This document shows positions 1-64,000 of a stretch of DNA of 64,000 nucleotides, in pieces (positions within the stretch are counted from its first letter, which is position 1; every line of letters starts with the position of its first letter). The notes below the pieces were generated by a model. It searched no databases. It was not told the DNA's origin and saw only the letters and a list, made by a program, of their open reading frames with translations. The stretch spans positions 1,183,001 to 1,247,000 of the forward strand of contig NC_134656.1 in assembly GCF_030463565.1 (NCBI RefSeq), in the 5' to 3' direction. Origin of the DNA: Pelecanus crispus (lineage: Eukaryota; Chordata; Aves; Pelecaniformes; Pelecanidae). The position numbers and the translations under genes are program-made.

Positions 1-2045
1 CCACCCCAGGCTGGGAGAGGGGGGACCCCAGGAGCAGCAATGCCCGGACCCCACGGCACAGCCAGCCCCAGGGCAGGCACGGGGGGAGGACGCCGGGCTG
101 GCGGGGGCTCTCCGCGCTGCTGCGGGGAGCGGGTTTGTGGCCGAGTCCCCCGGCCCGCCTAGGCCAGCGGGACCCCAGCTTGGCCAGCCCCGGGGGTCTC
201 TGCGGGGGCCACGCTGGCACTGCGGGACGGCACTGGCGTCATTTGGGGACCAGGAGCACCGCAGCCGCGTCAGCCCCATTATCAGCCCCCAGACGGCCGC
301 TGCCGGGCCGTGGCTGTGTCCCAGCCCAGGGCAGGGCAGTGCTGCCCTTCGTCATCGGGGACAGCCACTCAGCCCTGGGCCTCTCTCTTCTCCCTTTCTC
401 TTTTCTTTTTTTTTTTTTTCCCCTCCCCAGTGGAAAACAATATTTGAGCGCCTACATCATGCTGGCGTCTCTGGAGCGGCCGGCAGCGAGCGCGGCTGAC
501 CTCAGCCCCCTCCTTCGCACGGTCCCCGGGGGCGCGGGAGGAAGCGAGCGCCGCAGCCGTGCCCAGGGGCCGTCTGGTTCCCACGCAGCGCGGCCGGGCC
601 CATCGCCCGCCCCGGCTCCCGCCGACGCCTGGGAATGCACGGCCCCGGCCCCACGCGGTGCCCCGGGCTGGGGTCCCTGCGCTGGGAGCAGCGTAGCATT
701 GCGTGGCGCGTCCCGTTGTGCGTGTTCCCCGCCAAAGCTGCAGCCCCCAGGGATGGGGACCCCCGTCCTGCGGAGCCCACATGCCTGCGCCGCCCCGGGC
801 ATGCAGACCCGGGCCATCCGCTCTCCCGGTGCTCCCATTCTCCACTCCCGCCCTGGCTCCCGGCCGCGGGCCCGCTGCTCTCCCTGCCCTGCCTCCTCCC
901 CGGCTCGCGGTGGGTGGCCTGGCCCCCGGCCCGCTCGCCCGCTCCCAGCACGGGCTGTGCCGGGGCTGTGGACCGCGCCGTACCCGGTCATGGGGCGAAC
1001 CTGCTGCCGCTGCCGGCAGCGCCGCCGGGTGCTGGTGCAGGAGGTCTGCCCGCTCCCCTTCCCTTCCTGCGCTGCCGGCAGGGCCCCTTGCTTGTGCAGG
1101 CAGGGTGGGTGCCACAGGGACGGGGTGCAGGCAGGGACGGGGAAAGGGTGCTGCTCTGTGCGAGTGCTCAAGGCTCCGGGGACGGATGCTGCGGACACAC
1201 GTGCGCACGCCCCAGGCTGCACCGCGTGTCTGTGGGGGTGACAGGGACCCCATGCACGAGGGATGGCACTGGCTGCTGTGGCCTGTGCTGGGGCAGGACC
1301 AGCCCTCTCACCGTGCCTGTCGGCCCCGTGCCCTCCCCAGGGCTTCGGGGGCTCCCGAGCCCTGTCCTGCCCCTTGGCTGGGAGCATGGGATGGGGCCAT
1401 GGCTGCTCCCACAGGTGCCAGCCCCATGGCCCTGCTCCTCCGGCTCTGATGGAGGCACAATGGGTGCCCCCAAAAGGTCCCAGGATAGGAGAGGAGGGGG
1501 CTGGAGAAAGCGAACAGGGCTGTGAGTCCCCCACCCTGGGCTTGGGGCACCAGGATGCAGCGGTGCCCGTGCATCCCCGTGCCGCAGCCATGCACACGCA
1601 GGGCTGTGTCCAGGAACGGATCCCCTGGAACAGCTCAGGGCACCAGGAGCATCCGGTGGTGACGGCCCAGCCGGGACCCCCACGGGCCACCCCGCAGCGG
1701 GGCCCTGCAGCCCCCGTGGCCCGCCGGGGCCAGGGCGACTCGCGGCTCCTGGGGCCAGACAGGAAGGAGACGTCACCGCCGCGGAGCGTAACTCAAACCA
1801 GATGGGGCTGCGCTGGCTTCCAGGCCCGCAGGGTGGTCACCGACAGGAACCGGTCAAAGGCTGCCGGCAGGAAGCGGCTGGGAGGGACACCCGTGGCGGG
1901 AGCCGGCGTCTGAGCCCGGGCAGCCTTAACCGCTTCGGAGCCGGCTGCAGAGCCACCGGGCAGGGGGCCACCGGCCCCCCACCAGCCCTTGCCTGGGCAT
2001 CCCACCCCACTTGGGCAGATGCTGAAGCCGTAAGGACACCTCTGA

Positions 2046-2107
2046 CCATCCATCCATCCATCCATCCAACCATCCATCCATCCATCCATCCACCCACCCA
2101 TCCATCC
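2046..2107. repeat. CATC tetranucleotide microsatellite
   Basis: Tandem CATC units with a few interruptions (CAAC, CACC). It is ordinary simple-sequence DNA. It keeps several frames open and produces repetitive glycine/tryptophan/methionine/aspartate translations on the minus strand that should not be read as protein. Confidence 0.95.
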
Positions 2108-2401
2108 CCCCAGCACCCTGGGGTGTGCAGAGCCGGTTGCTGCTGCACAGCCAGCGGGCGCAGACACCAGAACCCCTCGGCGCTGTGGGCTGCACAGCCC
2201 TGCCTGGGCTGCACCAGGTGGTCCCCGTCCCCCTCTACCCTGGGGATGAGACACAGCTTCCCGTCCCCTCCTCGCTTATCTGCAGCCCTCAGACTGCACA
2301 GCCCACGCGGGCAGGAGCAGCGGCCCAGGGAGGGGGCCAGCAGCGGCTGCCCGGAGTGCCGGGGAAGCAGGGGAGGCACGGGCTGCGGGCAGACCTGTAC
2401 A

Positions 2402-2407
2402 TTTATT
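2402..2407 (-). promoter_or_regulatory. possible poly(A) signal AATAAA, minus strand
   Basis: AATAAA on the minus strand, about 1.6 kb beyond the MYLK2 stop codon. It is the only canonical hexamer I found on this strand downstream of MYLK2, so it may end the MYLK2 3' UTR. It could also belong to an unrelated transcript or be chance. Confidence 0.4.
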
Positions 2408-4025
2408 TACAAGAAGGCAAGAGCCAGGCAGGACGCCAGCACTGGGCAGAGCCCCACGAGCCATGTCCCCTGCCCCATGGGGATGAGCCCAAAGCCTCTT
2501 CACCTGCTGCAGCCGATGGGGCTGGTGCCACCCACTGTCTCTCCCCAGGGTTTTTCCAGCAGGCGTAGGGGGCACAGGTGGCCCCAGAGCAAACACACAG
2601 CCCTGGCCATGGCGAAAGCCAAAGCAGAGGGCAGGGGGAGCCCAGGACCCCCCGCCAGCCCCCCATCCCCTCCCGCCACGGGCAAGGCTGGAAGCTGCAA
2701 AGCCCGGGGGACGCCCACCCTTCAGCAGCACCAGGGAGCCCCGAGGGGCGCAGGCGGAGGGGAAGGGGGTCAGGGTGGGGCGGAGGAGCGGGGGCAGCAC
2801 CCACCCGGCCGGGCCCTGGGAGCCCCCGCACGCGGTTGGGAGAGCTGGCGGCCATAGCCGCCGACCGGCAGTTCCTGTGTGTTGGTGGTCGGGGCCGGAG
2901 CGATGCTCGCGGGAGCGCGGCCCAGCTGCTCTACATTAGGACGCCTCGCTCATCTTGATCTGGCGGGGACGGGAGAAGCAGAGGTTGTGTTTTTCCCCCG
3001 CTGGCAGAGCCGAAGGGCAGGGAGGGCAGGAGGAACACAAAGCCTCCTTCTTCCCTCGCTGGCTCCCAGCTGGGGATGCTGCTGGAAGCGTGCTCACCGC
3101 TTCCTCCCTTCCTGTGCGAGCAGCAGCTCGGGGCCAGCTCCGCTCCCGCACGCCTGGCCAGCCAAAGAGGAGGTGCTTCGGCCCCGGCTCCGGCGCCAAA
3201 GCGCCAGGGTTGCGGGTCCACGCCTGCCCTCCGGCATCCCCATGCCGAGCCGCAGTGCTGGGAAGGGAGGTCAGGCAGCTTGGGGTCCAGCGACAGCAAA
3301 GGCAGGGCAAGGCTGCGGCATTTACAGGCAGAGCGCGCAAGTCTCGGGTCCAAGGTAGCGGCAAGCGCGCAGGGCGGCCCAGGCAGCGGGGCTCACACCG
3401 GGCCGGCCTTTCTCCTCTGAGGCCACGGGAAGGAAGCACGAGCAGAGCAGAGATGCTGGGGGGTCGGGCATCACGCAGCCAGGCCAGGGATGAGATCGGA
3501 AAACACCGCTCAGGTGTGGCCTCGCAGTCCGAGGAAATCCAGATGGGACCATTGGCTGGATAGGAATAGGGAGCACTGGAGGCATGGGAGGGTGCTGCCG
3601 GCATCCCCAGCAGCGGGTCCCCGGCGCAGCAAAGCCACCCAGGGTGGGACGAGCTCGGCAGAGCAGCTCCGTAGCAGCGGGTGCAGGTGAGGAGCCCGGC
3701 GGGGTTCTGGCCCCCGAGCAGTCGCTGGGTGCCGAGGCAGGGCACAGCAGAGCAGCGGCCGCCGTGGTGGTGGTGTGGGGCACGGAGCAGGGGCGCAGTG
3801 CGTGCCGCAGCGGCACAGGGTCCGGAGCAGCCGTCCGGCAGCAGCACGGGCAGGGAGGGGGCTGTGCGGCTCCAGCCCCTGGCCCCCGTGCTGGGAAGTG
3901 GGCAGGGGCCGACCCCAGCAAGGTCCTGCTGCCGTCCAGAAGCAAGACTGACGTAGGACCCTCTCAAGCAGTTTCTCTCCAGCCTCGACTGACACGGGGC
4001 TCAGGCTCCCCCCGGGAGCCCCGGC

Positions 4026-11267
<7,242 letters not shown>

Positions 11268-11324
11268 GAGGACTCTCCGGGCAGGAGGCGGCTGCCCTGC
11301 GGTGCTCCCGGTTCAACGAGGCTC

Positions 11325-14300
11325 CTGCGGGAGAAAAGACAGAAGTTGAGGGCTCCCCAGACCCGACACCCCGCAGAGGGGCACGGTGGGACGCAGGCGG
11401 CAGCTCTGCTCCTGCAGAAGAGGGGCGAGCTGCTGCCACCCCGCCGGGAGCCGTGGCCGTGCCGCCTGGCCGGTGGCACTGAGCCGGGGGCCCCATGTAG
11501 CCAGCGGCCCCTGCACCATCCTGCTGTGCCCCGGTATCTGCCCGGCAGTGACTGATCGATGGCCTGACGCCGGCACCTGTCGCTGCCACGGGGCCTCCGG
11601 CGCGCAAACAGCCGGCGCGGCGCGGCCAGCGTGCCAATTTAAGGCCACGTCCCCCCATGGCGGGGCAGGAGACGGTGGCTCCAGCCTCAGGCTGGTGGGG
11701 TGGGGATCAGGCGAGGTGAGCATCCCCGGGCACGGCCCCACCGCTGCCCGCCCTGAACCGCACAGGCAGGTCCAGCCACGCAGGCAGAGCCCTGTCTGCT
11801 CGGGGGCCACGTGGACCCCCGGCCCCAAAATCTGACAGTGCTGCCCATCCCGATCACAGCTCCTGCCTGAGCGGTCCCCAGCAAGGGGACCCGTTGGTGC
11901 CCGCATACCTGCATGGGCTGCCACCCCGTCCCCTCCAGCCCAGTGCCCATTCCCTAAATCCCCACTCCCCAGACTCTGCTGCCTGTCCCTGCCCAGCCAC
12001 CTCCCCTCACCCTGTCCCAAAACACCCCCCCTGCACAGCCTGCGTGACCGTCCAGAGGCCAGGATGGTCCAGCCCTAGAATAAACCCACCAGCGACCATC
12101 CCAGCACCAAGGGAATCGCTTACTGGTCTTACTGGGACAGGAGATATAAGCAGTTAGATCCCAGCTGAGCAGCCCTGTGTCCCACAGCTCAGCACAGGGA
12201 GCCTGCGGGGATGGAAGCGTTCCTCCGGGGGCTGGGGGCTCCGCTCTCCCCAGGACCCCCCTCTGCCGTGCCCCGAGTGGGCAGCCACGAGGACCCCCCC
12301 GGCCCCTTTACCTGGGTCCCGGTGCAGAGGGCGGTCAGGAGGGCAGCATCCGCACTGTGGCAGCGCCCGGAGGGAGCAGCCTCTTCTATCCCGGGTGTAA
12401 CGGAGCCGGATTAGTGCAGGCAGAGGAGGATCCTTTACAGCAGCAGGAGCCGTCCCGCTTCGCCTTTCCCAGCACCTGTCACTGCTGGAGCCCATTCAAA
12501 GGACACGCCACTCTTCCCTGTCCCCCGCGGGCCGGGGACGCACAGACACAGCGCAGGGGACGGGGACGGAGCCATCTCCTGCCCTGGCACGGCAGGGAGG
12601 GCTTGCACCGGCCACAGCAGCACCCCAAAAACATCCCATAGGGCCACCTTGGCCAAGCCGGACAGGGTCCAAGTGGCCAAGTGCTTCCGAAGTGCCCACA
12701 GGTGACACAAGGCGGCCACCGGCCACCCTATGGGGATGGTGGCCGGGAGCAGCTGGTGACAGCCCAGCATCCTGGCTCTGCCTGCTGCTGCCAGCCCCCG
12801 GGGAGAGCAGCTCCGGTAGACCCCGCGCTCCGTGAGCACGATGCAGCACCCGAGGGCATCGTGGGCTCCAGGCACCGCTGCTGGTCCCTGAAGCAGAACT
12901 GGCAGCAGCTGGGAAGCGGGCACTGGCCAGCGGCTGCAGCTGCCTCCGGGAACCAGTTGAAAGACTCATTTCCTGCAAGATGAAGTGTTTTGGGGATCAG
13001 GGAAAGGAGGCAGGCGGGGGGGTTGCAGAAGGAACCCCTGGTAACTGGACCCAGCCCTCCCCAGCCAGCACTGCCAGGCAAAAGCACTCCAATAATCCCA
13101 ACTACTAAAGCCCAGAACACCCATTTAGCACGTCAGGGCAGCAGGAATGCCAGCACAGGGTGGAAGAGGAAGGGCTCAGCCCCTCACCTGCAGCTGGTGC
13201 TCCTTTGCAGGGGACAGGGGAGGCCGGAGCTCAGTGACGGGCGATAAAGCAGCGAAACTCCCAGGGAGAAGACAAGAGCTGGCAGAGGCTGCTAGGGAGG
13301 TCAGGCGGCTGCCCGCGGAGCTGTCCCACACCAGGCATCCTCCTGGCCTCGCTCCCCATCGCTCCTTGCTTCCCCAGCCGAGGAGGCTGAGATCACGGTG
13401 GGGTCCCCCCGCCTCGGCCCCTGCCAGCTGACGGCGGGGTCTCTCCTCCCGAGCTCCCCGTCCCGCAGCCACGTGGAGCTCGGGTCCTGCCAGGCTGCTC
13501 CCACCTGGGACTGGGGCATGGCTGAGCTGAGCCCAGGCCACCAACGCAGGCAGGAGTGGCAATCGCCTCGCCCGCAGCATCTCCCAGGAGGATACATTGC
13601 TGTCCAGGCAGGGGAAGGGACAGTGCTGCTCCACGTTGCCAAATCCCAGCTCCCAGCGAGCCAGCAGCTTCCGTGCACCGTGGGCTGGGGTCAGGCTTTG
13701 CCAGAGGAGCTGTGGCTCACACGCGGCATTGAGACAAGCCGGGACAGGGACACGGCCATGCCCCTGTGCTAGAGGTGCTGCTGTCCTGCCTGCCCTGCCC
13801 TTGGCAGCTGCCGGGGGGAGCAGAGGCCCGGGGGCATCGCGCAGAAATAAGCAGCCAGCGGGGCAGGCGGGACTGCAGTCCTTACCGCTGCAGAGGAGAC
13901 CACCAGCGAGCAGTGTGAGGGGAGGAAAAAAGGTGTTGTCCCCCACTCTGAGCCCTTCCCCTGCAACGGGCACAGCCCAAACCCAAGGCTGGTACATGCC
14001 TTACCCATGGGAGAGATGCTGCTCTCGCATCCGGTGGCAGCCGGAGAGCAGGGGAGGGAGCTGGTGCTTGCCCTGATTGCAGCACCGCAGACAGAACCTT
14101 CCCACCTCCATCACAGCTGCAGCCTCCAGCAGTGGTGCAGGCAGCTCGCAGGCAAGCTTTAAGCTAAGGAGAAAGCAAAACTGACAGCTGGAGCTGGCTC
14201 CTCTGGAGCCCAGTTAGTCCTGACAGTAAACCAGCAGCCCCTCAGCAGCAGCACCGTGGCAGAAACATCTCAGGCACCCATCACCACCACCTCAATGCAA

Positions 14301-16784
14301 GAGCAACGTTTGCTGGGCGGGACGCAGCCAGGGGCTCCTGAGCAGACATCAGGCTCTCCCGCTCCAGCCCTCACAGCTCGGACTCGTGGCTTCAGCGAGC
14401 CTGGCTCCGTATTGGAGAGCCTCCCTCTTCCCAAGATCAGAGGCAGGACCTGGAACATGATGAGAACCAAGAGGGATCACGCAGGAGCGGGCACACAGCT
14501 CCGACCGGCAGCACTGATGCAGTCTCATACACGCAGAGGTTGGAGCATCACCAGCATCCACAGCTCTCGGAGACCGCAGCACCTGCGCCGCCCGTTCCCG
14601 GCACGGCCACTGCTCCCGTGGGAGTCTCCACAGGGCACACTGGCAGGAATGACCGGCGAGACATCGTGCCTTGGGCAGCAGGGACTCTGCCCACCGACTG
14701 TCATCGCCAATGTACAGTTTGGAATTGCCTCTCCCCTCCTCCGGCCGAGGGCTGCCAGGCACCTGGAAGCCACCAATGTCACTTGAGGCACATGCTGCCA
14801 CCGCTCCACCAGCCTTCAGCTCTGCACCCTCCCAGCAAGCCCCAGGTGGAAGGAGCACGTCCGCTCACCAGGCAGGGGAGCAGGAGTCCACACACCGCAG
14901 CCGTGCCCCACAGCCCCCTCGGACCGGTTGACGCAGTGGAAGCTGGGATAAAATTCTCCAAGGAGAGCAGGAGCACCCGCCTGGAAGCCGGCCAGCCTTC
15001 CCAGGGCGCTTGCAATCTTACACGCTCACCGAGAGGCAGGGTTGTTGCCTGGGCGCGAAGACTTGGGACAAGGTGAGGAAGCAAAGCTCTGAGAGCGGGC
15101 ACTGCGGTGCTGCGGAGCCGCAGAAATGGTTCTCCAAAGGAGGTGCGTGTGAAGGATGTCTCCCATGGTCTGGCACCATTACAACAGGAAATTCGTTTGT
15201 GGGGAAAGGGAAAAAAGCTGAAAGCAGTCCCATCAAGAAAGATTTGTAGCATTGCAGGGCAATAGCTGTCGCACATTAGGATTTTGGATGCCTTGGCCCA
15301 AAAGCCCACAGCCCAACAAGCAGCACGGTGCTCCAGGTCTCTGCAGAGCACAGAAGCAAACCAACCACCACCAAGGTTTCTCAGGCTGGGTGGTTTTTTC
15401 TTTTTTTTTCACCCCCATTCAGGAACTTAAGCCAGAATCTACATTGGCTGCAGCTGGAAAACAGCCTGTCCTGGGGATATCTGGCAAAGCATCAAGCACG
15501 CCGGTTCCCTAGCTACGCGGTTGTCACAACTTCAGCAGCACACTTTAACCTTTATGCTTTTCATGGGTAAGGGAGGTTTCTCTGCGCAGCCAAGCCCTGC
15601 CCGTTCTCCAGGAAACCCTATACCCTGGCTAAATCGAGCGGCAGGGCAGGCGAGAACAACATCCCTACCTGAATCCCGACCATGCCGCTGTAACACAAGC
15701 CAGCCTGCCTGTCCTGGTGGGGACCAACCCGGGCACGCAGTCGGCAGCTTAACTGCTTCCATCAGCACCCAGGACTCCCCTGGACCAGCTGCCATCCTGT
15801 CATGACAGGTCCTGTCAAGGTGGTGGGGAAAGACGAGGAAGAAAAAATCCCAACATCATCAAAAGAGCTTCCAGAGCTACACAGCAGCTCAAGGACAGCA
15901 AGGCGGCTGCCAGCAGTGACACCAGGGAGCACCGGTGGGAATCGCCGGGACCTGCCCAGGCACAGCCTGTCCTTGCCAGCTCCATGCCAGGCCGTGCCGG
16001 CGGCCTACGAGGTATCCCAGCAGAGGCCAGTGAGAACCAAAGCTGTGGTTTTGAGAGCATCATCAAGCCTTTTCATAAAAATCTCATTCACCAGCTAATC
16101 AGATCTTCCAATTCTCAGCTACTCTTCAATATGAAAGTCCAGAAAAACATCAGCTGCCTTTCAGTTCCAGCTCTAGTCCGAGTTCAGCAAATTACTTCCG
16201 TAACAACTCAACTACAAATGCATGATGAAGATTTCACACCCAGCTCCAGCTCTCCTTGATCACCCCTCCTTCCAGCCCAGGCATGCTCATAGACATGATG
16301 AGTTTTGAGATCTTGAATACAGGAACTTTTTTGCAAAATCCACACAGCGAGATTATAGGTTTTACATCTGTCTGTCAACCTACCCTGACTCTAAAGGCAG
16401 GCACTGAGACAGCACTTGGTTAAATCCTGGTCTCCTGCTCCAGTCCTGTAACTTTATTCTCCCACTTCTATGCAACTGGGACTGGGCAAAATCACCTCCC
16501 GCTGTTTTCCTGTTGAAGCCTGAACCAAGCCCCATCCTCACCGACATTCAGGTCCCCCAGGACACCCATCATTTACACATTTTCTACACTAGAGCAGTTT
16601 TTCACCCCTTTCCCCCAATGAAGAGGGCAGGTTACACTAACCACCCACCACCCTCCGAGAATCTGCTGGGTGACTCCGGAGAGCTCTGCCAAATGCCTGA
16701 CACCCTCGTAGGGCACAGCAGCCCGAGGCTCCCTTCATGAAGTTCGCAGTGTATGAGGAATATAAGAGGCCATGTTTGCAGGAA
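11325..16784. other. MYLK2-TPX2 intergenic region, proximal part
   Basis: The MYLK2 upstream region. Its 5' non-coding exon and promoter should be here. Several minus-strand donor-like sites exist (near 13185, 13884 and 14004), but I cannot choose between them without transcripts. No protein domain is recognised on either strand and base composition becomes more AT-rich after about 16 kb. I saw no tRNA or clear transposon. Confidence 0.6.
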
Positions 16785-16880
16785 GAGGTAATATCTTTTA
16801 TTAGACCCGATGATACTGTTGGGAAAAACTGACAAGCTGTCAGGCATACAAACCCTTCCTCAGGTCTGAAGCAGAGGCCA
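16785..16880 (-). repeat. old dispersed repeat fragment (TAATAAAAGATATTACC type)
   Basis: Read on the minus strand the segment has, in order, CAGACCTGAGGAAGGGTTTG, GCCTGACAGCTTGTCAG, and GGTCTAATAAAAGATATTAC. This is a widespread ancient vertebrate repeat motif that I recognise from other amniote genomes; I cannot assign its family with confidence. A second fragment lies at 43935-43965 on the same strand orientation. Preservation suggests an old insertion. Confidence 0.7.
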
Positions 16881-17274
16881 TGTAGGGCCGGCACAGAAAT
16901 CCAGTTGCTCCATGCTTCAGGGATCGATATCTGCTCCAGCTCAGAGTCATTATCTTGCTTGCCTTTACGCTCTTCTGCGGCTCATCATCATTCAGGCTTT
17001 CCTCTGACTCGCCATAACTATTTGCTGCTCCTGCTGCCCGCACGCTGCCTGCTCCAGAGGTGCTGGCACTTGAGGCTGCAGCAGAAGCTTCCTTGACTGC
17101 ACATTCGAGGTCCTGCCACATTCCCCTCCAGCAGATTACATGGAACAGCTCCACTGCGACAGAAATAAGGTTAAGGCAGACAGAGGAAAAACCTGCATGC
17201 CTCTGGTCAGATCCATGCGGATCCGAGTGGTTTGCAGGACAAGGATGCCTACAGGCTCCTCTTGCTCCAGTCAT
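16840..17274 (-). other. unrecognised open frame, 144 codons
   Basis: This minus-strand frame has a Ser/Ala-rich stretch (KEASAAASSASTSGAGSVRA) and an acidic stretch (ESEESLNDDEPQK). Its last part runs into the old dispersed repeat. No homologue is recognised and there is no support for a promoter or splice structure. It may be chance or part of a larger copy of the repeat. It is listed because the surrounding sequence is AT-richer, where a 144-codon frame is less expected. Confidence 0.2.
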
Positions 17275-17279
17275 TCCTG

Positions 17280-18667
17280 TAATTTGTGCGTCAGCAGGGC
17301 TGTCGCAGTTACCCGTGACAGCCTTTCGGCCAGGCTGTTGCTGACAGTCGTCGCCCCCTGTTACCCTCAGCTCAGCAACATGTCACTATCTGCAAAGTCA
17401 GCAAAATGCAGCTGAAGCCAGCCCTGTACGATTGGGTCAACTTTTCAGGCCCGGTTCTGCCACAGCCACCTAAAGGTCCTCAAGAGAAAGGAAGGAAAAG
17501 CTGGAACTTCGGCAAAAAGGAGCCTTGTCTTTTAGCTTGCCATTTTGAAGAGGCCATGCCGTCACAGGGTCATTCATCCTTTAGCACCAATGTGCTTCCT
17601 CAAAATTCTCCAGTTCCTCAGTTGTTAAGTGCACAATACATTTATTTTTACTCCTTTAAAGAATTCTTATGCTTCAGTGGGGGTGACTTTTCCTCTCTTT
17701 TAATCCAAGCAGAGGAGAAGTTTGAGGCTGGTGCTCTTTGAAGCGCTGAAGTTCAGCACACCCACACGAAACGCTTGCATACTGCTGGTTGCGGCTGCTG
17801 TTCTGCAATGACATCCCTTGAGCATTGCACTTTTTAGGAGAATTCCTGCAGAAACATCATCCTCAGGTACAATAGATGTTCATCTTTGAATTCAGCTCTC
17901 TCAGGACTTTCTGCCTCTGTTATCTCTCTAGTAAATTAGTAAACCACTAGCAATTACTTGAAACACTTTGGCAAGGATAATGAGACAGTACCTCTTACCC
18001 CTCGGCTGGAGTCCGACACCTAACAAGTCTGAACTCCCTCTCTCTTCCACCCAAACAAGAATCTGAATAAAAGGCCACACATTCTAAAAAAATACTTCTC
18101 CAGTGGTATCCAAATTCAGAGGAAGTGAGAGCAAATGTTTGCCATAACCCCCCAAAGAAGAAACAGAGTTTGTCCTACCTGGACAGATTAATTCTGTTTC
18201 CCATGTTTTCCTCTGTTCAGAGCAGCACCACAACGGCAGCAAGCAGCCCAGCTCACAGGGGCTCCAGCAAGCAATAAAGGTAAGAGACCCCTAAACACAG
18301 GAGAGGCGCAGCCTCCATGTCATTACAGCCATAAGAAGCCAAGCCAGCCCAAAGAGCTTTACGCATTTCCAAGCCTGAACTAGAAGGCGTGCTCTCATTC
18401 CTTCTGCCAACAGCTTCAAGCACAGCTCCAGTGACCTGCCATACCAGCCTTGTTTTGCACGTCCCTTTTCCGCTCAGCGCCACAGGATCATCTGAGTTAG
18501 CAGAACAGGTAACAGCAACACAGACACGTCAGCGGGCAGCAGCAGCATCCAAGAGTATCATTTGGAGTAGTTGTATCCCTAACCCCTTCTTGCCCTCGCA
18601 CAGCCTCTTGGAGTTATCTATCTTGTTAAAAGAAGTCCAAGGAAAGGCCTAAACCACAGTCTTACAA
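17280..18667. other. intergenic, nothing recognised
   Basis: AT-richer sequence between the unrecognised frame and the 26-bp array. Only short, domain-free frames are present on both strands. Confidence 0.6.
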
Positions 18668-18886
18668 GGTAAGAAGTCGCATCACACCGCCAAGGTAAGA
18701 AGTCGCATCACACCGCCAAGGTAAGAAGTCGCATCACACCGCCAAGGTAAGAAGTCGCATCACACCGCCAAGGTAAGAAGTCGCATCACACCGCCAAGGT
18801 AAGAAGTCGCATCACACCGCCAAGGTAAGAAGTCGCATCACACCGCCAAGGTAAGAAGTCGCATCACACCGCCAAGGTAAGAAGTC
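18668..18886. repeat. perfect 26-bp tandem array, 8.4 copies
   Basis: Unit GGTAAGAAGTCGCATCACAC followed by CGCCAA. Starts fall exactly every 26 bp at 18668, 18694, 18720, 18746, 18772, 18798, 18824, 18850 and 18876; the ninth copy stops after 11 bp. I see no substitution between copies. The unit boundary CCAAGGTAAGAAGT matches the vertebrate 5' splice-site consensus on the plus strand. There are no spacers, so this is not a CRISPR-type array. Confidence 0.97.
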
Positions 18887-18889
18887 ATT

Positions 18890-19440
18890 CTTAGTAAATT
18901 TTAATCTAAGTTTGATCACCTCTTCACAAAGTTTTGTCCTCCAGCGCATTAGAGCACTTGGTCTATATTTAGTTCTGCTAGCTGTGCTAGACTGGCTAGG
19001 AGACGATGCGTCCTTAGCCAAGATAGCTGCGCTGGCAGGAGCCAGGGAGGCAGCTTACAGCAAGTCATTTGCCAGTTAAGTGGTTCCCCAAATAGAATGA
19101 CTTCAGCTATAAAACAGCAGAAGGTTTAATGCTCTAACATACACAGGGAACTGCTTTAAAAAGTGTGGGCAAGATTCATATTAGCACTCATCTAAATATC
19201 AACAAGAAAGATCAGACCTGCAATATGCTGGCTCGCAGAAGCTTCACGTTACTTAACACAATTCAAGCTTAACACAGACTAAAAGCCTAAGAAACAGACA
19301 CTCAAAACCAATACTTAGATGTACAAAGACAAGGCAGTTCTTCCAGACGTGTACATCCTCTATGCTCACCGAGTAGCCTTTACTGAAAACTCTTCTGCAG
19401 GAAAGGGACTCGGCCCACTAGCAAGAGAGAGCGGTCAGAT
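18890..19440. other. intergenic, nothing recognised
   Basis: AT-rich sequence between the 26-bp array and the TPX2 poly(A) signal. Only short frames without recognisable domains are present. Confidence 0.6.
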
Positions 19441-19448
19441 TAGGAATT

Positions 19449-19454
19449 TTTATT
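19449..19454 (-). promoter_or_regulatory. TPX2 poly(A) signal AATAAA
   Basis: AATAAA on the minus strand, 284 bases beyond the TPX2 stop codon in AT-rich sequence. This gives a short 3' UTR of about 300 nt. Confidence 0.75.
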
Positions 19455-19737
19455 TAGTTCAAGTACACAATATTTGTATACAATATCAAAACCTGGCTTA
19501 GTCTTTAGAGAGCAAGTTGCCTAGATGTGAAGCAAGGCCATGAGATGGTACGGCAATGCCTGTATGCCGTGCCTCAGCCACCTGCCTCAGGTGGAGTTAA
19601 ACTACTCAATATAACAATAGTGGAACCAAGTGTAGGAGTTGAGACTGAGCAGTCACGTAAAAACAACTGTTCCCTCTCTACCTATCAAGAGAGTGGAGAA
19701 GGATGGGATCTCCCTCCTGCTCTCAGGTAGTTGCGTA

Positions 19738-22700
19738 TCAGCACCGGAATCTATCTGAGAAGTTGGGAGACTTCGGCATAGTCAGCGGCTGATCACTGGG
19801 CTTCACTTCTACGTTGCGGTATTTGCGTATTGGGTTTGCCTTGTGAACCTGTAAAAAAGAAAAATCAAGGACAAAAAAATGAAGCAAATGGTTGCCGTTA
19901 TGATGAAGCTGAAACTTGCAGACAAGCCATTGGTGGGATGAAGGCAGGCGTCTGTCTACAAGACTACCACACTGCCTAGGGCACTGGAGCGAGCCACCAG
20001 GAACATGCAAGGCACGCTTTGGGGTTGTGGATTTTACAAAGATCATCCTGCTCCAACGGCTACATGTGTACAGCTCCAAAAAAATCAGCCGTCTCAGCAG
20101 AGCTGCCTTCCCCCCCCACCCCCAATACCAGTTGTAAAGTTAATGAGGAGTCAGTTTGCAAGAGGGAAACTTGAAAAGGCAGTCTCAATGCAGCTCAACA
20201 TTGACATTAGCTCATTTAGTATATTCACACATCCCTTTGGGTTACTTTATAGCTCCTGTTCAGAAATAGCTCACTTACCAGTTCTTGCCTTAGCTTAGCA
20301 ACTTCTTCCTTTTCACGCTCCTCTTCTTGCTGTCTGACCTGCTCTTGATGCCTCTCCTTTGCAGCTTCCATACCTGCCAATCGTTTTTCAAATTCTTGCC
20401 GCTCTTTAGCTCTTTTTTCTGTCGCCAGCTCAAAGCTTTCAGGAACTACGGAACCAGAAAGGCTCTCTAAGTTTAGAAATAGAGGAGATAACATTGGTGC
20501 AAAGCCAGTCAGGTAAAGCAGAGCATCATTAGTGTCAAACAGAAGCCTCCCTCTGGAGCGCTTCACCTTGCAAGGGTAGTTAGTAAATACCTCCAGGCTT
20601 CAGGAAAAGAGAAAGCCTTACACCCAAACGTGAGCAGTGTTAATGCAGACGTTACCCCATCACAGGTGTTCTCATAGGAGGGAGCAAGCACACAACTGTT
20701 AGTACAAACAAGCTTTTGGCTGGTTCTGTACCCTACACAAAGTTTAGTTTACACCTTCATCTCATCAGAAATGGGAGTAAGAGACTGACAGCTGCTGCAG
20801 AAGTGCCAGCTGTCTCTATGGGGAGCTCCTTGCATACTATTCACCCTTGTCCCAAGCTAGCACACATCAGTCATTTGCCAATTGTAGCATAGCTGTTAAA
20901 TACAGCTGCCATGTTAGTGCAGGACAGGGGGGCAGTGGAGAGGAAACTCCCCCGCTCCCTGGGGACACGAGCTGTTAGGAAATTAGTTGATTAACTGCAT
21001 GGCACTATTGGCTGTGCTGATAAAGAAGAGGCAACAGCCAGCCTAAACACCATTTAATTGCATCAGTCTGAGTTATCAGCCAAGCCTGTGTAGCAAGTAC
21101 TTGTAACTCTACCTGATAACAGCTTATTTTCCTTTTTAGGCACAAAAGGCTCCTGGTATACCACTGTGTTGGGACGAGCTTTAAAACATGCTGCCTCCTT
21201 CTGCCTTTTCAAGTCTTCTTTAAGCTGCAAGAGAAGAGGAGCCCATCAAGCGCCAGGCATAACAAGACCACCATCTCCCTGCTGCGCCCCCCCCCAAGAC
21301 TTCAGCATTCCCAACACTGGAAAAGCCAGCTTGACTCAGATCAAATCATTTGCATAGAAAATTATATTAGAGCCAAAAAGTTGTGTCACTTGTTGCCTGC
21401 CAGTTACTTTTGCCAAAAAGAGCCTGAAGAAAATTTCAGGTGTCCACTGCAGACTTCACATGAGAAAAGCAGTATGTGATTTATACATCAATAAATCCCC
21501 AAGCACAGAGATGGTCAAAGGGATCCAGCCACACAGAGCTGCTGCTTAGCAAATACCCCACAGCTGTTCATGCAGTTGTGGTAAATCCCATCACTTACCA
21601 TAAATGGAGAGAAAAAAAAAAACCCAATCCACCAATCCTTAACCCATAGCACAAGTCTCATGCCAAGGACAGAATAATTCATTGCTCAAACTCAGATCTG
21701 GATTCAACTCAAGCAGGACACTTTATGAAGTCGATCACAACTACACTAGCTGCTTTAAGTCTGGTCATATCAGACTTAACATACCAGGTTATCTTTTTCA
21801 TCCTACCTGCTGCTTCCAGCTCTGTAGCTTGGCAGCTCCCCGTTCATCAATCTGCAGATTGAATGGTTCAGGCTGAGTTGGGGTTTTGACCTTCTTTTCT
21901 GGCAGCTTAACATGGTCAAAGTACGGCAGAGGTAGCGCTTTGAACTTCGGCACCTGAAAGAAACACTCAAAATATTTCTTGCCCCTTCCTCAAAGGCACA
22001 AAGCTTTGGAAGTTTAACAGCCAACAGCAAGAGGCAAGTCCTGCCACACCCTTTTTACTTAAGGAGTGGAACCCAAGGTAGCTTTTAGTTCTTACCTCTT
22101 CCTTCTGCAATTCTTCTATTTTTTTCTCTTTTTGTATTTGCCGCTCTCTGTCACGGGCATCAAAAGAGAAGGGGCAAACTTCCACATGCCTCTGCTCTGG
22201 CATTTTAGGTTTGAAGGGCACTCCATAATGTGGCATAGGGTTAGCTTTGATCACAGGGACCACCTCTTTTTCCTAAAGGGATATTAGTGTTAGGATTCAA
22301 CACAGCACCAGATTTTTGAATTTTGTAGAAAGACTACAACTCCTGCCAAACAAAGCCATGAATACTCGAGATCCTTTAATAAGGGTCACAACAGCATCAA
22401 GCAAACACTCTGGACACTGCAAAAATAAGTAATCAAAAAAGTATCAGTTTACAGGCATCCTGAACCACAGGCAAGTTCTTCCCCTTCCCAAACTACTATG
22501 TGTTCTAGCGGTCATGCAAATTACACTAATTCTTTAACATCCTCTTCACAAGAGGGAAAGGAGGAAGGACATGATGCATGCTGAATCCTGCTCCCCACCT
22601 CCCAAGATCTAGAGCGACTGTGGGGAGAAGAAAGATCATGTGCAATATCTGCCCTTCTCAACAACAGACTAGGGAAGGGCAATGTCCTTTAGAAATCTCA

Positions 22701-25700
22701 GCAGTTTACTTTCCTCATTCATGGCAGCAACACCTCAGAAACCCTAGCCAGTGCCCTCGTGGTCAAATTATTTCATTTTGTATGAGAATTCAGTTTCTGT
22801 AAAATGAGTAGCAGCAACTAGATCGTTAGAACGAACGGCACAGAGAAAGACGAGCGCTGGAGGGACTGCCTCGCAGGAGGGACGGGGCTAACCAAACCAG
22901 GCCATCCCACCCAACTGGCAGAGCTACGGCCAGCTGGCCAGGGCAGTCACCGTAGCGGGACCAGAAGGCTTGACTACAGCCCCTTCGCAACAGTTACCTT
23001 TTCTTCATCTTTGCCAGGCATCCGGGTTCTGGTTTTCAAGGTGAAGACTGGAGACTTGGGGACTGTAACAGGAAGCGGTTTCTTCTCTGGAACGCCCTGT
23101 TCGGAAGAGCCAGTAAGGAGTTACCCAAGCCTAAGCGCCAAGAAAAAGCACTATAGAGAAACAACCTGACACAGCACAGTACGTCCCCATTGCAGCTCTT
23201 ACCTAATGACAGATGGTGTTTACTGAAGATTATTAAACACATAGCTACGGACATTTTGAAGCTGATTGCCACCCCAGTCCTAATTCCCAGGTTTAGGTAT
23301 TACTAAACTTCTTACCACAATGTCCTCCAGGATTTTTGTGGGACATGGCCTGGAATGGAATTCAAAGTGCTCTTCCTCCTGCTGCTTCTTGCTTTCACGT
23401 TCCTGAATCCTTTTTTCTATTTCCAACTCAAAGCCAATGGGCTGCGTGAGCTCCTTCACAGCGGGTTTCTTGGGCAGAAGTGGTCCACCCTCAAAGATTT
23501 TGTGATCGAGTTCTCGTGCTTTGAATTTGTACCTACACAGGGAAGACAGAGACAGTCACTGACATATTGTACATGGCAAGATGCAGCTTCTAGCAAATGG
23601 CTTCTCTCACAGCATGAGAGCAATAGTCAGATGCAGAAGCAGTTGTGCCACACACATGTTACATAGCATGCAGCTCTAGTTAGCAACTTCTCCTTTGCTT
23701 TTGAAACAGCAAAACTTTAAAAGCCTTATGGATCGCTTTCTTGGAAATCCAAAATTTTGTCTACAGGAGACAAAAATTTTCAAGTGTACGCAGGCTGTAT
23801 GCTACACTGGGTTTGCTTTACTAATCATAAGCCGTACTCAACCTAAGATCAGCTCTCCTAAGAGCACTTTCTTCAAAATGAATTGTGGGGATACGAAAAG
23901 CAGCCAATCAGAGCAATAGGATTATGCACAAGCTAAAAGAATCTCCATGTTTTTATGCTACTCATTCTCGTCTGCAAAAAGGGCATTCCCAAGAAGCAAT
24001 ACTTTGACATCTAAAAGATATTTCCGGTGTCGGTACAATTCCTTCTTGTAGGACTAGAGCAAACCTTTACTTACTGTTGAATTTTCTCTATTTCCTCTGC
24101 TTCTAACTCTGCGGTAGTTTTGCAGGTGACAGGTCTGAAGCGATGCTTTGTTAGAAGCACTGGCGTCTTAGGGTTTGTAAGCCGAGCCTTCACCAACTTT
24201 CCTGGAACTGGGCCTATAAATTCAAGTCACAGACTAGCAGTTAATGGCAAAGCCTACAGCAGACACAGACTGTTTGCTCAGTAGTCAAAGCATCATTCTG
24301 GCTCTACCACTGCCTCTGTGGACACAGCCAGGACTGCTCACCTTCATCAGATTTCCTGCTCCTCAAATGGTAACGAGAGGGCGTGCGTTTTTGGAACGCT
24401 TCTACCTGCTCAGCAAGGGACACATAGTCTGATGTGGTTTCTTCGAGTTTTCTTTTGTTTCCCTGGGACAGATTGAAAGGTTTCGGGATAGTGGGTCCCT
24501 TTGGCATTCGCCCCTGGAGACAAAAAAAAAAATACAGTCATTATAACCATTTAACACAGGATGCTTTGATGACATTTCCTTTCCCTGCTGATTCACCGTA
24601 CCTGTCCCTTCCCTTTATCGAAAATAAGGTAACACTTAACATTAGACACAAGTCTTAACCGTCTGAACATGCACGAGCTAGTCATACTGGGAAACTGTAT
24701 GAAGCAGAAGATTAAAGCAATGACCAGAAGATATGACATGAAAGGGCTGTTTTCAAACAGGTCCTTTAGAGTCTTGCAGCAATGCAGATACACAGTGAGC
24801 TAACAGTTACGTTTGCATGACGCTTGCGTCTCCTGTGGTAAGCCTCTTTGCGGGTTACCAGCAGCACATGTGTTGCAAAAGCAGAAAGAAGGTGATGTCA
24901 AGAATTAGTCAGCTGACTGCTGGCAATATTCTGGTTCTCACCGGAGAAGGAGGATGCTTTCTCAGTACTGCTGCAAAATCCAGTTCCTTGTACTCATTCC
25001 CAGGCTGGCTTTCCACATGTTGTTTAATTCTATTCTCCGTGCAGAAGTGGAAGTCTATCGGCTTTGTTACTTGACCAACAGTTCTCTTCACGGGTTGTCC
25101 TAAAGAAAAAGAGCATGCAAGGTCTTGGAAGCCTTTTGGGGTGGGGCAGAGGGGGAAGGCATTTACTTTCAACAACTGTTCAAGTTATTAGGAGAACTTA
25201 TCTATAACCCTTCCAAACATGACAAAACACAAACCTCTTTCCAGGCAGCTTAGAGGCTGATCTACATTAAAAGGCACCTAATCCTAATAGTTATTACAAA
25301 GTCTGGATTGTTTGTTTTTAAAGGTACTTGTACAGCTCTATGCAGCACTCTCCACCTGAGCCCAGTACAGCTTCAATTTGCAATTCAGCTAGAGCCCACC
25401 TGCTCCAGCAATAGCTGCTTTCAGAGACTCCTCGTTCTTCTTCCGCAGCTCCATAACCTCCCGCTGCAACTGCTGCATCTTTTCCAGCTCCTGCTCCTCC
25501 GTACTCTTCAGCTTGCCAGAAAGATTGGTCCTCCTGCAGAAGCACGTTAAAGACTGAGATACACCTTCCTGCTTCGCTGGTTATTAGCACGATGTTAGTG
25601 CAAAGGAACATGTTTGTCTCTGACTTCATTGCAGGAGCATCACTCATTATAAAAACAGTATAATCTTTAGAAAAGATCTGTTTGGATTTTGTTTGCTCAA

Positions 25701-28299
25701 GAAAGCTTGCAGCTAACTGCTATCCTGCATACGCATTTGCTGTATGCATGCTTCATCCATTAGCAAGAACAATTTTTTCCTCAAGCTAAAAGCAAAAGCT
25801 TTCCTTTGCACAGGTTCAGTTGGTGAAGTACATTTCATCCTAATATTGTTGTCTTGATCCAGTGTTTACTAAATGTGATACCATCACATGCTAAGTTGAA
25901 GCTGAAAACACCCTAGCCAGGGCTGTCACCTAAATCAACTGTGATTAGCAAAGACAAGTCACAAGAAAGCCACGTACTTTAACATTGTTGGCGTGGAGGG
26001 CATGGTCAGCTTGCTTTTCCCTCTCCCTGGGGAGAGGTCAGGATTCTGCGGGTGCTCTCTCTTCGTGGATACTTCTGTCAGCTTCTCCCTGCTGTTAGAA
26101 CTAAGGTAACAAGTTGTTACAGCAAACCACTCCAATTAACTCTACTCCAAATGAAAGATCACCTGCAGCTCTCACCACCATGCATAACATCCCAACACCT
26201 GGTGAGTTCTAAGGTATGCCAGGCTGGCCTTACCTCACCACGGGCCCAGGTATAGATCGTCTAGTTTTCCCTGGTACTCTAAGGCTGTAGAAGGGAAGAT
26301 GAATTACTGAGTTTTTGGAACTCAGGCTTTTCTTAAGGAGGTAGGTGTACTGTAGTTCATCTAGGTACAGCAGTGTTCGAAAGATCGCACTTCAATTTCC
26401 TGACCTCAAGCTTATCACCATATGATATCTTAGTGGTTGAGCTAATTTGAGAAATATTTTAGCTGCGACTCTTTCATAGCTTATGACTGCTGGATGACTT
26501 CCTGATGGACAAGTTAAGCCAAATTTAAAGCTAGCTGACAGACACCAAGTATGGAGTAAGAAGCTTAAGAAACCCAAGCTTATTTCATTCACACCTCTAC
26601 CTCCAAATAGAGCACTTCCGTCAGGTCTTACAGCCATTTCTTCTTGTTTATGAAACCAGCATCAGGAATCAGGTTTCGGTCACCTCCCCCTAACCTTCCT
26701 GTGAGAACCCTCTCAGTCATGTGGAAATCCTTTCCAAAAAACCAGTTGTATCCCCCTTCCCAGCCCCAAACAGAAGGGTTTTGATGACGTACATTCTCAT
26801 TTTTTTCAAGGGTGGAACCTCTTCCTTATTAGCCAAGGCATTAGCATTTCTCTCCACTTTGATTCTAGCTGGCTGTTTGCATTGCTGTGTTTTTCTCTGC
26901 TTTGTAGCCTGTCTTCTACCCGCTCTAGAGTAGAACAGAAAATGGAGGTTAGTTTTCCCACAGGTCTGAGAAGACACACAATCTGCCAAAAAATTTTTAT
27001 GTCAGTGCATCACCTAACTCCAACATGCCCACTATGCAAATTGTGTGTTTAACACAACAATCCAAATGCAGCATGAATTATTTAAGTTTAACAATCCATA
27101 AACTTAATATTCTTTGGTATATATGAGCATACAGAGCCCCTTGCATTCATATCAAGAATGAGTTCTGCCCAACTCAGGCAGATATAAACAAAGAAACTTT
27201 ATAAGCCACTTCAGTTTCAGATATCCTCATATTCCTGAAGCTCCTACTGCTACCAAGTCTCATTTGACAAGTATGTGAGACACTGCATTACATTCCCACC
27301 CCTAGAGATTGTCCCTCCAGCTTTGCAAGCAGATCAGCTGTCCCGATACATGATCTCTGTGCTGGAGAACTTCAGACCCAGAGGATGATGCAAGACCAGC
27401 TAGAACTGCAGATCCTGAGAGCACGGACCTGCCTAGTTACACCGTCATCAATCTTCATGCAAACTGAATACAAGTATTTCACCTTCGAGAGGTCTCTGCA
27501 GGAGCAGCAGCTCTCCAGTTTGTCAGGGATCCAATGATATTCTGAGGAACCACACTGGCCTGCACACATTCTGCTTCACTGCCCTCTTCACCGTGGCTTT
27601 TACCTGAGAACAGTGACAATTGTCAGCTCATATAGATACATATACACACACGCAGAGACGAATGGTAAAGGGAAACCACACAAGACCTTGCTAGACAGCA
27701 ACATATGAAGATGGTCCCACAAAAGTCAGACTGAGGCATTTGCATTTTGCCAGTGAAAAGCAGGTAAAATTTATTCTCCCCACCCCCCCATACCATGTCC
27801 GCTTACTCATTGTTGTTTCTTGTGATGTGACAGAAGACAGATCGATATTGGGCTTTGAAAAAGCAGGGCTGTTCTGTGAGACCTTTGCCAGATTTTCTGC
27901 AGGAGGGACATTCTCCAGATTGGCTTTTTGGTCTGTGAGGAAAGAGAGACTATGTCATACACACTATGTTAGAAATTTTTAACAATGCCTCAGAATATCA
28001 TTATTATGTTAACAAAATCATCTGCCAAGTTACAGCTGACAATCAAAGTTTAAATACAAAAACAAAAGAGCCCATGCATGATGAGCGATGCAGTTAACAC
28101 CACTAATCCATTGCTGCAGAAGCCAGGCCCAAAACAAGGATCATGCCAAGCCCTTGTCCAAAGAGGAGACAAATCAAGGAGTTGGAAGCAACTTACCAAA
28201 CCAGGAGTCTGCATTGTGTACATCGTCATCGCTCAGAGTTGCAAAGTTGATGCAAAGGTTTGGGACATCAAAGGAATAGCGAGATTCGGGCTGAGACAT
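19738..28299 (-). CDS. TPX2: TPX2, Aurora A activator and spindle assembly factor
   Basis: Microtubule-associated mitotic protein that activates Aurora A and is released from importin by RanGTP. Coding exons (minus): 28299-28197, 27932-27807, 27603-27483, 26924-26793, 26278-26234, 26100-25978, 25533-25400, 25099-24942, 24513-24342, 24213-24075, 23532-23316, 23096-22998, 22272-22096, 21953-21807, 21224-21113, 20466-20279, 19848-19738. The sum is 2304 nt, 767 aa (human 747). The start [13 protein letters not shown] lies in the exon that aligns with human MSQVKSSYSYDAP. The two Aurora A contacts are present: [15 protein letters not shown] (residues 8-22) and [12 protein letters not shown] (about 31-42). 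Conserved blocks follow: [85 protein letters not shown] charged coiled-coil (about 670-730) precedes the C-terminal Eg5-binding tail [20 protein letters not shown], ending DRFRC. The acceptor of coding exon 4 has two overlapping AGs; the one giving an open frame was used. Confidence 0.96.
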
Positions 28300-31200
28300 C
28301 TTCACCTCCACACTGTCCCCACGAGTCCTCCACTTGCACTGCTGCAGTCCTTTAGACAACAAGCACCGGTCACCTGCCACCAAACCCCAACACAGGTGTT
28401 AGCCAAATCATTCTCCACCTCTCTTCCTCTGCACAGTTTCTAGAGATAGACGCTGGAACAGTCTTTGGTACGTTTTCCTATCTTGTAAGTCACAGCCTTC
28501 AGACAGAATGCCTCATAAGGATTGCAGTTTTTTATTCTACTGCTGACTGGCAAAGCTAAGGAAGCTTTACCACTGTTGACATTTGCAGGTTCAAAGCTAT
28601 CAAAAAGATCCAATTTTAAAGGTTTTCTTCATACCTGTAGGTGCTAGAATTGTATTTTTTAAAGGAAGTACAAAGCTTTTCCAGAGAGTGACTGATTTGC
28701 CCTTCTCTCCCTCACCCCAGGCAGCAAAGAAGAGTTCTTACCCTTACCAGGGCACAGATTTATGAAGCAAGAGCCTGACAATGAGGCTGACTCCAGAGCG
28801 CTGCAAAGCACAGCCTTTCTCCCTCTGAAGGGCTACAAACACGAGCTAATGACACAAATGTGCTCTTCGACAGAATAAATGGATTTCCAAAGCAGGAAGG
28901 GAGTTGCATAGAGTATTGTTACTGGGCAAAAAGTAGGAAGAAGGGCAGCATAGGGTCCTTGCCACATCCATGGCACTACCCTGGTGCTGGCCAGGCTGCA
29001 AACAAATCAAGCACTGTGACCGCATCAAGCGCAGTCTCTGCAGTTAATTAGTGGAGCACTGACAGCAGGAGGAGTCCCTGTGTCAACAGGTGATATTAAA
29101 CCGAACGGAACAGGAATAAAGCCAGTGACAAAGTTATAAACACTTAAATTGTAACAAAACCTTCTTGCAAAGGTGTTTTCATGCTTTCATGATGCCTCGT
29201 GCAGCTGCAAGGCAAAGCCCTCGAGGATGTTATAAAACACTCCCTAAGGAAATCACCTGAACTTTGCTTTTATGAGTCCAACCAACTCTAAAGCAGCATA
29301 TTCTTAATCCACAAAGTCTCAGACCTAAACCATCTGTCTAGGCAGACCACACATAGTTCAACCCAGATGGTATGCTCCATAAATAAGAAAATGTTCAAGA
29401 GTAAGTTACTGTTACGCATCATCAGCCCTCCCTCCCGAAGATGGCTGCACCGAGAAGCCTTCGGTTCCCCAGCACAGAATTGCAATAGTTAAGGGGAAGA
29501 ATGTCAGTAGAGAGGCATCAGCTACATGTCTGCGAAGATGTCAGGGTAGGACCCAAAGAAGGCAAATGGAAGAATCGGAGCCAAAACCAACTGTAACCGA
29601 GCTCAAGACATGGCTGGAATCGAATGCTTTCCTACCGCCCTTAATCAAGATAGAGTTTCTGTCAACACTATCCACTTTTTTAAAAATCAAATGCGTCATC
29701 TGCATTCTCCCCTCACCCTCCCCAGTCAGTCCACAGAGATAGAGCTCCGGGCATCATGTTTCACAGCTACTTGTGTCCACTGCCACGCTGCTGCAGTTTC
29801 CAGCTTTTTACTGTGTAAAGTCCATATTCTGTCATAGCAGCAGCACCCTCATCGCTGACCTCATCACTGACCCGCTCCTCTCTCCCCCCCTCCCCAACGG
29901 GAGCAAATAGTCATGGAAAGAAAGGCAGCACATCAACATCACAGTTTCATCCACCAAGTTTCTTGAAAGAGCCAGCGGGGAGGTAGAAGTTATAGTGACT
30001 GAACTCCAGAGGGTCCGTTTCAGTCAGATGAACTCACGGCATCTGCTTTTCAAATCCCCACGTACCCTCCAAGTCCTACGCAGGACAGGATTTATTGTGA
30101 AGCAGCAATTCGCTGAAAGGCATCTCGCTCCTCCACCCGTCGACTCGGCTCCCATCAGCTAGGAACGTTACGGTGATTTATCACTCCGATATGCCCACTG
30201 CAATGCTTCTGCAATCAAAACAGGCTCAGCCAAGTACAGCCTGAAGCCTGCTGCCCACTCCCTTGAGGCATTTTAAAACACCCGATGACAATTTTGATGG
30301 CAGAACCACCATTATCTCAGTCTTTTCTTTAAAGACAGGAGGCAAAATTCTCTCTCCACTGTGGCACTCTTCCACCAGAAGCAGAGTGCAGAAATCTCTC
30401 CCCATTAATAGGGACATTGCCTAATTAACAGGCACCGTGTGCATTTACCAGACTGTGGTTACAGGCACACTGTAATCCTACATAACTGCAGCGTGGATTT
30501 AAAGCCTAACCCTGCTCTCCCCCACATCCATCACCTTCTGTGTCGACACTAGCGTTCGCAGAGCTTCGCAGCGAGCCAGCCGGGGAACCCTCGCCCCCGT
30601 TCTGCAGGATCAGCTTTCGCCTGGTTCACAGAGAGCTGCTCACACCACTGCTGCTGCAAGAGAGGAGGAGGATCCGGTCCTCTCGCTTTCATAAATAGCC
30701 CAAATTCCTTTGACAAAAGCAACTAACTAAAACCTTAATTCTCTTTCTAGGTCTGCTCCCCTCACTGACCCAAGTATGCTACACAGCCACAGCCCCATAC
30801 AGTTTCTGTACAGAGCAGCACAACCGCACCCACAAAGGAGAATAGACAACGAGTTTCTCTGCACATCAGGTTTCTTTTGAGTAACTGCACTTTGGCACGT
30901 TCCAGAAGAGTGCCTTGGCCTGGTTTAGATTAGTTAGCTTTGAAAAAGGATTAAGCTAAATTGGAACAAGCATTCCTATCCCAGAATAAGACTGATCCAA
31001 CAGCAAGTGCAATAGGTATTTCGGAATAACTTCACACCTCGCTCCAATCCAAATTAGCTTTAAAATGCTGACACGATTCCATCACAGATGTGCTCAGTGT
31101 CTTTTTCTCAATGTAGTAGTTAATTTCTTGCCAAAAGCATTCAGGCCAGACAAGGGTGGAGAGGCATAACTCCAGCAAGACCTACGCAGTATTGGCCTAG

Positions 31201-33381
31201 CTGCAATACGTGAAACTCGGCACCAAGTGCGTCGTAAGGGAGGACTTCACAATTACGACCTAACGAAAAGAGCGTCTTATTTTTAGAGCAGCAGCCCAGG
31301 AAGGGCTGATGGTCATCGGGCAATACAGTAACAGCACCCACGGCCTGGGACAAAGGATCCCCCCAGCCGTACGAGCCCTTGGGTTGGAGGGAAGAAGCAG
31401 AGTTCCAAGATGAGAAATTAGAGGTCAGGAGAGAGAATGGAGGAGTCTGGCTTTGTGTGAGCAGCAAGGGATGGACAGAAGGAGGGTGCAGAGGGAGGGT
31501 GCAGAGAAGATCTGCTCTTTCTGGCCACATAGGTAAGATAATTAGAGATGATTAGATAAGCCCCTGGTCAACTCAAGACAACACCTTATCACTACACACC
31601 ACTGGAGCTTCATAAGCTACAGGTGTTACTCCAAATCCTAACAGAATTGGAAAGGGGGGGAGTACCAGATACACAAAAAGGATATTCTGAGTTATGTTAG
31701 CAGATAAAGCTGAAGCCAGTTGATCCATGTGCCTCAAAACCCAAGATGGACAATCAGGAATAAGCAAGAGAAGCTTCCTCATGGCAGAGGAAGCTGCATG
31801 GCAATTTGCTGCAGTAATTCCAGTGCCTTCTGCTGGGCATTCAACACCAACTGTTCTTTAAACACAGGATGCTGCACTAACCAGGCAACTTGCTTAATTC
31901 AGCCTGGCAGCTTCTTTATTGTCCTGCAGCCCAAAGCTTCCTGTCCATTTTATAGGGATGATAATCCAGACAAAGTTCCCAAATGCTTTTCAGGGGTTAA
32001 TATGTAAATTGGACCATTACAAGAGGCTGGAAACTGCCTCTCTAGAGATACAGTCCTGTCACCGCAGCCTCCTAAGAAGCTATCCCACCACAAAGCTGCC
32101 ACGCAAACTCCTTCGGCACGATGCCAACAGCCAATAACAGAAGTCACCCTTGCTTTTCCCTAAGCAGGGGGTTCGGTGAACACTTAACAAATTCTGGATC
32201 TACAGCTTCTCCTTCCTCCCTGGTACTCCTCGCTCAAAGCTCAAGCTTTTCCACAGCACAGAATCAACAGTGAATTCATCATCCCAGGCACAGAGCAGAG
32301 GCACTGTTGCTATTCCATTGTACAACACTCAAGTTAGGAGACAAAGCCTTTAACGGCTTTTCTCCCAAGCAGCACAGACCCATTTCCCTTCCAACAGCCC
32401 AAAACAAACAGCCCTGACATCTCCCACTCCGTAAATGAGATCCCACAAGTTTTAGAAGACATGAAGATGGGACGTTGTAAGAATAGCTGTTCAAGGAAAA
32501 GTAAATTACTTTTAGCTAGTATAACCTCAACTTATTGTTAGATAAGTTGAAGCTCCTCTAGTTTAAAAAAAAAAAAAAAGCACTGTATATAGATAGCTAA
32601 CTTAATACCTTTTCTGTTACTTAAGCCAGCTTTTGCCTGGTTTTCTTCCCTCCTTTTCCTAGGAAGCAGGATTTGGTTTGAGAAGGAGTAACGTAGTTTT
32701 TCTCAGCTCCAAAATTCAGATGCCCGCTTCAGGTTTTGAGCGGTGGGTGTGAACGCAGCAGATAACGGGGCAGCCTGCTCCGCGCTGGCGTTAGCGGGGC
32801 CCGGCGCCCTGGGCTATTTCACGGCGAAAGGCGCACACCTCGCGTCCCGTTTCGCGACTGTTTGGACACTCGCGTCCCGGCACGCACCTTCATTTCACCC
32901 AGGAGGCAGCCGCCCCCCCAGCACTGCGAGCCCACGCAAGGGAGGCAGCCCCTCGCCACGGCGGCTTCGCCCGCCGCCGCCTCCCGCCCGACCACGGGCT
33001 GGCCCCGGCTGCCGCAGCCCCACGGACACGAAGGGTTTGCAATCAGCCCGCGGGGATTCAGGCCTACGCCACGGGGCTCCGGGTGCCGCCCTGCCCTCCA
33101 GCCACCGCGTCAGGCCGCGGCAAAAGCGGCCCCGGGACACGGGCTAAGCGCCCGGAGCCGCTTGCCGCCTCCGCTTCCCAGCCGCGGCCTCACGGTGCTG
33201 CGAGGGGCCGGGACCGCGTTACCGGTAGCTGGGCTCGGGGCAGGCCCACAGCCCAGCCACAGCCGGAGAGCCCCGACCAGAGCACGGGGGAGGGCTGCGG
33301 CCCAGGCCGCCGTCCGCCACGGGATGGGGGAAGGTGAGGCGAGGCCCGGTGCCCGGGTAACCCCCGCCCGCTCCCGCTCAC
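28300..33381 (-). other. TPX2 5' UTR remainder and first intron
   Basis: The start exon probably begins near 28341, after the acceptor GGACTGCAG, and joins a non-coding first exon ending at 33382. The roughly 5-kb intron is AT-rich with only short frames. I saw no recognisable repeat, snoRNA or second gene in it. Confidence 0.6.
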
Positions 33382-33430
33382 CTCAGCGCCGTGGCCGCCC
33401 TGCGCGGCGCCTCTGCCCGCCGCCGTTAAC
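33382..33430 (-). other. TPX2 non-coding exon 1 (approximate 5' end)
   Basis: On the minus strand GGCGCTGAG is followed by GTGAGCGGGAG, a strong splice donor with its GT at 33381-33380. It sits just downstream of a CCAAT box and a CHR-type element, as expected for the first exon of a mitotic gene. The transcription start cannot be fixed by sequence alone. Confidence 0.6.
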
Positions 33431-33434
33431 GGAT

Positions 33435-33468
33435 TTCAAACAGAGCTCGTCCGTCCGAACCAACCAAT
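33435..33468 (-). promoter_or_regulatory. TPX2 core promoter: CCAAT box and CHR element
   Basis: The plus strand has CCAAT at 33464-33468 and TTCAAA at 33435-33440, which is TTTGAA on the TPX2 strand, the consensus cell-cycle homology region. The spacing of about two helical turns fits G2/M promoters bound by NF-Y and the DREAM/MMB complexes. A second CCAAT is at 33675-33679. Human TPX2 is a known CHR/DREAM target; that the same holds here is inference. Confidence 0.65.
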
Positions 33469-34195
33469 CAACGCCTAGAGGCACGCCCAAGCTGCGCGCC
33501 GACTGGGCCAGCCGCCAGGAGAGCCGGGGACCCGGATGAGCAAACCCCGCCCCGCGTCGTCGCGCTCTGCCCGCAAAGGTTGACGGGAAGCGTAGTTCCC
33601 GCGCGCGCGGCACCACTGCAGGCGGCCAGAAGTAAACCACAACTCCCACAAGGCACTGCGCGGGGCGCGCCCGGCCAATCAGAGGAAGGGGCGCTTTGAG
33701 TGTTGTTCGGAGTCGACCTATCAGCTGCCGGTAGGCGGGTCCCTCGGGCAGGGACGGGCGGGGCGGCTCGGGGCCGGTGCCCGCACCCCGCCGGGCCCAT
33801 GAGCAGTAGCGGCAGGGGAGGCCGCGCCGCCCGGGCAGGAGCCCAGCGGAGCGGAACCCTGGTACTACGGCTGCACGCTACGTGGAGGCTGGAGGGTCTA
33901 GCACTGCGCGCAGGGGGCGGCTGCAGGCTCCCGGAGCACTGTGGAGATACAGAAAGATCGCACGTTAAGCCCGAACTGCTGTGAGGGGACAGGCGGCCGT
34001 AGCAGCAGGCCCTACCCTGGCTGGGGCGGAGGCCGGGGCTCCCGGGGCCGTCGCGGCCTGGGCTGCCCGCGGGCCTGGCGGCGCCAACAGAGGGCGCCAG
34101 AGCGCCGTCCCCCGCCCGGCTGCTCAGCGCTTGCGCACTGGTGCCACCCCCCCCCCCCGCGCAGGCGCACTCGCTCCTAACCGCCGCTCCCTCCC

Positions 34196-34247
34196 CGCGC
34201 ATGCGCACCGCTCCCCGCCCAGCCTCGCGGCGCCGTGCGCATGCGCA
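34196..34247. promoter_or_regulatory. two NRF1-type palindromes
   Basis: CGCGCATGCGCA at 34196-34207 and TGCGCATGCGCA at 34236-34247 both match the NRF1 consensus YGCGCAYGCGCR. Partial versions (TTGCGCAC, GCGCAGGCGCAC) lie just upstream at 34130-34172. They sit immediately upstream of a candidate BCL2L1 first exon. Confidence 0.7.
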
Positions 34248-34279
34248 CCGCCCCCTCCCGCCCCCTCCCACCCCACCGC

Positions 34280-34455
34280 ACCCCCCCGGCGCGGCCCAGG
34301 AGAGCGGCGGGCGCTCGGCGGGCGATGCGGAAGGAGCCCGGGGACTGCTGAGCGGGCCGAGGCCCGGCGGGGCTCCCGGCGACCCCCGGCGTCGCTGCCA
34401 GCCGGGCCCGCGGGGCGGGGGCGGGAAGGACGCGGACCCTGCACCGGCCGCGGAG
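34280..34455 (+). other. candidate alternative BCL2L1 first exon
   Basis: GC-rich sequence ending GGCCGCGGAG followed by GTGAGG, a good donor with its GT at 34456-34457, just downstream of the NRF1 palindromes. It could be an upstream non-coding exon for BCL2L1, which uses several promoters in mammals. The 5' limit is a guess. Confidence 0.35.
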
Positions 34456-35039
34456 GTGAGGGGCGGGAATGGGGCAGGCCGATGAGCGACGCGCGGCTCA
34501 GCCAATGGGAAAGCCGGCTTCCGGGCACCGCCCCCCCGGGGCTCTCCCGGCGGGTGATTGGCTGGCGGGTGGGGGGCGGGCGCCGTGTCGGCCCTCGTGC
34601 GCGGGCCCCGTGCGCGCCGCCCCGCCCCGCCCCGGTACGGCGGCCGCGAGGGGCGCTACGGTGGCCGGGGGGGGGCGGGCCCCTGCCGCCCTCCCGCCTG
34701 CCGCGGCCCGGCCCGGCCCCGGCGCGCTGCTAACGGCGGCGAGCGACCGGAATCGCTCCCGTAAGCACGCAGGGCCGGCTGGCGGCAGCCCCGGGCAGGC
34801 CGTGCCCGGTGGCGAGGACTCGCCGGTTTTCAGCCTTTTATCCCCCTGCGGGGAGCGAGGGGCTTCGGGAGGGCGGGGGCTGCCGCCCGCGGCGGGGCCG
34901 AGCTAACCCCCGGGGGCGGCGGGGGCGGGGGCTGCGCCGCGGTTACCGTCGAACCGGGCCCCGCACGGGGTTGCCGTAACCCTTGGGCAACGCTGCCTGC
35001 CCGCATCCGTTGCCGTTGGGCAACCCGGCGGAGGGGGGC

Positions 35040-35211
35040 GGGGGGAGCCGTGCCCCTTAACGGGCGGGGCCGGGGCGGGCGGGGGCGGTGCTGCCTCCGC
35101 CTCCGCGGCACTCCGGGACTGGCGGAGCGCGTCCGGGCGGGCCCGCAGTTCCAGCAGAGCGAGAGCCCCGGCCCGGCCCGCAACCGGCCTGCCCGGCGGT
35201 GCCTGTACCCG
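35040..35211 (+). other. BCL2L1 non-coding exon 1 (approximate 5' end)
   Basis: GC-rich exon-like segment ending in GTACCCG, followed by GTGAGACC with GT at 35212-35213. The next acceptor, CTGTGCAAAG, ends at 35486 and opens the coding exon. The short intron and strong donor make this the simplest first exon. Confidence 0.55.
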
Positions 35212-35491
35212 GTGAGACCCCCGGGGCTGGGGGCCGGGGGCTGCTCGGAGCAGGCCGGGGGGGTCCCCCGGGGCTCGAGGTTGGTCTCCCGGGAGGGGCG
35301 GGGGGGGGGGGGGGTGGGGGTGCTGCCGTCCTCGGTTCTCCGTGCGGCTTCAATCCGGTGACCCTGAGTCTTGGCATAAACCTGCGGGATGACCTCAGGC
35401 TAGCGATAAGCTTTTGGTGCATCTAAGAGCTGTGGCGTTAACCGTTTCTTTGCCTCTCTCCTCTCCTGCTGTTTGTCTGTGCAAAGGTCAG

Positions 35492-35536
35492 ATGTTTCCA
35501 TCGGTCGTGAAGAAGAGCGGAGTCGGGAGCTGCTAA
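35492..35536 (+). promoter_or_regulatory. BCL2L1 uORF 1
   Basis: Upstream open reading frame in the 5' UTR part of exon 2. It encodes MFPSVVKKSGVGSC (14 codons plus TAA) and begins 6 bases after the splice acceptor. It would be read only in transcripts that include this exon. Confidence 0.7.
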
Positions 35537-35562
35537 GTGCTGATCTGCTTGTGCTCCGGACC

Positions 35563-35592
35563 ATGGACTCATTGAGGGCGTCCCAGGTGTGA
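35563..35592 (+). promoter_or_regulatory. BCL2L1 uORF 2, ends two bases before Bcl-xL start
   Basis: Encodes MDSLRASQV then TGA; the stop is followed by AA and then the Bcl-xL ATG at 35595. From memory, the human Bcl-xL mRNA has an upstream frame of the same length starting MD-LS at the same place, also ending two bases before the main ATG. Placement suits termination-reinitiation control of translation. Confidence 0.8.
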
Positions 35593-35594
35593 AA

Positions 35595-38500
35595 ATGTCC
35601 AGCAGTAACCGGGAGTTAGTGATTGACTTTGTTTCCTACAAGCTCTCGCAGAAGGGATACAGCTGGAGTCAGCTGGAGGAGGAGGATGAGAACAGGACTG
35701 ACTTCGCAGCAGAGGAGGCCGAGATGGACGGCGTCCTCAACGGGAGCCCCTCCTGGCATCCACCCACCAGCCACGTAGTGAACGGAGCCACTGTGCACCG
35801 GAGCAGCCTGGAAGTCCGTGAAATTGTTCAAGCAGCCGATGTGAAGCAGGCGCTGAAAGAGGCTGGGGATGAGTTTGAGTTGAGGTACCGGCGGGCTTTC
35901 AGCGACCTCACTTCCCAGCTCCACATCACTCCCGGCACGGCGTATCAGAGCTTTGAGCAGGTAGTGAACGAACTCTTCCGTGATGGAGTGAACTGGGGTC
36001 GCATCGTGGCTTTCTTTTCCTTCGGAGGAGCCTTGTGTGTGGAGAGCGTTGACAAGGAGATGCGGGTATTGGTGGGACGCATTGTATCTTGGATGACCAC
36101 GTACTTGACCGACCACCTAGATCCCTGGATCCAGGAGAATGGCGGATGGGTAAGAACTCCTTTCCATGGTGGGGATGGCTGCCCGCATCCTCCCTCGCTC
36201 CAGGCCGGCAGCAGTGCCGGTCAAACCGGAGCACGGCTCCCTGTTTATGGCTAGCGCATGTCTTAGACCTTGCAGGGAGATAAAGGGGTGTGCGGCCGTT
36301 CCCTCTATGCTCTTAAGGCTCTGCCCCAAGAGGGTCACTCCACGGCGATGACACAGTTTATACTCAGATGTGTCCTTCTCCATCCCTGTTTCTTCTCCTT
36401 CTCCCTGGATGTTACATAAAAGACCTGTTTTCCAAGAGCCTTTGGAAATCTAATGTCATCCAAGCTTGTTCTTCAAGTGGGAACCCTTGCTCTCAGGCAT
36501 GTTCCTGGTGTCATTTAACAGCAGGGAGTGGAGCTTCCTCCTCTCCGAGCATGCAGTGCTCCGGCGGGCCGGCCTGCGGTCTGCTGGGGTAAGAGCTACT
36601 TCTTCATTCTGGAGTCAGGACTTTGCCTTCTGCTGTGCTCCCAGTGAAGCAAATCCCACAGCGGATCTGGGTGTGTGGGTGGGTGGGCCTGCCTGAGCCG
36701 GTGCAGTGGGAGACAGGGCTGAGGTGGGGGCAGCCTCGGCGCTGGGGAGCTGCTAAACCTGCAGCTGCTTCTTCCTTGGCAGGGAGCAATGCTCCCAGCT
36801 GCCCCAGCAGCAAACCCCAGTAGGCTTTCAGTGGTGAGGTATTAACATGAATAAGCATTTCTTCGGGAAGCATTCTTGAGATTCCGGGTCCGGCTGTGCG
36901 GTGCCTGGGACTGCCAGCGGGAGGTATACGACCTACAGATGTCTGAGTTTTCTTTTTGCTTCTGCATCTTAGTGATTCCCTGCTGCTGTAACCTTTACTG
37001 GTGCCCGCTGGAAAGAGTTCATGCTGTCAGGCGTTAGCATCTAACGGCGGGGAGCTGCCTTGCTGGCGAGCTGAGGCCTTTCCGCCCTCTTCACCTCCTA
37101 CTCCATCGCCAGGCCCCTGCATCTCAAGGAGAGGGCAGGAACCTTTGAGCCCAGCGCTGGGCTCTGCGCCCTCCTGACAGAGGAGAGGTGCAGGACCCCC
37201 GCAGAGCTCCCCGGCTCCTGGAGCCCGGCCAGCGATGCAGGGGACCCCGGAGAAGAGGGGGAGTTGGGTGCACCCAGGGTGCAGGAATTCCAGGAATGCG
37301 GCCGCCCTGGGGCACTGCCTGGGTGGGGCTGCTCAGGCGGAGGAGCTCGGCTTCGATTAATAACCCGGGATCTGCTAGCCATTTCATCAGGCTGTATCTG
37401 GCCCATTAGCTCTCTCATCCTGCAGACAGCCCTGGCCAAATGCTGAGTTCCTTCCCCCTCCCTCTGGCTTTGGCTTTTAAAGCCACAGATTAGTCTTGGA
37501 ATTGAGTGATCAAACTGAGGTTTCCAAGCTAGTGTGGCTGTTGCTGTTAGTGACGGATTGGGCTGTATCCTGGAGACCTAGGCGATAATGCAATCTGATT
37601 TTTTGTAAATGAACTCTCTGGGGGATTTAGATTAAATCACTGGTGGAAAATCACTGGTCCCTGCTTGCGGGGAATGAAATACCTCCTCCCTCTGTTCCCT
37701 ACCCCCAACCAGCACGGTTAAGACTCTTCAATTTTTTTGTGTCTGCCTGTAAATTCATTGTTTGGAGCAAATATTTGTTCAACAGATTGCAGAGGGGTCA
37801 GGACTCCTCTCTATCTGACCCGCCCACCGGCTCTTGCTTTGAAGATGGCTGTTAGCCGTGTTTCCCACCCAGGGGAGCAGCCTTGCTCTCTTCTTTTAAC
37901 CTTGAACGGGGCTTCTAACTTCACTGCTCAGGCTGTGCTGCTTCCCTGGGCTGTGCCGGTAGCTGAAGGGGAGCCGGGCAGGGAGGTAAAAGCCATAGTG
38001 GGTGGGATCCCACCCCACCAGCCACCAAAAAAAAAAAAGGACTGGGCAACGTGGCTGCTGCCAGTCTGTTGCAAACCCCGACCGGTGCTTGGTTGACGTC
38101 TCAGCTGTAGCTTTCCTACATGCTCAGGTTTCACCATGTCCCTTTGCGTGGCAGGGGGGTGGCCGGTCCCTTTGCGAGGCAGGGGGGCGGCCGTGGGGCT
38201 CCAGGCGAAGGGACAGCACGGTGCAGCGGTAGCACAGGGGCCGCGAGAGCTCCCGAGCGCCTCACGCGTGGGGATGCTCCGCTTCGCTCTCACGCGACTC
38301 CAGCTGCGGGGAGAAAACTGCTGGCCTGCTGCCAGCTCGCCCTGCAAAGAAGAAAGTGCCAGCCTGCAGTTGCTGTGATGGAGCCGTCCCTCTCTTGCCG
38401 CCCTGTTTGCACAGGGGAGCCTGTCTGGTGCATCTGAGCTGTTAGAGCCTGTCCCAAGCAAACAAAGCTCTCCCGAGCGGTGCAGCAGGCAGGTCCCGGT

Positions 38501-41500
38501 GAGAGGGATGCAAGTTCTGGCAGGCCTGCTTGGCAGGGACCAGGTGGTTTGCGTTTTGGAGCGCTGCAGCACTTCTCTTCCTGGAAAGCCCCTCTGAAAG
38601 AGGGAATGAGCGTGGCTCCATCACAAGTGTCGCACAGCCTGGTTGCATAGGAAGCTCTGTTTCATTCCCCACCAGCGGAACAAAGGCAAGCGGAGGACGG
38701 CCACGGGGTGCAGGTTTGCCTTTGGAGGGGCCTGTTAAGGCTGCTGTGTGCTGGGCTGCAGCAGTTTTCTTGAGAAACTGTTTTTTGAGGTGAGGGGGAA
38801 ATGGCAAATCTGGCTACGTAGCGTTAATATGGGTGTATTTTGTCACGTTCGCTGGCCCTGCCTTGGTTTGCCCTCCTCTCCGCAATCTGGCACTGAGAAA
38901 ACAAACAAGAACAACCCGAGGGGGGCATTTAATAACCAGGCAGAAGAGAGCTGCTGCCTTGGTGAGCCATGAAAACCGAGGAGGAGGCTTTCCTGAGGCA
39001 GTTGCTTTGGCCAGGACCAAATTCCACTAGCTGTGAAGTTCAAACAGGGATGCCAGAGGGGATCGGGCGTCACGGGGGGAGAAATCTGGTGAGTGGGAAC
39101 ACAGGAGGGGAAAACGTGGGGTGAGTGGGAGAGAGCCTGGCAGGCAGAGGTGTACTGACCGTGCTTAATCTGTTTGAGAAAGGAAAGTGAGCAATAGTTC
39201 CTGCCTGGCTGTGACCCTCCAGCCGATGACAGCTTTTCTTTCAAGGTTAAATCTATGCTCAGAGTGAGGTTTAAAGAGGGTGTTCTGTGGGGGCTTGGAG
39301 GTAGATCTGTGGACATAGAGGCAAGAGGTTTCCTGTTCGCAGGGCGTATGGTGGGGACCAGCATGAAGGGTCTGTGCCGGGCCAGGACTGAAAGCGAACA
39401 GCATCTTTGTCACCAGTCTGTGACATCTGAGCCCCGACAAGCTGGGCTAGGCTGAAGGAGGACGGACTGCTTCCCGCGTTGGCTCTGCGCATCCCGGGCT
39501 TTCGGCCGGCCCTGGCCATGCAGGGCTCGGTGTGCTGGGTCATACGTGTTGTGTCGCTCTGCAGCGGACTGGAAGCTTGTGGTTCTGTTTGGGGAAAACC
39601 CTTAGAAGATGTCAACATAGCAAACTCATTTTCTGTCTTTTTAATTTTTTTCTTGAATGATAGGAAATGACTCAGCCTATGTCATATGACAGAGCGCAGC
39701 TGGGATTTCGTCCTCTGCTCTTGCTCCAACCTTCTCAATGGTTTCAGGTTGAGAGCTAGGCTTGGATCCGCAGCTCTTCAGAAATGCTTTTTGGCCTTGT
39801 GCCATTGCCCAGGTACCCTGCGCAAGCCTTCCCTGCGGCCGCTGCGTTATCTAGCTGATCCCAGGTGCCCCAGGATCCTCGCGCCTTCTCGGTCCGAGCT
39901 TTTTGGGCAGCGTGGGACAAGCGTAGGTTTGAATTCTGCAGCTGTTGTGCCCTGAGACTCGGAGAGGAGCGCTGCGCCAGGTGGGCACGGCGCGCGTGGA
40001 AGGGGCACACCTGCGCGCCGCACCGTGCGGGGAACGCAGCTCCCTCTGGGGCGAGCGCTCTTTGCCAAAGCTCTGCCGTTTTAAGCGTTAACACGTTGGG
40101 TTTCGGGGATGCCCCGGCGCTGCTAATCCCCTTTGAGATCGCAGCCATCGGTTTTACTTGCCAGCCAACACGCAACGGAGCTGGCTGTAGGAGGTGACTG
40201 CGGATAGCCAAGGCCGCACTTTGCTGTCTTAGCGATGAATCCCAACCAGTGGGGTGCGAAGCTTAGCTGGGCTATCGCTTTCCACTTTGTCATCTGTAAT
40301 TATTTTACAGTCTGGATCCCTTGCAGCTGGGACGGTGTCCCCATTGTCATCACCTGCTTGGGATGAAAAAAAAAACACTCCCTTCATGTCCCTTCCCAGT
40401 ACTGCGTGTTCCTCTCTGGCTGTGGGAACTGCCTGCCTGACGGTGGCTGCTGGCAGGGTCTTGGCTGGGGCTGTCCTGCCTGGCGCGGCCGTCCCAGGTA
40501 GCTGTATCCTCGCTGGTGGCTGGAGATCTGGGCTCAGCATGCAGATCCCTGGCAGCTTCTCGCCCTGCCTGCGACCTGGGAGGCTTTTAAACAGTGCTCT
40601 CCAGGAAATGCCATTGGAATGACTTCCACTGCAGCTTCCTGCCCGGCCCGCAGCAGCATTCCTGCCGCTAGACCAAGAACGATGCAGAGGCGAGTTTTCA
40701 GAGCTTTGCTCTTCGCCCCATTTACTCAGTTCTCCTTCTTTGGGGCCCTGCCTGTTTTCTTTGCCGCCTCTCGGTGTGCGGTGCAGTTTGATTAAGTTCC
40801 TCAGATGTGTGATTAGAGCAGGCGCCTGGAAGGCAAGCTCCTGCCCATCGCAGCCCACTTAACCCCGCAGTCTTTCAGCAGAAGGGACAGCATTTCCTTC
40901 CCTCCCAGGGGAGCCACTGGGAACTCGGATTCGTAAAGCACTCTGAGGTTCTTTAATCCAAAGAACGGAGTGTCATTTGAAAAAAAAAAAAAAAAGACCT
41001 GTGAAATAATTAACAAACTGTTTCTTGCTGCTCTGTGTTCGCAGCTGCTCTCGGTCATGTCAGTCTTCCTGATCATCCTGCTCCTCTCTGAAACTGGAGC
41101 TGGGTCCCCCTGAGCGCTGCCCGGGTCCCTCCCTGTTTCAGCAGCAATGGGGTGTCCCACCGCAGCAGAAGGGGTGGGAGGGAGCACCATGCTCTCTTCC
41201 CCCGTGGAAGCTCCGTCTTTCTGTACATGTCTGGGGTGCTGCGCCTGATTTCCATGGAGCTCCTGTACGGTTTGCGTACGTGGTTAACCCCGGGAGCAGC
41301 GATACACCTGCGGCCCGCACCGGGTACAGGCTGCACAGTGGCGCGATGCTTCAAGGCCTTCACTTAAGCTTCTCTCCTTTGATTTTCACCAAGCTGTTGA
41401 CGGCTGTAAGCACAGTCCCATCTTGACGTTGCAAGGAGTATTTCTCTAGCAGCTCTTTCCCCACTAACTGTGAAGCCGGAGTATTCCCAGGAGGAGCTGG

Positions 41501-44500
41501 GGGAAGGGAAGGGATGGATATCAGTTGTAGAAGTGTCACAGACCCGCTGAACCGAGAGGCGAGGGATTAATGGTGGCTTCTGCTGTGGGAGCAGAAAGGG
41601 GCCAGGGGCGGCGGCTCTCTCCCGTCCGGTGACCCCGATAGCAGTCAGGATGTTGACCTGCTGCTGGCTGATTCAGTGCGAAGGTATGCTCTGCCGGGTG
41701 GCTCTGCCTTTGCATGGCAGGAAAAGTAGCTACGCTCTCCTCCTCCACCCTCCCGTGAGGGATGTTACCCTTAAACGCTATTGTTCTGAGCAACTAAAGA
41801 TTAACGCAGATAATGGAGGCATGAAAGGGAAGCGGTGTCCCTCGGTGCCAGGGCGCTCCTTGGTTTGCTGCCCTGGCCTTGGACCGGCAAAACGTTCCTC
41901 CTCCCTGCTCCCCACCTGGAAGGATGTGCAGAGGGGTGCTTGGTGCAAGATCTCTGAAGTCCCGCTCCTAATTGTCCTTGAGATGCCGAGGGCTTAAGTT
42001 AGGGGACATGCTTTCTGGAGGCGTGCGAGAGCTCTCCCCACAGTGCGCCCGTGGAGGGGGGACGCCAGGGCTTTGCCGGGTGCACCGGGGCAGCTTCAGG
42101 CTGCGGGCTGGCCCTCGCCGTGTTCAGGTGGGGAGAAGGGTTACTCTTCGCCACAGAAGCAGAACAGCCTGGCGGAGCGAGGGGGCAGAGGGCTGCCGGG
42201 AGGCAGAGCCGTTAGCAGATGGCTCCAGCTGGGCTTACCGGGGAGCAGGTGTGGGTTTCGGGAGGCAGCCTTTTAAGAGAGATGTCAGTTTTGAACCCGG
42301 GAGGCTCAAGGGGCTGAGCCATAGCTGCCATGACTTGCATGCCAGGGAGCTGTGACCTAGTTGTGCTGTAGAAATGCTCGGTTTATTTTTTTTTATTTTT
42401 AGGTATTTTGCTTATTTTATCCTCATGTTTAATTTAGTTAGCAGAAAAGGAATCTGAGGGCTGAGCAGTGCTGGGAAGGACTGCCTGCAGGCGGGAACGC
42501 CTGCTGCAGCTCCTCCGTGCAGCCAGCATCTCTCCAGCCGCCCGTGTCTTCTCTCGGACACGTGCTCACGTGTACCAGCCCAGTGCTGTCTCTCAGGATC
42601 TCTTTAATGGGAAACCCAGTGCACTCAGCGCTGCTGCCTGCCTCCGGGGTAGCGAGGGAGGGAGGAGTGGGATTCTGAACATTAACTAGAGAGGCTGCCG
42701 TGGCCACTGGGACTGTTTGAACGTTGTGCTGTAACCGGTCTGTTTTCCCTCCGCTACTGGGAGCTGGGTGAGCACGGCGTTTCAGCAGGCTTTGGGATGG
42801 TTACTCTCTCAACCGCCACTTGCCCCCGCATTTACACAGCGTGCCCAAGGAAGGGTAATAGGCTATATCTGCGAAGAAGGAAGTTTCAGGGCTCTGTGCG
42901 ATTCCCTTGGGGAGAGCTGCTTGAATTTATTGCATTACCCTCCTTCCTGCTCAAGCTTGTGTTTCAGCTGTGTCTGCAGACGTAGCTTCTGATTTAAGTA
43001 GATCCAATTAGTAGCTAGCTTCTGGCGTCAGTACCCTGCTCGGGGAGATGAGCCCTGGAGACGAGGAGCCTCCGGTGGGAGCGGGGCCGGGCTTAGTCTT
43101 TCTGTCCCCGCTCCTGATCCAGGATGGACCCGGAGCTCTCCAGCTCGCAGCCCCGGCCCTGAGCTCAGGGGGAAACCGAGGCAGGTGTCCTCTGCTCCGT
43201 CCTGCGCCCGGCTGAGAACAAAGAGCAGGCGGGTTCCCCCTGCCTGTACCGCTGCCAGCCAGGTGCTCTTAAGGCTGAAATCAAACACTCCAAAGCACGA
43301 CAACTTGGCAGCAGGCAGGGCTCGGAGCGGGAGCTGCTCGTGCCGGGAGGTGTGCAAGGGGCAGAGCCGTGCAGGGACCTGTCTGGTGGGGGTAGGGCTG
43401 TGCCCCAAGTGGAGGGAGCTGCTGGAGCTGGCCGCTTCCCAAAGGAGCGTGGAAGGGTTTTCTTCTCTGCGGGAGGGTGAAGGGCTCTTTGGGAAGCTCA
43501 GAGAGGAGGCCTAGGCTGGCACGGAGCTGGTTTGGTTTGAACGCAGCTAACGGCACGCTCAGGTGGAGCGGGACAGCCGTCTGCATCACTTCATTAGTTC
43601 TCCAGACGACGCTAGTCCCGTTTGCACGTCCCTCTGGTCTTTGCCATTGTTGAGGCTGAGGAAGGCTGGGGATGCTACGAGCGGTGTGCAGGGAGCACGG
43701 CTGGCAGCGGGGCGTGACGTTTCTCTGTGTGTGTAACTCGTGGCGAGTTGGCTCAGGGTTGGGGCTGGGATGTGGGAGCTGGGCGTGTATGTGGCTCTGG
43801 GTAGTATCTGGGTGACATATGACTTATTGGTGGAGAAAATGAGGTGTTGCTACCTGTAAATCAGCCATCGCAGCAGTGTTCCAAGTGCTTCCACCCTGTA
43901 ATGGTGTGGCTCACCAGTGTATTAAACTTGCAGGAGAGCTAATATCTTTTATTAGAGCAACTGACCTCATTTAGAAGCTTCCAGTGCACCAGCCAGTGAT
44001 TATTTCATGCAACAACACGTATGGAGGAGCCCAGGGCAAAGCACAAAGTCTCCTTCTCATGCTGCACCGCTCTCTCCCGCATTTGCTGCATCAGCTGCCA
44101 ACTCTGCTTCCTGCCCTCCAGTCAGCAAGGATTTTGCTAAAAGGGACTTCGTGGCCTGAATCATTTGAGATTTCATGTGGACTAACAGGAAGTGAAAACA
44201 GAATGAGCACGTCTTCCTCCTCTTCCTGCACCTCCACCCTTTCCCCTTTTTCATTCAAGTGGATGTAAGAATTACAGCAGCCTCGTGGGCTGCTGGGGCT
44301 GAAGTGGGAAGTGGTGAGGCTTGGCCGGCGCTGCTCTGGGATGCTGGAGGATGAGCGGCTCGAGGTGGGAGAACCGGGCGGCCCTTCCCCGGGACCCATC
44401 TCCCCCAGGGGCCGTCCCTGCACCCAGCCTCGCTCGCTCCAGCTCCGGTGATGCCGCCATTCCCTGCAGGGTGGGTTTGGGGTACGGCTCACGGTGCGCT

Positions 44501-47500
44501 TGAGGGCCAGGGAGAGCCATCGGCATCGCACAACTCGGCCCCCGGATAGGAGGGAACATGGCTCCACAGCCAGGCACTCGTGAGCGCGGCACGTCTCTTC
44601 GGCACAGGTTTGGCCACAGTTACAGAAGGGCATGGTTGCACAGGAGCTGTGATGTCTGGGAAAAGCAATGACAAGGTGAAAATTGAGCTTCGTTCCCCGG
44701 GTGCGGGGGACCCTGCCGAGGCGCTTGTCCGGTGCAGCGAGCTGGCCGCGGCACTCGGGCTCCCCGGCACCACAGGCGGCAGATAACCGTGAAATTAAAG
44801 CAGGAGTCTTCCCCTGCCCCCCGTGCGTGCCCCTCGCACAAAAGGCGGGCAGGCTGCTCTGCCTGCCGGGGCTCAGACACCATCTGTCCGGTGGGGAGAA
44901 GCATCAGAGAGACCGTCTTTCCTCGGACTATTCCACTTAATGCCCTTTGGAAAACAATCCCATTCCCAGCAGGTGCTAATCTCTTGAGTGGATCCGGCTC
45001 AGCCAATGTGTTCTTCGCTGTGCCTTTGTACCAGAGCCTTGTCGCCTGCCAGCCGTCCCGCTGCCCAGCACGCCCGACGCCGGCCGGGGCTTCGGCACCT
45101 TCGGGAGTCCTCGGCCCGGATAGTTCTGGGAGAAACACTGACAAAAGATGGACGCAAGTAGATTAGTCATTTGTACCGTCTCCTGCTTTAATACACATGA
45201 ATGTTTCAGCAGATTTCTGGAACGGAGAGCGCGATTCCCTGCTCTCCATCTCGTGCTGTGCGCAGCAGTCTCCCAGGGCAGGGACGGGGGTTACAGCTGT
45301 CACCGTAGCCCCTTTCATGTATTTGGAAAATGCTGAAATTGTACTGAATGGTGTGGGGTTATTGCAGGTTCCCCGGAGCTGGTGATGAAACCAGTTTGAC
45401 AGGAGGCTGCCGCAGCGAGGATTAGGGCTGGAATGTGCTAGTGAGGGTTTGTTTCTGGTTAGAAAAGAGCTGGCCCTGGCCCTCACTGGGCTGAAGCCCC
45501 GCAGGTTTCTTGGGCTTCAGACTGAGGCCCCAAGCTCCGGTCCCACTGCGGGCAGCTCCCTGTGTGGTGAGGTTGGTGGGGAGGCGAGGAGGGCGAGGCG
45601 GAGATGTGCTTATTTAATTAACCCTTTGGAGTTTATGGCTGCATCCCACAGGGTCGCAGGTTTCTCTCCATGCAGGGGCCCTGGAGCCTGGGCAGCACCC
45701 CAGTGCCTGCAGACTCCAGTGCCCGCTCCCAGGGCAGGAGAGGCCGGAGAGGCAGCGGAGAGGCAGGAAAGGCAGCAAAGGCAACAGAGCGGGTGGCATT
45801 CCCTGGTATTGTCATGGAGATCAGCAGCTGCTTCCCTGGAGGTCACCATTTGCATAACAGTTAGAGCTGGGTCTCTGGAGCATTTGCACCTGCAAGTGTG
45901 CTGTCCCCAGAGCCCCTTCCCCTCCCCGTGTCCCCAGAGCCCCTTCCCCACCCCATCCCCAGCCTGCCCAGGGTGCTGACGGGGACCAGAGGGGTGAAGC
46001 TGGGGATCTGGAGAAGCTCCGAGACCTCTGCCCTTGGATGGCAGCTTTCCTTGGCATGACGCGCCCGAGTCGGGGGGCTCACGTTGACCTCCAGTCCCGA
46101 TACTGCGGGCAGTGCTGTGCGACCGGCGCGGGCGTGCTCGGTGTCCCCGCTGCCCTCCTTTAGGGCCCGGGCTTCAGACAGGGCTGGGGGTGGTCAGGGC
46201 CACCCATGGATGAAGCGTCTGGGGGAGCAGGGCAGAGGGAGGACCTCCAGAACGTCTCTTCCACTTTCATAGCTTGTAGGGACCGGCTGAGCTGTGTTTA
46301 CAGGATCCTAGTGTGGCAGCCTTTGGGAATACTTAAGTTTTTGTTTTTTTCTGAAAGATCTCAGCTGCCTTTTCCCCCTGTGCTTCACCTCCAGGTTCAC
46401 ATATGCCAGTCCCATGTGGTGAGCTGGCAGCCCGAAGGCGCTCTGGGAGCAGGTTGCTGTCGATGCAGGGCTTTGTTGTGGTCTGCGCTGAGCTGCTGCT
46501 TTTCTTTTTCCGTGCTTGTCTCACTGCTCGGCACAAAACTCTTCCCCAGCATCTCATTAACAAATATCTGGTCATCCGGATGACTCTGCTCCTGGCCGGC
46601 GATTGGTCTTAGATCTCTTAGCAGTAACACAGCTGTAATTACAGTGAAGGTACAACAGAAACAGCCTTGTTTTCAAATGAAACATTGCCTCGTGATGAGA
46701 ATGCCTGGATTGGGAGTCAGATGCTGTGGCTCACGCTGCTGGCTTGTGTGCAACTCTAGGGAAAGCACTTAATCTCTCCGCACCTCTGTTGATCTGTCTG
46801 GGAACAATGCTGACTTATCCTGCAGGAGGTTTGGGAGAACCAACTCATTTTTGATAAAACACATTAAGATCCTTGGGTGGGAAGGGCTTTTGTCGGTGCG
46901 GAGCTGGTTGCTGTGGGCGTCCCTCTCAAAGGCGGGCTGGCTGGGGATCTGCTGGAGGCAGAGTCTCCGTGTCAAAGTTGGACCAAGTGCCACTGGTTCA
47001 CCGTGAGTGGTCCTGGTAGATTCTGCCTCTTCTCTGCTGGCTTTCAGAGCTTTGTGCCGGTGTCTCGGTGACCTCCAGACCCTTCACCTCCCCATGCAAG
47101 GGAAGCTTTGAGCTCCCAAATTCTGCCCTCCCCAGCAGCTGCCACCCTCCCCTTCCCACTCTCTTCTGGCTCACAAGAGACCAGGCTGGGATTCATTGCC
47201 CGCATCTGCTTCTTCCACCTGCCCTCATGGGTCGGTGTCGCTGGCTGAATCCTCTTTCCCCCAGTGTCGGGGCTTATCTTGAAAGAGGAACCCGCTCTGC
47301 TCTGCTCACCCTGAATGGGATCTAGCAACTCTTCTCCTTCCCACTCGGCCGGGGGAGCTGCTTCGGGCAGCGCTGGTGAATGAAACCAGCTGAACCAGGG
47401 GGCTGGGTACCAGCAAGAGGCTGAACTTTTGGGTCTTCCCCTTTCCAGGCCAGACTGCGAATGCTGTCTCAGCCAGACCTCGTGCCTGATTAATCTGCTC

Positions 47501-50500
47501 TCCCACCCGAGTCAGAGTACTTCGGGTCAGACCTACTCGTCTTTTCTCTCTACCGCAGCGTCGTGTATCGTCGCAGGGCAGCGTTTAAATGGCTGCTGCG
47601 TCCCCCCCCGCAACGGTGGGTTGTGGTTTGGGGCACTGCAGGTGTCTTGAGAGCCTTTGGCACTGCAGAACCTCCCTGCCCCAGCTCTGCGGGGCGGTGG
47701 GCACCGGTGGAGTCTGGATCCCCAGGTCTTCTGTCTCCTGCAAGCAGCCCATGCAGTGCAGCTGGAGGGAAGCCCCCCCCGGCACGTGCTGGTTTAGGCT
47801 CCAGCAAGAAAACGTTCTGTCCTTCCCCAGCGCTGGGGGAGGAGAGGCGAAGCCGGGGGATTGCCTTTTGCTTAGGCATAACCTCTCGCTGCTTCCTCAT
47901 TGCCTGCTCCAGAGCATCCTCCTCTTGGACGTGTCCGTCACCCGGGGTGGGGAAGGGGATGTGACGGGTGTTCGGCTGTGGAACAGCCTGTCCTCTCCGG
48001 GGTGGAAGAGGCCCACGGGCACGTGGAGAGAGCGGTTGAGACACTGACGTGCTGTTGCTACCATAGTCCTTGTGAGCGACTCAGGAATTCCAAATATTTC
48101 CTCTCAGATAAAGGTGACTGGGGGAGGCCAGAAATATCTGGACGTGTCTGGGCAAGCCTAAGGTCCCAAACACCAGGCCGGAGAGGTCAGAATCGGTACT
48201 GGGAGCGCTGGGCTTCAGGTGCAGAGCGGCCGAGGCCCCAGGGCGGTGTGGGAACTGAGCAAGCTGCCTTTCCCTAACCTTCAGCCTGCCCCCAGGACAG
48301 GGAGGGAGGACACTCCTGCCTGTTTTCCCACTCCCCCTGATCTGGGATCACCATTCCCAGGGGACGCATCTGGGATCGCAGTTGTGCCGGGGCTGAGCTA
48401 TCGCAGCTCCCAGGGACCGTTTCCCTGAGGAAGGGCAAGGCGCTCTGCTCCTGTCCCCTGGGCCCCCAGCTGCATCTCCAGAAGCTGCCGCCCCATTCCC
48501 GGGGGAAGGAGAGGGGCTCGCGTCCCCTCCCTGCCCGCGCAGGGCTCTTGTCTTGCTCTTCTCTGTCTGTAGCACCCGATAGCTCTCGGTTCACTGTATG
48601 CCATTTATCTCTTGTTTAGCAAACACTTCCTTTTCTTGGAAGTAAGGGCTTCAAAACACGCTTCTTGGAACTGCTTTTCCCCAAGCTCGGCAGCACATAC
48701 CATCGAGAAGGTGTTGTGGAGGCTCGGCTGCCAGCTCTCCCCGGCTCCCTGCCCTGGCTGCGGGCCCTCTCCCAGTGCCTGCCCCGCGGAGAGGCTGGCT
48801 GCACGCCGGGCCCCTTCCACCTCCCCAGCCTTCCTGGGGACGGCCCCTCCCGTGGGTCAGGAGGAGCCTGCAGAGACGCGTGGGGCTCAGTGGGGCAGGC
48901 CTTACCGAATCCCCGAGCAACATGGCTTTTTCCAGGGAATACATCAGGAGGGGCACAGCCTCCTTTCTCCTGCTGAGCGCTCCCGGGAGGGAGGGACCTT
49001 CCCTGGGGTGCGAGAGCCCTGGTAGAGAGGGATGTTGTAGGGGTGATGGAGGCACCCTACAGCTGGCGTTTTTGGACAAGCCCTTGCCTTCTGCCCCGGT
49101 TCCCCTGTGCCCTCCGTCTCCACCAGCCTGCTCTCGGTTTGCTGCCACTTGCCGTGCTCTGTTACCGCTCCCCTGCTCGTCACCACCTATCAGCAGAGGG
49201 ATTTCCTGTGCCATAATTAAAAATATCCCCTCCTGGGGTTTGGGCTCTCCTCCCATCCCTCTCCTGCAGCACATCACTGGCTGTTTCTGTGCCCTTCCTC
49301 CTGGGCGAGTGGCCGGGCGGAGGGGCTGGCAGTGAGCAGCAGCCCTCACCTTCCCCCCTGCACAGCACCTGTGTGTGAGCCGCCGTCCTGCCCGTCCCCG
49401 CAGGGCCGGGATGCAGCGCAACACCTCCGGAGCCCGCGCCAGCTGGCAAGCCTGGTGGGAAGCGAGCTACTTTCTGCCGCCCTGTGTAGGTGGCCGGAGT
49501 CACGGGGACGGTTGTCACGTCCCCGAAGAGCACTCTGAGTGAGGCGGCAGCAGAGACGCGCCCCGGGGTGAGTTAGCAAAGTGTCTCTTGTCCCAGTGCC
49601 CTGCCCCTGGGTCTCCTGATGCCTCCTCAGGGTCGAGGGGGTGTGAACAGCAGCCGGGGGAGTCGTGAGATGCTGGAGATGGTGTTTGGTGGAAGGCAGG
49701 GAAGAGCTTTGACGGGGCAGAGGCGGGTGCTGAGGTGCTCAGCTCACCTGGGTGTTTGTTCAAAGACCTGATCCCCCATAGCGGGGAGGCCTGTGGCTGA
49801 GGAGAGGGCACAGCCCGTCTCCCTGGGAGCCAGCGTGCGTGTCTGTCGCACGCCTTGCTGTGGAAAGCTCTGTGTGAGCTTGATCGTGTGCGTGTGGCAA
49901 GGGGAGGAGATGCCCCGCGAGCTGTGACCGTGCTGGGGCTGTTCTGGGGAGCCGGGGGACTGGCGCCGTGTTTCCATGAGCGATGGAGAGGCACCTGCCT
50001 GAAGAGCCTCTTGATCCCAGCCACGATCCGGGTGCCAAACCCTGCGCAGGTCCTGTGGTGGCAGTTGCAGCTCATCCCAGGCCGTGGGCAGGCGTGGGAG
50101 GCAGCTTGCAGGCAGAGCTGCCAGACCCAGGCAGGCAGGGATGCTGCCCCTGCCTCTGAGGAGGCCGTGGTAAGGTGTGACACAAGCTCAGTGTCAGCTG
50201 GGCTTATCTCTGCTTTCCCAGAGCAGTTGGGTTACTGGAACTGCATTCCCTTATCAGGGAACAGCGGACCTTGCCGGGAAGATGGGCTCGAGGTGTGACA
50301 ACATCGAGCCCCCGCTGACGCTGAGCTGCCCGGCGCTCCGAGCTGCTGGTGATCCCTGAGCTCCAGCTCCCTCCAGCGCCAGTGCTCCTGCTTGGCCCCA
50401 ATAAACCCAGGAGCTGCTGGGGCGTAAAGTTCCCTGCTTCACGTAGCCTGCCCATGGACCCGTCCTTCCCTGCAGTGCCCGGGGACCCGAGCAGCTATCG

Positions 50501-51682
50501 TCACGGTGGTCCGAGGTCCCTGGGTACCCAGGGCAGCAGGAGGGGTGGCATGGTGCCATGGGGGTGCTGCATGGGCACAGGGACCAGACGTGGTCTCCGA
50601 GAGCCCGTTTTCGGGAGCAATTCAGCTCTGGTGGTCTTCTCTCTCTCTCTCTTTGCCCTCCAACTCCCTCAGCGCAGGCCACGGCCATCTGTCCCCAGCC
50701 CCGTCACACGTCTCCCTCGGAGGGAGAGGGGCTCTGCCTGTTTGCTGCGCAGTGGCTCTGCTGAAATCTGCCCGGCTCTTGCTGTTGCTGGAGATGAAGG
50801 ACCGGAGGTGGCCGGCTCGTATGAGCCGGGCTGGAGTGACTGCATTCCTGGCCGGGCCTCGTGCTTGGCCTGCTCTCCCGAACCCTGGGGGAAGGCAGGA
50901 TTTTCGGGACCCAGAGCGTCTGCCTTCACCGCAGGGATTCGCGAGATCCAGACCATGCTGCAGAGTAACCTGCGATGGCCAGGACGTGGGAGCGCTCGTC
51001 TTTTGCTAGGATGCGGCAGTGGGGAGAGGGAGGTGGGAGGCTCCACTTTGGACACAAAAGTGGTGGGGGGATGCGCGCTGCGGGCTCCTGCCGCAACCAT
51101 GGGCACCAACCCTGCTGCTGCTCCCCCAGGCCTTGGCCATGGAATAAAGCCCAGCGTTTTCCTGCTGCAATGATTTCTATCACACTTCGGTGCTAATTTT
51201 AGAGAGCCTAGACCACGTGGTGCATCTCCTGCCCTGCCCGCATGGTGTTCTCCTTGCAAATCCTTTCTGGCATCTACTTCTCTCATGACTGGTCCTGCGC
51301 TTCCCCCATCGCCCTCTGTGCGTGATTCAGCGCAAGGAAGCACAAGGCGTCTGTCATCCGCCCGCTCCCCACCACCACTTTCCTGCCCGCAGGAGCCCAG
51401 CAGCCTTCCTGCCCCTTCCCGCTGCGTCTTCCCCTCCGGACCGCTCCACGGAGGAGGAAGGACCCCCAGAAAGCGGCAGAGAGGGTCTCTGTGCTCCGCT
51501 CCCACCCCTCCGCTCCCCTGCTCACCGCTCCTCTCTTCCCACAGGAGCGGTTTGTGGACCTCTACGGGAACAACGCTGCTGCCGAAGTGAGGAAGGGCCA
51601 GGAGACCCTCAACAAATGGCTCCTGACCGGGGCGACGGTGGCAGGAGTGCTTCTGCTGGGATCCCTGCTGAGCCGCAAGTGA
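35595..51682 (+). CDS. BCL2L1: BCL2L1, anti-apoptotic Bcl-xL
   Basis: Outer mitochondrial membrane protein that binds BH3 proteins and restrains BAX/BAK. Coding exons are 35595-36149 and 51545-51682, both boundaries in phase 0; the sum is 693 nt, 230 aa (human 233, chicken 229). BH4 is at residues 4-24, an acidic flexible loop follows, and BH3 is at 83-98 (VKQALKEAGDEFELRY). BH1 is at 126-146 ([20 protein letters not shown]). BH2 is at 177-192 and spans the exon junction (PWIQENGGW then ERFVDLYG). The tail anchor is at 210-227 (WLLTGATVAGVLLLGSLL), ending SRK. The start is the first ATG after two uORFs and matches the family N-terminus. An internal donor, CAG|GTAGTG at 35961, would give the short Bcl-xS form. 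If the intron is retained the frame reads 35 codons further, to a stop at 36254, a Bcl-x-beta-like end. Confidence 0.98.
43935..43965 (-). repeat. second fragment of the old dispersed repeat
   Basis: The plus strand reads AGCTAATATCTTTTATTAGA, matching the end of the element at 16785-16880 in the same orientation. Only the terminal portion is recognisable. Confidence 0.55.
46690..46880 (+). repeat. MIR/CORE-SINE-like ancient repeat
   Basis: The order of matches follows the MIR consensus: GATTGGGAGTCAGATGC; GGCTTGTGTGCAACTCTAGG with GCACTTAATCTCTCCGCACC; CTGTTGATCTGTCTGGGAAC; and a tail with GCAGGAGGTTTGGGAG and CATTAAGATCCTTGGGTGG. MIRs are tRNA-derived SINEs of great age in amniotes and are sparse in birds. 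It appears diverged and truncated at the 3' end. Confidence 0.7.
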
Positions 51683-52978
51683 CCCGCCGCCGCGTCCCCC
51701 CGTCGCCAGGACGGCCGCGCCTTCACCGCCACATCCACTACACTCTGCTCCCGAGCACCGTCACGGGGCGGGGAGGGGGGCAGCCCTTCCGCCTCCCGAG
51801 CGAGCGTCCCGCTCCAGGGAGCTTTCTCCCTCGTGCCGCCAGCTCCTTTTATTGTAGTCCCTCTTATTTACCGTTCCATTGTGTTTTAAAGGCGCTGAGA
51901 CCAATGCAGCACTTCAGCCAACAGCTCCCGGCGCTGGGGAGACCCAGGCAGCCGGGGGCTAGAAGGTGTCCCAGCTCTGCAGGGTCCTCTAGGTCACTTT
52001 GAAGAGAATAAACAGACTTATTTTTGCATGTGTGAGTGCGTGCGTGTGTGTGTGTAGACGTGTCACTAATGTAAGGTTCCCCAGCCAGAGCGAGGGTTGA
52101 GGCTCCGCGTCCCCGCTGCCCAAAGGGACGAAGCTTCCCTGCGGCATCCCTGTCCCGTCCCGGCTTCCTCCGGGCAGAGCTCATCCCTGCCGTGAGGGGG
52201 GAGCGGGAAGAGGCAGAGGCCCCGGGGCGATGAGCTCTGCCCTCCGGTCGGCCCCGGAGCCCCTTTCTCCCCGGACACAGGTGCTGGGAACTGAGGCCGG
52301 TCTCAGGTGAGGCTGGGATGTCAGGCCCAGGGCTGTGCCCGCTTTGAAGGGATCATCCTCCTCTTCCTCCTCCTCCCTCTGAATGTAGATTGTTGCAGGG
52401 CACTGCGCGTCCCTCCCCACTCCCGCTCCTCCGGGTGGCAAAGGAGGGAGGCAGGCAAGGGGGGGTGGGGAGGATTTTTGCCCTGGCACAAGATCAGCAG
52501 CATCCAGCAAGTGCAGGAATACGGAGCCGAGGGGTGGAAGGGGCAGCGATGCTGCTGCCCAGCCTGGGCATGGTCGCAGGGGAAGGCAGAGCCCTGGGAG
52601 CAGCCCTGCCGTGGCCGATCCATAGACGCGTGAGCCCAGGGAAAGTGGGAGCGAGGGCTGGCACCGGCTGAGAGCCGTTCCCACCGCCGGGAAGCCTCTT
52701 TGGGGACAGCGGGAGCTGCTGGCCTCTCCTTTTGCTGCCGGTCCCCGTAGCGCAGGCAAGATCCCTGTCCCCATAGCATGGCTGTGATGGGTGTGTGCAG
52801 TGGCAGATGTACCTGGCATCCCCCCCCCACCACCACGCTGCTCCTGCTGCCGCCGGGGCACCGGACCTCGGGGCTTTTGAGTTTAAATTAGCTTAAAAAA
52901 TAAATAAATAAATAAATAAACCCCTCGTCTTTCGGAGACCACCGCCGGCAGACCCAGCTGTCCTCGTGGGCTTGTCTG

Positions 52979-53009
52979 TGTACATACCGCCCGCGCTCTG
53001 CTGTACATA
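52979..53009 (+). promoter_or_regulatory. two Pumilio-type sites in the BCL2L1 3' UTR
   Basis: TGTACATA occurs at 52979-52986 and again at 53002-53009; both match UGUANAUA exactly. They would be present only in transcripts using the last poly(A) signal. Confidence 0.7.
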
Positions 53010-53173
53010 TCCGAGTAGTTTTTAATTCATTTGTGAATACTCTTAATGCTATTTTTGTTATCTTGTCTGTCCGTATTTATGTGTGGGGCCGTGCTCCCTG
53101 CAAGAGGCCAAGGTGGGCGGGGGGGGCAAACCGGAGGCTCCCGGGGGGGTCCTGTTTGGCCGCTGAGCACGGA

Positions 53174-53248
53174 CTCACGCTCCCTCGCGTAGGATCCGCT
53201 CCCGGTGCCGTTGGCGCCGGGAGCGGATCCTACGCGAGAGAGCGTGAG
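53174..53248 (+). other. 36-bp near-perfect hairpin in the distal BCL2L1 3' UTR
   Basis: Arms 53174-53209 and 53213-53248 pair across a 3-base loop (GTT). There is a single C/A mismatch (53183 with 53239) and one G-U wobble (53206 with 53216). The stem is very GC-rich. It ends about 54 bases before the last AATAAA. It could be a structured RNA element, a microRNA-like precursor, or a fold-back artefact of cloning or assembly. Confidence 0.85.
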
Positions 53249-53329
53249 GATTAGCATTAGCTCGTCGAATGCTTCGGTTTGCAGGTGGAGGTGAGCCCAC
53301 TAATAAACTCGTCATTGGAGCTGCTGATG

Positions 53330-54280
53330 GTGCCGTGGTCTTTGTCAGCGTGCTAGTTTTGGGCCGGAGCTGCCTTCAGCGGGACGGATGGAACGGGACG
53401 GGTCCTCTCCATGCCCCGGGGAAGGATTGGGGTGCTTGGGGAGGTGGGGATCCTGCTCTTGTCCCAAGGGAACGGTGCTGGGCAGGGTTGGCGTGGCAAG
53501 GTGCTGCCCATCTCTGTGCATTCCGCTTCTCACCAGGCCCGGGCTCTTGCGTCTTCGCTGGCTTGGGCAGCAGAGCCCAGTCCAGGCTCTTAGGTGAGCT
53601 GCGGGGGGCTGATTTTGGGGCTGTGGGCACAGGGGAGCTGGGCAGAGGGGCTCAGAGCCCCCCAGCATTCCCAGGGATGAAACTGAGGATGGGGAAACCT
53701 CCCAGCACCATCTTCCCTTTGAGCTTGGGGGGACTCAGCAGGGTTTGAAGCCCCCGGGTGGGCTCGCTCCTACAAAAAAGGGCTTGTTCGGGGTGCCCCC
53801 AAGTGTGGGGGGCACCGAGCCATCCGTGTGTGTGTCCCCCCCAGCCATGGCAGGACGCTCCCTGCTTGCGGCTCAGCCTTCCCCACGCCCCCCCTCCAAA
53901 TCCCTTTCGGGGTGCACAGCGGCCGTGGGCCAGCGGGACGCGGTGGGAGGCCACGGACACGAGCACCATCCCGTGGGCGACCGGGGAAGCGGCCGTGGGA
54001 GCTGCAGCGGCCGCTGCTGGGCACAGAGGGGAACCCCCATGGCCAGCACACGCGTGAGGGTCGTGGGTGACCCCCGTCCCCAAGAGACACCGGCCCCGGC
54101 CCCTCTGAGCCCCCCCCCCCCCCCACGCAGGGGACCCCTCACTCCGGCACGGCCGGAGCCCCACGCAGCTGGGGACACGGCGATGCCGCAGCACAGAGCC
54201 GGGAATGGGACCCTGCCTGGGGGACCCGGCCGTGGGGGCTCCCCGAAACACCATACACCCACACCAGGCTGAGCCACGCT
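53330..54280. other. BCL2L1 / BPI-like intergenic spacer
   Basis: The two genes converge here. The sequence is GC-rich with a C14 run near 54111 and no recognisable gene, repeat family or RNA. Confidence 0.6.
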
Positions 54281-54286
54281 CCCGGC

Positions 54287-54292
54287 TTTAAT
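54287..54292 (-). promoter_or_regulatory. poly(A) signal ATTAAA of the BPI-like gene
   Basis: ATTAAA on the minus strand, about 170 bases beyond the BPI-like stop codon. It is a common variant signal; no AATAAA is closer. Confidence 0.6.
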
Positions 54293-54458
54293 CCTGGCCA
54301 AGGAACCCACGGCAGGAGGGGGAGGATCCCACAGCCGGGTGGCTTTGCCAGCCACAGGGCCACATGGCATTGGCTCCCCCCTGGCTGCCAGCGGGACACG
54401 GACACGGACACGGACACGGCTCGCGGGGGGCCAGTAGGTTCCCACGCAGCGGCTGGTC

Positions 54459-57400
54459 TCAGGACTTGTACTGCAGGTCTGTGGCGATGAGCACGAAGCC
54501 CTGTGGGTAGTCAGGGTGAGACGGGGTGGGGGGAACGTGGGGGGCACTGGGGTGAGGGGACAGTGGCAGCACCCACCTCCTGCAGCGAGAGCCGGGGGTC
54601 GAGCAGGCTGAGGCCGTGCGGGGTGGGCAGGGGGACGCCAGCCTGGAGCCGCTCTGCGGGGAGAGCAGAGCCGTGAGGGGAGGTGGCTCCTGGGGGGGGT
54701 GCAGGGGACACACGGGGACAGGATGGGGACGGCACTCACTGTTTGCCCAGGGCACCCCAAAAAGCCACAGCCCGAACTTCAGCAGGGTCTCCAGCCTCTT
54801 CACCTGCGGGACAGGCAGCCCCCTGAGCCCGGCACGGGGCAGGTGGAGGGGGCCGTGGTGCAGGCAGGGCTCAGCTCCCCTGCCAGGGCTGCACCCGCTG
54901 CCTGCGCAAGCGCTCGGCGGTGCTGGCCTTGCACAGGCTCCACAGCACCCCCAAACCCCACCGCCCGGACCCCCAGCCTCTGCTCCCAGGCCGGTGCGGA
55001 GCCCCAGGCTCCCCCCTCGTGCCCCGGGCATGGCCGCTCACCTCCACCGGCCCCACATGCGATGTCACCTGCATCACGCTGAGCCTGGAGGGCGAGAGCA
55101 GGGTGAGAGCCAGGCACGGGGACAGGGACAGGGACTGTCCCCTCCCCGGGCAGGGCTGGGCTGAGCCCCACGGCAGCACTGGGAGCCTGGCAGAGCGGGT
55201 CCAGCTGAGGACCAAGCCAGGGTACGAGTGCCAAGGCAGCAGGCATGGCCAAGAGCCGGGGGGCAGGATGGGGTCCGAGCAGGCGATACGGGATGCGGGG
55301 AGGCAAAAGGCCAGAGGTGGAGAATGGGGGGAGCTCCCCGGGGACATCCATGGGGAGGCCGGACCCAGCACGGCGCTGGGGACTCACCCTCTCAGGCTCA
55401 CGGTGCCCCCGAGCCTGTTCCCAGTGATGGTCGGCTTCCCCGTCACGTTGGCATCCTGCAGCAAGAAGAGATGTTGGAAAAAACAGGGCAGTGCCTGCGA
55501 CCTACCTGCACCACCCAGCATCACCCAGTATCGCCCAGCATCACCCAGCATTGCCCAGTATCGCCCAGCATCGCCCAGTATCGCCCAGCGTCACCCAGCA
55601 TCGCCCAGCATCACCCAGCATTGCCCCAGTATCGCCCAGCATTGCCCCAGTATCGCCCAGCGTTGCCCCAGTGTCACCCAGCATTGCCCCACCGTCGCCC
55701 AGCATCGCCCAGTATCGCCCAGCGTCACCCAACATTGCCCAGTATCACCCAACATCGCCCAGTATCGCCCAGCATTGCCCCAGTATCGCCCAGCATTGTC
55801 CTAGTGTCACCCAGCATTGCCCCACCGTCGCCCAGCATTGCCCAGTATCGCCCAGCATCGCCCAGCGTCACCCAGCATCGCCCAGTATCGCCCAGCATTG
55901 CCCCAGTATCGCCCAGCATTGCCCCAGTGTCACCCAGCATTGCCCAGTGTCACCCAGCATTGCCCCAGCACAGCCCCAGCCCGGAGCGCAGGCAGCAGAC
56001 CCTGTGCCATGGCAGCACTCACGATGTTCAGCAGAAACACGGGGACGCGAGTGGCATTGGGCAGCACCACAAAGGCCTCAGCGGAGCTGAAGAGGGCCCC
56101 GTGCAGGGCGCCAGGGTGGCAGGAGAACAGGGGCTGCTGGCGGGCCCAGAGGTGCAGCTCCATGGCGTGGTCTGGGTAGCGCTCCTGCAGCTGGGGGGGC
56201 GAGGGCTGCGCTGGCACGGAGCGACGCCGGCACCGCTGGCACCAGCCCAGGCTCCCAGCCGGCCCCCAGCACCACCATGCCCTGGGCTCGGTGCAGGCAG
56301 GGTGGGCAACGCGTCCTGTCCTGCCCATGCTCCACCTGCCCACGTCCTGTCCTGCCTGTGTCCCATCCCTGCTGCATCCCATCCTGCATCTCATCCTGCC
56401 TGCATCCCATCCCGGGTCCCATCTCCCCTGCATGCTGTCCCTCCTGTGTCCCATCCTGCCTGCACACCATCCTGTGTCCCACCCCTCCTGCATCCCATCC
56501 CTTCTCCTGTCCCTCCTGCATCCCATCCTTCCTGTGTCCCATCCCTCCTGCATCCCATCCCTCCTGTGTCCCATCCCTCCTGTGTCCCATCCCTCCTGTG
56601 TCCCATCCCTCCTGTGTCCCGTCCCATATCCCATCTCGTGTACCATCCCTCCTGCATCTCATCCCTCCTGTGTCTCATCCTGTGTCCCATCCCATGTCCC
56701 ATCCCTCCTGCATCCCATCCCTCCTGCATCCCATCCCGTGTCCCACTCCACCACATCCTGCCCCATCCCATGTTCTGGTGTCCCACTCCACCCATCCTGC
56801 GTCCCATCCCATGTCCCATTCTCCCCCTGTCCCATCCCACCCCGCCCAGCACTGGGGACCGCTCCCTGCCCTGCACCCACCTCCGGGGAGAAGGCCCCCA
56901 CGTTCTTGGTCCTCAGCTGGAGCGGGAACCGCCGTGGGAGCTGGAAGGGAGCAGAGGGGTCAGGACGCTGGTGCCGCGAGGCACGGGGCAGGCGCGGGGA
57001 TGCCCCGGCGGGACCCCGGGGAGCAGCCCTTGCCCCGCGGCCACGGCCCTACCATGTCGCCGGAGATGTTCCTGCGCAGGGCCCCGGCCATGAAGTACGC
57101 GAAGGCGGCCGAGTTGGCAACGAACTCGGTGACGGCCAGCAGCAGCATGGGCTCGCGCGCCGCGGGCAGCGCCGTGGGCAGAGCCGTGGGCAGCGCCGCG
57201 GGCGGCGCCGAGGAGGGGCTCTCCTGGCTCTTGCCCACCCTGAAGAACTCCCCCTGCGCAGACGGACAGATGGATGGACGCAAGGCTCAGCCCGGCTCCC
57301 CCCACGCACCCCGTTCCCAGAGCCGGCCCAGGGACACCCCAGGTGACGGTACCTTGAGGGCGACGTCCCCGTGCTCCGCCGTGATGGCCGGCTGCCCCAG

Positions 57401-58901
57401 CAGGGAGTAGTCGATGGCAGCGAAGGGGTCCAGCTGGGTGGACACTGCAGGGACACGGGGGTGGTTGGGGGGGAGCCAGACCACCCGCCCTGCACCCCCC
57501 CGCAGCCCCCAGTCCCGCAGACCCCACCGGGCACCAGCCAGCCCCCCAGCGTCACCTGGGCCACCCTGCCCGGTCCCCTCCTGCCCCGGCCCCGGTCCCC
57601 AGGGTCCCCTCACCCACCATCCATGTGCTTCAGGGCAGCCTCCAGCCTGTAGACGCCCTTGTTGAGCTTGAGGCAGAGCTGGAAGCAGAGCAGGGCGTCA
57701 GCGAGCCCACGGACGGGGGTCCCCAAGCCGCTCGCTTGTGGGGGACAGGGACACCAGCTCCCCAGGGCGCAGGGGCCGAGCACCCACCTGCTTGTTCAGC
57801 TCCTGCCGCAGGGCTCTCTGGAACAGCGGTGTCAGCAGGTTGTAGAGCCAGCTGCGGGGCAGAGCGGGGTCCTCAGCTCACCCTGGGGTGCCCCAGCCTC
57901 CCCCAGCCCAACGCCCCGGCCGGGGGCACCGGGGAGTCCCCGCGTGCCGGGGACAGGAGGGGAACGGGGGTCCCGGCATCACCTGTGTCCATGGTGAAAC
58001 TCCATGTGCAGGTCGTTGCCGTGGACGTCGCAGCCGGCGCTCCACACCATGGGGCGGCCGCTGCCATCCACGCTCACCCCCAGCACCGCCACCATGGTCA
58101 GGTCACGAATGCGGAGCTCGACGGATCCCTTGTCCTGGCTGGGGACAGAGCGGGTGAGCATGGGGACGGCGGTGGCCCCGAGCCACCCCGAGCCACCCAG
58201 GTCCCCGTCCCTGTGCCCCGTGCAGGTGAGGACTCACATGGCGCCCAGCCGGGCTCCCCACTCGGCGCTGAGCTGGATGCGGGCGCTCTGCACCATCAGC
58301 CTCACCCCCACATCCTCAGCGAAGTCCACGGCGGAGTCATTTATCTGCAGCTCGTGGATGTGGATCCTGCGCGACACGGGCAGCCTGGGCTCACGGCTGC
58401 GCCCGGGGCACGGCCGGGATGGGGACGGGGACGGGGACCCCACGGGCGGCTCTTACCGGGGCACGGTGTAGGTGAGTGTCCCCAGGAGCGGGCTGTGGTA
58501 GGAGCCGTTCAGGTTCAGCTCGTGGTCCTTCTGCAGCAGCGGCTGGAGCAGCTGCAGCCCAAACCGCCGGCCTGGGGCAGAGCAGGGATTTGGGGGACGG
58601 CGCCAGGGAAGGGGCTGGGGTGCCAGTGGGGCGAGCAGCCGGGTGCAGGATACCCCTCCATCCCCCATCCCAGGCAGCCTGGGCATGGTCCCCCTCCACC
58701 CGCTGCCCGGTTCCCCCACGGGTGGTCAGGGGCACGAGACTCACCGAATTCCAGCGCCCTCCGCGTCAGCCGGGCCTTGATGCCGGGGTTGGTGCCGGCT
58801 GCGGGCAGGCAGGCGGGCAGCAGGAGCAGGAGGCAGAGCCGCAGCGGCCCTGGTGCGCCTTGGGGATGGTGCCGGGTCCTGGAGGCTGGAGCAGAGGACA
58901 T
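54459..58901 (-). CDS. BPI/LBP-family secreted lipid-binding protein
   Basis: Coding exons (minus): 58901-58745, 58571-58457, 58366-58238, 58138-57983, 57851-57788, 57678-57618, 57444-57353, 57253-57053, 56940-56881, 56190-56023, 55455-55388, 55084-55042, 54803-54740, 54653-54577, 54500-54459. The sum is 1497 nt, 498 aa, the usual BPI/LBP length. A signal peptide with core LRLCLLLLLPACLPAAG precedes GTNPGIKARLTRRALEFG, the classic BPI/LBP mature N-terminus. The N-terminal barrel has the paired cysteines of the family disulphide (SAGCDVHG and NKQLC). The hinge reads DPFAAIDYSLLGQP, then an Ala/Pro insert (three ALPTALP-like steps). The C-terminal barrel follows with RNISGDMLPRRFPLQL, FVVLPNA and a tail QAGVPLPTPHGLSL...GFVLIATDLQY. 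By homology it may bind LPS or other lipids. Whether it is BPI, LBP or a separate paralogue cannot be settled by eye. Introns 9 and 10 hold minisatellites. Confidence 0.93.
55503..55975. repeat. 10-bp minisatellite in BPI-like intron 10
   Basis: About 47 copies of a 10-bp unit of the form CCCAG(C/T)(A/G)T(C/T)(G/A), with occasional two- to three-base additions. Because 30 bp is three units, frames stay open and yield repeats such as QYRPALPQ; these are not protein. Confidence 0.93.
56335..56840. repeat. 16-bp-class minisatellite in BPI-like intron 9
   Basis: Degenerate tandem units such as CCCATCCCTCCTGTGT, with the cleanest copies at about 56515-56625. It fills most of the intron between coding exons 9 and 10 and produces long spurious frames on both strands. 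Confidence 0.9.
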
Positions 58902-58960
58902 GGCTGTGGGACAACCGACCGCTGCGGAGACCCCGTCCCCGTGCACCAGCCTGGCCAGGA

Positions 58961-58966
58961 CTTATA
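58961..58966 (-). promoter_or_regulatory. TATA box of the BPI-like gene
   Basis: The minus strand reads CGATATAAGTCC, 60 bases upstream of the start codon. This predicts a transcription start near 58930 and a short 5' UTR within coding exon 1. Confidence 0.75.
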
Positions 58967-59799
58967 TCGGGGACAGAGAGCCCCGGGGTGACATCAGCCT
59001 CGTGCGCACACACAGGGGCCACCGCGGCACTCCGGCCGCCGAAAGCCCGGCCTTGCCTAATGCATGACTCAAAGGGGAAGCCGGTTCCCCCGCTGTTCCC
59101 CACTCGTGCCAGTTGTGGGAGTGGAGGAATGCCAGGGTCCCACACCACGCCGCTGCCAGCCCCCCTGCCCTGGGGGTGCGCGGGAGCCGGGGGCACCGTC
59201 CAGGGCTCCCCATGGGGGGGCACGTGGCCAGCATGTGGGGGACACGCAGGGACCCGGCCGGGCCAGTGTCTCAAGGACCTTCGGCTGAGCCCAGCCCAGG
59301 GCGACAGAGGAGCCGGGGGGGATGTGGCAAGTTGGTCCTGGGGCAGGGGGGCTGCACTGCTGGAATGGGGCTCAGCCCACTTGCACCGGGGAGCGGCGGC
59401 CGTTCCCGTTTTGGGAAGGGCTCTGGGCACCCTGCGCTGGGGCACCCGAATGTCAGCGGGGGTCAGCGTGGCTGGGCTGCGGTGGCAGCCCCCAGAGCAC
59501 AGTGTGATGGGAAGGTCAGGACAGTCAGAGCGAGAGCAGAACTGTGCAATCCCCTCCAAAAAGCCCCGGCCACAGGGGAGAAGCTGCTTACGCTCCCAAA
59601 CCCGCTGCTGGCGGGACCCGGTGCCATGGGCTATGGCTGCCAGGGGTCCAGCTGCCCACCTGGATCTGGCCCAGGGGCAGCACCAGGGACCCAGGGATCC
59701 CTCCGGGGGGCACAGGGCCCCATCCCAGCACCACGGGGGGATGTAGGGCCCACGGACAACCCCACCGGAGGGACCACAGCTCTGCATAACACACCTTAC

Positions 59800-60160
59800 A
59801 GACCCCTCGAGAGCAGCTGCCCGCTTGCCCGGGACCCCCAGTGCCACCAACCACGGCTGCAGCGATGGCCACGGCCGCGGCGATGGCCACTGCCCCCAGC
59901 AGCATCCCAAAGGCCAGCGTTGCCTTGCCCCTGGCCCCGCGCCCACCACGGCCCCTCTAATCCCCGGGTGCCCCCGCCCTGCGCCGAGCCTCACCGCGGC
60001 GGGTGGTCGTGGTGCCCCATGCCGTGGGGGCCATGGGTCCTGCCGTGGGTCCCAGCTCTGCCATGTCCCCGGGGCCGTACGTGGCAGCGAGCTGTAGGGA
60101 CCGGCTCCAATGCCGATGTCCATCCCGGGGTGGCTGGGCTGGTTGGACCAGAATGTCACC
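59800..60160 (-). other. speculative small two-exon frame with hydrophobic segment
   Basis: Minus-strand exon-like sequence ends CCGCCGCG|GTGAGG (GT at 59998-59997) and could join an acceptor ending GGGCCAG near 59943. The joined frame reads THGPHGMGHHDHPPRG and then KATLAFGMLLGAVAIAAAVA, a His-rich stretch followed by a possible membrane segment. The hydrophobic part comes from a repetitive GCC ATC GCC GCG-type sequence, so it may be compositional. No family is recognised and neither end is defined. Confidence 0.15.
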
Positions 60161-60899
60161 GGGTTCCCCGGTTCCTAATCCCTTCCGGGATGAATCAGGT
60201 CCCGTGAAAACAGTGAGGGACTTGTCAGGGCGCAGGTGCCCACAGGGCTGGGCCCTCCCTGGGGCTCTCCAGCGCATCCTGGTGCAGCCACATCCGGCAT
60301 CCCAGCACGTGGCGGGCGGCTCAGCCCCACCAGCCCCGCTCTAAGCCCTGGGCCGGCTCCACGCAGCCCCTTTCCCCGCTCTCCGGCTCTCCTGGCAGTG
60401 CCAGGCCCCCCTGGGTCGTGGCAGCCCGGTGCCACGTCCCCGCGCCCCAAGGCGGGGGTGATGGCCGGGGCTGCATCGCGAGGGCTCAGCCGCGGGGCAC
60501 ACGGGGTTTGGGCAGGGGGTCGAGGGCAGAGATGTGGGGACACCCCGGCACGCACGGAGCCCCTCTCCCCACAGCTTTAGTCGGAGCTTCCACGTCTGCC
60601 GGCAGCGAACGGGGCAGGACGGCCCCGGGGAGCACGGCAGGGGTGCAGCCGCTGTGCCGTGGCCAAGACCCCCAGCACCCCCCGCACCGCCCCCGGCCCC
60701 GGCCGAGCCCCCAGGCCCCGCTTCTCCCGGCCCCGGAGCTCTCCGGGCTCCTCCGGGAGGGCGGCCCGGGCCCGGCCGTGCAGTGCGAGCGGGCACCGGG
60801 AGAGGGACCCACTGCCCCGGCAGCGCCCGGCGCCGGCACCGGGAGGGAGCCGGCGGGGCCGGGGGCTGCAGGCGACGGAGGGTCCCAGGGACTGGGGGG

Positions 60900-61400
60900 G
60901 ACACCAGTGAGGCTGATGGAGGGGAACCGGGGGCGATGGAGGGGACCCGGGGAAGTGATGGAAGGGGACCCGGGGAAGTGATGGGGGGTTGCAGGGGCTG
61001 ATGGAGGGGACGCGGGGGGTGATGAAGGGGACCCTGGGGTGATGGAGGGGACCCGGGGAAGTGATGGAGGGGACCCGGGGGTGATGGGGGGTTGCAGGGG
61101 CTGATGGAGGGGACGCGGGGGGTGATGGAGGGGACCTGGGGGGAGATGGAAGGGGACCCGGGGGTGATGGGGGGGTTGCAGGGGCTGATGGAGGGGACGC
61201 GGGGGGTGATGAAGGGGACCCTGGGGTGATGGAGGGGACCCGGGGGAGTGATGGAGGGGACCTGGGGGTGATGGAAGGGGACCCGGGGAAGTGATGGAAG
61301 GGGACCCGGGGAAGTGATGGAAGGGACTCGAGGGTGATAGACAGGACCTGGGGGTGATGGAGGGGACCCGGTGGGCGATGACAGAGGGGACTCTGGGGCT
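60900..61400. repeat. G-rich minisatellite with higher-order structure
   Basis: Tandem variants of TGATGGAGGGGACCCGGGG (about 16-22 bp). A longer period is marked by GTTGCAGGGGCTGATGGAGG, which begins at about 60988, 61091 and 61175. The G-runs make G-quadruplex formation on the plus strand plausible. Confidence 0.9.
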
Positions 61401-62691
61401 GATGGACAGGTTCCTCCACAGGGACCCGGAGCCCACAGCCCCCGCAGCGTGTCCCCTGCTGCTGTGTCACAGCCAGGACAAGGTTGGCCGGGCCAGGCAG
61501 CGCCCTGGTTCCCCAGGGGATCTGCCAGGCTGGGCAACCGTGGCTGCGCACACACGGGTACAGACACGCACGGGGCTGTGACCGTGCGAACACACGTGAG
61601 TGCTCGTGCAGAGGCACACGTGTGCACACACCTGCAGCCGGGGCTGGTCAACCCCTTCCAGCCCCAGAGACCCCCAGCTGCAGGACCCTGGGGGGCTGGA
61701 AGGGCCCTGCCCGGGCAGCCCCGAGCTGGCCTCCTGCCCTGGGAGTGGCAGGGCCCCCCCCAGACACCCCAATTTGTCCATGCTGGGCCCACACACACGT
61801 GCTGCAGGAGGCCCCGTGTCCTCAGAGATGTTCTTGAGTCACGGGGCAGCTCAGGACAGTGCCGCTGCCCGGGGCACCCCAGCCCGTGGGCTTGCACAAC
61901 CCCTGATGCAATTTCCTTCTTTCCTCCTTGTCCAGTCCCAGCCCTGCTCGCAGGGGTTGCACCAGGACGAGCCGGAACCACGGCGAGCAGCACCCCAGGG
62001 CTGGCAGCTGCTCTCCCTTGGGGCAGCACAATGGGGACCGTCCCCCACGGCATCCCCGGCCTCCGCCCTGACCCAGCGGTGACTGCGGGAGTCACGGGAA
62101 CACTGTGGGGTGCAGGCAGCCCGGCTGCAAAACCGGGCGAGGGCAGGCCTGCACAGCAAACTCGCTGCTGCCCATGGGGACGGGGACCCTGCATTCCCCA
62201 GCTGGGCACGGAGCCCCACAGCTGGCCCCCAGCACTGTCCCCTCCGTGCCATCGTCCCATCGAGGCACCTGCCCAGGGGAGACCTGTCCCAGCGCTGCCG
62301 CATCTTCCCAGTGCAGAAAACGGGGTGCAAACGATCTTCCCTCATGCGCCTGCCCCTGACGCCCCATGTCTGAGCCCGGGGAGGGAGAGGAGGGAGCGGG
62401 ACCCGGCCGCCACGGGGGTGGCTGGGGGGGCACAGCGCTGGGGCAGGGACAGGCCCCCCACAGACCCCAGCACACCCGGGCCCACCACAGCAGCGTGCCG
62501 GGGGGGAACTGGGGCCAGCCCACGGGAGACCCCTCCCCGGCACCAGTACCCCCCAGCATGCCCACCCAGCCCGTACTGGTCCAGACGGGCTCCCCCCACT
62601 TTCCCACTCCCTGGGGGCACGTCCTGGGGGCGCAGACCCCCCCCCAAAGCCCCGGGGCAGAAAGCAGAGGCGTGCCTGGTCATCAGGGCTT

Positions 62692-62697
62692 GTTTAA
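62692..62697 (-). promoter_or_regulatory. ID1 poly(A) signal ATTAAA
   Basis: The minus strand reads GTTTTGTTATTAAACAAGCC, about 220 bases past the ID1 stop. The preceding AT-rich block (62697-62760) contrasts sharply with the GC-rich surroundings, as expected of a conserved 3' UTR end. The exact base positions of the hexamer are within one or two bases. Confidence 0.65.
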
Positions 62698-62913
62698 TAA
62701 CAAAACTCCAGCTATTGTAGAACAATATTCTCCAGCATCATTGTAATATACAATACGGGGAATGCTCTCAGCAATCTGAGAAGGATACGTCCCGCGGCCA
62801 CCGGGCAGCACGGGGACCCCCCGGGGCAGCCCCGCCAGGGAGGGGGGGCGCGGCTGCCGGCCCCGGGGGTCCCGGGATGGAGCCGGGGTGTCCGTGGCGG
62901 GTCCGGAGCGGTC

Positions 62914-63491
62914 TCAGCGGCACAGGATCCGGTCGGCAGCGGGCATGCACGGAGCCTGCGGGGAAAGCGGGGGCGAAGCGGGCGGTCAGTGCTGCTCGGG
63001 GGGGGTCCCGGGATGGAAGGTGGGGGGGGCAGGAGGAAGGAGCACCCCCGGGGAGGGGACGGCGCGGTGCAGAGCGGGGCCGTCCGGGGAGCCCGGCTGG
63101 GCCGGTGCCGCCGGGCTCTGGGCGGGGGGGGGGTACGGGGACTCCCGCACTCACCTCGGGGGGGTCCCCGGCGGCGGCGGGGCGGGGGGGGCCCGCGCTG
63201 CAGAGCCAGCTGCAGGTCCCAGATGTAGTCGATGACATGCTGCAGCAGCTCCACCTTGGAGACCCGCCGGTGTCGCGGCAGCGTCGGTACCAGCGCCCGC
63301 AGCCGCGAGTAGCAGCCCTTCATGTCGTACAGCAACGCGGCGGCGGCCGCCTGCTCCGCCGCCCCCGGGGACGCTCCCGGCGGCACCCCCGGGCCCGGCC
63401 CGCAGCGAGCGGCCTCCCCGGGCCGCACCGCTTTCAGCGCGCCGCCGGCACCCGCGGGCAGCGGCGAAGGGGCGGCGGCGGCGACCTTCAT
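62914..63491 (-). CDS. ID1: ID1, HLH inhibitor of DNA binding
   Basis: ID proteins dimerise with E-proteins through the HLH and, lacking a basic region, block DNA binding. Coding exons (minus) are 63491-63155 and 62955-62914. Exon 1 encodes [14 protein letters not shown], a Gly/Ala/Pro-rich stretch, and then the [23 protein letters not shown], loop RHRRVSK, and helix 2 [19 protein letters not shown]. Exon 2 encodes [13 protein letters not shown] followed by a stop, the family C-terminus. The two exons total 379 nt, one base too many. The frame set by exon 1 meets exon 2 out of register; the discrepancy localises to the segment after LALQ, where a G8 run lies at 63184-63191. Read literally, the exon 1 frame would instead run on to a stop near 62768. 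A sequence error in the homopolymer is the likeliest cause; a genuine divergent tail is less likely. Confidence 0.9.
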
Positions 63492-63582
63492 GGCGAGGGG
63501 CGGCGGGGAGGGGAGGGGGGGGAAGCGACGGGCGGCGGCGGGACCCTGCGGGCGGACAGCCGAGCGCGCGCCCCGCCGCGCC

Positions 63583-63647
63583 AATTATAGAGCGCCGCCG
63601 CCGGCGGGGGCGGGGCCGCGGGGAGCGCCGTGGCCAATGGCGGCGCC
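63583..63647 (-). promoter_or_regulatory. ID1 core promoter: TATA-like and CCAAT boxes
   Basis: The minus strand reads CTATAATTGG at 63590-63581, about 92 bases upstream of the start codon. A CCAAT box (plus strand 63634-63638) and GGCGCC (63642-63647), a half-site type used by BMP-responsive ID1 enhancers, lie further up. The whole interval is CpG-rich. BMP responsiveness is inferred from the known biology of ID1, not shown here. Confidence 0.6.
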
Positions 63648-64000
63648 GCGGGGGCGGGGAAAGCCCCGCCCACCCCATTCATGCGCTCTCCCCCCCCCCT
63701 CCAGGGCAGCGCCTTAAAGGGGCAGTGGCGGGGAGATGGGCGGAGGGGAGGGGGGGGCTTGGGCTGCGGCGCGGGGGTCAGCGGGGCTGCGGGGGCTACC
63801 GGGGTGCGGGCACCGCCCGCCGCGACGCCTTCCCCGCCATTAACGTGGGCAACCGCCCCGCCGGCTCCCGGTGGCGGGCTCCCTGCAGCCCCCGCGTCCC
63901 GCCCCCCCCGCGGCTCCCGGTGCCCCGGCAGGCCCCCAGCCCCCCCCTGCACTGCCCGGGCCCCCCGCCGCCTCCCCGGCGGCTCAGACCGTTAGACGCC
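63648..64000. other. ID1 upstream CpG-rich flank
   Basis: Extremely GC-rich with C8-C10 runs and GC boxes. No gene is recognised. It is probably the distal ID1 promoter, cut by the window edge. Confidence 0.6.

Follow-up and report, generated by a model that had tools for sequence, protein, structure and literature searches.

Conserved upstream open reading frames (uORFs) are a well-known class, and the nine-codon uORF that precedes the Bcl-xL coding sequence is probably a further member. The level of Bcl-xL helps to set the apoptosis threshold and the response to BH3-mimetic drugs, and a uORF that is conserved, has a strong start context and lies no more than 32 nt from the Bcl-xL start would be a direct and easily tested control point. 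The human Bcl-xL leader has been described as an IRES, in work that itself names cryptic promoter and splicing effects as still open (PMC13163806, 2026); the term 'uORF' has 0 occurrences in the main text of that paper. Searching the literature with the gene names and uORF terms, we found no title on a Bcl-xL uORF among those listed and no description of one in the excerpts returned, which is no proof of its being unreported, and the frame may be listed in automatic uORF catalogues.

Across 4741 uORF-containing genes in mouse fibroblasts, a larger distance between uORF and coding sequence (CDS) was associated with DENR-dependent reinitiation, the distance regression explaining little of the variance (adjusted R2 0.057), and the classical view cited in the same work is that longer spacing lets initiation factors be regained (PMC6547434). 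Human reporters whose strong uORFs ranged from one codon to nine depended on DENR-MCTS1 essentially at one codon only; the authors link this limit to factor loss during elongation (PMC5473865). Such a limit leaves room for DENR-independent restart.

The window that we analysed, a 64,000-nt stretch of the Pelecanus crispus genome, carries the BCL2L1 (Bcl-xL) gene on its plus strand. The coding part of the first coding exon spans 35595-36149 (185 codons), and its 185-aa translation, which resembles chicken Bcl-xL, matches 'Apoptosis regulator Bcl-X' in the PDB (best E 3e-95) as well as both the Bcl-2 and the BH4 families of Pfam, so that the identification of the downstream protein as Bcl-xL in an earlier, sequence-only reading is borne out. 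Splice consensus places both borders of the exon at 35487-36149 (plus strand), with a pyrimidine-rich 3' splice site whose AG lies at 35485-35486 and a donor, GGATGG/GTAAG, whose GT lies at 36150-36151; by the same AG border, the leader part of this exon would be 108 nt long (35487-35594, plus strand). The last coding exon, which encodes the membrane anchor, lies at 51545-51682 on the plus strand, with approximate borders. A search of the bird's own genome (1.31 Gb, 310 contigs) returned one match, the query itself, and the exon protein led to 0 confirmed related loci among viral contigs (4 pattern matches) or genome contigs (119 pattern matches). Upstream, two donor-like GTGAG sites, with GT at 34456 and 35212, lie within a GC-rich stretch, as if BCL2L1 had alternative first exons. 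Of these, the distal candidate would add an upstream ATG at 34325 (MRKEPGDC), given a transcription start upstream of 34325.

Three other features of the window were recorded in passing. On the minus strand at 63491, a gene that we take to be ID1-like is preceded in the genomic DNA by a 64-codon ATG frame whose ATG lies 191 nt upstream and whose stop overlaps the gene start as ATGA; this ATG, placed upstream of a TATA-like site, is probably absent from the mRNA. Kinase-exon-like frames at about 5229-6532, also on the minus strand, presumably belong to a myosin light chain kinase gene. At about 55430-56670, both strands show frames of repetitive sequence (HPALPSIAQHRP, GWDTGGMGHRRDG) that suggest minisatellite-like tandem repeats.

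Within the exon leader, the ATG at 35563-35565 opens the nine-codon frame MDSLRASQV (35563-35592, plus strand), which is closed by TGA at 35590-35592 and separated by the two bases AA (35593-35594) from the Bcl-xL ATG at 35595-35597; on re-reading, every base stands as the sequence-only reading had claimed. The start context, ACCATGG (35560-35566), is strong, since its -3 base is A and its +4 base is G, and an upstream AUG (uAUG) of this kind should see frequent use. Base -3 of the Bcl-xL start context is itself the final A of the uORF stop (35592). The uORF is in frame +2 relative to the CDS and would, without its stop, overlap it by 25 nt. An N-terminal extension of Bcl-xL is ruled out by the +2 frame, the CDS frame itself being stopped at 35541. 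The element is an AUG-started frame closed upstream of the CDS, and splice consensus would place it in the mRNA: since it shares one predicted exon with the Bcl-xL start, it would be carried by any transcript whose 5' end lies upstream of 35563 and which uses that start. A transcript beginning downstream of 35563 would omit the uORF. The 108-nt leader holds a second uORF that the earlier reading had not given, MFPSVVKKSGVGSC (35492-35536, plus strand), of 14 codons and with a weak start context; 26 nt separate its end from the strong uORF and 58 nt from the CDS.

The sequence-only reading had pointed to a human frame of equal length and spacing. We rebuilt the corresponding 32 human nucleotides from oligonucleotides printed in three papers, namely a BCL-XL primer used with prostate cancer lines, TGGGCTCAACCAGTCCATTG (reverse complement CAATGGACTGGTTGAGCCCA; PMC6770702), a Bcl-XL promoter-reporter primer, TTTTATAATAGGGATGGGCTCAACC (reverse complement GGTTGAGCCCATCCCTATTATAAAA; PMC8167103), and a knock-in guide for human BCL-xL, AAAAATGTCTCAGAGCAACC (PMC9616799). 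Joined, these printed oligonucleotides give ACA-ATGGACTGGTTGAGCCCATCCCTATTATAAAA-ATG, which reads MDWLSPSLL, TAA, AA, ATG. The last join runs through a four-A overlap, where a longer A run is possible, so the exact human gap depends on this join; the resulting TAA-AA-ATG agrees with the human frame given in the earlier reading. Two further printed primers, TTGGACAATGGACTGGTTGA (PMC2886060, retina) and CTGGTTGAGCCCATCTCTATT (PMC8773671, heart), which topic and gene-symbol style indicate to be from rodents, cover the first 26 of the 32 nt and differ from human at one of these 26, a synonymous site. The human and rodent oligonucleotides share the start context ACAATGG, which has the same -3 A and +4 G as the window.

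Over the uORF and gap, an ungapped comparison of the window and human sequences gives 22 identities in 32 positions (P ~1.7e-7, or about 2e-7, from composition only), and none of 2000 shuffles reached the aligned score of the uORF. The inner eight codons alone match at 15 of 24 positions (P ~9e-5), divided as 6/8, 6/8 and 3/8 among codon positions 1, 2 and 3, and the window matches the rodent sequence at 17 of 26. By eye, the two peptides have only four of nine residues in common and differ at five, the final three before the stop being SQV in the window and SLL in human. Start and stop are kept in human, as far as the four-A join holds, and the rodent primers agree as far as nucleotide 26 of 32. 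Because 22 of 32 nucleotides but only four of nine residues match human, the comparison indicates that the start, the stop and their placing have been preserved better than the peptide. The human frame of the earlier reading thus exists in the rebuilt oligonucleotides, with the same length, the same 2-nt gap (TAA-AA-ATG against TGA-AA-ATG) and a changed peptide, and the argument that position and termination matter rather than the peptide gains support. The wider statement that this holds across birds and mammals stands for the window and human, on a basis of one bird, human and two rodent primers; neither a literature search with the bird sequence letters nor the contig searches brought up a second bird or a reptile sequence.

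As a control we aligned a provisional version of the 56 nt that precede the uAUG in the human leader, which match the window at 18 of 56 positions without gaps and at 8 of the last 12, and whose gapped score was reached by 9 of 2000 shuffles. Conservation thus is strongest in the uORF, yet extends beyond it, a point that weighs to some degree against the uORF being the only constrained element. What the composition test shows is homology, and a degree of preservation unusual for a leader over the bird-human distance; by itself it is no proof of selection on translation.

The layout was also set against 50,000 dinucleotide-shuffled versions of the 108-nt leader, with a strong context defined as a purine at -3 and G at +4. 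Some closed uORF arose in 34,357 of the 50,000 (68.7%), and one ending no more than 5 nt from the CDS in 6,267 (12.5%). Exact termination 2 nt before the CDS was far rarer (676; 1.35%), and it was accompanied by a strong start context in 111 shuffles (0.22%) and by a length of nine codons in 36 (0.07%); these tests were set up after the case had been seen, and the smallest percentages overstate the surprise. In a single sequence, the nine-codon, 2-nt layout is unusual and not decisive, and the human match is the stronger evidence. Pure chance is disfavoured, given that match. The unusual feature is, as the alignment has it, the exact two-base gap common to bird and human.

We judge it somewhat probable that this is a conserved inhibitory uORF, fed by leaky scanning, which would act without its peptide; as such it is probably an old brake on Bcl-xL output. 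Scanning ribosomes would often initiate at the strong-context uAUG, read the short frame to its end and stop with the Bcl-xL AUG only two bases ahead. Over such a gap, 40S subunits left after termination would hardly pick up a new initiator tRNA through ordinary rescanning, and most of these ribosomes would be lost. Bcl-xL would then be made mostly by ribosomes leaking past the uAUG, with a minor share from local restart after termination, and the result would be a lower basal output of the survival protein, tunable through start-codon stringency or ribosome recycling. What the sequences show is the layout, the start context and the human and rodent conservation, with a predicted common exon; uORF translation, repression and the route to the main AUG we infer. 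In favour of a brake, the favourable -3 A and +4 G of the uAUG recur in the window and in the human and rodent oligonucleotides; the stop is kept despite a base change from TAA in human to TGA in the window; and the uORF and CDS start lie in the same predicted exon, so that splicing would not separate them. Against it, so near-consensus a uAUG context predicts little leakage, yet Bcl-xL is made; the IRES reported for the human leader would bypass the uORF; and transcripts starting downstream of 35563 would lack it. A study of infected U343 cells, in which eIF2alpha phosphorylation was raised, reports Bcl-xL as highly translated (PMC6387032), an observation that fits any of a brake, local restart or an IRES.

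The earlier suggestion that the arrangement suits reinitiation control fares less well. A gap of 2 nt lies at the unfavourable end for rescanning when set against the published trend (PMC6547434), and nine codons fall outside the DENR-MCTS1-sensitive length in the reporter series (PMC5473865). Because these spacing and DENR data disfavour efficient rescanning, we prefer a leaky-scanning throttle to a dedicated local restart. A restart of the latter kind, coupled to termination, is the main alternative, though one that we consider rather unlikely: the ribosome or its 40S subunit would shift a few bases to the Bcl-xL AUG, the uORF would serve to deliver ribosomes, and the 2-nt gap would have been selected. 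Short-range movement of post-termination ribosomes has been seen in vitro; to our knowledge, termination-coupled restart is scarcely documented for cellular vertebrate genes. The shared nine-codon length and 2-nt gap, and a stop kept while its identity changed, speak for such a restart, as does the strong uAUG, which would leave few leaky ribosomes. These points are offset by the 4741-gene trend, in which DENR-dependent reinitiation went with larger, not smaller, uORF-CDS distance (PMC6547434), and by the AA before the ATG, which selection for a good Bcl-xL start context would by itself also lead one to expect. That the stop-AA-AUG unit, kept from bird to human, makes two-base termination-coupled shifting the main route to the Bcl-xL start seems to us quite improbable; if true, it would tie survival-protein output to termination and recycling factors.

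The stretch might instead have been kept for another reason, such as an exonic splicing signal, RNA-protein binding, an IRES or the Bcl-xL start context, with the frame incidental or rarely translated. The similarity of the provisional human leader beyond the uORF, the IRES claims and the frequency with which shuffled leaders place a uORF end within 5 nt of the CDS all lend something to this explanation, which we nevertheless regard as improbable, since the strong uAUG context, the nine codons and the in-frame stop are kept though 10 of 32 bases differ. Nor does the RNA itself stand out: the segment 35487-35660 folds no better than its shuffles (z -0.54, with 59 of 200 doing equally well), and Rfam gave no match at threshold, the one hit with E below 1 scoring 19.9 bits where 35 are required and lying at 36152-36183 on the opposite strand, outside the leader. 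A structured RNA in the leader was rejected on the fold score.

Delayed reinitiation over the two bird uORFs, in which the strong uAUG would be met when initiator tRNA is plentiful and skipped in favour of the Bcl-xL AUG under stress, is very unlikely: the order of the two frames and their 26-nt and 58-nt spacings would allow it, but these spacings are small, the start context of the first uORF is weak, and the provisional human leader stretch holds no ATG, so that the pair would not be common to human. Short peptides can stall ribosomes, and the frame is open with a weakly coding-like excess of matches at codon positions 1 and 2 over position 3, but action of the nine-residue peptide itself, by stalling or as a product, is scarcely credible with so few residues in common and SQV exchanged for SLL before the stop, where a peptide-dependent uORF would show a conserved peptide.

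A probable brake so close to the start codon may already have been included in published constructs. The reverse primer of the human Bcl-XL promoter reporter ends in TATAAAA (PMC8167103), and by our reconstruction its last base is the one before the Bcl-xL ATG, so that the uORF would sit right ahead of luciferase.

Among known systems, the Bcl-xL IRES under PDCD4 and eIF3F resembles the present case in that translation of this very gene would be controlled from its leader, and differs from a uORF brake in having been proposed as cap-independent. ATF4-type delayed reinitiation likewise has two uORFs before the CDS; it differs from the window, where the second uORF ends short of the CDS and the distances are small. 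The stuORFs, which are short, have a strong Kozak context and require DENR-MCTS1, are matched by the strong uAUG (ACCATGG), the shortness and the lack of CDS overlap of the window uORF. In human cells, however, DENR-MCTS1 dependence goes with a length of one or at most two codons (PMC5473865), and nine codons followed by a 2-nt gap fall outside the sensitive range (PMC6547434, PMC5473865). The closest relative is the human BCL2L1 uORF, with its rodent counterpart, which lies in the orthologous place, has nine codons and a strong uAUG context and, in human, the same stop-AA-ATG junction (the rodent primers covering the first 26 nt); it differs from the window in five of nine residues (MDWLSPSLL in human) and in ending in TAA where the bird has TGA.
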